Positions 1-64,000 of a DNA stretch of 64,000 nucleotides are shown piece after piece. Each line of letters starts with the position of its first letter. Position 1 is the stretch's first letter. This DNA is from Sphingopyxis sp. 113P3 (GTDB lineage: Bacteria; Pseudomonadota; Alphaproteobacteria; Sphingomonadales; Sphingomonadaceae): positions 715,501-779,500 of the forward strand of contig NZ_CP009452.1 in the NCBI RefSeq assembly GCF_001278035.1, written 5' to 3'. The translations under genes were made by a program, and so were the position numbers. The notes under the pieces were generated by a model. That model saw only the letters and a program-made list of their open reading frames with translations. It had not been told where the DNA came from and searched no databases.

Positions 1-372
1 GAAGGGACCGCTGACCGCGTCGACATTCGCATAGGCCGCGTCAACCGCGGCCTGATCTTCGCCATATTGCTTCTGGAAGGCGATGAACTCTGCCGGCTGA
101 AAAGCAAAGACGCGGCCTTCGGGTCCGACTGCGGCGGCAAGAAGGCGGGTGACATAGCCGCTTCCCATCACGAAATCACCGACCGTCTCACCTGGAGCCA
201 CCTCGGCGAAAGCGAGTAGTTCGGCGGGCTTGCGCCGTGTATCGCGCTCGCGGTCGGCAGCGGGGCGGGCGGGGTCGGCGATCGCGGCGCTGTAATCTGG
301 GGCGGCCGCAGACGTGGCCGCGAGCGGGACGGCGGCCTGAAGAAGCAGGGCGAAGGTAAGCGTGCGGAACAT
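1..372 (-). CDS. Secreted SAM-methyltransferase-like protein, partial (5' part)
   Basis: Only the first 124 codons are present; the frame runs off the left edge without a stop. The start is the ATG read on the minus strand at 372. Residues 1-24 look like a signal peptide (MFRTLTFALLLQ, then an Ala-rich end). Next come DRERDTRRKPAELLAFAEV and GDFVMGSGYVTRLLA, which occupy the place of SAM-binding motif I in class I methyltransferases, as in the exported methyltransferase-like proteins common in sphingomonads. The catalytic half lies outside the window and the substrate is unknown. It is divergent from the amidohydrolase at 497. The family call is fairly safe; enzymatic activity is not shown. 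Confidence 0.8.
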   Translation of the reverse strand, partial: MFRTLTFALLLQAAVPLAATSAAAPDYSAAIADPARPAADRERDTRRKPAELLAFAEVAPGETVGDFVMGSGYVTRLLAAAVGPEGRVFAFQPAEFIAFQKQYGEDQAAVDAAYANVDAVSGPF

Positions 373-460
373 GAGGGCGACTCCCAATGGCCTGGCGCGC
401 CATCATAGCGATTTGCCGCGGGACGGGCGCGATTATTTGCACATCCGGAATTTGATGATA

Positions 461-477
461 GGTTTCTTCCTGAAACC
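461..477. repeat. Small inverted repeat upstream of the amidohydrolase
   Basis: GGTTTC (461-466) and GAAACC (472-477) are perfect inverted arms around TTCCT, 20 bases before the start codon at 497. It could be a leader hairpin or a short operator in the divergent promoter region 373-496. Nothing else in that 124-base gap is recognisable. Confidence 0.35.
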
Positions 478-496
478 AAAAATCGGGAGAGTCGGG

Positions 497-2236
497 ATGT
501 ACGATCTGGTAATTCGCGGCGGCACGGTCGTCGATGGCACGGGCGCCGCTCCCTTCGTTGCCGATGTCGCGATCGAGGGTGACCGAATTGCCGCGGTGGG
601 CGCCAATCTGGGCTCCGGTCGCGAAGAGATCGACGCCAGCGGCAAGATTGTCGCGCCGGGCTTTGTCGACGTCCACACCCATTATGACGGGCAGGCGACC
701 TGGGATGCGGAAATGGCGCCGTCGAGCTGGCACGGGGTCACCACCGTCGTGATGGGCAATTGCGGGGTCGGCTTCGCGCCGGCGAAGCCCGACCGCCACG
801 AGTGGCTGATTTCGCTGATGGAGGGGGTCGAGGACATCCCGGGCTCTGCGCTCGCGGAAGGCATGCGCTGGGATTGGGAGACGTTTCCCGAATATATGGA
901 CGCGCTCGAACGGCTGCCGCGCACCATCGATGTGGCGTGCCATGTTCCACATGGCGCGGTGCGGGCCTATGTGCTCGGCGACCGCGAAAAGCCTGGCGCG
1001 ATTCCGACCGAAGAAGACATAGCGGAGATGTCGCGCATCGTCGAGGAAGGCGTGCGCGCGGGCGCCCTGGGATTCTCGACCAGCCGCACCGTGCTTCACA
1101 AATCGGTCGATGGCGAACTCGTTCCCGGGACCACCGCGACGGCCGAGGAACTGATCGCGATCGGCCGTGCGATGGGGCGCGTGGGCTATGGCGTATTCGA
1201 AATGGCGAGCGATCTGAAGCGCGAGTGGAACGAGTTTCAGTGGATGGGGGACCTTAGCCGCGAGACCGGCCTGCCGGTGACTTTCGCGGCGCTCCAGTCG
1301 ATCGCCAAGGAGCTGCCGCTCGAGGAGCAGATCGAGGAAATGCGGCGCCAGAACGCGACCGGCGCGAATATTGTCGCGCAGATCGCGCTGCGCGGCAACG
1401 GGGTGATCATGGCCTGGCAGGGCACCGTTCACCCCTTCCGCTTCAAGCCCGCGTGGAACGAGATTGAGGGACTGCCCTGGGAAGCGCAGCTTGCACATCT
1501 CAAGGATCCCGCCTTCCGCACCCGCATGACGCAGGAGCCCAACGTCTATCCCGAGAGCGATATCCTCGACTTCCTGAAGGTCGTCGCCGAAGGCTGGCCG
1601 GTTCATTTCGAGATGGACCCCGACTTCAACTACGAGCCGCGGATGGACGAGAGCATCGCCGCGCGCGCGGCGGCTGCGGGGGTGACGCCCGCCGAATATG
1701 CCTATGATCTTCTGATGAAGGACGATGGCAAGGGCTTCATCTATTTCCCCATCCTCAACTATCGCGACGGCAACCTCAATTTCCTCGAGGCCCTGCAGGC
1801 GGCGGACGACACGGTGAACAGCCTGTCGGACGGCGGCGCGCATTGCGGCACGATCTGCGACGCGGCCTCGCCAACCTTCATGCTGCAGCACTGGGTGCGC
1901 GACCGCAAAGGCCATCGGATTGCGCTTGAACATGCGATCAAGCGCCAGTGCCGGGACACGGCGCTTCTCTATGGGCTCGACGACCGCGGCCTGCTCGCAC
2001 CGGGCTATCTTGCCGACCTCAACGTGATCGACATGGAGAGGCTGAAACTCGGCAAACCCTGGCTCGCCTTCGACTTGCCCGCGGGCGGCAAACGGCTGCT
2101 GCAAAAGGCCGAGGGTTATGTCGCGACCATCAAGTCGGGCGTGGTCACCTTCCGGGATGGCGAGATGCAGGGACCCACGCCGGGCGGCGTGATCCGCGGC
2201 CCGCAGCGCGTTGAAATGGCGATGGCGGCGGAGTGA
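497..2236 (+). CDS. N-acyl-D-amino-acid deacylase / amidohydrolase family 3 protein
   Basis: A 579-residue metal-dependent hydrolase of the D-aminoacylase/dihydroorotase-like superfamily, predicted to cleave an N-acyl or cyclic amide bond in the cytoplasm. The N-terminus [16 protein letters not shown] is the usual beta-sandwich start of the family. The metal motif [14 protein letters not shown] (HxH) lies near residue 57, NCGVGFAP follows, and [13 protein letters not shown] near residue 446 carries the late Asp/His. The reading frame is open back to 362, but the family N-terminus and the GGGAG-like run at 485-489 favour ATG 497. The substrate cannot be told from sequence. It converges with the DUF885 gene. 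Confidence 0.9.
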
Positions 2237-2244
2237 TCCGCCGC
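2225..2244. terminator. Hairpin across the amidohydrolase stop codon
   Basis: GCGGCGGA (2225-2232) pairs perfectly with TCCGCCGC (2237-2244) around GTGA, which contains the stop codon. It lies between two convergent genes and may help end transcription. It has no T-tract on either side, so it is not a canonical intrinsic terminator. Confidence 0.35.
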
Positions 2245-2254
2245 CGCGCGGCGA

Positions 2255-3829
2255 TTATGGCGCGAGAAGGTCGGCCGGCAGCGTGGGCTCGCTAAGAATC
2301 AACGTCATTCGCCGCCAGCTTTCGTCGCGGTCGGGACCGCCGCGCTCGACATAGGCGCGCACCATCTCCTCGCCGATCCCGTAGTTGATCACATAGCTGC
2401 GATACTGGTCGGTAAAGGCGACCGACTGTTCGGCGCGCTTGGGCGAGACGAGGAGATATTTCTGTGTCAGCGCGACGGCGGTCGGTCGGTCGATCACGCC
2501 GTCGAGATATTGCTGTGCGATGGTGAGGCGCGCGCCCTGCAGCGTTTTCAGCGCATCGTTGAGCTTCCAGTAGCGATCATCACCCGGCGGGGCGATGCCC
2601 GCGAGCGGCATCAGCACGTCGCGCTCGGTGTCGGGACGCGTATTGTCGGGGAAGGCGAGGTCGATGCCGTAATTGGCGCTCCCCTCGGCGATCAGGCTTT
2701 GCGGGCTGTAAAGCGGGTAGACGCTGAACTCGGTCCAGCCGCGCGCCTTCACCAGCTGCTCCTCCAGCTTCATGTTGAGAAGGTGATGGCCGGGATAGCC
2801 CTCGTGGCAACCGAGGTCGAGCGCACGCGACAGGCGGATCGGAAGGTCGGTATTGACCTGGATGATGCTGTGGTAGCCCCCCTGGTAGTAATTATAACCG
2901 CTCCAGCTCTTGCCGGTCACGAATTGCAGGTCGAAGCTCTCCTGCTCAGGCATCGTGACATGGGCGGCGGTGCGGCCGCGGCAGCGTGCGATCGCGGCGT
3001 CGAACACGGGCTTCAGCTTGTCTTTCGGGATGGTGAAGCGGTCGAGAAAGGTCTCCACCCGCGCCGCGAGCGGGCCATCGCCCGGGACGAGCGCCTCGAC
3101 CGCGACAAGCTGCGCGTCATAGCTTGCAAGCGGCTTCAGTTCGGGCCGCACGCCAAACAGGCGTTCGGCTTCCTCGATGAAGGGAAAGCGCGTCCCCTCC
3201 ATCATCATCAATCGCGTCTCGGCGGCCCGAAGCTGCGCGCGAAGGAAGGCGGCGCGGCGCCGTTCGATGGGATCGGAAAGGTCGGGCGTGGCCGCGTCGA
3301 GCTTGGCCATCAGCTGCCGAGCGGCCAAAAGCAGTGTCGGCTTGTCGCGCGGCGCCTTCGTCGCGGCCTCGAGGAGGCTCGGCGGGCCATAATAGGCGTC
3401 GATGTACCCCCGCTCGTGGGTCCCGATTTCGAGGGTAAGGAGCACATAGGCGGATGCGATCGCATCGACCGCCTGCGCCGCATACATGGCCGCTGTGGGG
3501 TCGGCGGGGGCGGTGGGAGCGGGCCATGCGTTCGCATCCGGGGTGCGAGCGGCCGTCGGCGCGGCGGGCGCATTGGGTGCCGGCAAATCGGTCACGCCGG
3601 ACAGTATCTCCATCCGGCTCACGTCGATGGCGGGCAACTCGGCGCCCACCTTGGCGGGCGAGCCTGGCTCTTCAGGATGAAGGGCAGGAGCAGACGAGCG
3701 AGGAGTGGGAGCGTCTTTTTCCTGCGCCTTTCGCTCGGCAACGACGCGCTTCATTTCAGGATCGAGTGCGTAGCAGCCCGACAGGGCCGCGCTGGAGACG
3801 AGCAGCATGAGGATGAGGGGGTTGCGCAT
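2255..3829 (-). CDS. DUF885 family lipoprotein (putative metallopeptidase-like)
   Basis: A 524-residue DUF885 protein. The lipobox LSGC places the lipidated Cys at residue 19 of MRNPLILMLLVSSAALSGC, so it should be anchored in the envelope. A Pro/Ala-rich linker follows, then the DUF885 domain with the hallmark LGCHEGYPGHHLLNMKLEE, an HExxxxHH arrangement resembling a zinc-peptidase helix. Family members are often called hydrolases or peptidases without firm proof. The start ATG overlaps the nhaA stop as TGATG (3831-3827), so translation is probably coupled to nhaA. The frame continues open upstream inside nhaA, but the signal sequence fixes this start. Confidence 0.88.
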   Translation of the reverse strand: MRNPLILMLLVSSAALSGCYALDPEMKRVVAERKAQEKDAPTPRSSAPALHPEEPGSPAKVGAELPAIDVSRMEILSGVTDLPAPNAPAAPTAARTPDANAWPAPTAPADPTAAMYAAQAVDAIASAYVLLTLEIGTHERGYIDAYYGPPSLLEAATKAPRDKPTLLLAARQLMAKLDAATPDLSDPIERRRAAFLRAQLRAAETRLMMMEGTRFPFIEEAERLFGVRPELKPLASYDAQLVAVEALVPGDGPLAARVETFLDRFTIPKDKLKPVFDAAIARCRGRTAAHVTMPEQESFDLQFVTGKSWSGYNYYQGGYHSIIQVNTDLPIRLSRALDLGCHEGYPGHHLLNMKLEEQLVKARGWTEFSVYPLYSPQSLIAEGSANYGIDLAFPDNTRPDTERDVLMPLAGIAPPGDDRYWKLNDALKTLQGARLTIAQQYLDGVIDRPTAVALTQKYLLVSPKRAEQSVAFTDQYRSYVINYGIGEEMVRAYVERGGPDRDESWRRMTLILSEPTLPADLLAP

Positions 3830-5115
3830 CAGACCGGCACGGCTCCTTTTGTTTCCGACGTGTCGCGGACATCGCCGTCGGTGTCGATCTCGGCCGCGCT
3901 GTCGGCCTCGATCGCGGCATGATCGGGATGCGGCGGCGCGAAGCGGAGGACTGCAAATCCTGCGAGCGCCGCAATGAGCGATCCCATCAGGATGCCGATC
4001 TTGGCTTCTTCTATCAGCAAGGCGTTGCCCGGGAAAGCGAGGCTCCCGATGAAAAGGCTCATCGTAAAGCCAATTCCGCATAGCAGCGCAACGCCGTAGA
4101 CCTGGAGCCAGGTCGCGCCGCGCAGCCGCCCGGCAATGCCGAAGCGAACCGACAGCCAGACACTCCCGAAAATGCCGATCTGCTTGCCCAGAAACAGGCC
4201 CGCAGCGATGCCGAGCGGGAGCGGAGCGAAGGCCTGATCTGCGGTGAGCCCGCCGAGGTCGACCCCGGCGTTCGCAAAGCCGAACAGCGGCACGATTGCG
4301 AAAGCGACCCAGGGGTGAAGCGCATGTTCGAGCCGGTGCAGCGGTGACGTCGCGCTGTCGGGTGCGCCCGGTGTACTCTCGAACGGGATGGCCATCGCCG
4401 CGAGCACCCCGGCGATCGTCGCATGGACCCCGGACAAGAGCATCGCATACCAGAGAAGCACAAACATCAGCAGGTAGAGGCTCAAACGCTTCACGCCTGC
4501 ACGATTGAGCGCAAACAAGATCCCGAGCAGCACCGCTGCGGCGGCGAGCGCGGCGAGGTCGATCTTTGCGGTGTAGAAAAGGGCGATGATCGCAACCGCC
4601 CCCATGTCGTCGACGATCGCGACGGTGACGAGGAAGAGCTTGAGCGATGTGGGCGCGCGCTTGCCGAGCAGGGCGAGAACGCCGATCGCAAAGGCAATGT
4701 CCGTCGCTGCCGGGATCGCCCAGCCTTGGGCGAGCCCCGGCTCGCGCCCGGCGAACAGGGTATAGAGGATTGCGGGCACCACCATCCCCGCTGCCGCCGC
4801 GATCATCGGCAGCCGCCGCCGGTCCCAGCTGGCGAGCCGGCCATCGACGAACTCGCGTTTGATTTCGAGGCCAACGAGCAGGAAGAAGACCGCCATCAAC
4901 CCGTCGTTGATCCACAAATGCACCGTCATCGGGCCGAGCTTCTCGGTCAGTGTCGGGCCGGTCACCGCATGGATGGTGTCATGATAGACCGTACCGAGGG
5001 AGGAGTTGGCAACGATCATTGCCAGCGCCGCCGCGAGGATCAGCAATATTCCCCCGGCGCTCTCGCTTTCGAGGAAGCCGCGCAGTGCGGAGCGAGGGAC
5101 GGAGCGGGGAGCCAT
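3829..5115 (-). CDS. nhaA: Na+/H+ antiporter NhaA
   Basis: A 428-residue inner-membrane sodium/proton antiporter that exports Na+ in exchange for protons and supports pH and salt homeostasis. NhaA signatures are clear: ALAMIVANSSL, LWINDGLMAVFFLLVGLEIK, ATDIAFAIGVLALLG and IVDDMGAVAIIALFYT, whose paired Asp residues match the ion-binding D163/D164 of E. coli NhaA. About 11-12 hydrophobic segments are visible. The open frame extends to 5181, but ATG 5115 is preceded by AGGA in ACAGGATATCACC and starts the conserved region. The last base of its stop is the first base of the downstream DUF885 start. Confidence 0.96.
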   Translation of the reverse strand: MAPRSVPRSALRGFLESESAGGILLILAAALAMIVANSSLGTVYHDTIHAVTGPTLTEKLGPMTVHLWINDGLMAVFFLLVGLEIKREFVDGRLASWDRRRLPMIAAAAGMVVPAILYTLFAGREPGLAQGWAIPAATDIAFAIGVLALLGKRAPTSLKLFLVTVAIVDDMGAVAIIALFYTAKIDLAALAAAAVLLGILFALNRAGVKRLSLYLLMFVLLWYAMLLSGVHATIAGVLAAMAIPFESTPGAPDSATSPLHRLEHALHPWVAFAIVPLFGFANAGVDLGGLTADQAFAPLPLGIAAGLFLGKQIGIFGSVWLSVRFGIAGRLRGATWLQVYGVALLCGIGFTMSLFIGSLAFPGNALLIEEAKIGILMGSLIAALAGFAVLRFAPPHPDHAAIEADSAAEIDTDGDVRDTSETKGAVPV

Positions 5116-5343
5116 AAGGTGATATCCTGTCAAAAGCTGTATTTTTTGAAGTCTAGTAGCGAGCGTTTCGCAGTTCGTCACCCTCGAGCGGCTGCGGCTG
5201 ATGCCGGAACGGCCCCCTTGCAGCGCAGGCCCGCCTTCTGATGGCGCCGCGCGACACAGCCGATTCCCCGGCTCTGAAAAATCGTCTAGGGTTTGCGGAA
5301 TCGGCGCCGCCCGGGCGCCCGTCTCACGCTTCGGGGCCTGTCC

Positions 5344-6252
5344 TTGGATCTCTATCTTCCTGTCGCCAACCTGTCGGTCAACGCGCTGGTCATCATCCTC
5401 CTGGGAGGCGGGGTCGGCTTTCTGTCGGGCATGTTCGGTGTAGGCGGCGGCTTTCTGACCACGCCGCTGCTGATCTTCTACGGTATACCTCCCACAGTCG
5501 CAGCGGCGTCGGCCGCGACGCAGGTGACAGGCGCCAGCGTGTCGGGAACCCTGGCCTATCTCGAGCGGGACGGGGTCGACCTGCGCATGGGGGCAGTGCT
5601 CGTTGCAGGCGGCCTCATCGGATCGCTCATCGGCGCGGGGCTCTTCGAGCTGCTGACTGCCTGGGGCCAGATTGATACCGTCATTTCGATACTTTATGTC
5701 GTGCTCCTGGGATCGGTCGGCACGATCATGGGGCGCGAGGCGTGGGGGTCACTGCGCGCGATGAAGGCCGGAATGCCCCCGCCTCCGCGCAAGCGCCGCC
5801 ATCATCCGATGGTCGCGAATCTGCCGCTGCGCTGGCGTTTCTATCGCTCGGGTCTTTATATCTCGCCGCTCGCCCCGCTGCTGCTGGGCATGGGGGTCGG
5901 CGTGCTCACGATGCTGCTTGGCGTGGGCGGCGGTTTCATCATGGTTCCCGCGATGGTGTACCTGCTCGGCATGGGGACGCAGGTCGTCGTCGGCACCTCG
6001 CTGTTTCAGATCCTGTTCGTGACGATCGCCACGACGATGGTGCACTCGATGACAACAGGTGCTGTCGATATCGTGCTTGCGGGCCTCCTCTTGCTCGGGA
6101 GCGTGACCGGAGCGCAGGTGGGCGCGCGCTTTGCCCAGTCGGTGCGACCGGAATATCTGCGGTTGCTGCTCGCGGGGATCGTGCTCCTTGTCGCACTGCG
6201 CATGGGGGTGGACCTCTTCATTCGCCCCGATGAAATCTACACCGTACAATGA
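5344..6252 (+). CDS. TauE/SafE family anion (sulfite/sulfonate) exporter
   Basis: A roughly 302-residue membrane permease of the TauE/SafE family, proposed for export of sulfite or organosulfonates. Two homologous halves are visible, each with the glycine-rich signature: GVGFLSGMFGVGGGFLTTP in the N-terminal half and GVGVLTMLLGVGGGFIMVPA in the C-terminal half. I chose the TTG at 5344 because residues LDLYLPVANLSVNALV after it look like the family start; an upstream ATG at 5293 is also in frame. Its stop overlaps the next gene as ATGA (6249-6252). TauE genes next to TIGR02186 genes recur in alphaproteobacteria. Confidence 0.88.
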   Translation: MDLYLPVANLSVNALVIILLGGGVGFLSGMFGVGGGFLTTPLLIFYGIPPTVAAASAATQVTGASVSGTLAYLERDGVDLRMGAVLVAGGLIGSLIGAGLFELLTAWGQIDTVISILYVVLLGSVGTIMGREAWGSLRAMKAGMPPPPRKRRHHPMVANLPLRWRFYRSGLYISPLAPLLLGMGVGVLTMLLGVGGGFIMVPAMVYLLGMGTQVVVGTSLFQILFVTIATTMVHSMTTGAVDIVLAGLLLLGSVTGAQVGARFAQSVRPEYLRLLLAGIVLLVALRMGVDLFIRPDEIYTVQ

Positions 6253-7022
6253 CGCGCGCGTTCGCCTTGCTGCTGGGGCTCGCCGCGGCGCTCCTGCCTC
6301 TGAACGCCGCGCAGGCGGCCGACCCCCGGCTGGTCCCCGACGTTTCCAACCGCGCGATCGATATCCAGTACAGCTTCACGGGGGAGGAACTCCTCTTGTT
6401 CGGCGCGATCCTCTATCCTGGTCAGCGCCTTCCCGACGACCGCGCCGACATTGTCGTGGTGCTGAAGGGCCCCGTGCGCCCGATCGTGCTGCGTGAAAAG
6501 CAGCGCGTGGCAGGCATCTGGGTGAATGCCAGCAGCATTCGCCTGCGCACCTCGCCCGGCTTTTATGCAATCGGTTCGTCACGGCCGATCGACAAGCTGG
6601 TCGATGAGCGGACCGCCGCGATCTTCGAGCTCGGGCTCAGCAACCTGTCGATGTCGCCAACGGGCTTTTCGGAAGCGAAAAAGCTTGAACGGTTCGAAAA
6701 TGGGCTGATCGACCTCTATCGGCGGCTTGGTCTTTTTTATGAGGATCCCAGCGCGGTGGAAATCCGGGAAGGCGTGCTCTACCGCGCGCGGATTCCGGTG
6801 CCGGCGCGCGTTCCGGTGGGCAATTACCGCGCTGAAACCTATTTGATCAGCAAGGGCCGGGTCATTGCGGTTGCCTCGCGCGACGTCGAGATCCGCAAGG
6901 CTGGATTCGAACGCTTTGTCGCGCTCGCGGCGCAGCGGCACGGCTTCCTCTACGGTCTGACGGCGGTGCTCCTGTCGCTGACGCTCGGCTATGGCGCTTC
7001 GGCGATTTTCCGGCGGCGCTGA
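6249..7022 (+). CDS. TIGR02186 family membrane-anchored periplasmic protein
   Basis: A 257-residue protein with a signal peptide (MTRAFALLLGLAAALLPLNAAQA, cleaved after AQA) and one C-terminal membrane helix (FLYGLTAVLLSLTLGYGASA) before a basic FRRR tail, so most of it faces the periplasm. The sequence matches the TIGR02186 family, proteins of unknown function coded beside TauE-type permeases. The four-base ATGA overlap with the permease implies translational coupling and joint function, probably as an accessory subunit for anion export. No catalytic residues are obvious. Confidence 0.85.
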   Translation: MTRAFALLLGLAAALLPLNAAQAADPRLVPDVSNRAIDIQYSFTGEELLLFGAILYPGQRLPDDRADIVVVLKGPVRPIVLREKQRVAGIWVNASSIRLRTSPGFYAIGSSRPIDKLVDERTAAIFELGLSNLSMSPTGFSEAKKLERFENGLIDLYRRLGLFYEDPSAVEIREGVLYRARIPVPARVPVGNYRAETYLISKGRVIAVASRDVEIRKAGFERFVALAAQRHGFLYGLTAVLLSLTLGYGASAIFRRR

Positions 7023-7048
7023 CCCTTGGCAGCATAAGCGCTTTTTTT
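7016..7048 (+). terminator. Probable intrinsic terminator after the TIGR02186 gene
   Basis: GCGCT (7016-7020, overlapping the stop codon) pairs with AGCGC (7037-7041), with an inner GCTG/CAGC helix, and is followed by seven T residues (7042-7048). It would separate the exporter pair from the herA-like gene. Confidence 0.5.
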
Positions 7049-7098
7049 ACCAACAGGTGCGATACCGTTTCTCGAACGGACGACAGGCGGGGCACCAA

Positions 7099-8811
7099 AT
7101 GGATATGCAGAGCGGCGCGTTCAGCGCGAGCGACCAGACAGCTGCGCAGACGGTGCGCCTTGCGGGCGGCGGAACCGCCGCGCCGCTCTCGGCGGTAACC
7201 GCGCATCACCGCGATGAACTGTTGATCGGCGAAGTGATCGAGATCGCGGGGTCGGCCTCGCGCATCATCCTCGACGCAGCAGCGCTCGAGCGGCTCACCG
7301 GTTCGGGCGATCCTGCGGTGGCGATGGCGGGCCAGGTCGGCGCGCAGGTCAAGGTGCGCGTGGGCAATGTGTGGCTTCTGGCCAGCATTCGGGACCAGCA
7401 CCTCCACGAGGGCGAGCGGGGTGTCATCATCGCGTCGGTCGATTTCCTCGGCGAAGGTGACGAGGAGAAGCTCACCGGTCGCATCCACAATTTCCGCCGC
7501 GGCGTCACCCGCTATCCGGTGCCGGGCAGCGAGGTTTATGCGGCGACGAGCGCCGACCTCAAGCAGATCTACGCCGCCGACGAGCGCGCGCATGTCGAGA
7601 TCGGGACCGTTTATCCGACGCGGGATATCCGGGGATCGCTCTATGTCGATGCCATGCTTGGCAAGCATTTCGCTCTGCTTGGATCGACAGGTACCGGCAA
7701 GTCGACGAGCGCGGCGCTGATTCTTCACCGGATCTGCGAACTCGCGCCGCAAGGTCATATCGTGATGATCGACCCGCACGGCGAATATTCGGCGGCCTTC
7801 AAGGGCACGGGGGCCCTTTTCGACGTCGACAATCTCGCCATGCCCTATTGGCTGATGAACTTCGAGGAGCACTGCGAAGTCTTCATCACCAGCGAGGGGC
7901 GCGAGCGGCAGGGGGATTGCGACGTGCTTGCCAAATGCCTTCTCCAGGCGCGGCAGAAAAACCGCATGGCCGAGGGCATGACCAAGCTCACGGTCGACTC
8001 TCCCATTCCCTATCTTCTCTCGGACTTGCTCAACATCCTGCAGAATGAAATGGGCAAGCTCGACAAGGCGACCTCGAGCGCGCCCTTCATGCGGATCAAG
8101 GGCAAGATCGAGGAGATGCGGGCCGACCCGCGCTATAATTTCATGTTCTCGGGCATGCTCGTCGCCGACACCATGGCGGCCTTCATCGGCAAGATTTTCC
8201 GCCTGCCATCGGACGGCCGGCCCATCTCGATCATCGACGTATCGGGGGTGCCCTCGGACATCACCGGCGTCGTGGTCGCGGTGCTGTCGCGCCTGACTTT
8301 CGACTATGCCATCTGGTCGCGTGGCGAGCCGCAGCGCCCGATCCTCCTCGTGTGCGAAGAAGCGCATCGTTACATTCCGGCAAAAGACGTCGGCCAGGGA
8401 CAGGCGGTGCGCAAGATTCTCGAGCGGATCGCCAAGGAGGGCCGTAAATATGGTGTGTCGCTGGGGCTCATTACCCAGCGCCCGTCCGACCTTGCCGAGG
8501 GTGTACTCTCGCAGTGCGGCACGATCATTTCGATGCGCCTCAACAACGAACGCGACCAGCAATTCGTCAAGGCCGCGATGCCCGAGGGCGCGCGCGGCTT
8601 CATCGATTCGATCCCGGCGCTGCGCAACCGCGAATGTATTGTCTGCGGCGAGGGCGTCTCGATCCCGATCCGCGTCTATCTCGATACGCTTGAAGAGGAC
8701 AAGCGTCCGGCATCGAGCGACCCGCTCTTCTCCAAATTGTGGCGCGAGACGGGCGGCGAGGTCGAAATCCTCGACCGCGTGGTGAGGCGCTGGCGCAGCC
8801 AGGGGCGCTGA
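7099..8811 (+). CDS. HerA-like ATPase (DUF87)
   Basis: A 570-residue HerA/FtsK-superfamily ATPase. An N-terminal HAS-barrel-like region (about 35-150) precedes the ATPase core, with Walker A GSTGTGKS at 195-202 and a Walker B-type LLVCEEAHRYIP. A C-terminal arginine/sensor region includes RMNNERDQQF-like residues (RLNNERDQQF). HerA proteins form hexamers that pump DNA, in archaea with the NurA nuclease; no nuclease gene lies beside it here. The frame is open from 6991, but ATG 7099 follows AGGCGGGG and starts the conserved part. It is a stand-alone gene between a terminator and a convergent VOC gene. Confidence 0.88.
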   Translation: MDMQSGAFSASDQTAAQTVRLAGGGTAAPLSAVTAHHRDELLIGEVIEIAGSASRIILDAAALERLTGSGDPAVAMAGQVGAQVKVRVGNVWLLASIRDQHLHEGERGVIIASVDFLGEGDEEKLTGRIHNFRRGVTRYPVPGSEVYAATSADLKQIYAADERAHVEIGTVYPTRDIRGSLYVDAMLGKHFALLGSTGTGKSTSAALILHRICELAPQGHIVMIDPHGEYSAAFKGTGALFDVDNLAMPYWLMNFEEHCEVFITSEGRERQGDCDVLAKCLLQARQKNRMAEGMTKLTVDSPIPYLLSDLLNILQNEMGKLDKATSSAPFMRIKGKIEEMRADPRYNFMFSGMLVADTMAAFIGKIFRLPSDGRPISIIDVSGVPSDITGVVVAVLSRLTFDYAIWSRGEPQRPILLVCEEAHRYIPAKDVGQGQAVRKILERIAKEGRKYGVSLGLITQRPSDLAEGVLSQCGTIISMRLNNERDQQFVKAAMPEGARGFIDSIPALRNRECIVCGEGVSIPIRVYLDTLEEDKRPASSDPLFSKLWRETGGEVEILDRVVRRWRSQGR

Positions 8812-8851
8812 TTTTCCGGGCGTGCGGCCTCGCGACCGCCGGACGGAAATA

Positions 8852-9238
8852 TTATCCCTGCGGGGGCTCCCATAGTTCGATCGGATTGCCCTCAGGGTCG
8901 TGCACGCGCGCAAAGCGGCCGATTGCGGGGTCGTTCCATTCGTCCTTTGTAATGATCTCCTCGCCCGCAGCGCGGAATGGCTCGAGTACCGCGTCAAGGT
9001 CGTCGACCCGGAAATTGACCATGTGCTGACGGTCGGGCGGGAAATAATCGCTGTCCGCCTTGAAGGGTGCGAAGACGAGGGGGCCGGCGGTGACGTTCCA
9101 GACCCACTCGTTGGGCGCTATGCTGTTGTCCGCACTGCAGCCACCCCCGACGCCGAGCCGTTCTTGATACCAGGCCTTGAGCGCTGCAGGCTCGCGCGAT
9201 CGGAAGAAGAGCCCGCCGATACCTTTTACATGACCCAT
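8852..9238 (-). CDS. VOC-fold protein (glyoxalase/bleomycin-resistance family)
   Basis: A 128-residue vicinal-oxygen-chelate protein. Two beta-alpha-beta modules are visible: GIGGLFFRSREPAALKAWYQ at the start, then MVNFRVDDLDAVLEPFRAAG and the closing RFARVHDPEGNPIELWEPP, in which the Glu before LW is the usual metal ligand. The start is well set by AGGAGGAGG about 7 bases upstream of ATG 9238. The substrate (glyoxal adduct, catechol or antibiotic) cannot be inferred. Transcribed alone, convergent with the HerA-like gene. Confidence 0.88.
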   Translation of the reverse strand: MGHVKGIGGLFFRSREPAALKAWYQERLGVGGGCSADNSIAPNEWVWNVTAGPLVFAPFKADSDYFPPDRQHMVNFRVDDLDAVLEPFRAAGEEIITKDEWNDPAIGRFARVHDPEGNPIELWEPPQG

Positions 9239-9282
9239 GATGCCTCCTCCTGCCGTCCGGCAGGAAGGCTAGGACGATTGGC

Positions 9283-10419
9283 TCAGCGAATCCACTCCCC
9301 GCTGCCCTTGAACTCCTCGCGGATCTGGCCCGACTGGTTGAGCCGGGGATCGGCGTAGCTCGGGGGCGGCGGCACGGGTTGCCGGGTGCTGGCGACGGGC
9401 GTGCCCACATCCCGCCCTTCTTGCGTGAGCGCGCCCGGCATCGGGGCTGCGGGGCCATCGGGAAGCGGCAGTGCGGCCGATTCTGGAGGCAGCGCGGCCG
9501 CGGCGGCGCCTTGCGCGCGCGCCGCGAGCTGCTCGGCGACGGGCAGATAAGGACCCGGCGCTGGCTCGCGGCCGAGATAGGGGGCGCGAAACGCGTCGGG
9601 CATCCCCCAGCGACCGCGCCAGCGGTGGAAAATATGGGCACCGACAATATTGGTCATGACCAGGCTCTTGCCCCAGCGCGGCCAGATCGCCTGCGTATGA
9701 TAATGGGTTGCGAGCCCGACGCCGGGAAAGACCGTGCCACCGAGCGCCGCCGATGCGACGCGGCTTGCGCGCAGCCAGCCGGCGCGGCTGGGTGCGCGCG
9801 CCATGGCGCCGTCGCAGGCAAAGCTGAACTGGCAGACGCCCGGACGCTGCGATCCCTGGAAGACGACGCCGCAGACGGTGTTGGGAAAGCTCGGGTGACG
9901 AACGCGATTGAGAACCACCTGCGCGACCCCGCGCATTCCATCGTCGCTTTCGGACGCCGCCTCATAATAGATGGCAGCGGTCAGGCAGTAATGCGCGCGC
10001 TCGCGATCAAGGGCCGTGACGCCCCGAAAGACATAGGTTTTGGCGGTTGGGCCGATAAATGCTTCCTCGCGCAGCGCTGCGGGATCAACGGGCGGTTGGC
10101 CGGTCGCGTCGGCATAGCCGATACTTGCTGGATCAGGGAGTGTCGGGTCGATCTTGAGTGCATCGGCGTAGCTGCCTGCATTCATGATCGCCCAGCGCTC
10201 GGGGTCATAGGGTTTGAAGCTCAGCGCAACGCTGACGCTGTAAGGGCCAAGGCGCGGGGTATAGGCGCGCAGCTGGCCGCTGCCCAAAGCCATCGCCAAT
10301 GAGGCGACAATCACGGCGGCGATCAATCCTGCCCAGAAATTGCGCCCTGGACCTGCCGGCGGTTCGGCCAGCGGATCGACCCAGGCTCTGCCCGGTGTAA
10401 GATGCAATTCGGGTTTCAT
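9283..10419 (-). CDS. SleB-type cell wall hydrolase
   Basis: A 378-residue membrane-anchored protein with a Hydrolase_2 (SleB/CwlJ) domain. A short cytoplasmic N-terminus precedes one membrane helix at about 30-50 (GLIAAVIVASLAMALG). The domain starts near residue 140 with AHYCLTAAIYYEAASESDDG and continues through VAQVVLNRVRHPSFPNTVC and CQFSFACDG; the Glu in YYEA is the expected catalytic acid. In spores SleB cleaves cortex; in non-sporulating alphaproteobacteria the same domain is thought to trim peptidoglycan. The tail after about 300 is Pro/Ala-rich and low complexity. It lies 140 bases downstream of the ABC ATPase on the same strand. Confidence 0.9.
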   Translation of the reverse strand: MKPELHLTPGRAWVDPLAEPPAGPGRNFWAGLIAAVIVASLAMALGSGQLRAYTPRLGPYSVSVALSFKPYDPERWAIMNAGSYADALKIDPTLPDPASIGYADATGQPPVDPAALREEAFIGPTAKTYVFRGVTALDRERAHYCLTAAIYYEAASESDDGMRGVAQVVLNRVRHPSFPNTVCGVVFQGSQRPGVCQFSFACDGAMARAPSRAGWLRASRVASAALGGTVFPGVGLATHYHTQAIWPRWGKSLVMTNIVGAHIFHRWRGRWGMPDAFRAPYLGREPAPGPYLPVAEQLAARAQGAAAAALPPESAALPLPDGPAAPMPGALTQEGRDVGTPVASTRQPVPPPPSYADPRLNQSGQIREEFKGSGEWIR

Positions 10420-10561
10420 GCGTGCGTCGGAAATCCCGTGCCATCCCGTGCGACCGATTCGCGAGGGACTCCACGCTGCCTCTCATATGCTGCGAGATAC
10501 GAACAAAAGGTTGCGCGGGCGGGCAAAGCGTCTCGCGGCGGGACAGGCGCGCGGCGCGCGA

Positions 10562-11374
10562 TCAGCCCGCAATGTCGGCGCGGTACCAGTCGCCGCGGGG
10601 TGACACCGTGACGGGGAGGCCGAAGAGGTCGGTGAGCCTGTCGCTGGTCAGGAGGTTCGCCTTGGGCCCGTCATGGAGGAGGCGGCCGTCGCGCAGCATC
10701 ACGATACGCTCGATCTCGGGCAATATCTCATCGATATGATGGGTGATAAGCAGCATTGTCGTTCCGCCCCGCGCGATGCTGCGCAGCATCTCGAGAAAAT
10801 GATGCCGCGCCGCGGGGTCGAGCCCGGCGCAGGGTTCGTCGAGGAGCAGCGCGCGCGGCCGGTGAGCGAGGGCGCGGGCAATCAGCACGCGGCGCGCTTC
10901 GCCGGTAGAAAGGCTTGCCATGCTGCGTCCGACGAGGCTGCTTGCGCCGACCTCTTCGAGTGCAGCGCGCGAGGCGTCGATCATCTCCTGCGTATGGTGC
11001 TGATGCCTCCAGAGGCCGCGCGAGGCAAAGAAACCCGAGACGACGCAGTCGAGCACCTCGAGCGGCGGCTCGGCGTCAAAATCGAGCTGCTCCGACGAGG
11101 AGACGATACCGAGACGTTTGCGCAGCTCGAACACGTTCCAGCTTTGATGCCCGAAGATGCGCACGTCAGCGCCCCAGGCGGGATAAAGCTCGCGCGTCAC
11201 GAGCTTGACGAGCGTCGACTTGCCCGAGCCGTTGGCACCGAGGATCGCGCAGCTCTCGCCCGCAGCGATCGTCAGCGCGGGCAAATCGAGAATCACCGCT
11301 TCATCCGCCATGACGCGGACACCGGCGAGGGCAAGGAGAGGAGGATCGTCGGCCATCGCGGGCGCGTTGAGCAT
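10562..11374 (-). CDS. ABC-type ATPase, stand-alone subunit
   Basis: A 270-residue ABC ATPase. Walker A is GANGSGKS near residue 46, the Q-loop region is VSSSEQLDF, the signature is LSTGEARRVLIARAL, Walker B is ALLLDEPCAGLDP, and the switch His is in LLITHHIDEI. The pattern resembles the soluble YlmA/ModF-like group, which lacks a dedicated permease; none is adjacent here. It could energise an unlinked transporter or act as a soluble ABC protein. ATG 11374 is used; an in-frame ATG at 11356 is possible. No good ribosome site marks either. Confidence 0.85.
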   Translation of the reverse strand: MLNAPAMADDPPLLALAGVRVMADEAVILDLPALTIAAGESCAILGANGSGKSTLVKLVTRELYPAWGADVRIFGHQSWNVFELRKRLGIVSSSEQLDFDAEPPLEVLDCVVSGFFASRGLWRHQHHTQEMIDASRAALEEVGASSLVGRSMASLSTGEARRVLIARALAHRPRALLLDEPCAGLDPAARHHFLEMLRSIARGGTTMLLITHHIDEILPEIERIVMLRDGRLLHDGPKANLLTSDRLTDLFGLPVTVSPRGDWYRADIAG

Positions 11375-11454
11375 GGCGCGGCTCTGAAGGGCAAGGGGAA
11401 AGTGCCGGCCGCGAAGACGGGGGCCGCCCCATTGGGGTAGGACGCCCTTCGATT

Positions 11455-12030
11455 ATGGCCTACCTTCCGGGGGTGACACGAATCATGTTCCTGCTCGCTG
11501 CGCTCGCCGCGTCCGCGCCCCTGCACGCCCAGTCCGATCTCGAAGAAGGCTTCGCTGGCGCTCTTCGCGGATGCGAGACGTGGGTCCTCGACCCCGCCAG
11601 CTGGTCGCAGGGCCCGGGCCCTTTCGTTGCAGCGGTGCACCTGGGCGACAAGATGGGGCTGGTCGACCGCGTTGACGAAGTGACCCTCCCGCCCAGGGAA
11701 TTGCGGCAGGCAAATCATTATTGGCGGATAAATGCGACGGAACAGTCCGGCTATGTGCTGGTTGTATCGGATCGGTTGCCGATGTGTCATATTACTGGCG
11801 GCGGCGCCGAGGACCTGCAGCCCGCCGTCGAGGCGGTGATCGCCTCGGCCGATTTTCAGAAGCGCTGGGAGGCAGACGGCGAGGCCAGAAACGGCGAGAT
11901 GGTATCAAGCCGCTACCACAACCTCGATGACCCTGCGCTCTCCATCATCATCAGCCGCGCCCGCTCGCCCGGGCAGCGGCTGGACCGTGTCCAGCTCGTG
12001 GCGACCGCTATATACGAGCCGAAACGCTGA
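11455..12030 (+). CDS. Hypothetical secreted protein
   Basis: A 191-residue protein that I do not recognise. A signal peptide is clear (IMFLLAALAASAPLHAQ, cleavage after HAQ near residue 26). The mature part has two Cys (CETW, and MCHITGGG), which could form a periplasmic disulfide, and no known catalytic motif. The start is uncertain: ATG 11455, GTG 11473 and ATG 11485 are all in frame, and the last two give a more typical signal peptide. Its stop lies only 21 bases upstream of the IS target duplication, so any native terminator has been displaced. Confidence 0.65.
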   Translation: MAYLPGVTRIMFLLAALAASAPLHAQSDLEEGFAGALRGCETWVLDPASWSQGPGPFVAAVHLGDKMGLVDRVDEVTLPPRELRQANHYWRINATEQSGYVLVVSDRLPMCHITGGGAEDLQPAVEAVIASADFQKRWEADGEARNGEMVSSRYHNLDDPALSIIISRARSPGQRLDRVQLVATAIYEPKR

Positions 12031-12051
12031 AGCCTCGAGGCGGGGCCCCTC

Positions 12052-12061
12052 GTCGCCGGCC
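12052..12061. repeat. Target-site duplication, left copy
   Basis: GTCGCCGGCC, identical to 13300-13309 on the other side of the insertion sequence. A 10-bp duplication fits the 8-10 bp known for the ISAs1 family. Confidence 0.88.
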
Positions 12062-12084
12062 CAGGGCAATCGCTTCAGGTTAAC
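12062..12084 (+). repeat. IS left terminal inverted repeat
   Basis: A 23-bp repeat starting CAGGGCAATC; it differs from the right end only at position 6 (C versus G). Confidence 0.9.
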
Positions 12085-12149
12085 GATTGGGGGTGGCGTT
12101 TGAAGTGCTGAGCTGATTCAGGGGTGCTCCACCTAGGAGGGGGCATTTG

Positions 12150-13286
12150 ATGGCCGGCACTGTATCGCTACTGGATCATTTTTCGGCGCTGAAGGATCCG
12201 CGCCAGCAATGGCGGGTGATCTATCCACTTCGAGAGATCCTGTTTCTGGTTCTGTCCGCGACGCTGAGCGGAATGGAAGATTTTGTCGAGATCAGGCTGT
12301 GGGGGCAGCAACGTCTGGACTTCCTGCGCCGCTTTCTGCCCTTTGAGCGCGGGATACCGGCGCACGATACATTGAACGACGTGATCAATGCGATCGACGA
12401 GGAGCTGTTCAAATCCTGCTTTGCAAGCTGGGTAGAGACGCTGCGCGAGCAGGATCCGGACATCATCGCGATCGACGGCAAGACCTCGCGCCGGTCGCAT
12501 GACCGCGGCCGCGGCCGTGATCCGCTGCACATGGTATCAGCCTGGGCGACGCGCCAGCGTCTGGTTCTGGGACAGGAGGCGATCGAGCATAAATCGAACG
12601 AGATCGTCGCCATTCCGCGCCTGCTCGAGCGACTGGAACTCAAGGGCGCGCTGGTGACGATCGACGCCATGGGCACCCAGAGCGAGATCGCCGAGAAGAT
12701 CGTGGCGAAGGGGGGCGATTATTTGCTGGCGCTCAAAGCCAACCGGCCGGCTACCTATAAGGATGTAGTCCGCTTCTTCGCTGATCCGCCCGCCGATCAA
12801 GTCTCCAAGCCCTTCGAAACGGTCGAAAAGGACCATGGCCGCCTCGAGAGCAGGCGTCATGTCGTATGCCACGAGGTGGATTGGCTGTTCTCCGACCGGC
12901 GCTATCCCGACGAACCACGATTCCCGCATCTCGCCATGATCGCGATGGTCGAAACCCAAGTCGAACGACAGGGGCGCCTCGAGCAGGAGCGACGTTATTA
13001 TCTCTCCTCTGCCAAGCTCGATGCCAAAAGCTTCGCCGCTGCCGTACGCGCCCATTGGGGCATCGAAAACCGGCTTCACTGGGTCCTCGATGTCGTCTTC
13101 CATGACGACCTCGCCCGCCTCAGAACCGGTTCCGGCCCCCAAAATATGGCCGTCGTCAAACACATGGCCATGAACCTGGTGCGCGCTCAGGACGATAAGC
13201 ACAGCCTCAAGGTCCGCCGTAAACTCGCCAACCTCAATCCCGACTACCTCCAGAAACTCCTCACTCAAGACCCCGCGTTAACCTGA
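12150..13286 (+). CDS. ISAs1-family DDE transposase
   Basis: A 378-residue transposase that cuts and joins the IS ends. The DDE residues are recognisable: first Asp in IIAIDGKTSRRS, second Asp in LVTIDAMGTQSEIAEKI, and Glu in HWGIENRLHWVLDVVFHDD, a typical ISAs1/IS1549 C-terminal signature. The N-terminal LLDHFSALKDPRQ is also family-typical. ATG 12150 is chosen over the TTG at 12147 because AGGAGGGGG lies 7 bases upstream. The last codons and the stop overlap the right inverted repeat. The frame shows no interruption, so the enzyme should be functional. Confidence 0.95.
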   Translation: MAGTVSLLDHFSALKDPRQQWRVIYPLREILFLVLSATLSGMEDFVEIRLWGQQRLDFLRRFLPFERGIPAHDTLNDVINAIDEELFKSCFASWVETLREQDPDIIAIDGKTSRRSHDRGRGRDPLHMVSAWATRQRLVLGQEAIEHKSNEIVAIPRLLERLELKGALVTIDAMGTQSEIAEKIVAKGGDYLLALKANRPATYKDVVRFFADPPADQVSKPFETVEKDHGRLESRRHVVCHEVDWLFSDRRYPDEPRFPHLAMIAMVETQVERQGRLEQERRYYLSSAKLDAKSFAAAVRAHWGIENRLHWVLDVVFHDDLARLRTGSGPQNMAVVKHMAMNLVRAQDDKHSLKVRRKLANLNPDYLQKLLTQDPALT

Positions 13287-13299
13287 AGCGATTCCCCTG
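13277..13299 (-). repeat. IS right terminal inverted repeat
   Basis: Begins GTTAACCTGAAGCGATTCCC on the plus strand and is the inverted partner of 12062-12084 with one mismatch. It contains the transposase stop codon. Confidence 0.9.
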
Positions 13300-13309
13300 G
13301 TCGCCGGCC
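13300..13309. repeat. Target-site duplication, right copy
   Basis: GTCGCCGGCC, identical to 12052-12061. Confidence 0.88.
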
Positions 13310-13318
13310 CATTCCCCC

Positions 13319-13347
13319 TTGCCGAGGCCTTGCAACGCGCCTATATG
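13319..13347 (+). promoter_or_regulatory. Putative promoter of the rimP-nusA-infB operon
   Basis: TTGCCG (13319-13324), 17-base spacer, then TATATG (13342-13347), inside the CTATATGC context common in alphaproteobacterial -10 boxes. It begins only 9 bases after the right target duplication, so the IS seems to have landed just upstream of the core promoter and left it intact. Read by eye, not mapped. Confidence 0.5.
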
Positions 13348-13434
13348 CAGCCCACTTCTTGACATGGCTAGCCAGTTGGGACGTCGGGGCCGCGGGCCGC
13401 GGCGGCTATTCCCACATGCTTTCCGGTCATCCAA

Positions 13435-13995
13435 ATGGGAATGATGAATTTGGTCGATTTCGACGCTCTCAATGCGATCATCGCGCCCGAAACCGAGGCG
13501 ATGGGCCTTGCGCTTGTGCGCGTCGCCTTTTTCGGTGGCGAGAGCGACCCGACGCTGCAGGTGATGGCCGAGCGGCCCGATACGCGCCAGCTGACGATCG
13601 ACGATTGCGCCGAATTGTCGCGCCGCATCTCGGACCGCCTCGACGCGCTGGAGGAAGCCGGAGAGGATCCGGTCGACGGCGCTTACCGCCTTGAAGTCTC
13701 TTCACCGGGCATCGACCGGCCGCTGACACGCCGCGCCGACTTCGCCGACTGGGCGGGACACGAGGCGAAGGTGGCGCTCAAGGAGAAGTTGGAAGGGCGC
13801 CAGCGCTTCAACGGCACGCTGATCGGGATCGACGGCGATGTCGTGACGATTTTGGACAAGGAAGAGGTCGAGCACAAGCTGCCGTTCGATGCGATCGATA
13901 CCGCAAAGCTCGTGCTCACCGACAAATTGATTGCCGCAACCGTCCCGCTCTCGACTGAGGGCGCTGACGAAATGGAAGAAGAAGGACAGGACTGA
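13435..13995 (+). CDS. rimP: Ribosome maturation factor RimP
   Basis: A protein of up to 186 residues needed for 30S subunit maturation. The N-terminal RimP domain runs to about residue 85 and contains GLALVRVAFFGG and YRLEVSSPGIDRPLTRRADF, the family hallmark. The C-terminal SH3-like part ends in an acidic EEEGQD tail. Three in-frame ATGs lie at 13435, 13441 and 13444; none has a strong ribosome site, and MNLVDFDALN from 13444 is the most family-like start. ATTCCCA/TGGGAAT (13408-13414/13436-13442) could form a hairpin over the start. The stop overlaps the nusA start as TGATG. Confidence 0.95.
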   Translation: MGMMNLVDFDALNAIIAPETEAMGLALVRVAFFGGESDPTLQVMAERPDTRQLTIDDCAELSRRISDRLDALEEAGEDPVDGAYRLEVSSPGIDRPLTRRADFADWAGHEAKVALKEKLEGRQRFNGTLIGIDGDVVTILDKEEVEHKLPFDAIDTAKLVLTDKLIAATVPLSTEGADEMEEEGQD

Positions 13996-15650
13996 TGGCC
14001 ACTGCCATTTCCGCCAACAAGGCCGAGCTGCTCGCGATCGCCAATGCGGTCGCCAGCGAGAAGATGATCGACAAGGCGATCGTCATCGAGGCGATCGAGG
14101 AAGCGATCCAGCGCGCCGCGCGCGCGCGTTACGGCGCCGAGAACGACATTCGCGCCAAGCTCGACCCCCAGACGGGCGACCTGCGCCTGTGGCGCGTCGT
14201 CGAGGTCGTCGAGCAGGTCGACGATTATTTCAAGCAGGTCGACCTTGCTGCGGCGCAGAAGCTTCAGAAGGACGCCAAGATCGGCGACTTCATCGTCGAC
14301 CCGCTGCCCGCGGTCGACCTTGGACGCATCGACGCGCAGTCGGCGAAGCAGGTCATCTTCCAGAAGGTCCGCGAAGCGGACCGCGAGCGCCAGTATCAGG
14401 AATTCAAGGACCGCGCGGGCGAGATCATCACGGGCGTCGTGAAGTCGGTCGAGTTCGGGCACATCGTCGTCAATCTGGGCCGCGCCGAAGGCGTGATCCG
14501 CCGCGACCAGCAGATCCCGCGCGAACTGATGCGCGTCGGCGACCGCGTGCGCGCCCTGATCCTGTCGGTGCGAAGCGAAACCCGTGGGCCGCAGATTTTC
14601 CTCAGCCGCGCTCATCCCGACTTCATGAAGAAGCTCTTCGCGCAGGAAGTCCCTGAAATCTACGACGGTATCATCGAGATCAAGGCCGCTGCACGCGATC
14701 CGGGCTCGCGCGCCAAGATCGGCGTGATCAGCTATGACGGCTCGATCGACCCCGTCGGCGCGTGCGTCGGCATGAAGGGAAGCCGCGTTCAGGCTGTCGT
14801 TCAGGAAATGCAGGGCGAAAAGATCGACATCATCCCCTGGTCGGAAGACACCGCGACCTTTGTCGTCAACGCCCTTCAGCCGGCTACGGTGCAGCGCGTC
14901 GTGATCGACGAGGATGACGGGCGCATCGAGGTCGTCGTTCCTGACGATCAGCTGAGTCTCGCCATCGGCCGCCGCGGCCAGAATGTGCGTCTTGCAAGCC
15001 AGCTCACTGGCAGCCAGATCGACATCATGACCGAGGCTGACGCGAGCGAGAAGCGCCAGCGCGAATTCGTCGAGCGCTCGACGATGTTCCAGGAAGAGCT
15101 CGACGTCGACGAGACGCTCGCGCAGCTGCTCGTTGCCGAAGGCTTCGGCGAGCTGGAAGAAGTCGCCTATGTTCCGCTCGATGAGCTCGCGGGCATCGAA
15201 GGCTTTGACGAGGAATTGGCGCAGGAGCTGCAGAGCCGTGCGACCGAGGCGCTCGACCGCCGCGAGGAGGCGGCGCGTACGGAACGCCGCGAACTTGGCG
15301 TCGAAGACGCGCTTGCCGAAATTCCGCACCTTACCGAGGCGATGCTCGTCACGCTCGGCAAGGCGGGGATCAAGACGCTCGACGATCTTGCCGACCTTGC
15401 AACCGACGAACTCATTGCCAAGAAGCGGCAGGACAATCGCCGCGGCCCTTCGCGCGACCGCGGGGATCGCGCAGAGGACAAGGGCGGCGTGCTGGGCGAA
15501 TATGGCCTGACCGAGGAGCAGGGCAACGAGATCATCATGGCGGCGCGCGCGCACTGGTTCGAGGACGAACCCGAGGCGGCCGCGCCTGGTGAAGCCGCCG
15601 CGGCGGAGCCGCAGAACGGGGAGGCCGCCGATGCGGACCCCGCGCAATGA
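13995..15650 (+). CDS. nusA: Transcription termination/antitermination factor NusA
   Basis: A 551-residue RNA-polymerase-binding factor controlling pausing, termination and antitermination. Domains in order: N-terminal polymerase-binding domain (1-125), S1 (about 130-200, GEIITGVVKSVEFGHIVVNL), two KH domains (GSRAKIGVISYD to DDQLSLAIGRRGQNVRLAS) and C-terminal acidic/helix-hairpin-helix repeats. The final 60 residues form a charged, Ala-rich tail typical of alphaproteobacteria. It overlaps rimP by one base and ylxR by 20 bases in the canonical rimP-nusA-ylxR-infB operon. Confidence 0.98.
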   Translation: MATAISANKAELLAIANAVASEKMIDKAIVIEAIEEAIQRAARARYGAENDIRAKLDPQTGDLRLWRVVEVVEQVDDYFKQVDLAAAQKLQKDAKIGDFIVDPLPAVDLGRIDAQSAKQVIFQKVREADRERQYQEFKDRAGEIITGVVKSVEFGHIVVNLGRAEGVIRRDQQIPRELMRVGDRVRALILSVRSETRGPQIFLSRAHPDFMKKLFAQEVPEIYDGIIEIKAAARDPGSRAKIGVISYDGSIDPVGACVGMKGSRVQAVVQEMQGEKIDIIPWSEDTATFVVNALQPATVQRVVIDEDDGRIEVVVPDDQLSLAIGRRGQNVRLASQLTGSQIDIMTEADASEKRQREFVERSTMFQEELDVDETLAQLLVAEGFGELEEVAYVPLDELAGIEGFDEELAQELQSRATEALDRREEAARTERRELGVEDALAEIPHLTEAMLVTLGKAGIKTLDDLADLATDELIAKKRQDNRRGPSRDRGDRAEDKGGVLGEYGLTEEQGNEIIMAARAHWFEDEPEAAAPGEAAAAEPQNGEAADADPAQ

Positions 15651-16398
15651 TCAGCTGACCGAAACCGACCGCGCAAAGGGGCGCGGCAGCCATGTGCCCG
15701 AGCGGCGCTGCGTGGTGACCGGCGAGGTGGCGCCGGCTGAAAGGCTCGTGCGCCTCGCGCTCGGGCCTGACGGCCGCATCGCTCCCGACGTCCACGCCAA
15801 GGCACCCGGGCGCGGGGCCTGGATCGGTGTGCCGCGTGCCGAACTCGAAGCTGCACAGGCCAAGGGCAAGCTCAAGGGCGGGCTTGCCCGCGCGCTCCAT
15901 ACTGGCGACATCCTCATTCCCGATGACCTTGGCGAGCGGATTGCCGCGCAGCTGGCACGTGCGACGCTTGACCGGCTGGGCCTCGAATCGCGCGCTGGCA
16001 CGCTTATCAGCGGCAACGACAAGATCGAGCAGGCGGCGCGGCGCGGACAGGTTCGTCTGCTTCTTCATGCCAGCGATGCTGGCGAGGACGGGCGCAAAAA
16101 ACTGGCTCAGGCCTGGCGCGTCGGCGAGGAAGACGAAGGCTCGGGACGCGAAGGGATGGTCTTGCCCGTAGACCGAAACACCCTATCTATGGCACTGGGG
16201 CGTGAGAATGCGGTGCATCTGGCGATTATCGACGCCCGCGCCGCTGACCGGGTGCTGGCGCATTTGAGCCGCTGGCAGTTTTTTACCGGATGGAGTAGGG
16301 ACGCGGCCAACCGCGTTTCGCCGGAGGATTCCCGCGCGGCGGGAGACGAGGCTGTGTCCACGGATTCCGGGGCTTCGGACGCGTTTTTGAAGGAATGA
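15631..16398 (+). CDS. YlxR-like RNA-binding protein (DUF448, with L7Ae-like part)
   Basis: A 255-residue protein between nusA and infB. The N-terminal DUF448/YlxR domain carries RRCVVTGEVAP and GRGAWIGVPRAELEAA. The second half (about 100-195) resembles the L7Ae/L30e RNA-binding fold (LISGNDKIEQAARRGQVRLL). YlxR proteins bind RNA or RNase P in some bacteria; the role is not settled. ATG 15631 is preferred over the frame opening at 15589 because GGGGAGG lies 6 bases upstream and the conserved region begins soon after. It overlaps the nusA end by 20 bases, implying coupled translation. Confidence 0.9.
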   Translation: MRTPRNDQLTETDRAKGRGSHVPERRCVVTGEVAPAERLVRLALGPDGRIAPDVHAKAPGRGAWIGVPRAELEAAQAKGKLKGGLARALHTGDILIPDDLGERIAAQLARATLDRLGLESRAGTLISGNDKIEQAARRGQVRLLLHASDAGEDGRKKLAQAWRVGEEDEGSGREGMVLPVDRNTLSMALGRENAVHLAIIDARAADRVLAHLSRWQFFTGWSRDAANRVSPEDSRAAGDEAVSTDSGASDAFLKE

Positions 16399-16407
16399 TG
16401 GTTTTCG

Positions 16408-18957
16408 ATGAGTGACGAACAGGACAAGCCGACCCTTACCCGCAAGCCGTTGGGGCTGAAGCGGACGGTCGAGGCTGGACAGGTGCAGCAGCAATTCAGC
16501 CACGGGCGCCGCAACACGGTGGTGGTCGAGGTGAAGCGCCGCCGCGTGATCGGCCGTCCGGGCGAAGCCGCCCCCGCGCCCGAGCCCGAAGAGGTCCAGG
16601 CCGCGCCCGCGCCGAAGCCCGCGCCTGCTCCCGCACCCAAGCCCGCGCCTCCGCGCGCGAGCGAATCGGACAGCCTGATGACGCGGCAGGAGCGTCAGGC
16701 GCAGCTGCTGCGTGAGGCCGAGGAAGCCCGCATGGCGGCGCTTGAGGAAACGCGCCGCCGCGAAGAGGCTGCGCGCGCCCGCGCTGCCGAGGAAGAAAAG
16801 CGGCGTGCTGCGGAGCGTGAGCAACAGGCTGCAGCCAAGCCCGCCGAACCAGAACCGGCGCCCGCGCCGGCGCCGGCGTCGGCTGCGAGCGAGCCCGAGG
16901 CCGCAGAAGCCCCTGCAGCTGAGGCCCCGCGCCCGGCAGCGGCGCCGCGTGCCGCGGCGACCGCAACGCCTGCGCCGCGCCGCTTCACGCCGGTCGAGGC
17001 GCCCAAGCGCCCCGAACCCAAGCGACCCGAGCCCAAGGCGAACCGCGGTGCCGACAATCGCCGCCAGTCGGGCAAGCTGACCGTCGCCCGCGCCCTGAAC
17101 GAGGATGAAGGCGCTCGCGCTCGCAGCCTTGCGGCACTGAAGCGCGCGCGCGAAAAGGAACGGCGTTCGCATATCACCTCGTCGGGGCCGCGCGAAAAGC
17201 AGGTCCGTGAAGTCGTCGTGCCTGACACGATCACCGTTCAGGAACTTGCGAACCGCATGGCCGAAAAGGGCGCGGATCTTGTGAAGGCGCTGTTCAAGAT
17301 GGGCATGCCGGTCACCGTCAACCAGACGATCGACCAGGATACCGCCGAACTGCTCGTCACCGAGTTCGGGCACGAGATCAAGCGCGTGAGCGAAGCCGAT
17401 GTCGATATCCGGCATGACGAGGACGTTGACGACCCGGCAGCGCTGAAGCCGCGCGCGCCGGTGGTCACGATCATGGGTCACGTCGACCACGGCAAGACCA
17501 GCCTGCTCGACGCGCTGCGCGGCGCGAACGTCCAGGCGGGCGAAGCCGGCGGCATCACCCAACATATCGGGGCCTATCAGGTGAAGACCCCCGACGGGTC
17601 GCTCGTCACCTTCCTCGACACGCCGGGTCACGAAGCCTTTACCGAGATGCGCGCGCGCGGTGCCAATGTCACCGACATCGTCATCCTGGTGGTCGCCGCC
17701 GACGACGGGCTGAAGCCGCAGTCGATCGAGGCGGTCAACCACGCCAAGGCGGCCGGCGTTCCGATCATCGTCGCGATCAACAAGGTCGACAAAGAGGGCG
17801 CGAATCCGCAGCGCGTGCGTGAGCGTCTGCTCGAGCATGAGGTGATCGTCGAGGAAATGGGCGGTGACGTCCAGAATGTCGAAGTGTCGGCGCTGAAGAA
17901 AACCGGCCTCGACAAGCTGCTCGACGCGATCGCGCTGCAGGCCGAGATCATGGAACTCAAGGCCAACCCCGATCGCGCTGCTGAAGGCACGGTTGTCGAG
18001 GCGAAGCTCGACAAGGGCCGCGGCCCGGTCGCGACGATCCTGATCCGGCGCGGCACGCTGAAAGTCGGTGACATCTTCGTCTGCGGCGCCGAAAGCGGCC
18101 GCGTTCGCGCGCTGGTCGACGATCACGGCAAGCAGATCAAGCAGGCTGGCCCCTCCACGCCGGTCGAGGTCCTTGGACTGGGCGGCGTGCCGATGGCGGG
18201 CGATACGCTGACCGTCGTCGAGAATGAGGCGCGCGCCCGCGAGGTCGCGGCCTATCGCCAGGAGCAGGCTCTCAAGAAGCGGACGGCGCAAGCGCCGGTC
18301 AGCCTCGAGGGCATGTTCTCCGCGCTCGCCGACAAGGCCAATGTCATCGAATATCCGGTGGTCATCAAGGCCGACGTGCAGGGCAGCGTGGAGGCGATCG
18401 TCAACGCGCTCAACAAGCTGTCGACCGACGAGATCCGCGTTCGCGTGCTCCATTCGGGCGCAGGCGCGATCACCGAGAGCGACGTGACGCTCGCCGCGTC
18501 GACCAAGGCCCCGATCATCGGTTTCAACGTCCGCCCGAACGCCAAGGCACGCGAGATCGCCAACCGCGAGAAAGTGCGTTTCCTCTATTATGATGTCATC
18601 TATCATCTGACCGAAGAGGTCGCGAAGGAGATGGCGGGCGAACTCGGCCCCGAACGCGTCGAAACCGTCGTCGGCCGTGCCGAGGTCAAGGAGGTCTTCC
18701 CGGCCGGCAAGCGCGACAAGGCGGCTGGTCTTCTCGTGCTCGAAGGCTCGATCCGCAAGGGGCTGCATGCGCGCCTCACGCGCGACGACGTCATCGTCTC
18801 GGCAACGACCATCGCGTCGCTTCGCCGCTTCAAGGATGACGTCGCCGAGGTGCGCGCAGGGCTTGAGTGCGGTGTCGTGCTCGCGGATACGAACGACATC
18901 AAGCCGGGCGATCACCTCGAGGTCTTCGAGGTCGAGGAACGCGAACGCACGCTGTAA
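16408..18957 (+). CDS. infB: Translation initiation factor IF-2
   Basis: An 849-residue GTPase that brings initiator tRNA to the 30S subunit. The IF2-associated region (1-60) is followed by a long Ala/Pro/Glu-rich segment with many coiled-coil-like [10 protein letters not shown] runs (about 60-215). Then come an IF2 N domain ([20 protein letters not shown]) and the G domain with [21 protein letters not shown] and NKVDKEGA, followed by beta-barrel domains II and IV. The length and the low-complexity linker are normal for alphaproteobacterial IF-2. It begins 10 bases after ylxR. Confidence 0.98.
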
Positions 18958-18967
18958 TTGAACCATC

Positions 18968-18997
18968 CCTGCACCTCCGCCGGCGCGGGGGTGCAGG
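18968..18997 (+). other. Hairpin in the infB-rbfA gap next to the rbfA ribosome site
   Basis: CCTGCACC (18968-18975) pairs with GGTGCAGG (18990-18997) around a GC-rich 14-base loop. Its right arm shares bases with AGGAGG (18995-19000), the rbfA Shine-Dalgarno. No T-tract follows, so it is more likely a translation-modulating or RNA-stability element than a terminator. Confidence 0.4.
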
Positions 18998-19009
18998 AGG
19001 AATTGATCG

Positions 19010-19417
19010 ATGCGTCATAATGAGACCCAGTCCGGCCCCTCGGTCCGCGTGCTGCGCGTGGGCGAGCAGGTGCGTCATGTGCTGAGTGAAATCCTCCAGC
19101 GCGGCGACGTTCACGACGATGTGCTCGCATCGCACCCCGTCAGCGTGACCGAGGTTCGCATGTCGCCCGACCTGCGCCATGCGACCGTTTTCGTGAAGCC
19201 GCTGCTCGGCCGTGACGAGGATGCGGTGATCAAGGCGCTCAGGACCAATACGGCCTATCTCCAGCGCGAGGTCGCCCACCGCATCCGCATGAAATATGCA
19301 GCAAAGCTCAAATTTCTGCCCGATGAGAGCTTCGACGAAGCGAGCCATATCGAGAAACTGCTGCGCGATCCGAAGGTGGCGCGCGACCTGGGGCCCGCGG
19401 AGGAAAAGGACGCCTGA
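19010..19417 (+). CDS. rbfA: 30S ribosome-binding factor RbfA
   Basis: A 135-residue KH-fold protein that binds immature 30S subunits and aids 16S rRNA 5' end processing. Conserved features are [18 protein letters not shown], the core [19 protein letters not shown] and [26 protein letters not shown] sits 9 bases before the ATG. It is the last gene of the rimP operon here; in many relatives truB follows directly, but here about 5 kb separates them. Confidence 0.97.
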
Positions 19418-19455
19418 CGTCTACTTTCACGACATCGGTTGAACTCGGATAGCGA

Positions 19456-20880
19456 TTATTCAGCTCGCTTGATCCCCGCCGCTGACTCCAGTTCGACCAG
19501 CGCGTCCTCGAGATAATCGATCATCCGCTGCGCATGTGGGACGCTGCGGCGGCAGGCGGTGATGCCAAAGTCGATATTCTTGTTGTTGGAAACCTGCGTG
19601 ATGTTCATCGCCATCCCGTCAACGGGGATGCTCGCGGGATACATGCCATCGAGCCGCGCCCCGTTCCAGTACATCTGCTCGCGCGGTCCGGGTACGTTGG
19701 AGATGGTGGCCGAATAGGCCGGGAACTTGTCGGCGGTGCGGGTGAGCGCGGTCAGCAGCTGCGGGACGCTGGTGATCGCGGTATAGATCTGGATCTGCTG
19801 GGCGGTCATCGCGCGCAGCTGCGCCTTTGCGGCGTTCATCGACGCCTGGATGGCGGCCATCCGCTCGACAGGGTCGTCGATATTGGTCGCGAGATTGGCG
19901 GTAACCGAGGCGACCGAATTTCCCGAATCGACATCGTCCTTGGGGCGGATCGACACCGGCGCCATCGCCTTGAGGGGCTTGTCGGGCAGCTCGTTCAACG
20001 ATTGGAGATATTTGCGCATCGCGCCCGCGCACATGCCAAGCACCGCGTCGTTGATCGTCCCGTCATAGGCTTTGCCGACGGCCCGGACGCGCTCGAGCGA
20101 CCAGCTTTGCGCAACGAAGCGGCGCGCGCCGGTGATGTTGCGGTTGAAACTGGTCCGCGGCACGCCGGTAAAGGGGGTGGCAAGGCCATCCCCGCCGAGA
20201 CCGAACAACGCGGCGGCATATTGGTTGAGCGCCTTTGTCACGCCGACGCTGTTGCCCCATTGCTCCTTCAGGAAGTCGCCGATCGCCTTGATGTCGGTCA
20301 GGTTCGCAAGCAATGGCTTCGGCTTGGGGGTCGGGAACCTGCGCTTGTAAGCCTCATAGGCTTCGACCGAGAGCGGCGAGCAGGCGCGCCGCTCGGAAGG
20401 GTCGGTGGAGAGCATCGAATTGTAGAAATGGATGCTCGCGGCGCCGTCCATCAGCGCATGATGAATCTTCTTGAAGGTTGCGATCTGGCGGTTCGGCAAG
20501 CCCGAGATGAGCGTAATCTCCCACAAGGGCCGGGTGCGGTCGAGCAGCCCCGAATGAAGACGCGAGGCGAGCTCGAACATCTCGCGGTAGCGCCCCGGCT
20601 TCGGCAGCGCCGCGGCGCGGACATGGTAGTGCATGTCGATATCGCGGTCGGGCTCGAGCCGGATCGGACCATATTGCCCAAGCGGGGTCAATTTCAGGAC
20701 TTCGCTGAACGGGCGCCGCAGCCCTCCGGGCTGACGGAGCAAGGCGAGCTGTTCGTTCAGCCATTCGGTCTCGTCGACATCGTCGGGAAGGGTGTAGAGA
20801 TTGATGCCGCCAATGTGCATCGGCATTTCGCGGCTTTCCCCCCACAGGAACATTGCGTCGGTCACCGGCATCAGCCGCAT
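19456..20880 (-). CDS. Wax ester synthase / diacylglycerol acyltransferase family (WS/DGAT)
   Basis: A 474-residue acyl-CoA-dependent O-acyltransferase that can make wax esters or triacylglycerol from fatty alcohols or diacylglycerol. The catalytic HHxxxDG motif is HHALMDG near residue 139, and the N-terminal MPVTDAMFLWGE and PLWEITLISGL segments are typical. The C-terminal NVPGPREQMYWNGARLDGMYP is the usual WS/DGAT signature. It is probably membrane-associated or cytosolic. The start is preceded, 8 bases upstream, by an uninterrupted run of nine G acting as the ribosome site. It is convergent with rbfA, with only 38 bases between. Confidence 0.93.
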   Translation of the reverse strand: MRLMPVTDAMFLWGESREMPMHIGGINLYTLPDDVDETEWLNEQLALLRQPGGLRRPFSEVLKLTPLGQYGPIRLEPDRDIDMHYHVRAAALPKPGRYREMFELASRLHSGLLDRTRPLWEITLISGLPNRQIATFKKIHHALMDGAASIHFYNSMLSTDPSERRACSPLSVEAYEAYKRRFPTPKPKPLLANLTDIKAIGDFLKEQWGNSVGVTKALNQYAAALFGLGGDGLATPFTGVPRTSFNRNITGARRFVAQSWSLERVRAVGKAYDGTINDAVLGMCAGAMRKYLQSLNELPDKPLKAMAPVSIRPKDDVDSGNSVASVTANLATNIDDPVERMAAIQASMNAAKAQLRAMTAQQIQIYTAITSVPQLLTALTRTADKFPAYSATISNVPGPREQMYWNGARLDGMYPASIPVDGMAMNITQVSNNKNIDFGITACRRSVPHAQRMIDYLEDALVELESAAGIKRAE

Positions 20881-20888
20881 CGGCGGTT

Positions 20889-20897
20889 CCCCCCCCC
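20889..20897 (-). promoter_or_regulatory. Homopolymeric G9 tract in the WS/DGAT ribosome-binding position
   Basis: Nine consecutive C on the plus strand (20889-20897), read as G9 in the mRNA, end 8 bases before the ATG at 20880. The run is the only Shine-Dalgarno candidate. Such tracts are prone to slippage. Confidence 0.45.
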
Positions 20898-20914
20898 TAT
20901 CGCATCATGCGCGC

Positions 20915-20942
20915 AGCATGACAGCGCGCGGCGGCGTGTCAA
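20915..20942 (-). promoter_or_regulatory. Putative WS/DGAT promoter
   Basis: Read on the minus strand: TTGACA (20942-20937), 16-base spacer, CATGCT (20920-20915). The -35 is perfect and the -10 is weak. It lies between the WS/DGAT start and the DUF1971 stop. Confidence 0.4.
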
Positions 20943-20970
20943 GAAAGGGCAGGAGCCAAAGGAGCTGCGT

Positions 20971-21291
20971 TCAGGCTGCCTCGGGCGCGCCGGGTGCGCA
21001 AAAGGCGATCTCGATCGTTACGGCTCCGTGCCGTTCAAGATGATGCGGGACACAGGGCGGGATCAACATGGTATCGCCGGACTTGAGCAGGCGCGACCCG
21101 CCCCCTTCATCATCCCAGTGGAAACGGATCGAGCCGGCAAGGACCGTGAGCAGCCCCCATGCCCCGACTTTCAGATCGTGGCGGCGGAGCAGGCCGGCCG
21201 GGATCTCGCCTGCACCAAATGGCCCGATCCTCCGGTAGGCGCGCGCCCCCGAGGGGAGGGCGGGCCCGCGTTCGGCGATTGGCGCCGCCAT
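20971..21291 (-). CDS. DUF1971 (YeaR/TehB-like cupin) protein
   Basis: A 106-residue single-domain protein of the DUF1971 family, the fold shared by E. coli YeaR and the tail of some TehB tellurite-resistance proteins. Matching stretches are PAGLLRRHDLKVGAWGLLTV, RFHWDDEGG and SGDTMLIPPCVPHHLE, the last like the closing strand of a cupin barrel. In E. coli yeaR is controlled by nitrate and the NO sensor NsrR, which agrees with its place here downstream of a haemoglobin gene and a divergent NsrR-like regulator. It starts 2 bases after the preceding gene's stop, so the three minus-strand genes look like one transcript. Confidence 0.82.
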   Translation of the reverse strand: MAAPIAERGPALPSGARAYRRIGPFGAGEIPAGLLRRHDLKVGAWGLLTVLAGSIRFHWDDEGGGSRLLKSGDTMLIPPCVPHHLERHGAVTIEIAFCAPGAPEAA

Positions 21292-21293
21292 GG

Positions 21294-21707
21294 TCAGAAG
21301 CCAGCGGCGGCGCGGGTGATGAAGAAGGTCACGCCAAGAAAGGCGAAACCAGCCGGTACTGCGAGAATTTGCGCTGCGACACTGCGCCGGTCCATCGGAC
21401 CGGTCCAGGTCTCAAGCAGACCATCGGTGCGATCGAGCGGCGAATCATGTTCGGCGCCTTTTTGCGCATGGAGGAGCTTGGCTGTTCCGAAGAACATGAG
21501 CATGTAGAGGCCGGAAATGACGAGCATCATCACGGTCGCTGCATCACGTCCGGTTGCCGCAAAGATGCCGAGGAAAAAGATCGCGTAGCAGGCGAACATG
21601 GTCTGCCAGGCCGCGCGCGGGAGCTGGAAACCCGCCTGGCTGCCGCTCGTTTCATAAGGATCGTTCGAGCGATAGGCCGGTGGGGGCAGGGGCGGGCGGT
21701 CAGACAT
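21294..21707 (-). CDS. Small membrane protein of the NO-response cluster
   Basis: A 137-residue protein with no family I can name. The Pro-rich N-terminus (MSDRPPLPPPAYRSNDPYET) is followed by three hydrophobic segments: WQTMFACYAIFFLGIFAA, ATVMMLVISGLYMLMFF and, after a polar loop, AQILAVPAGFAFLGVTFFIT. ATG 21707 has GGAG 7-8 bases upstream and overlaps the haemoglobin stop by 8 bases, so it should be co-translated with it. An upstream ATG at 21731 is in frame but less likely. Its position between a haemoglobin and a YeaR-like gene suggests a role in nitrosative stress; that is inference only. Confidence 0.75.
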   Translation of the reverse strand: MSDRPPLPPPAYRSNDPYETSGSQAGFQLPRAAWQTMFACYAIFFLGIFAATGRDAATVMMLVISGLYMLMFFGTAKLLHAQKGAEHDSPLDRTDGLLETWTGPMDRRSVAAQILAVPAGFAFLGVTFFITRAAAGF

Positions 21708-22179
21708 CGGGCAACTCCACTTTCTTCGCAAGAGGATCGCTGCGGTCGCGGTGAACCCAGATGCCGGTGAGCAGGCTTTCGGCTATCATCCGTGCCTTCG
21801 CGCCGACATGGCGGACCGCCTCGGGGGTGGGAGCGATATCGTCGAGCGTCCGGTAGAAGAGCCGCAGCCATTGCTGGAAATGCTCCTGCCCGATCGTCGG
21901 GATCGCCAAATGTTTCATCATCGGGTTGCCGGTGAAATTGCCGGCGCTCAAGAGGATCGTCTGCCAGAAGCGGTTCATCTGGCCGAGATGTTTCGGCCAG
22001 TCATCGATCCGCTCGTCGAAGATCGGGCCGAGCATCGCGTCCTCGCGCACCGACGCATAGAAGCGGTCGACCATCTCGGCGATGAAAGCTTCGTCGATCC
22101 CCATCGCATAGGCTTCGGCCCGCCGCTCCTCGCGGGCAGCGATCGCGTGGGGGTGAGCCTGAACCGTTCGTGTCGTCAT
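21700..22179 (-). CDS. Group III truncated haemoglobin
   Basis: A 159-residue 2-over-2 globin. The region IDEAFIAEMVDRFYASVRED, then FWQTILLSAGNFTGNPMMKH and IPTIGQEHFQQWLRLF match group III (trHbP) globins; the His of EHFQQWL (about residue 100) is the expected proximal haem ligand. Group III globins are linked to NO or oxygen chemistry in microaerobic bacteria. The N-terminal 25 residues are an extension beyond the globin fold. It is divergent from the nsrR-like gene across an 83-base gap that holds an NsrR-type operator, so NO induction is likely. It overlaps the next gene by 8 bases. Confidence 0.92.
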   Translation of the reverse strand: MTTRTVQAHPHAIAAREERRAEAYAMGIDEAFIAEMVDRFYASVREDAMLGPIFDERIDDWPKHLGQMNRFWQTILLSAGNFTGNPMMKHLAIPTIGQEHFQQWLRLFYRTLDDIAPTPEAVRHVGAKARMIAESLLTGIWVHRDRSDPLAKKVELPDV

Positions 22180-22196
22180 CTGTCTACCGACTCTTT

Positions 22197-22219
22197 ATTG
22201 GGCATTTGAAATACCTCTT
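22197..22219. promoter_or_regulatory. Putative NsrR operator
   Basis: The right 18 bases GCATTTGAAATACCTCTT (22202-22219) match the published-type NsrR consensus half GYATTTNAAATRCATCTT at all but one position; the left five bases are degenerate. It sits in the gap between the haemoglobin and nsrR starts. The consensus is recalled from enterobacterial and Neisseria NsrR studies. Confidence 0.6.
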
Positions 22220-22227
22220 TAAGCGGG

Positions 22228-22256
22228 TTGCCGATAAAAGCAATATCTAATATACC
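22228..22256 (+). promoter_or_regulatory. Putative nsrR promoter (leaderless)
   Basis: TTGCCG (22228-22233), 17-base spacer, TATACC (22251-22256). A start site about 7 bases downstream would coincide with the ATG at 22263, giving a leaderless mRNA; no ribosome site is present. The -10 is overlapped by a second, weaker copy of the operator-like sequence. Confidence 0.45.
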
Positions 22257-22260
22257 TATT
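22245..22260. promoter_or_regulatory. Second, degenerate NsrR-like site
   Basis: ATCTAATATACCTATT shares TATACCT-TT with the first site. Its centre is 41 bases from the first centre, about four helical turns. It covers the presumed -10 of nsrR, as expected for autorepression. Confidence 0.35.
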
Positions 22261-22262
22261 TT

Positions 22263-22694
22263 ATGAAGCTCAGCCTCCACAGCGATTATGCCCTGCGCAT
22301 CCTCATGGCCCTCGCCGCAACCGGGCGACAGATGTCGGTCGACGAGATCGCGGGCCAATACGGCATTTCGCGCAATCATCTCGCCAAGGTCGCGCAGCGG
22401 CTGCAGGCGCTTGGCTACGTGCGCGCGCAGCGCGGCCGCGGCGGCGGGTTGACGCTCGCGCGTGATCCCGAGACGGTGATTGTCGGTTCGGTGGTGCGCG
22501 AGTTCGAAAACCTGGAAGGGCTGGTCGAGTGCATGGCCGCAGCAACCTCGCGCTGCCCGGTTCGGGGCAGCTGCGGGCTGCAGGGGGCCTTGGGCGGGGC
22601 TCTCGCGGCGTTTCTGAAGCACCTCGACGGCTACCGGCTAAGCGAACTGGTCCCCCAGCCGGATCGCTTTCGCGCGCTCCTCGGCGCCGCCTGA
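22263..22694 (+). CDS. nsrR: Rrf2-family iron-sulfur regulator, NsrR-like
   Basis: A 143-residue Rrf2 regulator. The winged helix-turn-helix occupies residues 1-70 (MKLSLHSDYALRILMALA, DEIAGQYGISRNHLAKV, then the wing RGRGGGLTLAR). Three Cys at 90, 98 and 104 lie in VECMAAATSRCPVRGSCGL, a spacing close to the Fe-S ligands of NsrR. NsrR represses NO-detoxification genes until NO destroys its cluster. The divergent haemoglobin operon and the operator in the gap fit this identity better than IscR. No ribosome site precedes the ATG. Confusion with other Rrf2 members remains possible. Confidence 0.88.
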   Translation: MKLSLHSDYALRILMALAATGRQMSVDEIAGQYGISRNHLAKVAQRLQALGYVRAQRGRGGGLTLARDPETVIVGSVVREFENLEGLVECMAAATSRCPVRGSCGLQGALGGALAAFLKHLDGYRLSELVPQPDRFRALLGAA

Positions 22695-22737
22695 TTTTCA
22701 AGTTGCGCGCCCGCCTCAAGTCGGTATCGCATCGCCC

Positions 22738-23340
22738 ATGGCGAAGCTCTATTTCTATTATGCCAGCATGAACGCGGGCAAGTCGACGACGCTGCTCCAG
22801 GCAGATTTCAACTATCGCGAGCGCGGGATGGAAACGATGCTCTGGACCGCGGCGCTCGACGACCGCTATGGCGCCGGGCAGATCACCAGCCGCATCGGCC
22901 TGCTCGCCGAAGCGCACAGGTTCGACCCCGACAGCAATTTGTGGGCGGGGGTGAAGGCCGAGCACGCCAAACGCCCGCTTGCCTGCGTGCTCGTCGACGA
23001 AGCGCAATTTCTCTCGCGCGCGCAGGTTCTTGATCTTGCCCGGCTGGCTGACGAGGCCAATATTCCCGTGCTCTGCTACGGCCTGCGCACCGACTTTGCG
23101 GCCAATCTCTTTCCCGGCTCGGCCGCCCTGCTGGGCCTTGCTGACGCGCTCGTCGAACTGAAGGCGGTGTGCGAATGCGGGCGCAAGGCGACGATGAACC
23201 TGCGCGTCGATGAAGCTGGCCGCGCGGTGGTCGAGGGCGCGCAGACCGAGATTGGCGGCAACGACCGCTACGTCGCGATGTGCCGGCGCCATTTCATGGA
23301 AAAGCGCCGGCAGGCGGCTGAAGTGCTCGCCGATGCTTGA
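22738..23340 (+). CDS. tdk: Thymidine kinase
   Basis: A 200-residue type II thymidine kinase that phosphorylates thymidine to dTMP in the salvage pathway. The P-loop ASMNAGKSTTLLQ is at residues 9-21, the Walker B-like LVDEAQFLSRAQV near 85, and the lasso GLRTDFAANLFPGS follows. Zinc ligands are partly visible as CECGRKA and the late CRRHF. The length is typical. It follows nsrR by 43 bases on the same strand and its last 8 bases overlap the acetyltransferase start, so they are probably co-expressed. Confidence 0.96.
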   Translation: MAKLYFYYASMNAGKSTTLLQADFNYRERGMETMLWTAALDDRYGAGQITSRIGLLAEAHRFDPDSNLWAGVKAEHAKRPLACVLVDEAQFLSRAQVLDLARLADEANIPVLCYGLRTDFAANLFPGSAALLGLADALVELKAVCECGRKATMNLRVDEAGRAVVEGAQTEIGGNDRYVAMCRRHFMEKRRQAAEVLADA

Positions 23341-23872
23341 CCGCCTGTACGCCGAGCTGGCCGAGGGCGACACCAGGCTCGTCAAGCTTGCCGAAGAGCA
23401 TCGGGAGGCACTGCGCGCTGCGTGCGCTGCCGACCCCGACATCTGGCACATCTACGCCTCGAGTTTCGATCCTCAGCATTTTGACGCAGCCTTCACCGGG
23501 CTGCTCGCGAAGCCTGGCTGGATGCCCTACGCGGTGCTCGCCGGCGCGCGGCTCGTCGGCATGACGGCCTGGTTGAGGGCGGACGTTCCAGCGCAAACGG
23601 TCGAGATCGGAGGCAGTTATATTCAACCCGACGTGCGCGGCACCGGGTTGAATGGGCGTGTGAAGCGGCTGATGCTGGGCCATGCCTTTGCGGTCGGGTT
23701 CCGCCGCGTCGAGTTTCGTATCGACGAGCGCAACAAGCGTAGCCAGGCGGCGGTCTCAAAGCTCGGCGCGACGAAGGAAGGCGTGCTTCGGGCGGAACGC
23801 ATCACCTGGACCGGGCATGTTCGCGACACGGGACTTTGGTCCGTGCTCGCCGCGGAGTGGGAAGGCGCCTGA
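23333..23872 (+). CDS. GNAT-family N-acetyltransferase
   Basis: A 179-residue acetyltransferase of the RimJ/RimL-like type. After an N-terminal beta-strand region come VEIGGSYIQPDVRGTGLNGR, containing the acetyl-CoA-binding R/QxxGxG-like loop, and FRIDERNKRSQAAVSKLGA, the typical Asn/Ser-rich C-terminal part. The substrate may be a small molecule or a protein N-terminus. ATG 23333 overlaps the tdk stop; the longer frame back to 23210 lies inside tdk and is rejected. Confidence 0.85.
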   Translation: MLDRLYAELAEGDTRLVKLAEEHREALRAACAADPDIWHIYASSFDPQHFDAAFTGLLAKPGWMPYAVLAGARLVGMTAWLRADVPAQTVEIGGSYIQPDVRGTGLNGRVKRLMLGHAFAVGFRRVEFRIDERNKRSQAAVSKLGATKEGVLRAERITWTGHVRDTGLWSVLAAEWEGA

Positions 23873-23936
23873 GCTTTCCCAGGTAGACAGGGGCGCGGTC
23901 AGCGCCCGTTCAGCCACACCGTGCTAGAAGCCGTCC

Positions 23937-24353
23937 ATGAGACAGAAACTCGCACTCTCCCTGGCCGCCATGCTGCTTCCCCTTTCGGCAGCGGCGGCCG
24001 ACGAGCCTCAAAAGGCGCCGCGCGAGATCGGTGCCGAGGCCAGCATTGCCTTTCCAGGGGACACGACAATCCGCAACTGGCGCGCCGACCGCGAGCGCGG
24101 CATCTGGGTGCAGGATCGCCGCGGCGATTGGTATTATGGGCTGTTTGCAGGAATCTGCCGCGACGTCGATTTCGCGCAGGCGATTGGTTTCGACACCCGC
24201 GGACAGGCGCGCCTCGACCGCTTTGCTACTCTCCTCGTGCGCGGCGAACGCTGCCCGCTCGTCTCCTTCGTAAACGCTGAACCGCCGCCCTCGAAGGCGG
24301 AGCGCGACAGGACGAAGGACACGGCCGATGCGAAGGTTGCGCCCGCAAATTGA
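23937..24353 (+). CDS. DUF6491-like secreted protein
   Basis: A 138-residue periplasmic protein. The signal peptide is MRQKLALSLAAMLLPLSAAAA. The mature domain has FPGDTTIRNWRADRERGIWV, WYYGLFAGICRDVDFAQAIG and LLVRGERCPLVSF; the pattern of Trp-Tyr-x-x-Leu, one Cys in each half and a central IGFDT resembles DUF6491 proteins of sphingomonads and xanthomonads. The two Cys probably form a disulfide. The function is unknown. A charged tail ends the protein. It is transcribed toward truB, 32 bases away. Confidence 0.7.
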   Translation: MRQKLALSLAAMLLPLSAAAADEPQKAPREIGAEASIAFPGDTTIRNWRADRERGIWVQDRRGDWYYGLFAGICRDVDFAQAIGFDTRGQARLDRFATLLVRGERCPLVSFVNAEPPPSKAERDRTKDTADAKVAPAN

Positions 24354-24385
24354 CAATCCGCATCGCAACCGCTTAGCGGCGGCGG

Positions 24386-25288
24386 ATGAACGGCTGGATC
24401 ATTCTCGATAAACCGGTGGGGCTTGGCTCGACGCAGGCGGTGGGCGCCGTCAAGCGCGTGTGCCGCGAGGCCGGGCTCGGCAAGGTCAAGGTCGGCCATG
24501 GCGGCACGCTCGATCCCTTGGCATCCGGGGTCTTGCCGATTGCGCTCGGCGAAGCGACCAAGCTCACCGGGCGGATGCTCGATGCGAGCAAGGTTTATGA
24601 CTTCACCGTGGCTTTTGGCACCGAGACTGCGGGGCTCGACGCCGAGGGCGAAGTGGTCGCGGTGAGCGAGGTGCGACCCACACTTTGCGAGATCGCCGCG
24701 GTGCTGCCGCGCTTCACCGGCGACATCGAACAGGTGCCCCCCGCCTTTTCGGCCATCAAGGTCGATGGCGAACGCGCGTACGACCGCGCGCGCAAGGGCG
24801 AGCGGTTCGAGATGAAGGCGCGGGGCGTGACGATCTACAGTCTTCATGTCGAGGATAAGGGAGCAGGCGAAGGCGAGAGACTGGAGGCGCTGACCTTCAC
24901 GGCCCATGTCTCGAAGGGCACCTATATTCGCAGTCTCGCCCGCGATATTGCGCATGCCGTCGGCAGCGTCGGTCATGTCACCATGCTCCGCCGCACCAAA
25001 GCGGGACCTTTCACGCTGGATGACGCGATTTCGCTGGACAAATTGAACGCTTTCGGCCAAGGGGCCGCGCAATCAGAGATTATTCTGCCGCTCGAGGCAG
25101 GGCTGGTCGACATCCCGGCTCTGGACCTTTCCCCGGAAGCGGCAGGGGCGATCCGACAGGGTCGCGTCTGGACCGGGGTAAGCACGCACGACGGGCTCTA
25201 CTGGGGGCGGGACGGCGAATGTCGCCCGATTGCCCTGATAGAAGTTTCGGCGGGAACGCTGAAAGTCGTGCGGGGCTTCAATCTTTAA
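24386..25288 (+). CDS. truB: tRNA pseudouridine-55 synthase TruB
   Basis: A 300-residue enzyme that converts U55 of the tRNA T-loop to pseudouridine. The N-terminal GWIILDKPVGLGSTQAVGAV and the catalytic motif GHGGTLDPLASGVLPIALGE, whose Asp is the nucleophile, are diagnostic; KVYDFTVAFGTET and SKGTYIRSLARDIA follow. The C-terminal PUA-like region is short. It belongs to the truB-rpsO-pnp group that usually continues from rbfA. Confidence 0.97.
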   Translation: MNGWIILDKPVGLGSTQAVGAVKRVCREAGLGKVKVGHGGTLDPLASGVLPIALGEATKLTGRMLDASKVYDFTVAFGTETAGLDAEGEVVAVSEVRPTLCEIAAVLPRFTGDIEQVPPAFSAIKVDGERAYDRARKGERFEMKARGVTIYSLHVEDKGAGEGERLEALTFTAHVSKGTYIRSLARDIAHAVGSVGHVTMLRRTKAGPFTLDDAISLDKLNAFGQGAAQSEIILPLEAGLVDIPALDLSPEAAGAIRQGRVWTGVSTHDGLYWGRDGECRPIALIEVSAGTLKVVRGFNL

Positions 25289-25313
25289 GCCATGATGTTC
25301 GAGGAAAGTGATT

Positions 25314-25583
25314 ATGTCGATTACCGCCGAGCGTAAAGCCGAAGTCATCCAGGACAATGCCCGCGCAAAGGGGGACACCGGTTCGCCAGAAGTCCAGGTT
25401 GCGATCCTCACGGACCGCATCAACACGCTGACCGAGCATTTCAAGACGCACCACAAGGACAATCACAGCCGCCGCGGGCTGCTGATGATGGTCAACAAGC
25501 GTCGCAGCCTGCTCGACTATCTCCGCAAGAAGGATGAGGGTCGCTATCAGGCACTGATCGCAAAGCTCGGTCTTCGCAAATAA
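25314..25583 (+). CDS. rpsO: 30S ribosomal protein S15
   Basis: An 89-residue primary 16S rRNA-binding protein. The sequence [20 protein letters not shown] and [19 protein letters not shown] is typical throughout. ATG 25314 is used rather than GTG 25308 because GAGGA (25301-25305) is well spaced and MSITAERK is the family start. It lies 25 bases after truB and is followed by a strong terminator. S15 autoregulation of its leader is known in E. coli but no specific element is visible here. Confidence 0.98.
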
Positions 25584-25593
25584 GATTTCGAAG

Positions 25594-25625
25594 GCGGCCC
25601 CGGGCTCCGGGGCCGCTTTCATTTT
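25594..25625 (+). terminator. Intrinsic terminator after rpsO
   Basis: GCGGCCCCGG (25594-25603) pairs perfectly with CCGGGGCCGC (25607-25616) around GCT, followed by TTTCATTTT. It ends the truB-rpsO transcript; pnp must have its own promoter or rely on readthrough. Confidence 0.85.
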
Positions 25626-25778
25626 ATCCGTTCGCGTGAACGGAGTTGGAGGAACAGTCGCAATCCGGCGACGGTTTCGCAAGCAAGGGGCCAAGAAACG
25701 CCCCGTACCGCCCCGGGCCGGACTGCCCGGACACAGAGGCCCCGCCCGGCATAGGGCCCGGCGGGCGAAGGAAAATCC

Positions 25779-28079
25779 ATGTTTGACGTGAAAAAAGTAT
25801 CGATCGAGTGGGGCGGTGAAACGCTGACCCTCGAAACGGGCAAGGTTGCCCGTCAGGCCGACGGCGCCGTGATGGCGACGCTGGGCGAAACGGTCGTCCT
25901 GTGCGCCGTGACCGCCGCGAAGTCGGTCAAGGAAGGGCAGGATTTCTTCCCGCTCACCGTCCATTATCAGGAAAAATATTCGGCCGCAGGGCGTATCCCG
26001 GGCGGCTTCTTCAAGCGCGAACGCGGCGCGACCGAAAAGGAAACGCTGGTCAGCCGCCTGATCGACCGCCCGATCCGCCCGCTGTTCCCTGAAGGCTTTT
26101 ATAACGAGATCAACGCCATCGCTCAGGTCCTGAGCTATGACGGCCATAATGAACCCGACATTCTCGCGATGGTCGCCGCCTCGGCTGCGCTCACCATCTC
26201 GGGTGTGCCCTTCATGGGTCCGATCGGCGCTGCCCGCGTCGGTTACCTCAACGGCGAATATATTCTGAACCCCACCGACGAGCAGGTTGCCGAAGGCGAT
26301 CTCGACCTCGTCGTTGCCGCGACGCACGACGCGGTGATGATGGTCGAATCCGAGGCCAATGAGCTTTCCGAAGAGGTCATGCTCGGCGCGGTAATGTTCG
26401 CGCACGACGCCTGCAGGGAGGTTGTGAAGGCGATCATCAATCTTGCGGAACAGGCTGCCAAGGATCCTTGGGAAATCGCCTCGTCGGACGACAATGCCGC
26501 ACTCAAGGACAAGCTGAAGAAGCTGATCGGCAAGGACATTGCCGCAGCCTACAAGCTCACCGACAAATCGGCTCGCTCCAATGCCTTGAACGAGGCGCGC
26601 GCGAAGGCGAAGGAACAGTTCGTCGCCGATGGGCTCGACCCGCAGGCGGTGATGGCCGGCATCAAGCTGGTCAAGAAGCTCGAGGCCGAAATCGTGCGCA
26701 CCGCCATCCTCAAGGAAGGCAAGCGCATCGACGGCCGCACCACGACCCAGATCCGTCCGATCGTCGCGGAAACGCACTTCCTGCCGCGCGCGCACGGTTC
26801 GGCGCTTTTCACCCGCGGCGAGACGCAGACGATCGCGACCTGCACGCTCGGCACCAAGGAAAGCGAGCAGATGGTCGATGGCCTCAACGGGCTCAGCTAC
26901 CAGAATTTCATGCTCCACTACAACTTCCCGCCCTATTCGGTCGGTGAAGTTGGCCGCTTCGGCGCCCCGGGCCGCCGCGAAGTCGGCCACGGCAAGCTCG
27001 CCTGGCGCGCGCTGCATCCGGTGCTGCCGTCGAAGGACGACTTCCCCTACACGATCCGCCTGACCAGCGACATCACCGAGTCGAACGGCTCGTCGTCGAT
27101 GGCGACGGTGTGCGGCGGCTCGCTGTCGCTGATGGACGCCGGGGTGCCGATCAAGCGGCCGGTCTCGGGCATCGCGATGGGCCTGATCCTTGAAGGCAAG
27201 GATTATGCGATTCTCTCGGACATCCTGGGCGACGAGGACCACCTCGGCGACATGGATTTCAAGGTCGCGGGCACGTCCGAGGGCATCACCACGATGCAGA
27301 TGGACATCAAGATCGCCGGCATCACGAAGGAAATCTTCGAGGCCGCGCTTGCGCAGGCCAAGGAAGGCCGCGCGCACATTCTCGGCGAGATGAACAAGGC
27401 GCTCGGCGAGACCCGCAGCGAATTGTCGGCGCATGCGCCGCGGATCGAGACGATGCAGATCGACAAGGCGAAGATTCGCGACGTCATCGGCACCGGCGGC
27501 AAGGTGATCCGCGAAATCGTCGCGACGACCGGGGCCAAGGTCGACATCGACGATGAGGGCCTGATCAAGATCTCGTCGAGCGACCTCGACCAGATCGAGG
27601 CTGCGCGCAAATGGATCAGCGGCATCGTCGAGGAACCCGAGGTCGGCAAGATCTATGACGGCAAGGTCGTCAATCTCGTCGATTTCGGGGCGTTCGTGAA
27701 TTTCATGGGCGGCAAGGACGGTCTCGTCCACGTCAGCGAAATCAAGAATGAGCGCGTCGAGAAGGTCGCCGACGTCCTGAGCGAAGGCCAGGAGGTCAAG
27801 GTCAAGGTCCTCGAAATCGATCCGCGCGGCAAGGTTCGCCTGTCGATGCGCGTCGTCGACCAGGAAACGGGCGAGGAACTTGAAGACACCCGCCCGCCGC
27901 GCGAACCGCGCGAGCGCGGTGATCGGGGCGACCGCGGCCCGCGCCGTGAAGGCGAGCGCGGCCGGGGCGGCCGCGACCGCGGTCCGCGCCGCGATGGCGA
28001 AGGCCGCGGCCCGCGCCGCGAGCGCAGCGACAATGTTCCTGAAGATGAGGGTCATGTGCCCGACTTTCTGAAGGACTGA
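25779..28079 (+). CDS. pnp: Polyribonucleotide nucleotidyltransferase (PNPase)
   Basis: A 766-residue 3'-5' phosphorolytic exoribonuclease and degradosome partner. Two RNase PH domains (about 10-215 and 310-550) flank an alpha-helical linker; KH follows ([20 protein letters not shown]), then S1 ([20 protein letters not shown]). The last 60 residues form an Arg/Gly/Glu-rich tail with repeated RGDRG and GPRRDGEG units, probably RNA-binding and common in alphaproteobacteria. The 195-base leader after the rpsO terminator is GC-rich with several possible helices, but no clear regulatory element was identified. Confidence 0.98.
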
Positions 28080-28100
28080 TCGCCTGCCAGGCAGAAAATG

Positions 28101-28133
28101 AAAAAGGGGCTGCGAGAGCGGTCCCTTTTTTTT
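28101..28133. terminator. Intrinsic terminator after pnp
   Basis: AAAAAGGG (28101-28108) pairs with CCCTTTTT (28123-28130) and the T-run continues to 28133. The A-rich left arm makes it potentially active in both directions. Confidence 0.8.
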
Positions 28134-28265
28134 GAGCCAGACGACGGGCGCGCGGCGGTGATGAGGTCGCCTTTCCCTGACGCGGCATGCCCTGCCTTCC
28201 TGCCGCTTGGCCTCTCGCAAGCCGGGGACTCGCCAAGGACACCGGCTTTGGGATATGTCCCGCGC

Positions 28266-28982
28266 ATGCTCACGATCTTCCTGCCGCTTCTCGCACTTGC
28301 CGCCCAGCCTGCCGAAACGATGCCCGCCTCGCCGCCCGCGCCCGCGGCAACGTCCGGGCCTTCGGCCGCTGCCGCGGCGGACACGCGGCCTTATGTCGCG
28401 CTCACGACCGATCTTGGCACCATCACGCTGCGCCTCGAGGACAAGCGCGCACCCGCCACGGCGGCGAATTTTCTGCGCTATGTCGATACAAAGCGAATGG
28501 ACGGCTTCAAATTCTATCGTGCGACGCGAAGCTGGGGTCCGGACAATCGCCTCATCCAGGCCGGAAACCGCGGGGATGCGGCGAAGAATTTCCCGCCGGT
28601 CAAACATGAGGCGACGACGATGACGGGGCTTACCAACTGTGATGGCGCGCTGTCGATGGCACGGCTCCATCCGGGCGACGCGACGACCGACTTCTTTCTG
28701 CTTCTCTCCGATATCAAGGGCTTTGATGCCGACGCGGTGGGCGGCGATGGCGCAGGCTTTGCGGTGTTCGGCGAGATTGTCGGCGGCCGCGACATTGCCG
28801 AGAAGATTTTCGCCGCGCCGCTCTCGCCCACCGCGGGCGAGGGCGCGATGAAAGGCCAGATTCTGGACCCGATGGTGACAATCAGGACTGCGCGCCGCGT
28901 TTCCGCGCCCGCGGATGCGCCCCAGGGCTGCGTCGTCAAGGCCGCGGCGGCGGAGCCTGCGCCCGGCGCATCGGCCCAATAG
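28266..28982 (+). CDS. Cyclophilin-type peptidyl-prolyl isomerase, exported
   Basis: A 238-residue prolyl isomerase. A signal peptide (MLTIFLPLLALAAQPAE) and a Pro/Ala linker precede the cyclophilin domain, which starts at YVALTTDLGTITLRLEDKRA. Core residues include NFLRYVDTKRMDGFKFYR and SMARLHPGDATTDFFLLLSD, equivalent to the active-site FFI region of PpiA but with variations. It probably assists periplasmic or outer-membrane protein folding, fitting its place next to bamD. ATG 28266 is chosen because it starts the signal peptide; the longer open frame from 28098 crosses the pnp terminator. Confidence 0.9.
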   Translation: MLTIFLPLLALAAQPAETMPASPPAPAATSGPSAAAAADTRPYVALTTDLGTITLRLEDKRAPATAANFLRYVDTKRMDGFKFYRATRSWGPDNRLIQAGNRGDAAKNFPPVKHEATTMTGLTNCDGALSMARLHPGDATTDFFLLLSDIKGFDADAVGGDGAGFAVFGEIVGGRDIAEKIFAAPLSPTAGEGAMKGQILDPMVTIRTARRVSAPADAPQGCVVKAAAAEPAPGASAQ

Positions 28983-29016
28983 CAGGGCAAAGCGGCGCTG
29001 CGCGCTATCATTTATT

Positions 29017-29044
29017 TTGCGTTCATCGGCGCTGTGGCTATACC
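29017..29044 (+). promoter_or_regulatory. Putative bamD promoter (near-leaderless)
   Basis: TTGCGT (29017-29022), 16-base spacer, TATACC (29039-29044). The expected start site about 7 bases later is at or next to the ATG at 29051. Confidence 0.4.
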
Positions 29045-29050
29045 GCGCGC

Positions 29051-29845
29051 ATGACTCAGCCCGTTTCCTCGCGCGCCGCCGTGCGCCTGCTCGCCGCCGC
29101 TCTTGTGATGACGCCCCTGTTGGCGGCCTGCGCCGGGGGAGGCGGGGTCAAAAAGGATACCCGGTACGTCGCGCGCGACGTCAGCACGCTTTATCGGGCG
29201 GCGCAGGACCGGCTCGACCGCAACCAGTACAAGCTTGCCGCCGCGCTGTTCGACGAGGTCGAGCGGCAGCACCCCTATTCGCCCTGGGCGCGGCGTGCGC
29301 AGCTCATGAGCGCCTTTTCCTATTATATGGACCGCGAATATACGCCCTCGATCGAAGCGGCGCAGCGCTTCCTCGCGATCCATCCGGGCAACAAGGATGC
29401 GCCCTACGCTTATTATCTGATCGCGCTGAACTATTATGAGCAGATCAGCGACGTCACCCGCGACCAGAAGATTACCGAGCAGGCGCAGGCGGCGCTGGGA
29501 GAGGTGATCCGCCGCTACCCTGACACGCGCTATGCCGCCGATGCGCGGATCAAGATGGATCTTGTGCGCGATCACCTTGCAGGCAAGGAGATGGAGATCG
29601 GCCGCTTCTATCAGCGCAGCTCGAACTGGCTTGCCGCCTCGCTGCGCTTTCGCGAAGTAACCGAAAAGTTTCAGACCACGAGCCACGCACCCGAAGCACT
29701 GTACCGTCTGACCGAATGCTATCTCGCGCTCGGTATCCCGGGCGAGGCGAAGAAGGCGGCGGCGGTGCTGGGCGCCAACTATCCGGGCAGCAAATGGTAC
29801 AAGCGCGCCTTCGACCTGATGCAGAGGCACGCCCCGCAGGCCTGA
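29051..29845 (+). CDS. bamD: Outer membrane assembly lipoprotein BamD
   Basis: A 264-residue lipoprotein of the BAM complex that inserts beta-barrels into the outer membrane. The lipobox is LLAAC with Cys at 27. TPR-like helices follow: LYRAAQDRLDRNQYKLAAAL, VERQHPYSPWARRAQLMSAF and YEQISDVTRDQKITEQAQAA, the last a BamD/ComL signature. The protein has the usual length. It is followed after 47 bases by recN, an arrangement common in alphaproteobacteria. Confidence 0.95.
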   Translation: MTQPVSSRAAVRLLAAALVMTPLLAACAGGGGVKKDTRYVARDVSTLYRAAQDRLDRNQYKLAAALFDEVERQHPYSPWARRAQLMSAFSYYMDREYTPSIEAAQRFLAIHPGNKDAPYAYYLIALNYYEQISDVTRDQKITEQAQAALGEVIRRYPDTRYAADARIKMDLVRDHLAGKEMEIGRFYQRSSNWLAASLRFREVTEKFQTTSHAPEALYRLTECYLALGIPGEAKKAAAVLGANYPGSKWYKRAFDLMQRHAPQA

Positions 29846-29860
29846 CGCATCGCGCGATAG

Positions 29861-29875
29861 ATTCGCATTTTGTTC
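29861..29875 (+). promoter_or_regulatory. Degenerate LexA-type box upstream of recN
   Basis: ATTC-GCATTTT-GTTC (29861-29875) matches the alphaproteobacterial SOS box GTTC-N7-GTTC at 7 of 8 fixed positions. It ends 17 bases before the recN ATG. recN is an SOS gene in many bacteria. Confidence 0.4.
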
Positions 29876-29892
29876 TGCGATAAGAGCAGGTC

Positions 29893-31560
29893 ATGCTGAC
29901 CGCGCTCTCCATCGCCAATATCGTGCTGATCGAGCGGCTCGATCTCGATTTCGAGGATGGGCTTGGCGTGCTGACGGGCGAGACCGGGGCGGGCAAGTCG
30001 ATCCTGCTCGATGCGCTCGGCCTCGCGCTCGGGATGCGCGCCGACACCGCGCTCGTACGGCAGGGCGCCGACAAGGCGCAGGTAACCGCAAGCTTTGCAC
30101 CGCCCGTGCCGGGCACGCCGCTCGCAAGGCTGCTCGCCGACAATGACATTGCGATCGAGCCGGGCGAGCCGCTGCTGGTCCGCCGAACGCTGAAAGCCGA
30201 CGGCGGCAGCCGCGCATTTCTCAACGACCAGCCCTGTTCGGCGGCGCTGCTGCGCGAGGTCGGCGTACAGCTGGTGGAGATTCATGGCCAGCATGACGAC
30301 CGCGGCCTGCTTGCGCCGGCGGGGCACCGCGCGCTGCTCGATGCCTATGCGCGCGCCGACACGGGCGCGGTGGCGCAAAGCCACGCTGCGTGGCGCGCGG
30401 CCGAAGCCAGGCTTGCCGCAGCCCGCACGGCGGTGAGCGAGGCTGAGCGCGATCGCGAATGGCTCGGACATTGCGTTGCGGAACTCATAGCACTCGCCCC
30501 TCAGCCGGGCGAGGAGGCCGAACTCGCCGAGGCGCGCGCCGCGATGCAGAAGGGCGAAAGGATTGCCGGCGATCTTTCGACGATCCTCGAAGCCTTCGAC
30601 GGGAGCGCCGGCGGCCCAGCGCTGCTGCGCGGCGCCGCGCGGCGCCTTGACCGGCTCGCGGGCGATCACCCCCTCCTCGCCGAGGCGCTCGCCAGCCTCG
30701 ATCGCGCGATCATCGACGCCGACGAAGCCGAATCGCGGCTGCACGAGGCTGCGCGCGCGATGGAATATGATCCTGAGCGTCTCGAGGCGGCCGAGACGCG
30801 TCTGTTCGAGCTGCGCGCGATGGCGCGCAAGCATGGCGTCCAGCCCGACGAGCTGCCGCAACTCGCAGCTGATCTTGCAGCGCGGCTCGATGCGATCGAA
30901 GGGGGGAGCGCCGGGCTGGCGAAGCTCGAGGCGGAGGTCGCTGAAACTGCGGCCGCCTATACTCAGGCCGCGAGCCGGCTTTCCGACCAGCGCGCCAAGG
31001 CAGCCGCCAGGCTCGATGCCGCGGTTGCGGGGGAACTTGCGCCATTGAAGCTCGATGCCGCGCGCTTTCGGACGCTCCTCGAACGGCTTCCCGCCGAGCG
31101 CTGGGGCGCGGAGGGGATCGACCGCGTTGAATTTCTGATTTCGACCAATCCGGGCGCGCCTTTCGGGCCGCTGGCAAAGATCGCAAGCGGCGGTGAGCTC
31201 TCGCGCTTCATCCTCGCGCTCAAGGTTGCGCTCGCCGAAGAGGGCGGGGCCGACACGATCATTTTCGACGAGATCGACCGCGGGGTGGGCGGCGCGGTCG
31301 CCAGCGCAATCGGTGAACGGCTTGCACGGCTCGCGGGGGCGGGCAAGCAATTGCTCGCCGTGACCCACAGCCCTCAGGTCGCCGCAAAGGGCGCCGCGCA
31401 TTTCGTGATCGCGAAATCGAGCGAGGGCACCGTCACGCGCACCGGCGTCCGCGCGCTCGACGCAGACGGTCGCCGCGAGGAAATCGCCCGCATGCTCTCG
31501 GGCGCCGAGGTGACCGCCGAGGCGCGGGCGCAGGCCGAGCGCTTGCTGGAGGTCGTCTGA
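29893..31560 (+). CDS. recN: DNA repair protein RecN
   Basis: A 555-residue SMC-like ATPase acting in double-strand-break repair by recombination. The N-terminal part has MLTALSIANIVLIERLDLDF and Walker A GETGAGKSILLDALG. A long coiled-coil middle (about 165-370) follows, and the C-terminal part has ASGGELSRFILALKVALAEE (signature) and DTIIFDEIDRGVGGAVASAI (Walker B). The length is standard. Its stop overlaps the next start as TGATG, opening a five-gene run to ligA with overlapping ends. Confidence 0.97.
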   Translation: MLTALSIANIVLIERLDLDFEDGLGVLTGETGAGKSILLDALGLALGMRADTALVRQGADKAQVTASFAPPVPGTPLARLLADNDIAIEPGEPLLVRRTLKADGGSRAFLNDQPCSAALLREVGVQLVEIHGQHDDRGLLAPAGHRALLDAYARADTGAVAQSHAAWRAAEARLAAARTAVSEAERDREWLGHCVAELIALAPQPGEEAELAEARAAMQKGERIAGDLSTILEAFDGSAGGPALLRGAARRLDRLAGDHPLLAEALASLDRAIIDADEAESRLHEAARAMEYDPERLEAAETRLFELRAMARKHGVQPDELPQLAADLAARLDAIEGGSAGLAKLEAEVAETAAAYTQAASRLSDQRAKAAARLDAAVAGELAPLKLDAARFRTLLERLPAERWGAEGIDRVEFLISTNPGAPFGPLAKIASGGELSRFILALKVALAEEGGADTIIFDEIDRGVGGAVASAIGERLARLAGAGKQLLAVTHSPQVAAKGAAHFVIAKSSEGTVTRTGVRALDADGRREEIARMLSGAEVTAEARAQAERLLEVV

Positions 31561-31918
31561 TGGCAGCGCCGACAGTCACTCTGTGGTGTCCGGTCGGACC
31601 CGAAGAACTCGAGCTGGTCCGCCAAAGCGGGATGCGCGCCTTTCCGCCGCGCCTTCCCGAGCAGCCGATTTTCTATCCGGTGACCACCGAGGAATATGCG
31701 ATCAAGATTGCCCGCGATTGGAATGTCCGCGCGAGCGGCAGCGGCTTTGTGACCCGCTTTGAGGTGCTGAAATCCTATCTTGACCGGTACCAGGTGGAGA
31801 TGGCGGGGGGCCGGGCGCACCAGGAATATTGGATTCCTGCTGAGGATCTGGAAAATTTCAACGCCGCGATCGTCGGAGAAATAAAGATCACGCGCGAATA
31901 TCGCGCTCAGGGTGACGC

Positions 31919-31922
<4 letters not shown>
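31560..31922 (+). CDS. Conserved hypothetical protein in the recN-ligA run
   Basis: A 120-residue soluble protein. The stretches VTLWCPVGPEELELVRQSG, FPPRLPEQPIFYPVTTEEYA, IARDWNVRASGSGFVTRFEV and EYWIPAEDLENFNAAIVGEI resemble proteins that databases often label 'ADP-ribosylation/crystallin J1', a label I regard as unproven. No catalytic motif is certain. It begins at the recN stop (TGATG) and ends overlapping the acetyltransferase start, so it must be co-translated with recN. A link to DNA repair is inference from position. Confidence 0.72.
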
Positions 31923-35141
<3,219 letters not shown>

Positions 35142-35230
35142 TCCTTCGCGCGCGCGGCGGCGGGAAGGAGAGGCGGGGGCGGTGCGCTCGATCACAGACC
35201 GCGCGGTTTCCATGCGGCTAAGGGGGTGAC

Positions 35231-36400
35231 ATGGCAAAGCGTGACTTTCTTCAGACTCTGATGCGCGATCTTGAATCGCATACCGAGGTGCGGCGCATCG
35301 GCAGCGGTTGGCTGTCGGGATTTTTCGGCCTGCTCTTTGCGATCACCGGCCTGTTCATGGTCATCGCGCTGCGATTTCCCGAGTGGTTTGCGACGCCCGA
35401 GCTTGAAGTCGTCAGGAACTGGACCGGCTTTCGCGGTTTCGTCCATCTGACCTTGCTCACAAGCTATGGCCTTGCGCTCCTCAGCCTGTTGTTGCGGCCG
35501 CGCAAGGTGCTTGGTCTGACGGCGCTCATGACCGGGCTCGCCGCGGCGCTCCTCGGCGGCGCCAATGTCCAGCCTGCCGAGACGCGCGACTGGGGCATTT
35601 TCTTCGGGCTCGACTTTTTCATCGTCAATCTGCTCGTCACCGGGTTCATGTTCGCACCGCTCGAGCGTGCTTTCCCGCATCGCCGCACGCAGCGATTGTT
35701 CCGCACCGAATGGCGCGAGGATCTTTTCTATTATCTGGTCAGCACGATGTTCGTGCAGGTGCTGAGTTTTCTCGCGCTCGCGCCGCAGGCGTTTGTCAAC
35801 GACCATACATCGAGCTGGGACGCGTTCCGGGCGGGCATCGCATCGCTGCCGTGGATCGTGCAGTTCGCGATTGTTCTCGTCGCCTCCGATCTTGCGCAAT
35901 ATTGGTATCACCGCCTCTTTCACAAGATTCCCTTCCTGTGGGGATTCCACGCGATCCACCACAGCGCGAAGTCGATGGACTGGCTCGCGGGGTCGCGGAT
36001 GCACTTTGTCGAGATCATCCTCTTGCGCTCGATCACATCGTTGCCGCTGTTCACGCTCGGCTTCGCGCCGTCGGTGATGCAGGCCTATATTGGCTTCGTC
36101 TATGTCTGGTCGTCGCTGCTCCACGCCAATGTCGGCGGGAATTTCAATCGCCTTGGCCATTGGATTGCGACCCCGCGTTTCCACCATTGGCACCACGGGC
36201 TGGAGCGCGAGGCGTTCGACGTCAATTTCGCCATTCATTTCCCATGGCTCGACAAGATCTTCGGGACCTTCCATCTTCCGGAAGACCGTTGGCCCGAAAA
36301 TTACGGCATCCCCGAGGAGGTGCCGAAGGCCTATTGGGGGCAGTTTCTCTATCCCTGGACGCGCACGGGCAAGAAGACCGACGAGGTAGCCGCCGAATAG
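35231..36400 (+). CDS. Sterol desaturase / fatty acid hydroxylase family membrane protein
   Basis: A 389-residue integral membrane di-iron enzyme. Hydrophobic helices span about 25-50, 70-90, 95-115 and 125-150. The eight-His metal motif is visible: HRLFH (in YWYHRLFHKIPFLWGFHAIH), HAIHH, and HHWHHGLE. The family hydroxylates or desaturates lipids, sterols or carotenoids; the bacterial substrate here cannot be named. The 89-base gap after ligA is GC-rich; AAGGGGGTGAC before the ATG is the ribosome site. Confidence 0.9.
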   Translation: MAKRDFLQTLMRDLESHTEVRRIGSGWLSGFFGLLFAITGLFMVIALRFPEWFATPELEVVRNWTGFRGFVHLTLLTSYGLALLSLLLRPRKVLGLTALMTGLAAALLGGANVQPAETRDWGIFFGLDFFIVNLLVTGFMFAPLERAFPHRRTQRLFRTEWREDLFYYLVSTMFVQVLSFLALAPQAFVNDHTSSWDAFRAGIASLPWIVQFAIVLVASDLAQYWYHRLFHKIPFLWGFHAIHHSAKSMDWLAGSRMHFVEIILLRSITSLPLFTLGFAPSVMQAYIGFVYVWSSLLHANVGGNFNRLGHWIATPRFHHWHHGLEREAFDVNFAIHFPWLDKIFGTFHLPEDRWPENYGIPEEVPKAYWGQFLYPWTRTGKKTDEVAAE

Positions 36401-36412
36401 GGTCTGGACATT

Positions 36413-36847
36413 TTGTCCGCTTGCGCCGGGGCGCCCAGCGCCATAAGGCCGCTCGCCGTGGGCCTCCTTGCCGCCTTTCGCCGTCCCGGCTTCCTGCTCC
36501 TGCTGCCTGTGCTGCTGGCGCTCGCAGCGCGCGTGCTTGTCGCGCCGGGATGGATGATCGACGCGGACAGCGGCGGGTCGATCACGGTCCGCATCTGTTC
36601 GGACCCTGAAAATCCGGGGACGACACTGACGATCCCCATCGAAAAGACGGGTGACCACGAGGCGGCGCAAAGTCAGCATTGCCCGTGGGGGGCGCTCGCG
36701 GTCGCGCCGGTCGTACCTGATACACCCGCACTGGCCGAGAGGCCGACCGGGCTTCCGCTACCCCCGAGCGCGGTTCCGACACTCGGCTTTGCGCCCGGCA
36801 TCGCCTCGCCGCTCCCGCCGAGCACCGGACCGCCCGCCCTCGCCTGA
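36413..36847 (+). CDS. DUF2946-like small membrane/periplasmic protein
   Basis: A protein of up to 144 residues with one hydrophobic segment (FLLLLPVLLALAARVLVAPGW) followed by ITVRICSDPENPG and QSQHCPWGALAVAP, the spaced Cys/His pattern of DUF2946 proteins, then a Pro-rich tail. DUF2946 genes often precede TonB-dependent receptors for copper or other metals, as here. The start is uncertain: TTG 36413 has GGTCTGGA upstream; GTG 36458 would begin just before the membrane segment. A metal-handling role is inferred from context. Confidence 0.68.
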   Translation: MSACAGAPSAIRPLAVGLLAAFRRPGFLLLLPVLLALAARVLVAPGWMIDADSGGSITVRICSDPENPGTTLTIPIEKTGDHEAAQSQHCPWGALAVAPVVPDTPALAERPTGLPLPPSAVPTLGFAPGIASPLPPSTGPPALA

Positions 36848-36919
36848 ATCCGCCTGACCCGCCCGATGTGCGTTCCCCGCGCACCGGCGCCTGTCCTGCA
36901 TTCACGCGAAGGATTATCC

Positions 36920-38917
36920 ATGCAAAGCCCTGTTACTCGCGCGGCGCCCTGGTTGGCGCTCGCCATGGCCGCTCTTCCCGCGGTCGCCTCCGCTGCAACG
37001 GCGGAGGCCGACCAGACCATCATCGTGACCGCCCGCACCGACACCGACGCTGCTGAAGATCGGGCGGCGAAAACCCCCGGCGGGACCGACGTGGTTCGCC
37101 ACGAAGATTATGCCGACAAGTCGATTGTCAGCCTGCGCGATACGCTGGCCTATTCGCCCGGCGTCTATCTCCAGCCGCGCTTTGGGCAGGAGGTGCGAAT
37201 CTCGATCCGCGGCTCGGGTCTGTCACGCGGATATCACATGCGCGGGCTGACGCTGCTCCAGGACGGAGCCCCGATCAACCTTGCCGACGACAATGGTGAT
37301 TTTCAGGAGCTCGAACCGATCTTCTTCGATCATCTCGAGGTGTACCGCGGAGCCAATGCGCTCCGGTTCGGTTCGAGCACGCTCGGCGGCGCGATCAATG
37401 GCGTGACGCCGACGGGGCGCACAGCCGAAGGGATTTATCTGCGCGGGGATATCGGGAGCTTCGACAATCTTCGTGGTCTCGTCTCGGCCGGCGTTGCGGC
37501 CGATCGGGTCGATGTCTGGGGCGCAGTGAGCGTGGACAGCTCAGACGGCGACCGCGACCATGCGCGGCGGCGTAGCCTCCGCTTCCACGGCAATGCCGGG
37601 CTTGCTCTCACGGACAGCATCACGACGCGCCTCTATGCGAGCTACAACAATATCGACCAGCAATTGCCCGGTGCGCTGACGCGCGAGGAAGCGCTGACCA
37701 CGCCCCGCAAGGCCAATGCCGCGAGCGTTGCGGGTGATCAGGCGCGCGATATCGAATCGCTGCGCATTCAAAGCCGCACCCGCGTGGATCTCGGGTCGAC
37801 GAGGCTCGACGTCGGGGTCTTCGTCAATGCAAAGACGCTGCATCATCCCATCTATCAGCTTGTGGACCAGAAGAGCCTCGATCGCGGCGGCTTTTTCCGC
37901 CTCGACCATGCCAGCGGAGCCATCGAGGCGACCCTCGGAGGCGAACTTCGCGCAGGGAACGTCCATTCGCGGCGTTTCGTGAACCTCGCGGGCCGTCGGG
38001 GCGCGAGGACCTTCGACGCCGAGCAGTTTGCGCGCACCGCAACGCTCTATGGCGAGCTTCGGTTGAAGCCCGCCGCGGGCCTGTCGCTGATTGCGGGCGG
38101 CGTTTATGCCGACGGCGTGCGGCGCCAGCGCGAGACGTTCAGCAACGGGCCGGCGGTCAATAGAGCTCGCGCCGACTTTGATGCATTCTCCCCGAAGTTC
38201 GGTGTGCTTCTCGACGCCATGCCGGGGGTGCAGATTTATGGCAACTATAGCCGCTCGGTCGAATTTCCCGGCTTTATCGAACTCGCGCAGCTCGCCGCTT
38301 TCGTCCCGCTCGCGCCCCAGCGCGCATGGACGGCGGAAATCGGAACGCGGGGAACGCGCGGGCTGCTGAGCTGGGACCTTTCGCTCTATCGCGCTGATAT
38401 CAAGGGCGAGCTGCTGCAATATACGCCCAGCGCCGACATTCCCGCGTCGACCTTCAATGCGGCCAACACGCGCCACGAGGGGATCGAGGCGGCGCTGGAG
38501 ATCTCGCCGACCGACTGGCTGCGACTGCGGCAGGTCTATACTTACAGCGATTTTCGCTTTCGCGGCGACGCCGTCTATGGCGATAACCGCCTGCCGGTCG
38601 TCCCGCGTCACGTCTATCGTGCCGAGCTGCGCCTCGGCGGCGATGCGTTGCATGTCGCGCCGGCCATCGAATGGGTCGCTGAGGGACCTTTTGTCGATTA
38701 TCGTAACAGGACCCGCACACCGGGCTATGCGCTGCTTGGTTTCACCGCCGGCATGCGCGTCGCAGATGGGATCGATGCCTTTCTCGACGCGCGCAATCTC
38801 ACAGCGAGGAAAGCAATCGGCGACATCAGCGCTGCGATCGACGTGACTGCAGCCTCGGCCATCTATTATCCGGTCGAGCGCCGCGCGGTGTCGGCGGGGC
38901 TGCGCGCACGCTTTTGA
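36920..38917 (+). CDS. TonB-dependent outer membrane receptor
   Basis: A 665-residue receptor importing a siderophore, metal complex or cofactor, energised by TonB. The signal peptide (ending AVASAATAEA) is followed by the TonB box-like QTIIVTARTDT, then the plug (SLRDTLAYSPGVYLQPRFGQ, EVYRGANALRFGSSTLGGAI) and a 22-strand barrel ending in the aromatic C-terminus RAVSAGLRARF. AAGGA lies 7 bases before ATG 36920. The preceding DUF2946 gene suggests a metal-related ligand, but the sequence does not identify it. Confidence 0.93.
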   Translation: MQSPVTRAAPWLALAMAALPAVASAATAEADQTIIVTARTDTDAAEDRAAKTPGGTDVVRHEDYADKSIVSLRDTLAYSPGVYLQPRFGQEVRISIRGSGLSRGYHMRGLTLLQDGAPINLADDNGDFQELEPIFFDHLEVYRGANALRFGSSTLGGAINGVTPTGRTAEGIYLRGDIGSFDNLRGLVSAGVAADRVDVWGAVSVDSSDGDRDHARRRSLRFHGNAGLALTDSITTRLYASYNNIDQQLPGALTREEALTTPRKANAASVAGDQARDIESLRIQSRTRVDLGSTRLDVGVFVNAKTLHHPIYQLVDQKSLDRGGFFRLDHASGAIEATLGGELRAGNVHSRRFVNLAGRRGARTFDAEQFARTATLYGELRLKPAAGLSLIAGGVYADGVRRQRETFSNGPAVNRARADFDAFSPKFGVLLDAMPGVQIYGNYSRSVEFPGFIELAQLAAFVPLAPQRAWTAEIGTRGTRGLLSWDLSLYRADIKGELLQYTPSADIPASTFNAANTRHEGIEAALEISPTDWLRLRQVYTYSDFRFRGDAVYGDNRLPVVPRHVYRAELRLGGDALHVAPAIEWVAEGPFVDYRNRTRTPGYALLGFTAGMRVADGIDAFLDARNLTARKAIGDISAAIDVTAASAIYYPVERRAVSAGLRARF

Positions 38918-38951
38918 ACGACGGGGCGCCGCGTGCGGGGGCGGGCATTTT

Positions 38952-38967
38952 GATGCACTGCAGCATC
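38952..38967. repeat. Imperfect palindrome upstream of the Anbu operon promoter
   Basis: GATGC (38952-38956) and GCATC (38963-38967) flank ACTGCA; the core TGCACTGCAGCA resembles PhaR-type operators recalled from other alphaproteobacteria. It abuts the -35 box. Confidence 0.35.
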
Positions 38968-38995
38968 TTGCCTTCCCGCGCCGCGGTGCTAGCAT
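38968..38995 (+). promoter_or_regulatory. Putative Anbu operon promoter
   Basis: TTGCCT (38968-38973), 16-base spacer, TAGCAT (38990-38995). It lies 30 bases upstream of the GTG chosen for the ATP-grasp gene. Confidence 0.4.
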
Positions 38996-39025
38996 CGCTC
39001 TTGCTGCTTGACCGGCGGCTGTGGG

Positions 39026-40459
39026 GTGGAAAGGGCTGGCTTCATTCGCTTCTTCGACGAAATGACGAACCAGGAGGGCGGGATCAGGGCGCCCTATCGT
39101 GAATATTGCCAATGGTTCGACGGCGAAGATGCGGCGCGGATCGCGCAGAAGGCAAAGCAGGCCGAGGCTTTTTTCCGCACCATCGGCATCACCTTCAACG
39201 TGTATGGCGCCGAAGGCGGCGACGAGCGCCTCATCCCCTTCGACGTGGTGCCCCGGATCATCGCTGCGGGCGAATGGCGCCGCTTGTCGCGCGGCATCGA
39301 ACAGCGGGTGCGTGCGCTCAACGCCTTCCTTCACGACATTTATCACCGGCAGGAGATCCTGCGCGCCGGGCGCGTGCCCACCGAGCTCATCGCCCGCAAC
39401 GACGCTTTTCTGCCGATGATGATGGGCATGGATCCGCCCGGCGGCGTCTATACGCACATCAGCGGCATCGATATCGTTCGCACCGGTCCGGACGAGTTTT
39501 ACGTGCTTGAGGATAATGCCCGCACACCCTCGGGCGTCTCTTACATGCTCGAAAATCGCGAGACGATGCTGCAGATGTTCCCTGAGCTCTTCGCCAAAGT
39601 GCCGGTGCGCGAGGTCGGCGACTATCCGATCAACCTGTTGAAGTCGCTATCGGCCTGTGCGCCGCCGATGTGCGGCGGCACGCCGACGGTGGCGGTGCTC
39701 ACCCCAGGCATTCACAACAGTGCCTATTTCGAGCACAGCTTTCTTGCAGACCAGATGGGCGCCGAACTCGTCGAAGGGCATGACCTGCGCGTCGTCGGGG
39801 GACGCATCGCCATGCGGACGACGCGAGGCTACCGGCCGATCGATGTCCTTTATCGCCGCGTCGATGACGATTTCCTCGACCCGCTGAACTTCCGTTCCGA
39901 CTCGCTGCTTGGGGTGCCCGGCATCTGGGACGTCTATCGCGCAGGAGGCATCACCATCGCCAATGCGCCGGGAACCGGCATTGCGGATGACAAGGCGCTC
40001 TACAGCTACATGCCCGACATCATCGAATTTTATACCGGCGAGAAGGCGCTGCTTCCCAATGTGCCGACCTGGCGGTGCAGCGAGCCTGAACATTTGCGCG
40101 AGGTTCTCGACCGATTGCCCGAACTGGTGGTCAAGGAGGTGCACGGATCTGGCGGTTACGGCATGCTCGTAGGTCCGGCGGCGAGCAAGAAGGAGATCGC
40201 AGCCTTCCGCGCCAAGCTCGAGGCCAATCCTCGAAATTATATCGCGCAGCCAACGCTGTCCCTCTCGACCGTGCCGATTTTCACAAAGAAAGGCCTCGCG
40301 CCGCGCCATGTCGACCTTCGCCCCTTTGTCCTGATGTCTCCGCAGGGGATCACGATCACACCCGGCGGCCTGACCCGCGTCGCGATGACCAAGGGATCCC
40401 TCGTCGTCAATTCGAGCCAGGGTGGCGGGACCAAGGATACATGGGTTCTGGAGGATTGA
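39026..40459 (+). CDS. Circularly permuted type 2 ATP-grasp protein (Anbu operon)
   Basis: About 477 residues of the CP_ATPgrasp (DUF404/DUF407) family, predicted to join amino acids or peptides through an acyl-phosphate. Family marks are FFDEM near the N-terminus, ERLIPFDVVPRIIAAGEW, EFYVLEDNARTPSGVSYMLE, PGIHNSAYFEHSFLADQMGA, ELVVKEVHGSGGYGMLVGP and the C-terminal VDLRPFVLM. The start is uncertain: TTG 39008, GTG 39026 and ATG 39062 are in frame; GTG keeps the conserved FFDEM. It heads the four-gene operon with alpha-E, transglutaminase and Anbu. Confidence 0.9.
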   Translation: MERAGFIRFFDEMTNQEGGIRAPYREYCQWFDGEDAARIAQKAKQAEAFFRTIGITFNVYGAEGGDERLIPFDVVPRIIAAGEWRRLSRGIEQRVRALNAFLHDIYHRQEILRAGRVPTELIARNDAFLPMMMGMDPPGGVYTHISGIDIVRTGPDEFYVLEDNARTPSGVSYMLENRETMLQMFPELFAKVPVREVGDYPINLLKSLSACAPPMCGGTPTVAVLTPGIHNSAYFEHSFLADQMGAELVEGHDLRVVGGRIAMRTTRGYRPIDVLYRRVDDDFLDPLNFRSDSLLGVPGIWDVYRAGGITIANAPGTGIADDKALYSYMPDIIEFYTGEKALLPNVPTWRCSEPEHLREVLDRLPELVVKEVHGSGGYGMLVGPAASKKEIAAFRAKLEANPRNYIAQPTLSLSTVPIFTKKGLAPRHVDLRPFVLMSPQGITITPGGLTRVAMTKGSLVVNSSQGGGTKDTWVLED

Positions 40460-40502
40460 TGGGCGCGCATTTTCTCTTGCCTGCCTGTCGAGGCGAACCT
40501 GG

Positions 40503-41444
40503 ATGCTAGGAAAGACCGCCGGCAGCCTCTTCTGGATGGCGCGTTATCTCGAGCGCAGCGAGAATAATGCGCGCCTCATCGATGCAGGGTTTCGTATCGC
40601 GCTCACCCGGTCGGCGACCGCGCCCGCCGAGTGGAAGTCGGTGCTCGAAACCGCCGGGGTTGTGGATGCCTACAAGGCAGCCAATGCCGAGTTCACCTCG
40701 GCGCGCGTCGTCGATTTTCTGCTCCGCGATCCCGCCAATCCGTCGAGCATCCTCTCGATCGTCAAGCAGGCGCGCGACAATGCGCGCACCGCTCGCACGC
40801 ATCTCACGCGCGAGATGTGGGAGGCGGTGAACACCGGCTGGATGACGCTCGTTGCGCTGCTGAAGCGGCCGGTGCGCGAAGATGATCTGCCCGACGTGCT
40901 CGCAACGATCCGGCGGCAGAATGGCCAGGTGCGCGGCGCGCTGACGGGGACGATGCTGCGCAACGACGGGTTCGACTTTGCAGAGCTTGGTACCTTTCTG
41001 GAGCGCGCCGACAACACGGCGCGCATCCTCGACGTCAAATATTATCTGCTGCTGCCCTCGGTCGCACATATCGGCTCGTCGATCGACAATGTGCAGTGGG
41101 AGACAATCCTGCGCTCGGTCTCGGCGCTGCGCGCCTATCGCTGGCTCTACGGGGCAGAGATCAGTGCGCTCAAGATCGCCGAATTCCTGATCCTTTACGC
41201 GCAGATGCCGCGAAGCCTCGCCTTTTGCTGCGAGCGGATGGCGGAACATCTCGGGCGAATCCAGCATCTCTATGGCGAGGAAACCGAGGCAGGTCGGATG
41301 GCGACGGCGCTGTGCAGCAATCGGCTCGCGGGACCGATCCAGTCGATCTTCGACGGGGGTCTGCACGAATATCTGCGCGGCTTCCTGACCGCCAACGCCG
41401 CGCTCGCGCGGCAGGTCGAGCTTGATTACCGGTTCGTGGAGTGA
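40503..41444 (+). CDS. Alpha-E domain protein (DUF403; Anbu operon)
   Basis: A 313-residue, almost entirely alpha-helical protein. The N-terminus LGKTAGSLFWMARYLERSEN is the alpha-E signature; later FLERADNTARILDVKYYLLL and APRSL-like LYAQMPRSLAFC follow. Its biochemical role is unsettled; comparative genomics groups it with permuted ATP-grasp ligases in predicted peptide synthesis. ATG 40503 is preferred because GAGGCGAACCTGG is upstream and the motif follows at once; the open frame back to 40422 overlaps the ATP-grasp gene. Its stop overlaps the transglutaminase GTG. Confidence 0.92.
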   Translation: MLGKTAGSLFWMARYLERSENNARLIDAGFRIALTRSATAPAEWKSVLETAGVVDAYKAANAEFTSARVVDFLLRDPANPSSILSIVKQARDNARTARTHLTREMWEAVNTGWMTLVALLKRPVREDDLPDVLATIRRQNGQVRGALTGTMLRNDGFDFAELGTFLERADNTARILDVKYYLLLPSVAHIGSSIDNVQWETILRSVSALRAYRWLYGAEISALKIAEFLILYAQMPRSLAFCCERMAEHLGRIQHLYGEETEAGRMATALCSNRLAGPIQSIFDGGLHEYLRGFLTANAALARQVELDYRFVE

Positions 41445-42256
41445 GCAGCCCCATGCGCCTTTCCGTCGAACATGTCACGCGCTACCAATATGACGCGCCG
41501 GTCCGCTACGCGCTCCAGCAGGCGCGGCTGACAGCCAAGGACCGGCCAGGTCAGCAGCGCGTCGACCATTGGACGGTAGAGGTCGAGGGCGGCGAAACCC
41601 AGCTTCATTACACCGACCATCATGGCAACGGCGTCGATCTGATCGCGGTGGACAGCGGTGCGAGCGAGCTCGTCATCCGCAGCCGCGGCGAGGTGGAACT
41701 GCTGACCTTTGACGGGATCATTGGCGAACATCGCGGCGCGATGCCGCTCTGGACCTTCCTGCGTCCCACGTCGCTGACGCGCGCGGGTCGGCAGGTCCGA
41801 GCACTAACATCCGCGCTCGGGCGCGATTTCACCGCGGATATCGAACGTGCGCACGCGCTCTCGGTGCTGATCCTCGAGCGGCTTCCTTACAAGATCGGCG
41901 TGACCGATGCCGATACAACCGCCGAACAGGCGCTGGCGGGTGAGGGCGGTGTGTGTCAGGATCATGCGCACATCTTCATCGCTGCGATGCGGCATCTCGG
42001 GCACCCCGCGCGCTATGTGTCGGGTTATCTGATGATGAACGACCGCACCCAGCAGGATGCGACGCACGCCTGGGCAGAGGCCTATTTCGACCATATCGGC
42101 TGGATCGGCTTTGACGTCAGCAACGGCCATTCGCCCGACCAGCGCTATATCCGCGTGGCGACCGGGTTCGACTATCAGGATGCCGCGCCGGTTCGTGGCA
42201 TGCGCTATGGTGCAGCGCAGGAAAATCTGGTTGTTCAATTACAGGTCCAGCAATAA
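41441..42256 (+). CDS. Transglutaminase-like cysteine protease (Anbu operon)
   Basis: A 271-residue transglutaminase-fold protein with the bacterial N-terminal domain (MRLSVEHVTRYQYDAPVRYA). The triad is visible: Cys172 in GEGGVCQDHAHIF, His209 in QDATHAWAEAYF and Asp225 in GFDVSNGHSPDQRY. Such proteins may hydrolyse or transfer amide bonds of peptides. GTG 41441 overlaps the alpha-E stop (GTGA); ATG 41453 is an alternative. It is third of four genes in the operon. Confidence 0.93.
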   Translation: MSSPMRLSVEHVTRYQYDAPVRYALQQARLTAKDRPGQQRVDHWTVEVEGGETQLHYTDHHGNGVDLIAVDSGASELVIRSRGEVELLTFDGIIGEHRGAMPLWTFLRPTSLTRAGRQVRALTSALGRDFTADIERAHALSVLILERLPYKIGVTDADTTAEQALAGEGGVCQDHAHIFIAAMRHLGHPARYVSGYLMMNDRTQQDATHAWAEAYFDHIGWIGFDVSNGHSPDQRYIRVATGFDYQDAAPVRGMRYGAAQENLVVQLQVQQ

Positions 42257-42297
42257 GCGGGGATCGGGATCGCACAGGGGCCGGGGAAGAAGGATCG

Positions 42298-43029
42298 ATG
42301 ACCTATTGCGTCGGAATGCGCCTCAACAAGGGGCTGGTGTTCATGTCGGACACCCGCACCAATGCCGGCGTCGACGACATCTCGCAGGTCCGCAAGATGC
42401 GCAGCTGGCACGTGCCCGGAGAGCGCGTCATCACGTTGATGTCCGCGGGCAATCTTGCGACGACGCAGGCGGTCGTCGGCCTTCTCGACGAGCGGAACAA
42501 GGCACCCGCAGACCGCCACCCCTCGATCCTTTCTGCGCCATCGATGTTTGCGGTGGCGATGACGATCGGCGAAACGCTTCGCTCTATCGTCACGCGCTAT
42601 CGCACCGAAGGGCCGATGGCCGAATCCATCTTCCGGGCCTCGCTCATCGTCGGCGGCCAGATCAAGGGATCGGAGCCCCGCCTGTTCATGATCTATCCTG
42701 AGGGTAATTTCATCGAAGCGGGCGAGGACAATCCTTTTTTTCAGATCGGCGAGACCAAATATGGACGGCCGATCATCGTGCGCTCTTATGATCCTGCGAT
42801 GTCGTTTGAGGATGCGGTCAAGCTCCTGTGCGTCTCGTTCGATTCGACGATCCGCGCCAATGCCGGCGTTGACCTGCCCATCGATCTGAAAGTGCACGAA
42901 CGCGACGATTTCACAACCGTTCGCGAACGGCGCTTCGAGCGTCACGACTCCTATTTTCAGAGCGTCGCCGATGGCTGGGCCGAAGCCCTGGGCATCGCGC
43001 TAGCGGAGCTGCCCGACTTCCAGTTCTGA
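42298..43029 (+). CDS. Proteasome-like peptidase Anbu
   Basis: A 243-residue Ntn-hydrolase of the Anbu (ancestral beta subunit) family, related to HslV and proteasome beta subunits. The start MTYCVGMRLNKGLVFMSDTR places Thr2 as the N-terminal nucleophile after Met removal; Asp18 and Lys33 correspond closely to proteasome Asp17 and Lys33, and LMSAGNLATTQAVV is the usual core. Anbu proteins form ring or helical assemblies without a known ATPase partner, and none is coded here. It lies 41 bases after the transglutaminase and ends before a strong terminator. Confidence 0.93.
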   Translation: MTYCVGMRLNKGLVFMSDTRTNAGVDDISQVRKMRSWHVPGERVITLMSAGNLATTQAVVGLLDERNKAPADRHPSILSAPSMFAVAMTIGETLRSIVTRYRTEGPMAESIFRASLIVGGQIKGSEPRLFMIYPEGNFIEAGEDNPFFQIGETKYGRPIIVRSYDPAMSFEDAVKLLCVSFDSTIRANAGVDLPIDLKVHERDDFTTVRERRFERHDSYFQSVADGWAEALGIALAELPDFQF

Positions 43030-43051
43030 CGGCGCCAACGCGCGAGCAAAA

Positions 43052-43078
43052 GCCCGGAAGGTCGGTGACCTTCCGGGC
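43052..43078. terminator. Bidirectional terminator between Anbu and acsA
   Basis: GCCCGGAAGGTC (43052-43063) and GACCTTCCGGGC (43067-43078) form a perfect 12-bp stem with loop GGT. On the minus strand it is followed by TTTT, so it should best end the acsA transcript; it also lies 22 bases after the Anbu stop. Confidence 0.8.
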
Positions 43079-43202
43079 CTGATGCTCAGCCCGTGAGCGA
43101 GGGGCAGCGTTCGGAAGCGGGGGGCCTTTGTGGCCGCCGCCTGCGCGCTTTCATCAGACCCATATGAGACGCGCCGTTGCAACGCGTTCCGCGCGCTGGA
43201 TG

Positions 43203-45167
<1,965 letters not shown>

Positions 45168-45264
45168 CGGATTCTCCCGCTTTGGATTTGCTTTGCTCGG
45201 TCCCTGCGATACTCCGCGAGCCACAAGTTGCAAGGGCAGGCCGCCCATATGAAAGGGACAAGCG

Positions 45265-46764
45265 ATGAGCGCGATCGGCGAGGAGGTGGGCGGGCTGCTC
45301 GACACGCTGGGGGTCGAGCGGGCGCAATGGCGCGAGGGCTCGATGCCCGTCATCACCCCTTTGACGGGCGAGGAGATCGCGAGGGTGCGGGTCTGCAGCG
45401 GCGGCGATATCGACGCGGCGCTAGGCGCAGCCAATGCGGCCTTTCGCGCATGGCGCGAGGTTCCACCGCCGCGCCGCGGCGAGCTGGTGCGCCTGTTCGG
45501 CGAGGAGTTGCGCGCGGCAAGGGAGCGTCTTTCGCGGCTGGTGACGATCGAGGCGGGCAAGATCGCTTCCGAAGGCGCGGGCGAAGTGCAGGAAATGATC
45601 GATATCTGCGACTTCGCGGTCGGCCTCTCACGCCAGCTTTACGGCCTCACCATCGCAACCGAGCGGCCGGGACACCGGATGATGGAGGTCTGGCATCCGC
45701 TCGGCGTCGTCGGGGTCATCTCGGCGTTCAACTTTCCCGTTGCGGTCTGGGCCTGGAATGCGGCGCTCGCGCTCGTTTGCGGCAACAGCGTCGTGTGGAA
45801 GCCGTCGGAAAAGACGCCGCTGACCGCGCTCGCGGTGCAGGCCATATTCGCGCGCGCGGCCGCGCGCTTCGGCGAAGCGCCCGCGGGTCTGTGCGGCCTC
45901 CTGGTGGGTGGGCGCGAGGCGGGTGAGGCGCTCGTCGGCGATGCGCGCGTCGCGCTCGTGTCGGCGACGGGATCGACGCGCATGGGCCGCGCGGTCGCAC
46001 CGAGGCTTGCCCAGCGTTTCGCGCGCGCGATCCTCGAACTCGGCGGCAATAATGGCGTGATCGTCGCTCCATCGGCCGATCTCGATCTTGCGCTGCGGGG
46101 CGTCGCGTTCGGAGCGATGGGGACAGCAGGACAGCGCTGCACGACGACGCGGCGCCTTTTTGTCCACGATAGCATTTATGAGCGCTTCGTCGCGCGGCTG
46201 AAGGCTGCCTATGATAGCGTCGCTGTTGGCAATCCGCTCGAGGGCGACGTGCTCGTCGGGCCGCTGATCGACCGCGCGGCCTATGAGGCGATGGCCGGGG
46301 CGCTTGCGGCCGCGCGCGCTAAAGGCGGGATCGTCCATGGCGGCGACCGTGTCGGCGAGGGCGCAAGCTATTATGTGCGGCCCGCGCTTGTCGAAATGCC
46401 CGGACAGGTGGGACCGGTTTGTGAGGAAACCTTCGCCCCGATCCTTTACGTGATGCGGTACGACGATCTCGATGCGGCGATCCGGCTGCACAATGGGGTC
46501 GCAGCGGGCCTCTCATCGGCGATCTTCACCACCGACCTGCGCGAGGCCGAGCGGTTCCTGGCGGCGAGTGATTGCGGCATCGCCAACGTCAATCTGGGGA
46601 CGAGCGGCGCCGAAATAGGGGGAGCTTTCGGCGGCGAGAAGGAAACCGGCGGCGGGCGCGAAAGCGGCTCGGACAGCTGGAAGGCCTATATGCGGCGCGC
46701 GACGAACACGGTCAATTATTCAGACGCGCTGCCGCTTGCCCAGGGGGTGTCATTCGACATCTAG
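45265..46764 (+). CDS. ALDH7-type aldehyde dehydrogenase (aminoadipate-semialdehyde type)
   Basis: A 499-residue NAD(P)-dependent dehydrogenase of the ALDH7A1/AmaB group, which oxidises L-aminoadipate semialdehyde (piperideine-6-carboxylate) in lysine and pipecolate breakdown. Visible are [19 protein letters not shown], the Glu motif [14 protein letters not shown], the catalytic Cys in [16 protein letters not shown], and [20 protein letters not shown], typical of ALDH7. AAAGGGA precedes the ATG. It is divergent from acsA; no other lysine-catabolic gene is nearby, so the substrate is inferred from family only. Confidence 0.88.
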
Positions 46765-46779
46765 GGTCCTCTCGCGTAG

Positions 46780-46805
46780 AAAAAAGGCAGCGCCTCAAGC
46801 GCGCC
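46780..46805 (-). terminator. Intrinsic terminator of the thiolase-like/ECH transcript
   Basis: Read on the minus strand, GGC-GCGC pairs with GCGC-T-GCC with one bulged T, followed by six T (46785-46780). The stem contains the stop codon at 46795-46797. It separates two convergent genes. Confidence 0.65.
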
Positions 46806-48294
46806 AGCCGAACCCGTCCTCGAGGGCAACGATCTGGCCGCTCGTGCCTACCGGCTCCTCACTCCCGTCGGTCAGAAACGCCAGCATTCCGGCGTCGCTG
46901 GCATCGACATGCGCAAGCGTACGGGCGCCTTCGGGAGTCCGGGCCACGACGACGCCTGCCCTTGGCGCACCATCGCGCGAATAGAAGACGGTATAGCTTT
47001 CGATCGTTGCTGGGCCCGCATAGTCCTCGATCAATTCGGGCACCGGGCCGCGCTTGGCTTCGGCTTCGTCCTGATAGTCGAAGTCCTGGGGAAAGCTTGC
47101 CGCGGCGATCGGCTCGTTGCCCAGTATGATGCAATGATTATCGGTGGCAAAGCCGCCATTGGCGAAAAGGAATCCATAGCGGCCTTCCCCGCGCAGCTTC
47201 TTGACCATCGAGACGATCGCATGGCTCATGTAATTGGCGATCGGCCCGCCGCCAAAGGTGAGCCCCCCAAATACGCTTGCGGGGCGATCCCATGGCCAGC
47301 CGAGGATCCGGCGCGCCATCTTCGGGACGCAGGGAAAGCAGCTATAGAGTTCGACGCAGTCGAGATCCTGGACGGTCATGCCGTTGAGCGCGAGCGTCCG
47401 GCTGATCGAGGTTTCCATGCTGACGCTATGGTCATAGCGATCGCGCGCGAGGATGCTCGCGGGCTCCTTTGCCGCGGCGCCCATGCCGACATAGATGAGG
47501 CGCTCCTCGGCGATGCCGCGGCGGCGCGCTTCAGCGAGGCTCGCGACGAGAAAGGCGGCGCCCTGGTTCACCGAACTGTTCGCGACCATGAGCTTTGAAT
47601 AGGGAAAGGCGATGGGGCGATTGCGCTCGTTGACCTCCAGGATGTCGGCGGGAGACGCAGCTTTGCGAATCCATGCGCCCTCGTTTGCAGCTGCCACCTG
47701 GGAAAAGCGCGACCAGATTTCGGCGCTCTCGGCCTGTGCCTTGGCGAGGCTTTCGCCCCAGGCCGCGCGGGTCGCATTCTCGTAGAGCGGATAGACGTCG
47801 ACCGGCGCTGAAAGTCCGTGTTTCTGCGCATAATTGGGCTCGCGGCGGGTCGCGACCTGGCGAACGGCATTGTAGCTCTTGTCTTCGCCGCTCGCGGCCT
47901 TTGCGGCGCGGCCCGCGGCGGTGCGCAGCGCTTCGCCGCCCACGATGGCGGCCAATTTGACTTCGCCCCCGCCAATGCGATTTGCCGCTTCGTTGAGCAG
48001 ACGCACTGGCGTATCGCCGTGCGGCGCAGCGGATTGATAGTTGATCGCGGGATTTGCCCCGACTGCAGCGGCGAGCGGCTCGCAGAGCTTGCCGAGATGG
48101 TGGAAGCTGATCTGGTCGACGATGGCGAGGCTGTCGATATCGGGGAGCGGAATCCCGGCATCTTCCGCCGCAAGCTTCAGCGCTGCGACCATCAATCCCA
48201 GCGAGTCCAACCCCTGATCGGGGTCCTCGGGCCGGTCGTTGATCTGGCCGACGCCGATGATGACCGGAATGCGCTCGGGATCGCGCATGCTCAT
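46795..48294 (-). CDS. Thiolase-like protein (annotated type: acetyl-CoA acetyltransferase)
   Basis: A 499-residue thiolase-superfamily protein, starting RIPVIIGVGQINDRPEDPDQ. The fold repeats are recognisable, including LAAIVGGEA and ANGGFATDNHCIIL. At the place where true thiolases carry the nucleophilic Cys (CASG-type), this protein reads YQSAAPHGDTPVRLLNE, so the usual Cys seems absent. It may be a divergent thiolase-like enzyme rather than a degradative thiolase. The start ATG 48294 is one base after the enoyl-CoA hydratase stop, so the pair is co-transcribed. Confidence 0.85.
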   Translation of the reverse strand: MSMRDPERIPVIIGVGQINDRPEDPDQGLDSLGLMVAALKLAAEDAGIPLPDIDSLAIVDQISFHHLGKLCEPLAAAVGANPAINYQSAAPHGDTPVRLLNEAANRIGGGEVKLAAIVGGEALRTAAGRAAKAASGEDKSYNAVRQVATRREPNYAQKHGLSAPVDVYPLYENATRAAWGESLAKAQAESAEIWSRFSQVAAANEGAWIRKAASPADILEVNERNRPIAFPYSKLMVANSSVNQGAAFLVASLAEARRRGIAEERLIYVGMGAAAKEPASILARDRYDHSVSMETSISRTLALNGMTVQDLDCVELYSCFPCVPKMARRILGWPWDRPASVFGGLTFGGGPIANYMSHAIVSMVKKLRGEGRYGFLFANGGFATDNHCIILGNEPIAAASFPQDFDYQDEAEAKRGPVPELIEDYAGPATIESYTVFYSRDGAPRAGVVVARTPEGARTLAHVDASDAGMLAFLTDGSEEPVGTSGQIVALEDGFGWRA

Positions 48295-48295
48295 G

Positions 48296-49099
48296 TCAGC
48301 GGGCTTTCCACACGGGCTTGCGCTTTTCGGCGAATGCACGCGGTCCCTCGCGCGCGTCCTCGCTTGCCATCAGCTTTTGGCGCTCGCGCCGATTGTCGTT
48401 CCAATGCGCGTCATCGCCTGCGATCTCGCCGTCGATGATGCGCAGCGCCACGCGTTTGGAGGCCTGCACCGAAAGCGGCGCGTTGCCCGCGATCTTTTGG
48501 GCCATCGCGATCGCCGTCGGCATCAGATCGGCGAGTGGGACGACGCGGTTGGCAAAACCGTAGCGAAGGGCGGTCGCCGCATCGAAGGGGTCGCCGGTCA
48601 GCAGATGTTCCATCGCGAGCTTCTGCGGCAATTGCTTGACGATGCGAAACGCTCCGCCCGCGGCGGCGAACAGACCGACCTTGACTTCTGGAAGGCCGAA
48701 CTGGGCATTTTCAGCTGCGATCACGATGTCACACATCAGCGCGAGTTCGCACCCACCGCCAAAGGCAAACCCATTCACTGCACCGATGATCGGCTTCGAA
48801 ATCGGGTGGGCTGCAAAGCCGCCAAAGCCCCACGCTTGCTGCGCTTCGTTATCGGGTGCGAGCTGCCCGCCGCGCGAGAGCGCGACAAGGTCGGCGCCAG
48901 CGCAGAAGGCCTTGTCCCCCGCGCCCGTGATAATGACGGCGCGAATTTCGGGGTCGCGCTCGGCTTCCTCGAGAGCGGTGCCGATGCCGATATGGACATC
49001 GGCGTTGACCGCGTTGCGGGCCTCGGGCCGGTTGATCGTGATGATCAGGATATGACCCTGGCGCTCGGTGAGGACGGCAGGCGCAGCGGCGTCGGTCAT
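48296..49099 (-). CDS. Enoyl-CoA hydratase/isomerase family protein (crotonase)
   Basis: A 267-residue crotonase. Oxyanion-hole segments are GAGDKAFCAGADLVALSRGG and PIIGAVNGFAFGGGCELALM; the catalytic Glu region LPEVKVGLFAAAGGAFRI has AAAGG where classical hydratases have PGxGG. It probably hydrates or isomerises a fatty or branched acyl-CoA. ATG 49099 has GGGAG 8 bases upstream; the frame opening to 49129 is rejected. It is first of the two-gene operon with the thiolase-like gene, behind a palindromic operator. Confidence 0.92.
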   Translation of the reverse strand: MTDAAAPAVLTERQGHILIITINRPEARNAVNADVHIGIGTALEEAERDPEIRAVIITGAGDKAFCAGADLVALSRGGQLAPDNEAQQAWGFGGFAAHPISKPIIGAVNGFAFGGGCELALMCDIVIAAENAQFGLPEVKVGLFAAAGGAFRIVKQLPQKLAMEHLLTGDPFDAATALRYGFANRVVPLADLMPTAIAMAQKIAGNAPLSVQASKRVALRIIDGEIAGDDAHWNDNRRERQKLMASEDAREGPRAFAEKRKPVWKAR

Positions 49100-49153
49100 C
49101 AAATTCTCCCTTTCGGCCGGGAAGCGCACATGCGAATCCCGGCGGTCGGAAAA

Positions 49154-49183
49154 ACTATCGACCGAAGTTGACGTTTACGTCAA
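49154..49183 (-). promoter_or_regulatory. Putative promoter of the ECH/thiolase-like operon
   Basis: On the minus strand: TTGACG (49183-49178), 18-base spacer, GATAGT (49159-49154). The -35 lies inside the palindrome at 49166-49185. Confidence 0.45.
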
Positions 49184-49185
49184 CT
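49166..49185. promoter_or_regulatory. Palindromic operator upstream of the ECH/thiolase-like operon
   Basis: AGTTGACGTTTACGTCAACT: two perfect 8-base arms around TTTA. It covers the -35 and spacer of the presumed promoter. From memory it resembles sites of MerR-type LiuR or TetR-type regulators of acyl-CoA catabolism; no such regulator gene is in the window. Confidence 0.6.
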
Positions 49186-49222
49186 GCAAAGGTCGCCCCA
49201 GCGCGCGCCGGCGCGCGTCTTC

Positions 49223-49873
49223 TCAGATTGACTGTCCGGTCTTGGCCCAGTCGGCAAGAAAGCCTTCGATGCCCTTTTCCGTAAGGACATGCTTGAACAG
49301 GCCCTTGATGACCGACGGCGGCGCGGTCATTACATCGGCACCGATCTTGGCGGCTTCGAGCACATGGATCCCGTGACGGACGCTTGCGACAAGAATCTCG
49401 GTCGCAAAATCATAATTATCATAGATCAGCCGGATATCCGCGATCAGCTGCATCCCATCGAACCCATTGTCGTCGTGGCGGCCGACGAAGGGCGAAACGA
49501 AAGTCGCGCCGGCCTTTGCCGCGAGCAGCGCCTGCGCGGCCGAGAAGCAGAGGGTGACATTGACCATCGTGCCGTCGCCCGTCAGCGCCTTGCAGGTCTT
49601 GAGGCCGTCGATCGTGAGCGGCACCTTGATGCAGACATTGTCGGCGATCTTGCGGAGGATCTCGGCCTCCTTCATCATCGTTTCATGGTCGAGCGCGACG
49701 ACCTCGGCCGAGACGGGGCCGTCGACCATGGCGCAGATTTCCTTCGTCACTTCCTTGAAATCGCGGCCGGACTTCGCAATCAGCGACGGATTGGTGGTGA
49801 CGCCGTCGAGCAGGCCGGTCGCGGCGAGCTCCTCGATGGCATCGATTTCGGCGGTGTCGGCGAAGAATTTCAT
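49223..49873 (-). CDS. Transaldolase (TalC/Fsa-type short form)
   Basis: A 216-residue class I aldolase of the short transaldolase/fructose-6-phosphate aldolase family. [36 protein letters not shown], the Schiff-base Lys in [24 protein letters not shown] and [20 protein letters not shown] are typical. It probably transfers dihydroxyacetone units in the pentose phosphate pathway; the aldolase-only alternative cannot be excluded. ATG 49873 starts the family sequence; the frame extending to 50110 overlaps radA on the other strand. Confidence 0.93.
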
Positions 49874-50002
49874 GGCGCGCTTGTTCCTGCTCAAGGGGTG
49901 ATTCGCTGGTTGCGTCCGCCCTAGAGCAACGCGCGCGAAAACTGAACCGCCGCCGTCGTCTGGTCGGCCGCGAGCCCTGGCGCGCGGCAGGCTTGCCGAA
50001 AA

Positions 50003-50025
50003 GAACTGGAGTTCTGTTTTTGTTC
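50003..50025 (+). promoter_or_regulatory. LexA-type SOS box upstream of radA
   Basis: GTTC-TGTTTTT-GTTC (50011-50025) is an exact match to the alphaproteobacterial LexA box GTTC-N7-GTTC. It shares its left half with GAAC-TGGA-GTTC (50003-50014), the Gram-positive-type LexA spacing. The site ends 16 bases before the radA ATG. Confidence 0.6.
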
Positions 50026-50041
50026 CGGTTAAGCGCCGGCA

Positions 50042-51403
50042 ATGGCCAAAGCGAAACGCCAATATGTCTGTCAGAATTGCGGTGCGGTGTCGTACCGCTG
50101 GCAGGGGCAATGCGCGGATTGCGGGGAATGGAACACGCTTGTCGAGGAGGCGGCCGAATCCGTCTTTTCAGCAAAGCATGACCTCACCAAAGGCGGGCGC
50201 GCGCTAGCGCTCGAAACGTTGAATGCGCACAGCCCCATGCCCGAACGGATGCTCTGCGGAATTGCCGAGTTCGACCGTGCGCTAGGGGGCGGTTTCGTTG
50301 CCGGGTCGGCGACCTTGATCGGGGGCGATCCCGGGATCGGCAAGTCGACGCTGCTGCTCCAGGCAGCGGGCAGGCTCGCGCGGGCCGGCCGAACGGTCGT
50401 CTATATCAGCGGCGAGGAGGCTGCAGCGCAGGTCCGGCTTCGCGCGCAGCGGCTGGGGCTCGGCGATGCCCCGGTCGCGCTTGCAAGCGCGACCTCGGTG
50501 CGCGACATTCTCGCAACGCTCGACCGGCAGACGGCCGATTTCGTCGTCATCGATTCGATCCAGACGATGCACAGCGACCTCATCGACAGCGCGCCGGGGA
50601 CGGTGAGCCAGGTACGCGCAAGCGCGCAGGAGCTGATCCGTTACGCCAAAGACAGCGGGGCAGCGATCGTGCTCGTCGGGCACGTGACGAAGGATGGCAC
50701 GATCGCCGGGCCGCGCGTGCTTGAACATATGGTCGACACGGTGCTGTCCTTCGAAGGGGAGCGCAGCCACCTTTATCGCATCCTTCGTGCGGTGAAGAAC
50801 CGCTTCGGCGGTACGGACGAGATCGGTGTATTCGCAATGGGCGAAGAGGGCCTCGGCGAAGTCGCCAACCCCTCGAGCCTTTTCCTCACCGATCGCAGCC
50901 GCGATGTCCCGGGGTCGGTGGTCTTCCCCGCGCTCGAGGGGACACGGCCGGTCCTCGTTGAGGTGCAGGCGCTCACCGTGCGGCTCGCGAGCGGTGCAAC
51001 GCCCCGCCGCGCGGTCGTCGGATGGGACAGCGGGCGGCTTGCGATGGTGCTCGCGGTGCTCGAGGCGCGCTGCGGGCTTCAGATGGGGAGCGCGGAAGTC
51101 TATCTCAACATTGCGGGCGGCTACCGCCTGACCGATCCGGCGGCGGACCTTGCTGTCGCGGCCGCGCTGATCTCGGCCTTCAGCGACCGGCCGGTGCCTG
51201 CCGATGCGATCGTCTTCGGCGAGCTATCGCTCTCGGGCGAGGTGCGCCCCGTTGCGCACGACGCCCTCCGGCTGCGTGAGGCGGCAAAGCTCGGTTTTTC
51301 GCGCGGCTGGGGGCCTGAGGGGATGAAAGGCGTCGGCGGGATTTCGGTGACGGGTTTTGCGCGTCTCGGCGAACTCGTTGACCTGATGCTCGGGCGCGAC
51401 TAG
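50042..51403 (+). CDS. radA: DNA repair protein RadA
   Basis: A 453-residue RecA-like helicase/branch-migration factor. The N-terminal zinc finger has Cys 10, 13, 24 and 27 ([20 protein letters not shown]). Walker A is [14 protein letters not shown], the KNRFG motif is [14 protein letters not shown], and the C-terminal Lon-like domain includes [19 protein letters not shown]. The length is standard. It faces away from the transaldolase gene; an SOS-like box lies immediately upstream. CvpA follows after 10 bases. Confidence 0.97.
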
Positions 51404-51413
51404 CCACCGGCGA

Positions 51414-51962
51414 ATGGGAAGTCTGACCGCGCTCGATATCGTCGTGCTTGTCCTTGTCCTTGGCGGCGCCGTGCTCGGCTTCGCGCGGGGGCTGGTGCAG
51501 GAAGTCACGTCACTGCTCGCCTGGGTCCTGGCGATCCTCGCGGTGCGCTTCTTCCATGCGACGCTGACCGGCCTTCTGGCCGATTATGTGGGCACGCCCG
51601 GCGGAGCCGCGATGCTCGCATTCGTCCTGCTTTTCGGAGGCGTGTTCGCGGTCGCCAAATGGGGCTCGCGTGCGATGGGGCAGCGCAGCCGCGCATCGAT
51701 CGTCGGCGGTTTCGATCGCGGCCTCGGGGCCGGATTTGGCGCGGTGAAGGGCTTGGCGCTCGCGACCGTCCTGTTCATGGCCGTGACGCTGCTCTATGAT
51801 ATCGGCTATGGCAACGCACAGCGCCCCGCCTGGATGAGCGACAGCCGTACCTATCCCGCGCTGAGCGCGACGAGCGCGGCGCTGAGCAAGGTCATCGCCG
51901 ACCGCCGCGCCGAGGCGCGAACGGCAGCCGCGCAAGAGGATGCGCCGGGCAGCGCGCCATGA
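51414..51962 (+). CDS. cvpA: CvpA family membrane protein
   Basis: A 182-residue inner-membrane protein with four hydrophobic helices (about 7-30, 33-50, 65-85 and 100-125) and a short cytoplasmic tail. LDIVVLVLVLGGAVLGFARG and GFDRGLGAGFGAVKGLALAT are CvpA signatures. CvpA is required for colicin V production in E. coli and is broadly conserved in envelope homeostasis. In alphaproteobacteria it is often next to radA, as here. It ends in an ATGA overlap with the scaffold gene. Confidence 0.92.
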   Translation: MGSLTALDIVVLVLVLGGAVLGFARGLVQEVTSLLAWVLAILAVRFFHATLTGLLADYVGTPGGAAMLAFVLLFGGVFAVAKWGSRAMGQRSRASIVGGFDRGLGAGFGAVKGLALATVLFMAVTLLYDIGYGNAQRPAWMSDSRTYPALSATSAALSKVIADRRAEARTAAAQEDAPGSAP

Positions 51963-52387
51963 GCGCTCCTCTCTATAATCGCGATATCCTGGCGCTTGCG
52001 GTGGCGACCGCGGATTATCCGCTGCCTGCGAGGCCCCGCCGCCGCGCCTCGCTGCGCGCGCCGCTCTGCGGCAGCCGGATCATCGTCGACCTCGATGCGG
52101 ACAAGGAGGGGAGGATAACTGCCGTCGGCCTCCATGTCGAGGCGTGCGCCCTCGGGCAGGCCTCCGCGGCGCTACTCGCGCGGCATGCACCGGGGCGGAG
52201 CCTTTCCGAGATCCGGGACGCGCGCGACGCGATCACACGATGGTTCGCGGGCGAGGGCGATGCGCCCGGCTGGCCGGGTTTCGACCTTCTCGCGCCTGCT
52301 CGCGATTATCCAGCGCGGCACGGCGCCATTCTGCTCCCCTTCGACGCCGCAGTCGCGGCGTTTGAAGGAGCGGAACTCGGCGCATGA
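51959..52387 (+). CDS. Iron-sulfur cluster scaffold-like protein (NifU/IscU N-terminal family)
   Basis: A 142-residue protein related to the IscU/NifU_N fold. CGSRIIVDLDADKEGRI and VEACALGQASAALLARHAPG keep two of the usual cluster Cys in CGS and ACALG positions; the third ligand is not obvious (no Cys near the C-terminus), so classical scaffold function is uncertain. Many alphaproteobacteria have this protein between cvpA and other genes. It overlaps cvpA and the antiporter gene by four bases each, so all three are likely co-translated. Confidence 0.83.
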   Translation: MSAPLYNRDILALAVATADYPLPARPRRRASLRAPLCGSRIIVDLDADKEGRITAVGLHVEACALGQASAALLARHAPGRSLSEIRDARDAITRWFAGEGDAPGWPGFDLLAPARDYPARHGAILLPFDAAVAAFEGAELGA

Positions 52388-54282
52388 TGCTCACGGTCCT
52401 TGCGGCGGGACCGGCGGTGACCGACCGGGTGGCCGAAACGGCAACCGATACGCTGCTTTTTGAAGGGGCGATTCTGCTGGGTGTCGCCACTCTGTTCGTG
52501 ATGATCTTTCGCCGTCTCGGCCTCGGCGCCGTGCTCGGTTATCTGATTGCCGGCGCGCTTGTGGGACCCCATGGCCTCGGGTTGGTGGGGGGCGGCGAAT
52601 CCAAGCTCGCCATCGCCGAGCTCGGCATCGCCTTCCTGCTCTTCCTCGTCGGGCTTGAACTTCATCCGCGGCGCCTGTGGCAGCTTCGCAAGGCGATTTT
52701 CGGGCTTGGACTGGCCCAGGTGGTCGTGACGGGGCTCGTCCTCACCGGCCTCATTCTTGCGACCCAGGGCTTCAGCTGGCAGGCCGCGCTTGTTCTGGGT
52801 CTGCCGCTTGCGCTTTCCTCGACCGCGCAGGTGCTTCCCAGCCTCAAAAGCTCCGGCCGGATCAACTCGCCCTTCGGCGAAAAGGCCTTTTCGATCCTGC
52901 TCTTTCAGGATCTCGCGATCGTTCCGATGATCACCATCGTCGCTGCACTGTCGCGCGCGCCGGCCGATCCATCGGCCCCTCCGGGGGGCGTGCTTGCGCT
53001 CTATACCCTTGCGGCAATCGCGGGGCTCGTGCTCTCGGGGCGTTTCCTCGTCAATCCGCTGCTCCGTCTCGTCGGCCGCTATGGCGAGCGCGAGCTGTTC
53101 GTGGTTGTGGGGCTGCTCGTGGTGCTCGCCAGCGCGGCGTTGATGCACAGCCTTCACCTCTCGACCGCGCTCGGGGCGTTCATCGCGGGCGTGATGCTCG
53201 CCGATTCCCCTTATCGACACGAAATAGAGGCCGACGTTGAACCCTTCCGCCTCATTCTCCTCGGTCTCTTTTTCCTCGCGATCGGGATGATTCTCGACGT
53301 GAATGTGGTCCTTGCCGATCCGCTGCGTGTCGTGGGTCTCGCGGCGGGGCTGGTCGCGACCAAAGTGGCAGTTCTTGCACTTTTGGTGCGGGCGTTCGGC
53401 AAGCCATGGAAGACGGCTCTTGGCCTTGCGCTGTTGCTCAGCCAGGGCGGCGAGTTCGGCTTTCTCCTCTTCACCCAGGCCCAGCAGGCCTTGCTGATCG
53501 CCCCGGCAGCGGCGAGCCTGTTCAGCGCTGTGGTCACGCTGTCGATGGTTTCGACGCCCTTTCTGATGCTCTTTGCCCGTAACCTCGAATTCGAGCCTGA
53601 CCGCGATGAGGCGGGACTTGCTGGCCCTGAGGACGCCCCGCGCGGTTCGGCGCTCGTGATCGGCTATGGCCGCTTCGGCCAGATTGTCGCCCAGATGCTG
53701 CATGCGGTGGATTGTTCGGTGACGCTCATCGACAAGAAGCCCAGCCAGATCGAACTTTCCGGGCGCTACGACACCAAGGTCTATTATGGTGACGGGCTGC
53801 GGCTTGACCTCCTTCGCCGCGCAGGCGCCGACGAGGCGCGGCTCATCATCTATTGCATCGACGACCCGTCGGTCGATGCAGAAGCGCTGCGGCCGGTAAT
53901 CGAGGCTTTCCCGAAGGCGAAAGTGCTGATGCGCGTTTTTGATCGGCGCCAGTTGATGGCGATCGCGGGCGCGGGAGCGAGCGGCGTGGTGCGCGAGCTA
54001 TTCGAAAGCTCGATCGCGCTGGGGCTGATGGCGCTCGAACAGCTTGCCGTCGACCCGCGCCAGATGGAGGACGTGGAGACGGCGCTTCGCCAGCTCGATG
54101 CGACGCGGCTTGCGGCGCAGATGGACGAAGGCGACCTGTCGGCGGGCAGTGAGCACCGCTTCAAACCGGGCGGGGGGCGCGAGTCTGCAAGCGTGCTCGA
54201 AACCTTGCGACAGCGCCGGCTGGCGGCAAAATTGGCGCGCGATGAGGAAGCCGCGCACGCGGCCGGTCCGGAAGCGGCGTAG
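52384..54282 (+). CDS. Kef-type CPA2 monovalent cation:proton antiporter with TrkA-N domain
   Basis: A 632-residue inner-membrane protein. About 12-13 helices (residues 20-400) contain the CPA2 core ELGIAFLLFLVGLELHPRRL, PLALSSTAQVLPSLKSSGRI and LFQDLAIVPMITIVAALS. A cytosolic RCK/TrkA-N domain follows with the NAD-binding LVIGYGRFGQIVAQMLHAVD, and a charged tail ends the protein. KefB/KefC export K+ during electrophile stress and are gated by glutathione; which cation is carried here is unproven. The start overlaps the scaffold gene as ATGA. It converges with aroB. Confidence 0.93.
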   Translation: MMLTVLAAGPAVTDRVAETATDTLLFEGAILLGVATLFVMIFRRLGLGAVLGYLIAGALVGPHGLGLVGGGESKLAIAELGIAFLLFLVGLELHPRRLWQLRKAIFGLGLAQVVVTGLVLTGLILATQGFSWQAALVLGLPLALSSTAQVLPSLKSSGRINSPFGEKAFSILLFQDLAIVPMITIVAALSRAPADPSAPPGGVLALYTLAAIAGLVLSGRFLVNPLLRLVGRYGERELFVVVGLLVVLASAALMHSLHLSTALGAFIAGVMLADSPYRHEIEADVEPFRLILLGLFFLAIGMILDVNVVLADPLRVVGLAAGLVATKVAVLALLVRAFGKPWKTALGLALLLSQGGEFGFLLFTQAQQALLIAPAAASLFSAVVTLSMVSTPFLMLFARNLEFEPDRDEAGLAGPEDAPRGSALVIGYGRFGQIVAQMLHAVDCSVTLIDKKPSQIELSGRYDTKVYYGDGLRLDLLRRAGADEARLIIYCIDDPSVDAEALRPVIEAFPKAKVLMRVFDRRQLMAIAGAGASGVVRELFESSIALGLMALEQLAVDPRQMEDVETALRQLDATRLAAQMDEGDLSAGSEHRFKPGGGRESASVLETLRQRRLAAKLARDEEAAHAAGPEAA

Positions 54283-54311
54283 AGCCTTTTTTCGCTTTTC
54301 AGGCGAAGCGA

Positions 54312-55409
54312 TCAGACACGATCGAGAAATTCAGCCACGGCATCGAGACCATAGTCTTCGCTCACGAAGCTCTGCCCGATGCCGCGGGTCAGGATGAGCG
54401 GCAGCTTGCCGCCGCGCACCTTCTTGTCGTGCGCCATGTGAGCTGCGAGCGCGGCGCCGCCCCTGTCAATTCCCGCGCTGGCGAGGCTGTGGGGCAGACC
54501 GAGGCTGGATAGATGGTTGCGCACCCGTGCTGCATCTTCGGGCGCGCAGATGCCCTTGGCGGCCGAAAACTGGTGCGCGAGGACCATGCCGGCGGCGACG
54601 GCTTCGCCGTGGAGAAGATGGTCAGAATAGCCGGTTTCTGCCTCGAGCGCATGACCGAAGCTGTGACCAAGGTTCAGGAGCGCGCGCACATCCTTCGTTT
54701 CGCGTTCGTCGGCGGCGACAATGCGCGCCTTGGCGGCCACGCTGTGGGCAATCGCCTTATGACGGGCATCGCTGTCACCCTTCAGCAAGGCCTGGCCATG
54801 CGTCTCGCACCAGGCAAAAAAATCAGCGTCGTCGATCAGTCCGTATTTGACCACTTCGGCATAGCCTGCGCGCAGTTCGCGCGGCGGCAGGCTCGCGAGC
54901 GTCGAGGGGTCGATGACAACGAGAGCGGGCTGGTGGAAGGCGCCGATCAGATTTTTGCCCGCCGCGACATTGATCGCGGTTTTGCCGCCAACGCTGCTGT
55001 CGACCTGCGCGAGAAGGGTTGTGGGAACCTGGATGAACGAGCAGCCCCGCTTGACGATGCTGCAGGCGAAACCCACGAGGTCGCCGATGACGCCGCCGCC
55101 CAGCGCGATCACATGATCGGAGCGCTCGATACCTTCGCCGATCAGCCATTCGGTAAGCCGCGCAAGACCCTCCCAGCTCTTGCTGCTCTCGCCGGCAGGA
55201 AGCACGAAGGAGGAAAAGGAGATGCCCTCGGCACCGAGCGCCATTCCGACGCGCGCCAGGTAGGATTCGGCAACATTCGTGTCGGTGATGATCATCGTGC
55301 GCGGCCGCTTGAGAAGCGGTGCGACGTGGCGGCCGATGTCATGGAGCAGCCCATCGCCGATCAGGATCGGGTAGCTGCGCGCGCCAAGATCGACGGTCAG
55401 GCTTTCCAT
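54312..55409 (-). CDS. aroB: 3-dehydroquinate synthase
   Basis: A 365-residue NAD- and metal-dependent enzyme of the shikimate pathway that cyclises DAHP to 3-dehydroquinate. Signatures are [57 protein letters not shown] and the metal-binding [16 protein letters not shown] with HGEAVAAGM. The start overlaps the aroK stop by 13 bases; the longer open frame lies inside aroK and is rejected. The aroK-aroB order is widespread. Confidence 0.97.
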
Positions 55410-55960
55410 GTCGCAAGCGCCTCCAATATCGCGCGCACCGTGTGCTCGTGCGGGTTGCTGGCCGAGCTCACGCGAATGTGCGCCTCGGCGTAGATGGGAT
55501 TGCGGACCGCTGCGAGTTCGCGCAGCACCTCGCCGGGGTCGCGGTCCTTGAGGAGGGGACGGTGGCTTCGGCGACCGACGCGTTCGACGAGGGTCGGAAT
55601 GTCGGCGTCGAGCCAGATGCAAAGACTGTCCTTGAGGATGAGCGCGCGCGTCTCGTCGTTGATGAAAGCGCCGCCGCCGGTTGCAAGCACGTGCGGGCGG
55701 CCTGCGAGAAGCCGTGCGATCACCCGCCGTTCGCCGTCGCGGAAATGCGCTTCGCCGAAGCGCGCAAAAATGTCGGATATGGTCATGCCCGCCGCGCGCT
55801 CAATCTCGTCGTCGGCGTCGGCGAAGGGCATTCCGAGCCGCTGTGCCAAGCGGCGACCGACCGTTGATTTTCCCGAACCCATGAGGCCGACGAGCACGAT
55901 CGATCGCTCGCGGATCGATGGCCCGATGGCAGGGGCCAGGCTTTTCGGGTTTCGCGTCAT
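55397..55960 (-). CDS. aroK: Shikimate kinase
   Basis: A 187-residue kinase that phosphorylates shikimate. Walker A is [15 protein letters not shown], the shikimate-binding [20 protein letters not shown] follows, then [24 protein letters not shown] and the [18 protein letters not shown] 55960 begins the family sequence. A plausible promoter puts the transcript start about 4 bases upstream. aroB overlaps its 3' end. Confidence 0.96.
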
Positions 55961-55970
55961 CGTGCGCGCG

Positions 55971-55998
55971 GCTATACCGAAGGGCCTGCGGGGAACAA
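55971..55998 (-). promoter_or_regulatory. Putative aroK-aroB promoter
   Basis: On the minus strand: TTGTTC (55998-55993), 16-base spacer, TATAGC (55976-55971). Transcription would begin about 4-5 bases before the aroK ATG, a near-leaderless arrangement. The reverse of the -10 (GCTATACC) could also serve the divergent gene. Confidence 0.4.
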
Positions 55999-56016
55999 TG
56001 ATTTTTGGCGCAAACG

Positions 56017-56226
56017 ATGAACCGAGGGTCACGAGGCATATTGCGCACAAGGAGCAGATCGGGAAAAGGCCGGTGGATCGGGCGATTGGTCGTGCTGGTC
56101 TTGCTGCTCGTTGCCTTCTGGCTATTGCTGCTGTTCCTGGGCCGGCCGATCGAGCCGAAGATGATTGAGGTGGATGTGACCGACGTGATTGCCGTAGCCA
56201 CGCCGAGTGAAAGCCTGGGCCGATGA
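56017..56226 (+). CDS. Small single-pass membrane protein, unknown
   Basis: A 69-residue protein that I do not recognise. A basic N-terminus ([20 protein letters not shown]) precedes one strong membrane helix ([18 protein letters not shown]) and a short acidic periplasmic tail ending PSESLGR. By the positive-inside rule the tail faces the periplasm. ATG 56017 is used; TTG 56005 is in frame. Its stop overlaps the next start (ATGA), so it is co-translated with the large secreted protein behind it and may form a unit with it. Confidence 0.7.
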
Positions 56227-58046
56227 AAAGCCGGCTGCTCGCAGTGACGCTGGGTCTTTCGGGAAGCGCGATCGCCGCAGCGCTGGTCTTGCCCGTCGTT
56301 GCCCAGGAGTCGCTTCTGCCCGAGGGCTTTGGGACGCCCCAGCCCGCACCCGCTCCCACGCCGACCCCCGCTCCGTCGCCGACCACCGCGCCGGCGCCGA
56401 AGGCCGGAGCGGCACCGGCGCCCAAAGCGGCGCCGCCGCTCGCGCCGCCGGTCACCACGACGCTGCCGGCGAGCGATACGACCGACGCCAGCTCAGAAGA
56501 CAGCGAACTTGAGGAAGGCACCTCGGGCCAGCTTAAATATGATCTGCCACCGGGAGCACGGCGCCTTCTGACGCGCATCGGCCCGCTCACGCCCGAAACC
56601 GGGGGCCTTGCCCCCGACGCATTCGGGGTGCGCGGCCAATATGCCGCCCTGATCATGCGCAATACGAGCGGGCGCCTTGCATCGCGCTGGGGGCAGATAT
56701 TGCTGCGCCGCGCCCTGGTTTCGGCGATCGACACGCCGCCGACAATCAACGGCGCCGATCTCGCCGCCGACCGCGCGGCGCTTCTCTTGCGGATGGGCGA
56801 ATCGATCGCGGCGCGCCGGATCGTGCAGTCGGTGGACTATGACCGTGCGAGCCAGCGCCTGGTGCAGGTCGCGCAGCAGGCCTATCTGGCCACGGCCGAC
56901 CCGGCGGGGATGTGTCCCTATGTCCCTGCAGGACTGGCGCATGGCGATGAGCAGACGTGGCGGCTGTCGGCAGCGATCTGCGCGGGCCTTTCGGGCGAAG
57001 CCGGCCCCGCGGGCTGGGCTATCGGGCGTGTCCGCTCGAGCGGCAAGATCGCCAATTTCGACATATTGCTTGCCGAGCGTGTGCTCGGCGCGACCGGCGC
57101 CGGCCGCCGCTCGACGACGATCGAGTGGGACAATATCGACCGCCTGACCAACTGGCGCTTTGGCATGGCGACCGCGACGGCCATTCCGGTTCCCGCCGAG
57201 CTTCGCGCCTCTCAGCCCGCATATATGCGCGGGTGGACGGTGCTCGCCCCGATGTCCGAAATGGCCGATCGCATCGCAGCTGCGCCTGATGCGGCGGCGC
57301 GGGGCATCTTGTCGAGCACAGCCTATGTGTCGCTTCTCAGCGCCGCGGCAAGCGAGGCTGAACCTCCCGCGCCCCTCGCGGCGCAGACGGAGACGCTGCG
57401 CAGCGCCTTTCGCGCGGCAGAAGCTGCCGATCGCTACGCCGCAATGGCGAGATTGTGGGAGGGGGCAGGCAGCGCCGTCCAAAGATATGCGGCGCTGATT
57501 GCGACCGCGCGCGCGGCCGCTGCGCTGCCGACGGGAACCGACGTTGGCGATGATCCCTGGCAATTGATCGGCTCGATGCTCGCCGGCGGCTATGACCAGA
57601 ACGCGATGGCGTGGGTGCCCAAGGTGAATGTCGGCACGCGCGCATGGGGCGTTCTCGCTGTCGGATCCCCGCGCCCGCTCAATGGAACCAGTGCGGGCCG
57701 CGTCACGCGCTTTGCAGGCAATGACGACAGCGCCGGCCAGCTTCGCTCGAAGCTGCTCCTCGCCGGCCTCGCCGGGCTCGGGCGCATCGACGCCGGCGAC
57801 GCGGCGTCGGCGGCTAGCGACCTCGGCGTCGACCTCGCGCGTCAGACCCGCTGGACGCGCGCGATCGATGAGGCAGCCCAGCGCCGTGAACCGGGCATGG
57901 TCGCGCTCCTTGCCGCGACGGGCATGCAGGGAGACTGGGCAAAGATGCCGCCCTATCATCTGTATCGTATTGTCCGCGCCCTGCGCGACGTGGGCCTCGA
58001 GGCAGAGGCGCGAATGATCGCCGCCGAAGCTTTGGTTCGGGTTTGA
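56223..58046 (+). CDS. Large secreted hypothetical protein with Pro/Ala/Thr-rich linker
   Basis: A 607-residue protein of a sphingomonad-type family without a name I know. The signal peptide ends LPVVAQ (about residue 28). A low-complexity Pro/Ala/Thr segment spans about 38-85, with AP and TP repeats that could cross the peptidoglycan. The rest is mostly alpha-helical and Ala-rich, with tetratricopeptide-like texture ([37 protein letters not shown]). No catalytic motif is seen. It follows a small membrane protein with ATGA overlap and precedes xerD by 12 bases. Confidence 0.75.
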
Positions 58047-58058
58047 CGCGCGCTCTCG

Positions 58059-58985
58059 ATGGAAACGGCCGACGGCGCGCTGATCGAACGATTTTTGGAG
58101 ATGATGGCGGCCGAACGCGGTGCTGCGGTCAACACGCTGGCGGCCTATCGCCGCGACCTCGATCAGGCGTCTGTGCTGGCGAAGGGGCGTCTCGCTCAGG
58201 CGACGCCCCCGGTGCTAAGGCAGATCATGGCGGATTATCGCGCCCTTGCGGCCAGCACCGCTGCGCGCAAGCTTTCGGCTCTGCGCCAGTTCTTCGCTTT
58301 CCTTCTCGACGAAGGCGAGCGGAAAGACAATCCTGCGCTCGACATTGCGCGTCCGGCGACGCGGCGACCCTTGCCGCGCATCCTGACCCATACGGACGTG
58401 GAAAGGCTTTTCGCGCAGGCGGGAAGCGAGGCCGAAGGTGAGACGCCGCCTGCCGCGGCGGTCCGCCTGCTGCTCCTGCTTGAATTGCTCTATGGTTCGG
58501 GGCTCCGCGCGAGCGAGCTCGTGTCGCTCCCGCGCCGCGCGATTACGGGCGACCGGGCGTTTTTGATCGTGCGCGGCAAGGGCGAGAAGGAGCGGATGGT
58601 CCCCTTGTCGGAGCGTGCGCGCGGCGCGCTCGACCGCTGGCTGCCGCTGCTTGCCGAAGGCTCCCAATGGCTCTTTCCATCGGGAAAGGGTCATGTTTCG
58701 CGGGTGCGCCTGTTTCAGATGCTGCGCGCGCTTGCAGGCCGCGCCGGGCTCGATCCGCAGAGCGTGAGCCCGCATGTATTGCGTCACGCCTTTGCCACTC
58801 ATCTTCTCGAAGGGGGCGCCGATCTGCGCGCGCTGCAACTGATGCTGGGCCATGCCGATATCGCCACGACCGAAATCTACACGCATGTCGACAGCCGCCG
58901 CCTGGTGGAGCTGGTCAACAATCGGCACCCGCTTGCACAGATGGCGGTCGGAGAGGACGTTGACCTGAAGCCGCCGACCGCTTAG
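58059..58985 (+). CDS. xerD: Tyrosine recombinase XerD
   Basis: A 308-residue site-specific recombinase that resolves chromosome dimers at dif with XerC and FtsK. The N-terminal core-binding domain (1-95) holds [17 protein letters not shown]. The catalytic set is complete: Arg150 (GSGLRASEL), Lys174 (RGKGEKER), His239 and Arg242 ([20 protein letters not shown]), His265 ([14 protein letters not shown]) and Tyr274. The length and the housekeeping neighbours argue for Xer rather than a phage integrase. No dif site was recognised in the window. Confidence 0.93.
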
Positions 58986-58995
58986 CGCTCTGCCG

Positions 58996-59943
58996 ATGAC
59001 AGCCTTTCTGGACTTCGAAAAACAGGTCGCCGCGCTCGATCGGCAGATTGCGGAACTGCGCGAAATGGGCGAAGACCCCACGCTCAACATCGAAAATGAT
59101 ATCGCGCGGCTCGAGGCAAAGTCCTCGAAATTGCTGCGGGAAATCTATGCCAAGCTGACGCCGTGGCAAAAGACGCAGGTCGCGCGTCATCCCGACCGGC
59201 CGCATTTCAAACATTATGTCGCGGGCCTGTTCGACGACTGGATGCCGCTCGCGGGTGACCGAAATTTCGGCGACGATCAGGCGATCCTCGGTGGTCTTGC
59301 GCGTTTCCGCGGTCGCCGTGTGATGGTGATCGGGCACGAAAAGGGCGACGATATTCCCTCACGGATGAAGCATAATTTCGGCATGGCGAAGCCCGAGGGT
59401 TACCGCAAGGCGATCCGGCTGATGCAGCTCGCCGACCGCTTTGGCCTGCCGGTGGTGACGCTGGTCGACACGTCCGGGGCGTTCCCCGGTATCCAGGCCG
59501 AGGAGCGGGGGCAAGCCGAGGCGATCGCGCGTTCGACCGAACAATGCCTTGCACTCGGCGTGCCAATGGTCGCGGCAATCGTCGGGGAGGGCGGGTCGGG
59601 CGGCGCGATCGCGCTCGCAGCTGCCAATCGCGTGCTGATGTTCGAACATGCCGTCTATTCGGTGATTTCACCCGAAGGCTGCGCCTCGATCCTCTGGCGC
59701 ACCTCGGACAAGGCTCCCGAGGCGGCGGCGGCCATGAAGATGGCGGCGGAAGATCTCCTCGCGCTCGGCGTGATCGACCGTATCGTTCCTGAGCCAGTGG
59801 GCGGTGCGCACCGCGCGCCCGAGGTGGCGATCAAGGCGCTCGGCGATGCCATCGCGGAAGAGCTGGACGCGCTTGAAGGCCAGCCGCGCGAGGCGCTGCT
59901 CCTGGCGCGCGAGGAAAAATTCCTCGCGATGGGACGTGCGTAG
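58996..59943 (+). CDS. accA: Acetyl-CoA carboxylase carboxyltransferase subunit alpha
   Basis: A 315-residue subunit of acetyl-CoA carboxylase, which makes malonyl-CoA for fatty acid synthesis. [74 protein letters not shown] and [20 protein letters not shown] are family hallmarks, with the oxyanion glycines intact. It follows xerD by 10 bases; this order is common in alphaproteobacteria. Confidence 0.98.
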
Positions 59944-59961
59944 GGCGGGAACCGGTCGCGC

Positions 59962-59991
59962 TTGCTGGCGTTTTCCGTCACGCCCTATCGC
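59962..59991 (+). promoter_or_regulatory. Putative promoter of the M48 protease gene
   Basis: TTGCTG (59962-59967), 18-base spacer, TATCGC (59986-59991), in the 89-base gap after accA. GGGAG precedes the ATG at 60033. Confidence 0.35.
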
Positions 59992-60032
59992 GAAGAGGGT
60001 GAGGTTGAACGCAAGAAAAGGGAGATGCGCCA

Positions 60033-61541
60033 ATGGCCCGCACGACAACTTCGATCGCGTTGGCGATGGTGCTCGCGGGATGCGCAGCGGCCGGCGGCGG
60101 CGTGAGCGGTCCGGCCGACGCCAGGACGAAGGCGATCAAGACCGCGACCAGTATCACCGCGTCGGAACGCCAGCAGGGCGCCGAGGCGCATCCGCAGCTC
60201 CTGCAGGAATTCGGGGGAACCTACTCGGGACCGCAAGCAGCATATGTGACCCGTGTCGGGCAGAATATCGCGGTCCAGTCCGGAATGTCGAATGCAAGGA
60301 GCGACTTCACGGTCACGCTGCTCAATTCGCCGGTCAACAATGCTTTTGCGATACCGGGCGGCTATATTTACGTCACGCGTCAGCTCATGGCGTTGATGAA
60401 CGACGAGGCGGAACTTGCTGGCGTCCTCGGGCACGAGGTCGGGCACGTCGCCGCGCAGCATAGCAAGAAGCGTCAGTCTGCCGCGACGCGCAACACCATT
60501 CTTGGCGTCTTGGGCGCGGTCCTCGGCGGCGCGATCGGCGATAATGGCGGTCTCCTCGGATCGCTTGGCGGGCTTCTGCAGAATAATGCGATGCAGGTCG
60601 CTCAGCTCGCGACCCTGGGCTTTTCGCGCAGCCAGGAACTCGAGGCCGATCAGCTTGGCGTTCAGTATCTGAAGAGCGCAGGATATGACCCGATGGCGCT
60701 CTCGACTGTGCTTGCAAGCCTTGCCAATCAGACCAACCTTGAAGCCCGGCTGGCTGGCGGCAATGCCCGGTCGATTCCCGAATGGGCGAGCACCCACCCC
60801 GACCCTGCCTCGCGGGTGCGCAACGCGCAGACGCTCGCGAGCCGCGCAGGCGCCGGCGGGGTTCGGAACGCAGACGCCTTCATGGCGTCGATCGACGGTG
60901 TTCTTTACGGCGATGATCCGGCGCAAGGGGTGGTCGAGGGACGCCAGTTCCTCCATCCTGACCTTCGTCTCGCTTTCACCGTACCCAATGGCTACGGGAT
61001 GCAGAACGGAACGAGCGCAGTGAGCGTGAGCGGCAACGGCGGCCAGGCGCAATTTTCAACCGGTCCTTACAGCGGCGACATGAATGCCTATATCGCCGCG
61101 GTCTTCAAGGCCGTGGGCGGCGATGCAAATCTCACGCCATCGAGCATCCAGCGAACGACGGTGAACGGCATTCCCGCTTACTATTCGACCGTAAGGGCGA
61201 ACAGCCAGTCCGGCCAGGTCGACGTCACGGTTTTCGCTTATGAGTTCGCGAAAAACAGCGCCTTCCACTTTGTCGCTCTGACGAAGGCGGGCGGCGCTTC
61301 GACCTTCAATTCGATGTTCACCAGCCTGCGGCGTCTCAATGCGAGCGAAGCGGCAGCGATCAAGCCGCGCCGCGTCGATGTGGTGACAGTGAAGAGCGGG
61401 GATACGGTGGCAAGCCTTGCGCGCCGCATGGCCTATAGCGATTATCAGGCCGAGCGATTTCAGGTGCTGAACCGGCTCGCAGCGAACAGCCGGCTGTCGC
61501 CAGGTCAGAAGGTCAAGCTGGTCGTCTCCGCGAGCCGCTGA
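60033..61541 (+). CDS. M48 family metalloprotease lipoprotein with C-terminal LysM
   Basis: A 502-residue lipoprotein (lipobox LAGC, Cys 17). The M48 zinc protease domain has NAFAIPGGYIYVTRQLMALM, HEVGH (GVLGHEVGHVAAQHSKK) and the third ligand in SRSQELEADQLGVQYLKSAG. A middle region of unknown fold (about 300-440) precedes a LysM-like end, DVVTVKSGDTVASLARRMAY to LSPGQKVKLVV, which binds peptidoglycan. It resembles BepA/YfgC-type quality-control proteases of the periplasm, here with an added wall anchor. A stand-alone transcript with a terminator behind it. Confidence 0.93.
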   Translation: MARTTTSIALAMVLAGCAAAGGGVSGPADARTKAIKTATSITASERQQGAEAHPQLLQEFGGTYSGPQAAYVTRVGQNIAVQSGMSNARSDFTVTLLNSPVNNAFAIPGGYIYVTRQLMALMNDEAELAGVLGHEVGHVAAQHSKKRQSAATRNTILGVLGAVLGGAIGDNGGLLGSLGGLLQNNAMQVAQLATLGFSRSQELEADQLGVQYLKSAGYDPMALSTVLASLANQTNLEARLAGGNARSIPEWASTHPDPASRVRNAQTLASRAGAGGVRNADAFMASIDGVLYGDDPAQGVVEGRQFLHPDLRLAFTVPNGYGMQNGTSAVSVSGNGGQAQFSTGPYSGDMNAYIAAVFKAVGGDANLTPSSIQRTTVNGIPAYYSTVRANSQSGQVDVTVFAYEFAKNSAFHFVALTKAGGASTFNSMFTSLRRLNASEAAAIKPRRVDVVTVKSGDTVASLARRMAYSDYQAERFQVLNRLAANSRLSPGQKVKLVVSASR

Positions 61542-61577
61542 GCTGCCGCCCGCAATATTCCGATCAGCTATAGAAAA

Positions 61578-61604
61578 GGGAGCGGTGATGGCACCGCCCC
61601 CTTC
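61578..61604 (+). terminator. Probable terminator after the M48 gene
   Basis: GGG-A-GCGGTG (61578-61587) pairs with CACCGC-CCC (61592-61600) with one bulged A, followed by CTTC. The T-tract is weak. Confidence 0.5.
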
Positions 61605-61615
61605 ATGAGCTTTGT

Positions 61616-61635
61616 CTTCCGGAGAAAGCCGGAAG
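61616..61635. terminator. Hairpin downstream of the first Flp pilin gene
   Basis: CTTCCGG (61616-61622) pairs with CCGGAAG (61629-61635) around six bases, 11 bases beyond the stop of the minus-strand pilin gene. It may protect or end that transcript; no strong T-run follows. Confidence 0.4.
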
Positions 61636-61645
61636 GACGTTTCGC

Positions 61646-61807
61646 TTAGTCAAGCTCAGCCGAAACGTTGTTGAACGTATTGCCGACGCCCTTACCGACC
61701 TGGGTCATCGCGGTGATGCCGGCGACGGCAATCAGAGCGGCGATCAGGCCATATTCGATAGCAGTCGCGGCCTTGGTGTCGCGAACGAACTTCTTGATGA
61801 ACTTCAT
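61646..61807 (-). CDS. Flp/Fap-type pilin
   Basis: A 53-residue pilin subunit of the Tad/Flp type IVb class: MKFIKKFVRDTKAATAIEYG, then a hydrophobic helix LIAALIAVAGITAM and a short polar tail ending VSAELD. The prepilin peptidase of Tad systems cuts before the TAIEY-like segment; the Glu-Tyr pair is present. AGGAG lies 8 bases before the ATG. It would be exported and assembled into a thin adhesive pilus. No tad assembly genes are in the window. Confidence 0.93.
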   Translation of the reverse strand: MKFIKKFVRDTKAATAIEYGLIAALIAVAGITAMTQVGKGVGNTFNNVSAELD

Positions 61808-61836
61808 GTCTGGTCTCCTGATAAGTCACTTACCCT

Positions 61837-61860
61837 GTTGACGGTCTGGTCGTGGTCAAC
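61837..61860. repeat. Inverted repeat in the first Flp pilin leader
   Basis: GTTGAC (61837-61842) and GTCAAC (61855-61860) flank a 12-base spacer about 30 bases upstream of the pilin start. It could be a leader hairpin or an operator. The rest of the 125-base gap shows nothing clear. Confidence 0.3.
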
Positions 61861-61932
61861 ATCGGCGTTCTACGGGGAATTGGTTTTGAAACCCTTAATG
61901 GGACCGCCCGCTTGCCGCGGCCTTGAGTCCCA

Positions 61933-62103
61933 CTAAAGGACAGCCCCCGTCGTCGTTGCGACATTGTTCCACATCGAGCTGGTCTTGGTTCCGACGTCGG
62001 ATACAGCGACGCTGGCCGCCAGAAAGATCAGGGCCAGGATCAGCCCATATTCAACGGCTGTCGCGGCCCTGGTCGACCGCATCAGCCCTTTCATCATATT
62101 CAT
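61933..62103 (-). CDS. Second Flp/Fap-type pilin
   Basis: A 56-residue pilin paralogue: MMKGLMRSTRAATAVEYGLI, then LALIFLAASVAVSDV and a Thr/Ser-rich tail ending TTTGAVL. It shares the AATA-EYGLI core with the neighbouring pilin but differs after it, so the two are distinct subunits. ATG 62103 is given; ATG 62097 is better spaced from the GGTGGAG ribosome site and may be the true start. A consensus TATAAT stands 19 bases upstream. Confidence 0.9.
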   Translation of the reverse strand: MNMMKGLMRSTRAATAVEYGLILALIFLAASVAVSDVGTKTSSMWNNVATTTGAVL

Positions 62104-62121
62104 TGCTCCACCCCTACCGAC

Positions 62122-62127
62122 ATTATA
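62122..62127 (-). promoter_or_regulatory. Consensus -10 box of the second Flp pilin gene
   Basis: TATAAT on the minus strand, 19 bases before the ATG at 62103. No good -35 is found at 16-18 bases, so it may depend on an activator. Confidence 0.4.
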
Positions 62128-62167
62128 GTTCCCGAGGGTTCCATGTTCGCACAGGAAGGTTAACGAT

Positions 62168-62596
62168 TTGTCCGCGCTTTCGCCTCCGAAATTGCCGCAA
62201 AACTGTCTCATTGTGGTCGCGGTCGCACTCGTCGACAAGGATGGGCGCCTGCTTGTCCAGCAGCGGCCTGAGGGCAAGTCGATGGCGGGCTTATGGGAAT
62301 TTCCCGGCGGCAAGATCGAACCGGGTGAAACGCCCGAGGCGGCGCTGGTGCGGGAACTTCGGGAAGAATTGGCGATCGACGTCGAAGCGGCGTGCCTTGC
62401 ACCTGCGTGTTTCGCGAGCGACGCATTGGGCGAGAGCCACCTCCTTTTGTTGCTTTACGTCTGCCGCAAATGGCAGGGCGCGCCGGAGCCAATCCACGCG
62501 AGCGCGCTGCGCTGGGTACGGCCGGTCGAACTCCACGCACTGGCGATGCCGCCCGCCGACAAGCCCCTTATCGGTCTTTTAGAAGCGCTTCTTTGA
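62168..62596 (+). CDS. mutT: MutT-type NUDIX hydrolase (8-oxo-dGTP diphosphatase)
   Basis: A 142-residue NUDIX enzyme that removes oxidised dGTP from the nucleotide pool. The NUDIX box is GGKIEPGETPEAALVRELRE followed by ELAI, complete with the REx2EE core. The N-terminal LIVVAVALVDKDGRLLVQQR and GLWEFPGGKIE are typical of MutT. The start is a TTG at 62168 with AGGAAGG 8 bases upstream; no ATG gives a complete protein. It is divergent from the pilins and abuts the convergent methyltransferase gene with no gap. Confidence 0.92.
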   Translation: MSALSPPKLPQNCLIVVAVALVDKDGRLLVQQRPEGKSMAGLWEFPGGKIEPGETPEAALVRELREELAIDVEAACLAPACFASDALGESHLLLLLYVCRKWQGAPEPIHASALRWVRPVELHALAMPPADKPLIGLLEALL

Positions 62597-63448
62597 TCAG
62601 GGTTTCGGCTTCAGGGCGTCCGCGAGCGAGGCTGCGCCGCTGCCGCGGCGGGCCGGGCGCGGCTGGTCGGGATGGGGTGCCCAGCCGCTGAAATGAACGA
62701 GGCGAAATTGCTCGGCTATCCGGCCGTCGGGGTCGGCCTGCGCGGCGAATGCAGCGGCAATGCGAGCGGCTTCCTCGCGCGAAAGCGGCGGCGGCGCGGG
62801 CGTCAGCCGGCTTGCAAGCCCGGCGGCGCGCAGATCGCGCACCAACGCGAACCAGTCTCGATAGCGCACCGTCAGCCCCTCCACGTCGACCACCGGCATC
62901 GCAAAGCCGATGCGCTGGAGCAGATTTCCCATCGCTGAAAGGTCAATCTGCGGATGCAGGCGCGCGATCGGACGCACGCCTTCACTCATCACCGCACGTC
63001 GCAGCTGCGGGAGGCTGCCGTCGCCAACGAAGGCCCCGAGCAGAAGCCCGTCGGGCGCCAGCAGCGCCCGCAGGCGCACCAGCGCTCCGGGAACATCGTT
63101 GACGCTGTCGAGCCCGCCCGGCCAGACGATCAGGTCGAAGCTTGCAAAGGGCAGATCGACGCGGTCGGCCTCGGCCACAATCGCATCGCTGTGCGCCGCG
63201 AGGCCTGGAGCTGCCTCGAGGATGCTGAGCCGGGTGCCCATGGCGCGCAATTGATCGGCAAGCGCGGCGTCATGCGCCCCAATCAGCAAAGTACGCGGAA
63301 AGTCGCGCGTCACCATCGACAAGCGATCGAGCAGGGTCTCGGCGATGATGGGGGCAAGAAAATTGGCGCCCGCGGGCAAGCGCGCCATCCGGTCTCGCTG
63401 GGAGCGATGGCGCTTGGGGGAGAAGAGCAGGGCGGGGGTGTCGGACAT
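62597..63448 (-). CDS. SAM-dependent methyltransferase (NDUFAF5/BioC-like)
   Basis: A 283-residue class I methyltransferase. It starts SPKRHRSQRDRMARLPAGAN, a segment seen in alphaproteobacterial homologues of the mitochondrial complex I assembly factor NDUFAF5. Motif I is TLLIGAHDAALADQL, a divergent form of the usual glycine-rich loop; FDLIVWPGGLDSVNDVPGAL and LLAPDGLLLGAFVGDGSL are the later motifs. The substrate may be a protein Arg or a biotin precursor. ATG 63448 is chosen by the family start; the frame is open much farther upstream. Confidence 0.88.
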   Translation of the reverse strand: MSDTPALLFSPKRHRSQRDRMARLPAGANFLAPIIAETLLDRLSMVTRDFPRTLLIGAHDAALADQLRAMGTRLSILEAAPGLAAHSDAIVAEADRVDLPFASFDLIVWPGGLDSVNDVPGALVRLRALLAPDGLLLGAFVGDGSLPQLRRAVMSEGVRPIARLHPQIDLSAMGNLLQRIGFAMPVVDVEGLTVRYRDWFALVRDLRAAGLASRLTPAPPPLSREEAARIAAAFAAQADPDGRIAEQFRLVHFSGWAPHPDQPRPARRGSGAASLADALKPKP

Positions 63449-63652
63449 CGCGCGCTTGTGCCGCCTCCGCCAAGGGTTCACAAGTCCGGCATCGGCGAAG
63501 CGCGCCGATCGCACCTTGTGTCTTGCGGGATTTTGCAAGATCTTTCTCACCAGGCCTGACGTTGCCAAGCACGCTTCTGAGGCAAGTCGGAGGCGCCCAG
63601 ACTGCATTTCTTGCTGCATACGCGTCATCCGATGCCAAATCCGGCAACCTAT

Positions 63653-63681
63653 TTGACATTGCCGCGCTTGATTCCGATATG
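63653..63681 (+). promoter_or_regulatory. Putative grxC promoter
   Basis: TTGACA (63653-63658), 17-base spacer, GATATG (63676-63681), close to consensus. It leaves a leader of about 22 bases with AGGA (63691-63694 and 63699-63702 region) before the ATG. The rest of the roughly 260-base gap 63449-63709 shows no gene or RNA that I can support. Confidence 0.6.
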
Positions 63682-63709
63682 CAGGGGGAAAGGATGACAG
63701 GATAGCCGC

Positions 63710-63970
63710 ATGGCGACAATCGAAGTCTATACGAAATTTCTCTGCCCCTACTGCACGCGCGCGAAAGCGCTGCTCGAGAAGAAGGGGGCAGAGTATCGCG
63801 AGATCGACGTGTCGATGGATCGCGCTGGCCTTGACGCGATGATCGAGCGCGCCGGTGGCCGCCGGACGGTGCCGCAAATCTTCATCGACGGGCGTCACAT
63901 CGGGGGAAGCGACGATCTCGCTGCGCTCGATGCGCGCGGCGAGCTGGATCCGCTCCTGGGGCTTGGCTGA
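63710..63970 (+). CDS. grxC: Glutaredoxin 3
   Basis: An 86-residue thiol oxidoreductase reduced by glutathione. The active-site CPYC is in KFLCPYCTRAKALLEKKG, followed by the cis-Pro region GGRRTVPQIFIDGRHIGGSD, both diagnostic. The length is that of monodomain GrxC. A near-consensus promoter lies upstream, and the next gene starts one base after its stop. Confidence 0.96.
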   Translation: MATIEVYTKFLCPYCTRAKALLEKKGAEYREIDVSMDRAGLDAMIERAGGRRTVPQIFIDGRHIGGSDDLAALDARGELDPLLGLG

Positions 63971-63971
63971 G

Positions 63972-64000
63972 ATGATTGTCTTCGATCTGCGCTGCAGCGC
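63972..64000 (+). CDS. DUF1178 family protein, partial (first codons)
   Basis: Only nine full codons are present: MIVFDLRCS followed by the first bases of the next codon. MIxFDLxC is the recognisable beginning of DUF1178 proteins, small zinc-ribbon-like proteins of unknown function. The start is one base after the grxC stop, so the two are probably co-transcribed. The identification rests on very little sequence. Confidence 0.55.

What the first reader, a model, noticed from the sequence alone, without database searches (positions are those of the whole stretch)
38952..43029. Complete Anbu operon: permuted ATP-grasp, alpha-E, transglutaminase and proteasome-like peptidase
Four genes in fixed order, two with overlapping ends, with their own promoter-like sequence and a strong terminator. 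The pairing of a predicted peptide-bond-forming pair (ATP-grasp plus alpha-E) with two peptide-cleaving folds (transglutaminase, Anbu) has been noted by comparative genomics, but its substrate and product are still unknown. All catalytic residues seen here (Thr2; Cys172/His209/Asp225) are intact, so the system should work. It could make, then trim or recycle, a small peptide or peptide tag.
Basis: partly seen in the sequence, partly recalled or inferred. Interest (0 to 1): 0.75.

Follow-up and report, generated by a model that had tools for sequence, protein, structure and literature searches.

The report
Intact Anbu ligase-and-hydrolase operon
A bacterium, probably a Sphingopyxis, carries a complete copy of a known four-gene set that pairs a likely amide-bond-making enzyme with a proteasome-like enzyme; the set is already described and its product is unknown, but a two-gene version in ocean bacteria hints at which two parts form its core.

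Summary
The operon is real and intact: permuted ATP-grasp, Alpha-E, transglutaminase-like protein and Anbu in the published order. It is a new member of a known kind. Corrections: no promoter consensus upstream; the end hairpin lacks a U-tract; genes overlap only if GTG starts are chosen. Added here: (1) in 289 class genomes Anbu comes with the ATP-grasp in 80 of 81, while 29 genomes have ATP-grasp and Alpha-E without detected Anbu; (2) Pelagibacteraceae carry a two-gene version, divergent ATP-grasp and Anbu, with no Alpha-E or Bact_transglu_N detected in 41 genomes; (3) fused ATP-grasp-Alpha-E paralogues have lost catalytic-type residues that standalone ones keep; (4) Alpha-E is an internal duplication; (5) sigma-54 sites precede ATP-grasp genes in seven other families, not here; (6) in Sphingopyxis the first gene probably starts at ATT/ATC. 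Best reading: a synthetase/hydrolase couple that makes and unmakes an amide conjugate, linked to nitrogen supply in other bacteria. Substrate, product and Anbu activity remain unknown.

The parts
39044..40459 (+). Circularly permuted ATP-grasp ligase (first in-frame ATG of the conserved body at 39062; likely start ATT at 39044, giving M-RFFDEM...)
   Evidence: Pfam CP_ATPgrasp_2 543 bits; 3n6x E 8e-188; E150, N152, K311, K358, G364-G367, D418, N450 (numbered from ATG 39062) present in 53 or 54 of 54 standalone sequences, window included
39028..39034 (+). Shine-Dalgarno-like GGAAAGG, 9 nt before ATT 39044
   Evidence: exact GGAAAGG 7-9 nt before ATT/ATC in 38 of 40 Sphingopyxis-group sequences, window included
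40503..41444 (+). Alpha-E protein (313 aa), helical
   Evidence: Pfam Alpha-E 295.5 bits; AlphaFold2 pLDDT 89.9, pTM 0.89, helices only
40503..40961 (+). Alpha-E repeat unit 1 (residues 1-153) with ERSENNARLID at 17-27
   Evidence: profile-profile match to unit 2, E 3.8e-9; reversed control 0.2, eight column shuffles 0.014-0.48
40962..41441 (+). Alpha-E repeat unit 2 (residues 154-313) with ERADNTARILD at 167-177
   Evidence: as above
41453..42256 (+). Transglutaminase-like (papain-like) protein, Cys168/His205/Asp221
   Evidence: Transglut_core 79.1 and Bact_transglu_N 67.6 bits; triad complete in 47 of 50 aligned sequences, window included
42298..43029 (+). Anbu, proteasome-like Ntn hydrolase, Thr1/Asp17/Lys32 after Met removal
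   Evidence: five PDB sequences, E 4.5e-57 to 2.6e-78; triad in 43 of 43 aligned sequences, window included
43052..43078 (+). Perfect 12-bp hairpin after the operon, no U-tract; possible terminator between convergent genes
   Evidence: a stem of 9 bp or more in 10 of 40 genus sequences

Best explanation
This is an intact-looking member of the known Anbu operon. Most likely it works as a synthetase/hydrolase couple. The ATP-grasp ligase activates a carboxylate as acyl phosphate and joins it to an amine (a peptide or peptide-amine conjugate, as structural relatives such as glutathione synthetase, glutathionylspermidine synthetase and YgiC/YjfC do). Alpha-E is a duplicated helical partner of the ligase in most lineages, probably for substrate delivery or control. 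The transglutaminase-like protein and Anbu act on the product, Anbu being its dedicated amide hydrolase rather than a general protease. Shown here by sequence: catalytic-type residues kept, near-constant ATP-grasp/Alpha-E adjacency, co-occurrence of Anbu with the ATP-grasp, and a two-gene ligase/Anbu form in Pelagibacteraceae. Inferred: the ligation chemistry, the direction of each step, Alpha-E's role and the substrate. A link to nitrogen supply is reported by others for Pseudomonas and Burkholderia, suggested here by sigma-54 sites in other families, and not shown for Sphingopyxis.
Against: No substrate or product is known. In the published assays Anbu cleaved none of the tested peptides and no stable complex among operon proteins was found. 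ATP-grasp, Alpha-E and Bact_transglu_N occur without detected Anbu in 28 genomes, so Anbu is not needed everywhere to undo the product. G425 keeps an open Anbu frame with the three partners missing from the locus. 35 of 87 Anbu hits are not within 15 kb of an Alpha-E on their contig. PP_2685 (Anbu) rose only 1.12-fold in the wild type in PMC7801951, and in the same table PP_2686-2688 still rose 14.2- to 19.6-fold in the third column, which is the rpoN mutant if the column order is that printed for Table 1; this speaks against simple sigma-54 dependence in P. putida. No site in any of the 23 regions from the window's family. The ligase assignment rests on residues and fold; the fold search used a degenerate fused relative, not the window protein.
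Confidence: 0.45

Rival explanations
1. Protein tagging and degradation: ATP-grasp and Alpha-E attach a peptide tag to proteins and Anbu destroys the tagged proteins or removes the tag, in the manner of pupylation.
For: Proposed in print (PMC6376114, passages); a likely ligase beside a proteasome fold.
Against: No tag gene seen: intergenic gaps of 43, 8 and 41 nt leave no room in the operon, and no conserved extra neighbour of 70 aa or more was found. None of the four genes is an AAA+ protein. Two tested neighbours of the two-gene version are present in only 7 and 11 of 39 loci. Published Anbu showed no peptidase activity.
Confidence: 0.15
2. Nitrogen-starvation proteolysis: Anbu is a general peptidase that recycles amino acids, and the other genes are co-regulated but unrelated in chemistry.
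For: N-limitation induction in Pseudomonas.
Against: Anbu co-occurs with the ATP-grasp (80 of 81) and pairs with it alone in Pelagibacteraceae; no activity on proteasome peptides.
Confidence: 0.12
3. Anbu is a transferase or ligase, like the proteasome homologue connectase, and acts with the ATP-grasp in synthesis instead of reversing it.
For: Connectase shows that a proteasome fold can ligate (PMC8665760, passages); hydrolysis was not detected for Anbu; the two are paired in the minimal version.
Against: No direct evidence; Anbu was not detected in 29 genomes that have ATP-grasp and Alpha-E.
Confidence: 0.13
4. A biosynthetic set for a small secreted or storage peptide in which the transglutaminase-like protein is the main processing enzyme and Anbu an optional trimming step.
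For: 28 genomes have ATP-grasp, Alpha-E and Bact_transglu_N without detected Anbu; the fold relative Cp1B makes part of a peptide-type natural product (PMC12568646, passages).
Against: The minimal version keeps Anbu, not the transglutaminase; three of 50 aligned sequences have lost the transglutaminase Cys.
Confidence: 0.15

Closest known systems
Published Anbu operon (Valas and Bourne 2008 and Iyer et al. 2009, both known here only as cited; Fuchs et al. 2017 PMC5666114 and Piasecka et al. PMC6376114, passages)
   Same: Same four families in the same order; Anbu triad conserved.
   Different: Nothing in gene content. Points particular to this copy: probable ATT/ATC start of the first gene and no sigma-54 site found.
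Pseudomonas putida PP_2685-PP_2688 (PMC7801951, PMC3325844, passages)
   Same: Described there as one operon; PP_2685 is said to resemble the 20S proteasome beta subunit and PP_2686 is a transglutaminase-domain protein. That PP_2687 and PP_2688 are Alpha-E and ATP-grasp is my inference.
   Different: N-limitation induction is reported there; nothing is known for the window operon, whose genome does have rpoN.
Burkholderia cenocepacia I35_5080-5083 (PMC5491218, passages)
   Same: ATP-grasp (DUF404/DUF407), Alpha-E (DUF403) and transglutaminase-like genes together.
   Different: A large transglutaminase-domain protein stands in the cluster; the word proteasome does not occur in that paper.
Bifunctional glutathionylspermidine synthetase/amidase (GspSA) and E. 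coli YgiC/YjfC
   Different: Here separate proteins, plus Alpha-E and an Ntn hydrolase; substrate unknown.
HslV and 20S proteasome
   Same: Ntn-hydrolase beta-subunit fold and Thr/Asp/Lys residues.
   Different: The sequence is much closer to Anbu chains. The genome has a separate, higher-scoring Proteasome-family gene at C1:1909219 that I take to be HslV (not verified further); none of the four operon genes is an AAA+ protein.

Membership tests
Anbu | Sequence homology to solved Anbu proteins above that to other proteasome-like families | tested here: met
   Only five PDB sequences at E 0.01 or better: 5loy, 5nyj, 5nyf named Anbu, 5lox and 5nyw named Peptidase (5LOX is given as Anbu in PMC8665760; 5nyw as Anbu is recalled)
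Anbu | N-terminal Thr, Asp17, Lys32/33 | tested here: met
   Thr1, Asp17, Lys32
Anbu | Open-ring (split-ring or lock-washer) assembly | not testable with these tools
   needs structure or electron microscopy
Anbu operon | Order ATP-grasp, Alpha-E, transglutaminase-like, Anbu on one strand | tested here: met
Anbu operon | Single transcript | not testable with these tools
   gaps of 43, 8 and 41 nt are compatible; no RNA data
Circularly permuted ATP-grasp | CP_ATPgrasp profile and catalytic-type residues | tested here: met
   543 and 475 bits; residues conserved in standalone sequences; their assignment to metal/ATP binding is recalled
Alpha-E | Pfam profile with ER motif | tested here: met
   295.5 bits; two ER motifs
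Bacterial transglutaminase-like family | Bact_transglu_N plus core with Cys-His-Asp | tested here: met
GspSA (synthetase/amidase) | Amidase and synthetase in one chain | tested here: not met
   separate genes; works-like claim only
GspSA / peptidyl-polyamine synthetase | Ligation of a peptide carboxylate to a polyamine | not testable with these tools
   no substrate data
Self-compartmentalising protease with AAA+ partner | Linked AAA+ unfoldase | tested here: not met
   none among the four operon genes; none seen by inspection among the recurrent neighbour families

The most novel reading that the evidence does not exclude
The functional core of the Anbu system is a two-enzyme switch, an ATP-grasp ligase and Anbu as the dedicated hydrolase of its product, which survives alone as a divergent gene pair in streamlined ocean Pelagibacteraceae; Alpha-E and the transglutaminase are accessory, and the conjugate serves as a nitrogen-responsive amide store or signal. 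If so, the best-known candidate for a proteasome ancestor is a metabolite amidase, not a protease.
Probability: 0.3. Interest if true: 0.82.

Novelty: new member of a known kind. Interest (0 to 1): 0.5.

Why it matters
Anbu is discussed as an evolutionary intermediate on the way to the proteasome, yet no substrate is known. The Pelagibacteraceae pair reduces the problem to two proteins that can be assayed together, the loss of catalytic-type residues in fused paralogues helps to tell likely active from likely inactive ligases, and nitrogen limitation is a condition under which the product might be sought. If the product is a small conjugate, ideas on how the proteasome fold began would change.

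Tried and rejected
Small substrate or precursor gene: not found. Neighbour clustering over 58 sequences (window and 57 fetched loci that hold an ATP-grasp) gave no conserved extra gene; the most widespread extra family was in 9 loci (uvrB-like by its sequence, a recalled label), and clusters 3 and 4 are minus-strand ORFs lying over operon genes. The ORF caller was mechanical, with a 70-aa limit, so shorter genes outside the operon gaps were not tested.

The 306-aa ORF beside the Pelagibacteraceae Anbu as a hidden Alpha-E: rejected (hhalign E 0.16; best Pfam match DUF6088 at E 0.11, below its cut-off; present in 7 of 39 loci). Sigma-54 control of the window operon: not supported. Literature leads that proved to be other systems: Caulobacter hvyA, Rlo operon, inactive transglutaminase of vesicle mutants. 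Fisher P 1e-44 for Anbu with ATP-grasp ignores phylogeny and is not used as a probability.

'No Anbu' in the class means no hit of the window's single Anbu sequence at E 1e-5, less sensitive than the profile searches for the other families. Loci were picked from the top of the hit lists; of the 20 class loci, 17 have all four genes and 3 (L089, L090, L099) lack the transglutaminase at the locus. The 20 fused sequences include one gene twice (P0121 and L101), so 19 distinct. The match lists were cut at the end; the 106 ATP-grasp hits are the standalone ones copied by hand from the visible part, without two partial ones (G231, G127). The sigma-54 control is a first-order Markov resample, not an exact shuffle; start positions of L161-L200 are approximate; three of the 14 sites are identical in one genus, and two (G043, G230) precede ATP-grasp genes of genomes without detected Anbu. 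The 41 genomes and the 39 loci overlap, and one search finds close relatives only. No search was made for prior reports of the Alpha-E duplication, of the degenerate fused paralogue or of the ATT start; for the Pelagibacteraceae pair one search listed five papers, none on it by title. Iyer et al. 2009 could not be read, so some of these points may be in it.

Full report
CHECK OF THE OBSERVATION. The window (G000:C1:715501-779500) holds four plus-strand genes: ATP-grasp, Alpha-E, transglutaminase-like protein and Anbu, with Pfam scores of 543, 295.5, 79.1/67.6 and 34.5 bits. NCBIfam gave no family at E 0.01 for the first three and only weak ones below their cut-offs for Anbu. Anbu matches the PDB chains 5loy, 5nyj, 5nyf, 5nyw and 5lox; the ATP-grasp matches 3n6x over residues 4-465; Alpha-E has no relative in the PDB by sequence (best E 0.63); the transglutaminase matches 3isr weakly. 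The genome has one hit each for Alpha-E, CP_ATPgrasp_2 and Bact_transglu_N and a second Proteasome-family gene that I take to be HslV. Several source names among the nearest Alpha-E proteins are Sphingopyxis, so the genus is very likely Sphingopyxis.

CONSERVATION. In 60 genus genomes Anbu is found in 57; of 41 fetched genus loci 39 have all four genes. The misses are L160 (cut at a contig end, without the ATP-grasp) and L159 (G425), where Anbu directly follows a long ORF that I read as secA (label recalled); in L154 the same ORF and Anbu are about 3.6 kb apart with the other three genes between. ATP-grasp, Alpha-E and transglutaminase are missing from the L159 locus. In 119 family genomes Anbu is found in 98. 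In 289 class genomes: Anbu 81, Alpha-E 107, ATP-grasp 110, Bact_transglu_N 108. Anbu genomes hold ATP-grasp in 80 of 81 (missing: G255, 63% complete), Alpha-E in 78 (missing: G147, whose ATP-grasp is cut at a contig end; G255; G259), Bact_transglu_N in 79 (missing: G185, G259), all four in 77; 29 genomes have ATP-grasp and Alpha-E without detected Anbu, 28 of them with Bact_transglu_N. Of 87 Anbu hits, 52 lie within 15 kb of an Alpha-E, 51 of these downstream on the same strand; 35 do not, 30 of them having no Alpha-E on the same contig. After 104 of 106 standalone ATP-grasp hits from the visible table an Alpha-E starts within 600 nt. So ATP-grasp and Alpha-E are the near-constant pair, and Anbu goes with the ATP-grasp.

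A TWO-GENE VERSION. G259, one of the exceptions, led to a lineage of 0.9-1.4 Mb genomes. Of 41 genomes, Anbu was found in 30 (one match, in G494, holds a stop), ATP-grasp in 29 (27 over the whole profile), both in 28, Alpha-E in 0 and Bact_transglu_N in 0 at E 0.001. Many of the genomes are incomplete (10 of 41 at least 90% complete and at most 5% contaminated, 7 of these with the pair), so absence rests on the set, not on single genomes. A scan of named genomes gave 39 loci titled uncultured Alphaproteobacteria or Pelagibacteraceae bacterium (lineage of one looked up). In 37 of 39 both genes are present, 37 of 37 divergent, start-to-start distance 106-107 nt; L242 starts at a contig end, and L240 has an Anbu match without its first 12 residues and no ATP-grasp. 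Two tested neighbours occur in 7 and 11 of 39, so the pair itself is the conserved unit. ATP-grasp motifs match in 34 of 36 near-full-length copies; L243 and L244 differ at single motif positions. No ER-motif pattern is encoded in the 39 loci. A hidden Alpha-E in a neighbouring 306-aa ORF was tested and rejected.

INTACT AND DEGENERATE LIGASES. Aligning 54 standalone with 20 fused ATP-grasps (19 distinct), E150, N152, K311, G364, G367, D418 and N450 are present in 54 of 54 standalone and 0 of 20 fused; K358 in 54 and 9; Y366 in 53 and 0. That these are metal- and ATP-binding positions is recalled from glutathionylspermidine synthetase, not tested. The window enzyme is of the intact type. In L109 a fused gene follows a 1151-aa protein whose start resembles the window's transglutaminase (25% identity).

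ALPHA-E. The window protein is predicted with confidence (pLDDT 89.9, pTM 0.89) as helices only. Residues 1-153 and 154-313 are homologous: profile-profile E 3.8e-9, probability 96%; reversed 0.2; eight column shuffles 0.014 to 0.48. Each half has an ER motif, ERSENNARLID and ERADNTARILD; E17, R18, R24, R98, E167 and R168 are the same in 54 of 54 aligned sequences, window included. A duplicated charged site suits a partner that holds an anionic or zwitterionic substrate; this is inference.

REGULATION. Published: P. putida PP_2686-2688 rise 12.6-, 11.0- and 14.7-fold in the first column under nitrogen limitation, next to urtABCD, with PP_2685 (Anbu) at 1.12-fold (PMC7801951, passages); Table 1 of that paper is ordered wild type, relA/spoT, rpoN, and if Table 2 is too, PP_2686-2688 still rise 14.2- to 19.6-fold in the rpoN mutant, which speaks against simple sigma-54 control there. 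In PMC3325844 PP2685-2687 rise 11.1-, 6.6- and 7.1-fold, N- against C-limited (passages). The Burkholderia cluster depends on NtrC and sigma-54 (PMC5491218, passages); COG3484 appears in a predicted sigma-54 set (PMC12316311, passage); Alpha-E, ATP-grasp and Bact_transglu_N domains go with urea-metabolism domains in marine metagenomes (PMC3597751, passages). [quoted passage not shown] putida (passages). Here: sites with at most one mismatch to TGGCAC-N5-TTGC and intact GG/GC number 14 on the plus strand of 94 regions before ATP-grasp genes (7 exact), against a mean of 1.2 and a maximum of 4 in 200 resamples; the minus strand has 1. They fall in seven families (f33, f37, f39, f43, f56, f70, f126; handles), two of these (f43, f126) through genomes without detected Anbu, and in none of the 23 regions from the window's family, although the genome has rpoN. 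So nitrogen control may be common but is not shown for this operon, and its route may differ between lineages.

START CODON. In 40 of 40 Sphingopyxis-group sequences (window and 39 relatives) the codon just before the (V)FFDEM N-terminus with its one variable residue is ATT (37) or ATC (3), with GGAAAGG 7-9 nt upstream in 38; because the spacing is mostly 8 or 9 nt the upstream frame is not kept. In 38 of 40 an in-frame ATG, GTG or TTG does exist further upstream, often 18-24 nt before, at or ahead of the GGAAAGG; in L121 and L144 there is none before a stop. Outgroups in the family use TTG or GTG near that place, or an ATG further upstream (by inspection). ATT/ATC initiation, as known for infC (recalled), is the simplest reading; start at the ATG of FFDEM, or at an upstream codon where one exists, are the alternatives. 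The 40 sequences are related and count as few independent events.

READING. The parts fit a ligase whose product is undone by Anbu, with Alpha-E and the transglutaminase as accessories in most lineages. This is parallel to glutathionylspermidine synthetase/amidase in logic, not in membership. Published Anbu assays were negative with proteasome peptides (PMC6376114, passages), which would be expected if the true substrate is the ligase product. Against it stand the 29 genomes without detected Anbu, G425, the unlinked Anbu copies, and the lack of any identified product. The finding is ordinary as a gene set and useful as a lead.

Noticed in passing
window 39028-39064; L061, L121-L158: First gene of the operon seems to start at a conserved non-canonical ATT (37 of 40) or ATC (3 of 40) codon with GGAAAGG 7-9 nt upstream in 38 of 40; in 38 of 40 an in-frame standard start codon also exists further upstream.
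   Followed up: partly
L202 5099-7375; L207-L245: Two-gene Anbu version in Pelagibacteraceae: divergent ATP-grasp and Anbu, start-to-start distance 106-107 nt in 37 of 37, no Alpha-E or Bact_transglu_N detected in 41 genomes.
   Followed up: yes
L159 (G425) 3710-7232: Sphingopyxis relative with an open Anbu frame directly after a secA-like gene; ATP-grasp, Alpha-E and transglutaminase missing from the locus; rest of the genome not searched.
   Followed up: partly
L101 6025-8523 and P0121-P0360: Natural ATP-grasp-Alpha-E fusions; in the 20 aligned, the ATP-grasp has lost catalytic-type residues, apparently pseudo-ligases.
   Followed up: yes
L093, L096, L100, L108, L161-L163, L169, L172, L173, L184, L188, L189, L194: Sigma-54-like -24/-12 sites before the ATP-grasp gene in seven other families.
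   Followed up: yes
L093, L102, L108: Transglutaminase-like proteins whose catalytic Cys is Tyr, Gly or Ser.
   Followed up: no
L089, L090, L099: Loci in which Anbu directly follows Alpha-E with no transglutaminase match between.
   Followed up: no
L122, L132, L150, L157 downstream of Anbu: Recurring palindrome CCCCTCCCG..CGGGAGGGG after the operon, perhaps a repeated terminator-like element.
   Followed up: no
L240: Pelagibacteraceae locus with an Anbu match lacking its first 12 residues and no ATP-grasp beside it, possibly a decaying copy.
   Followed up: no
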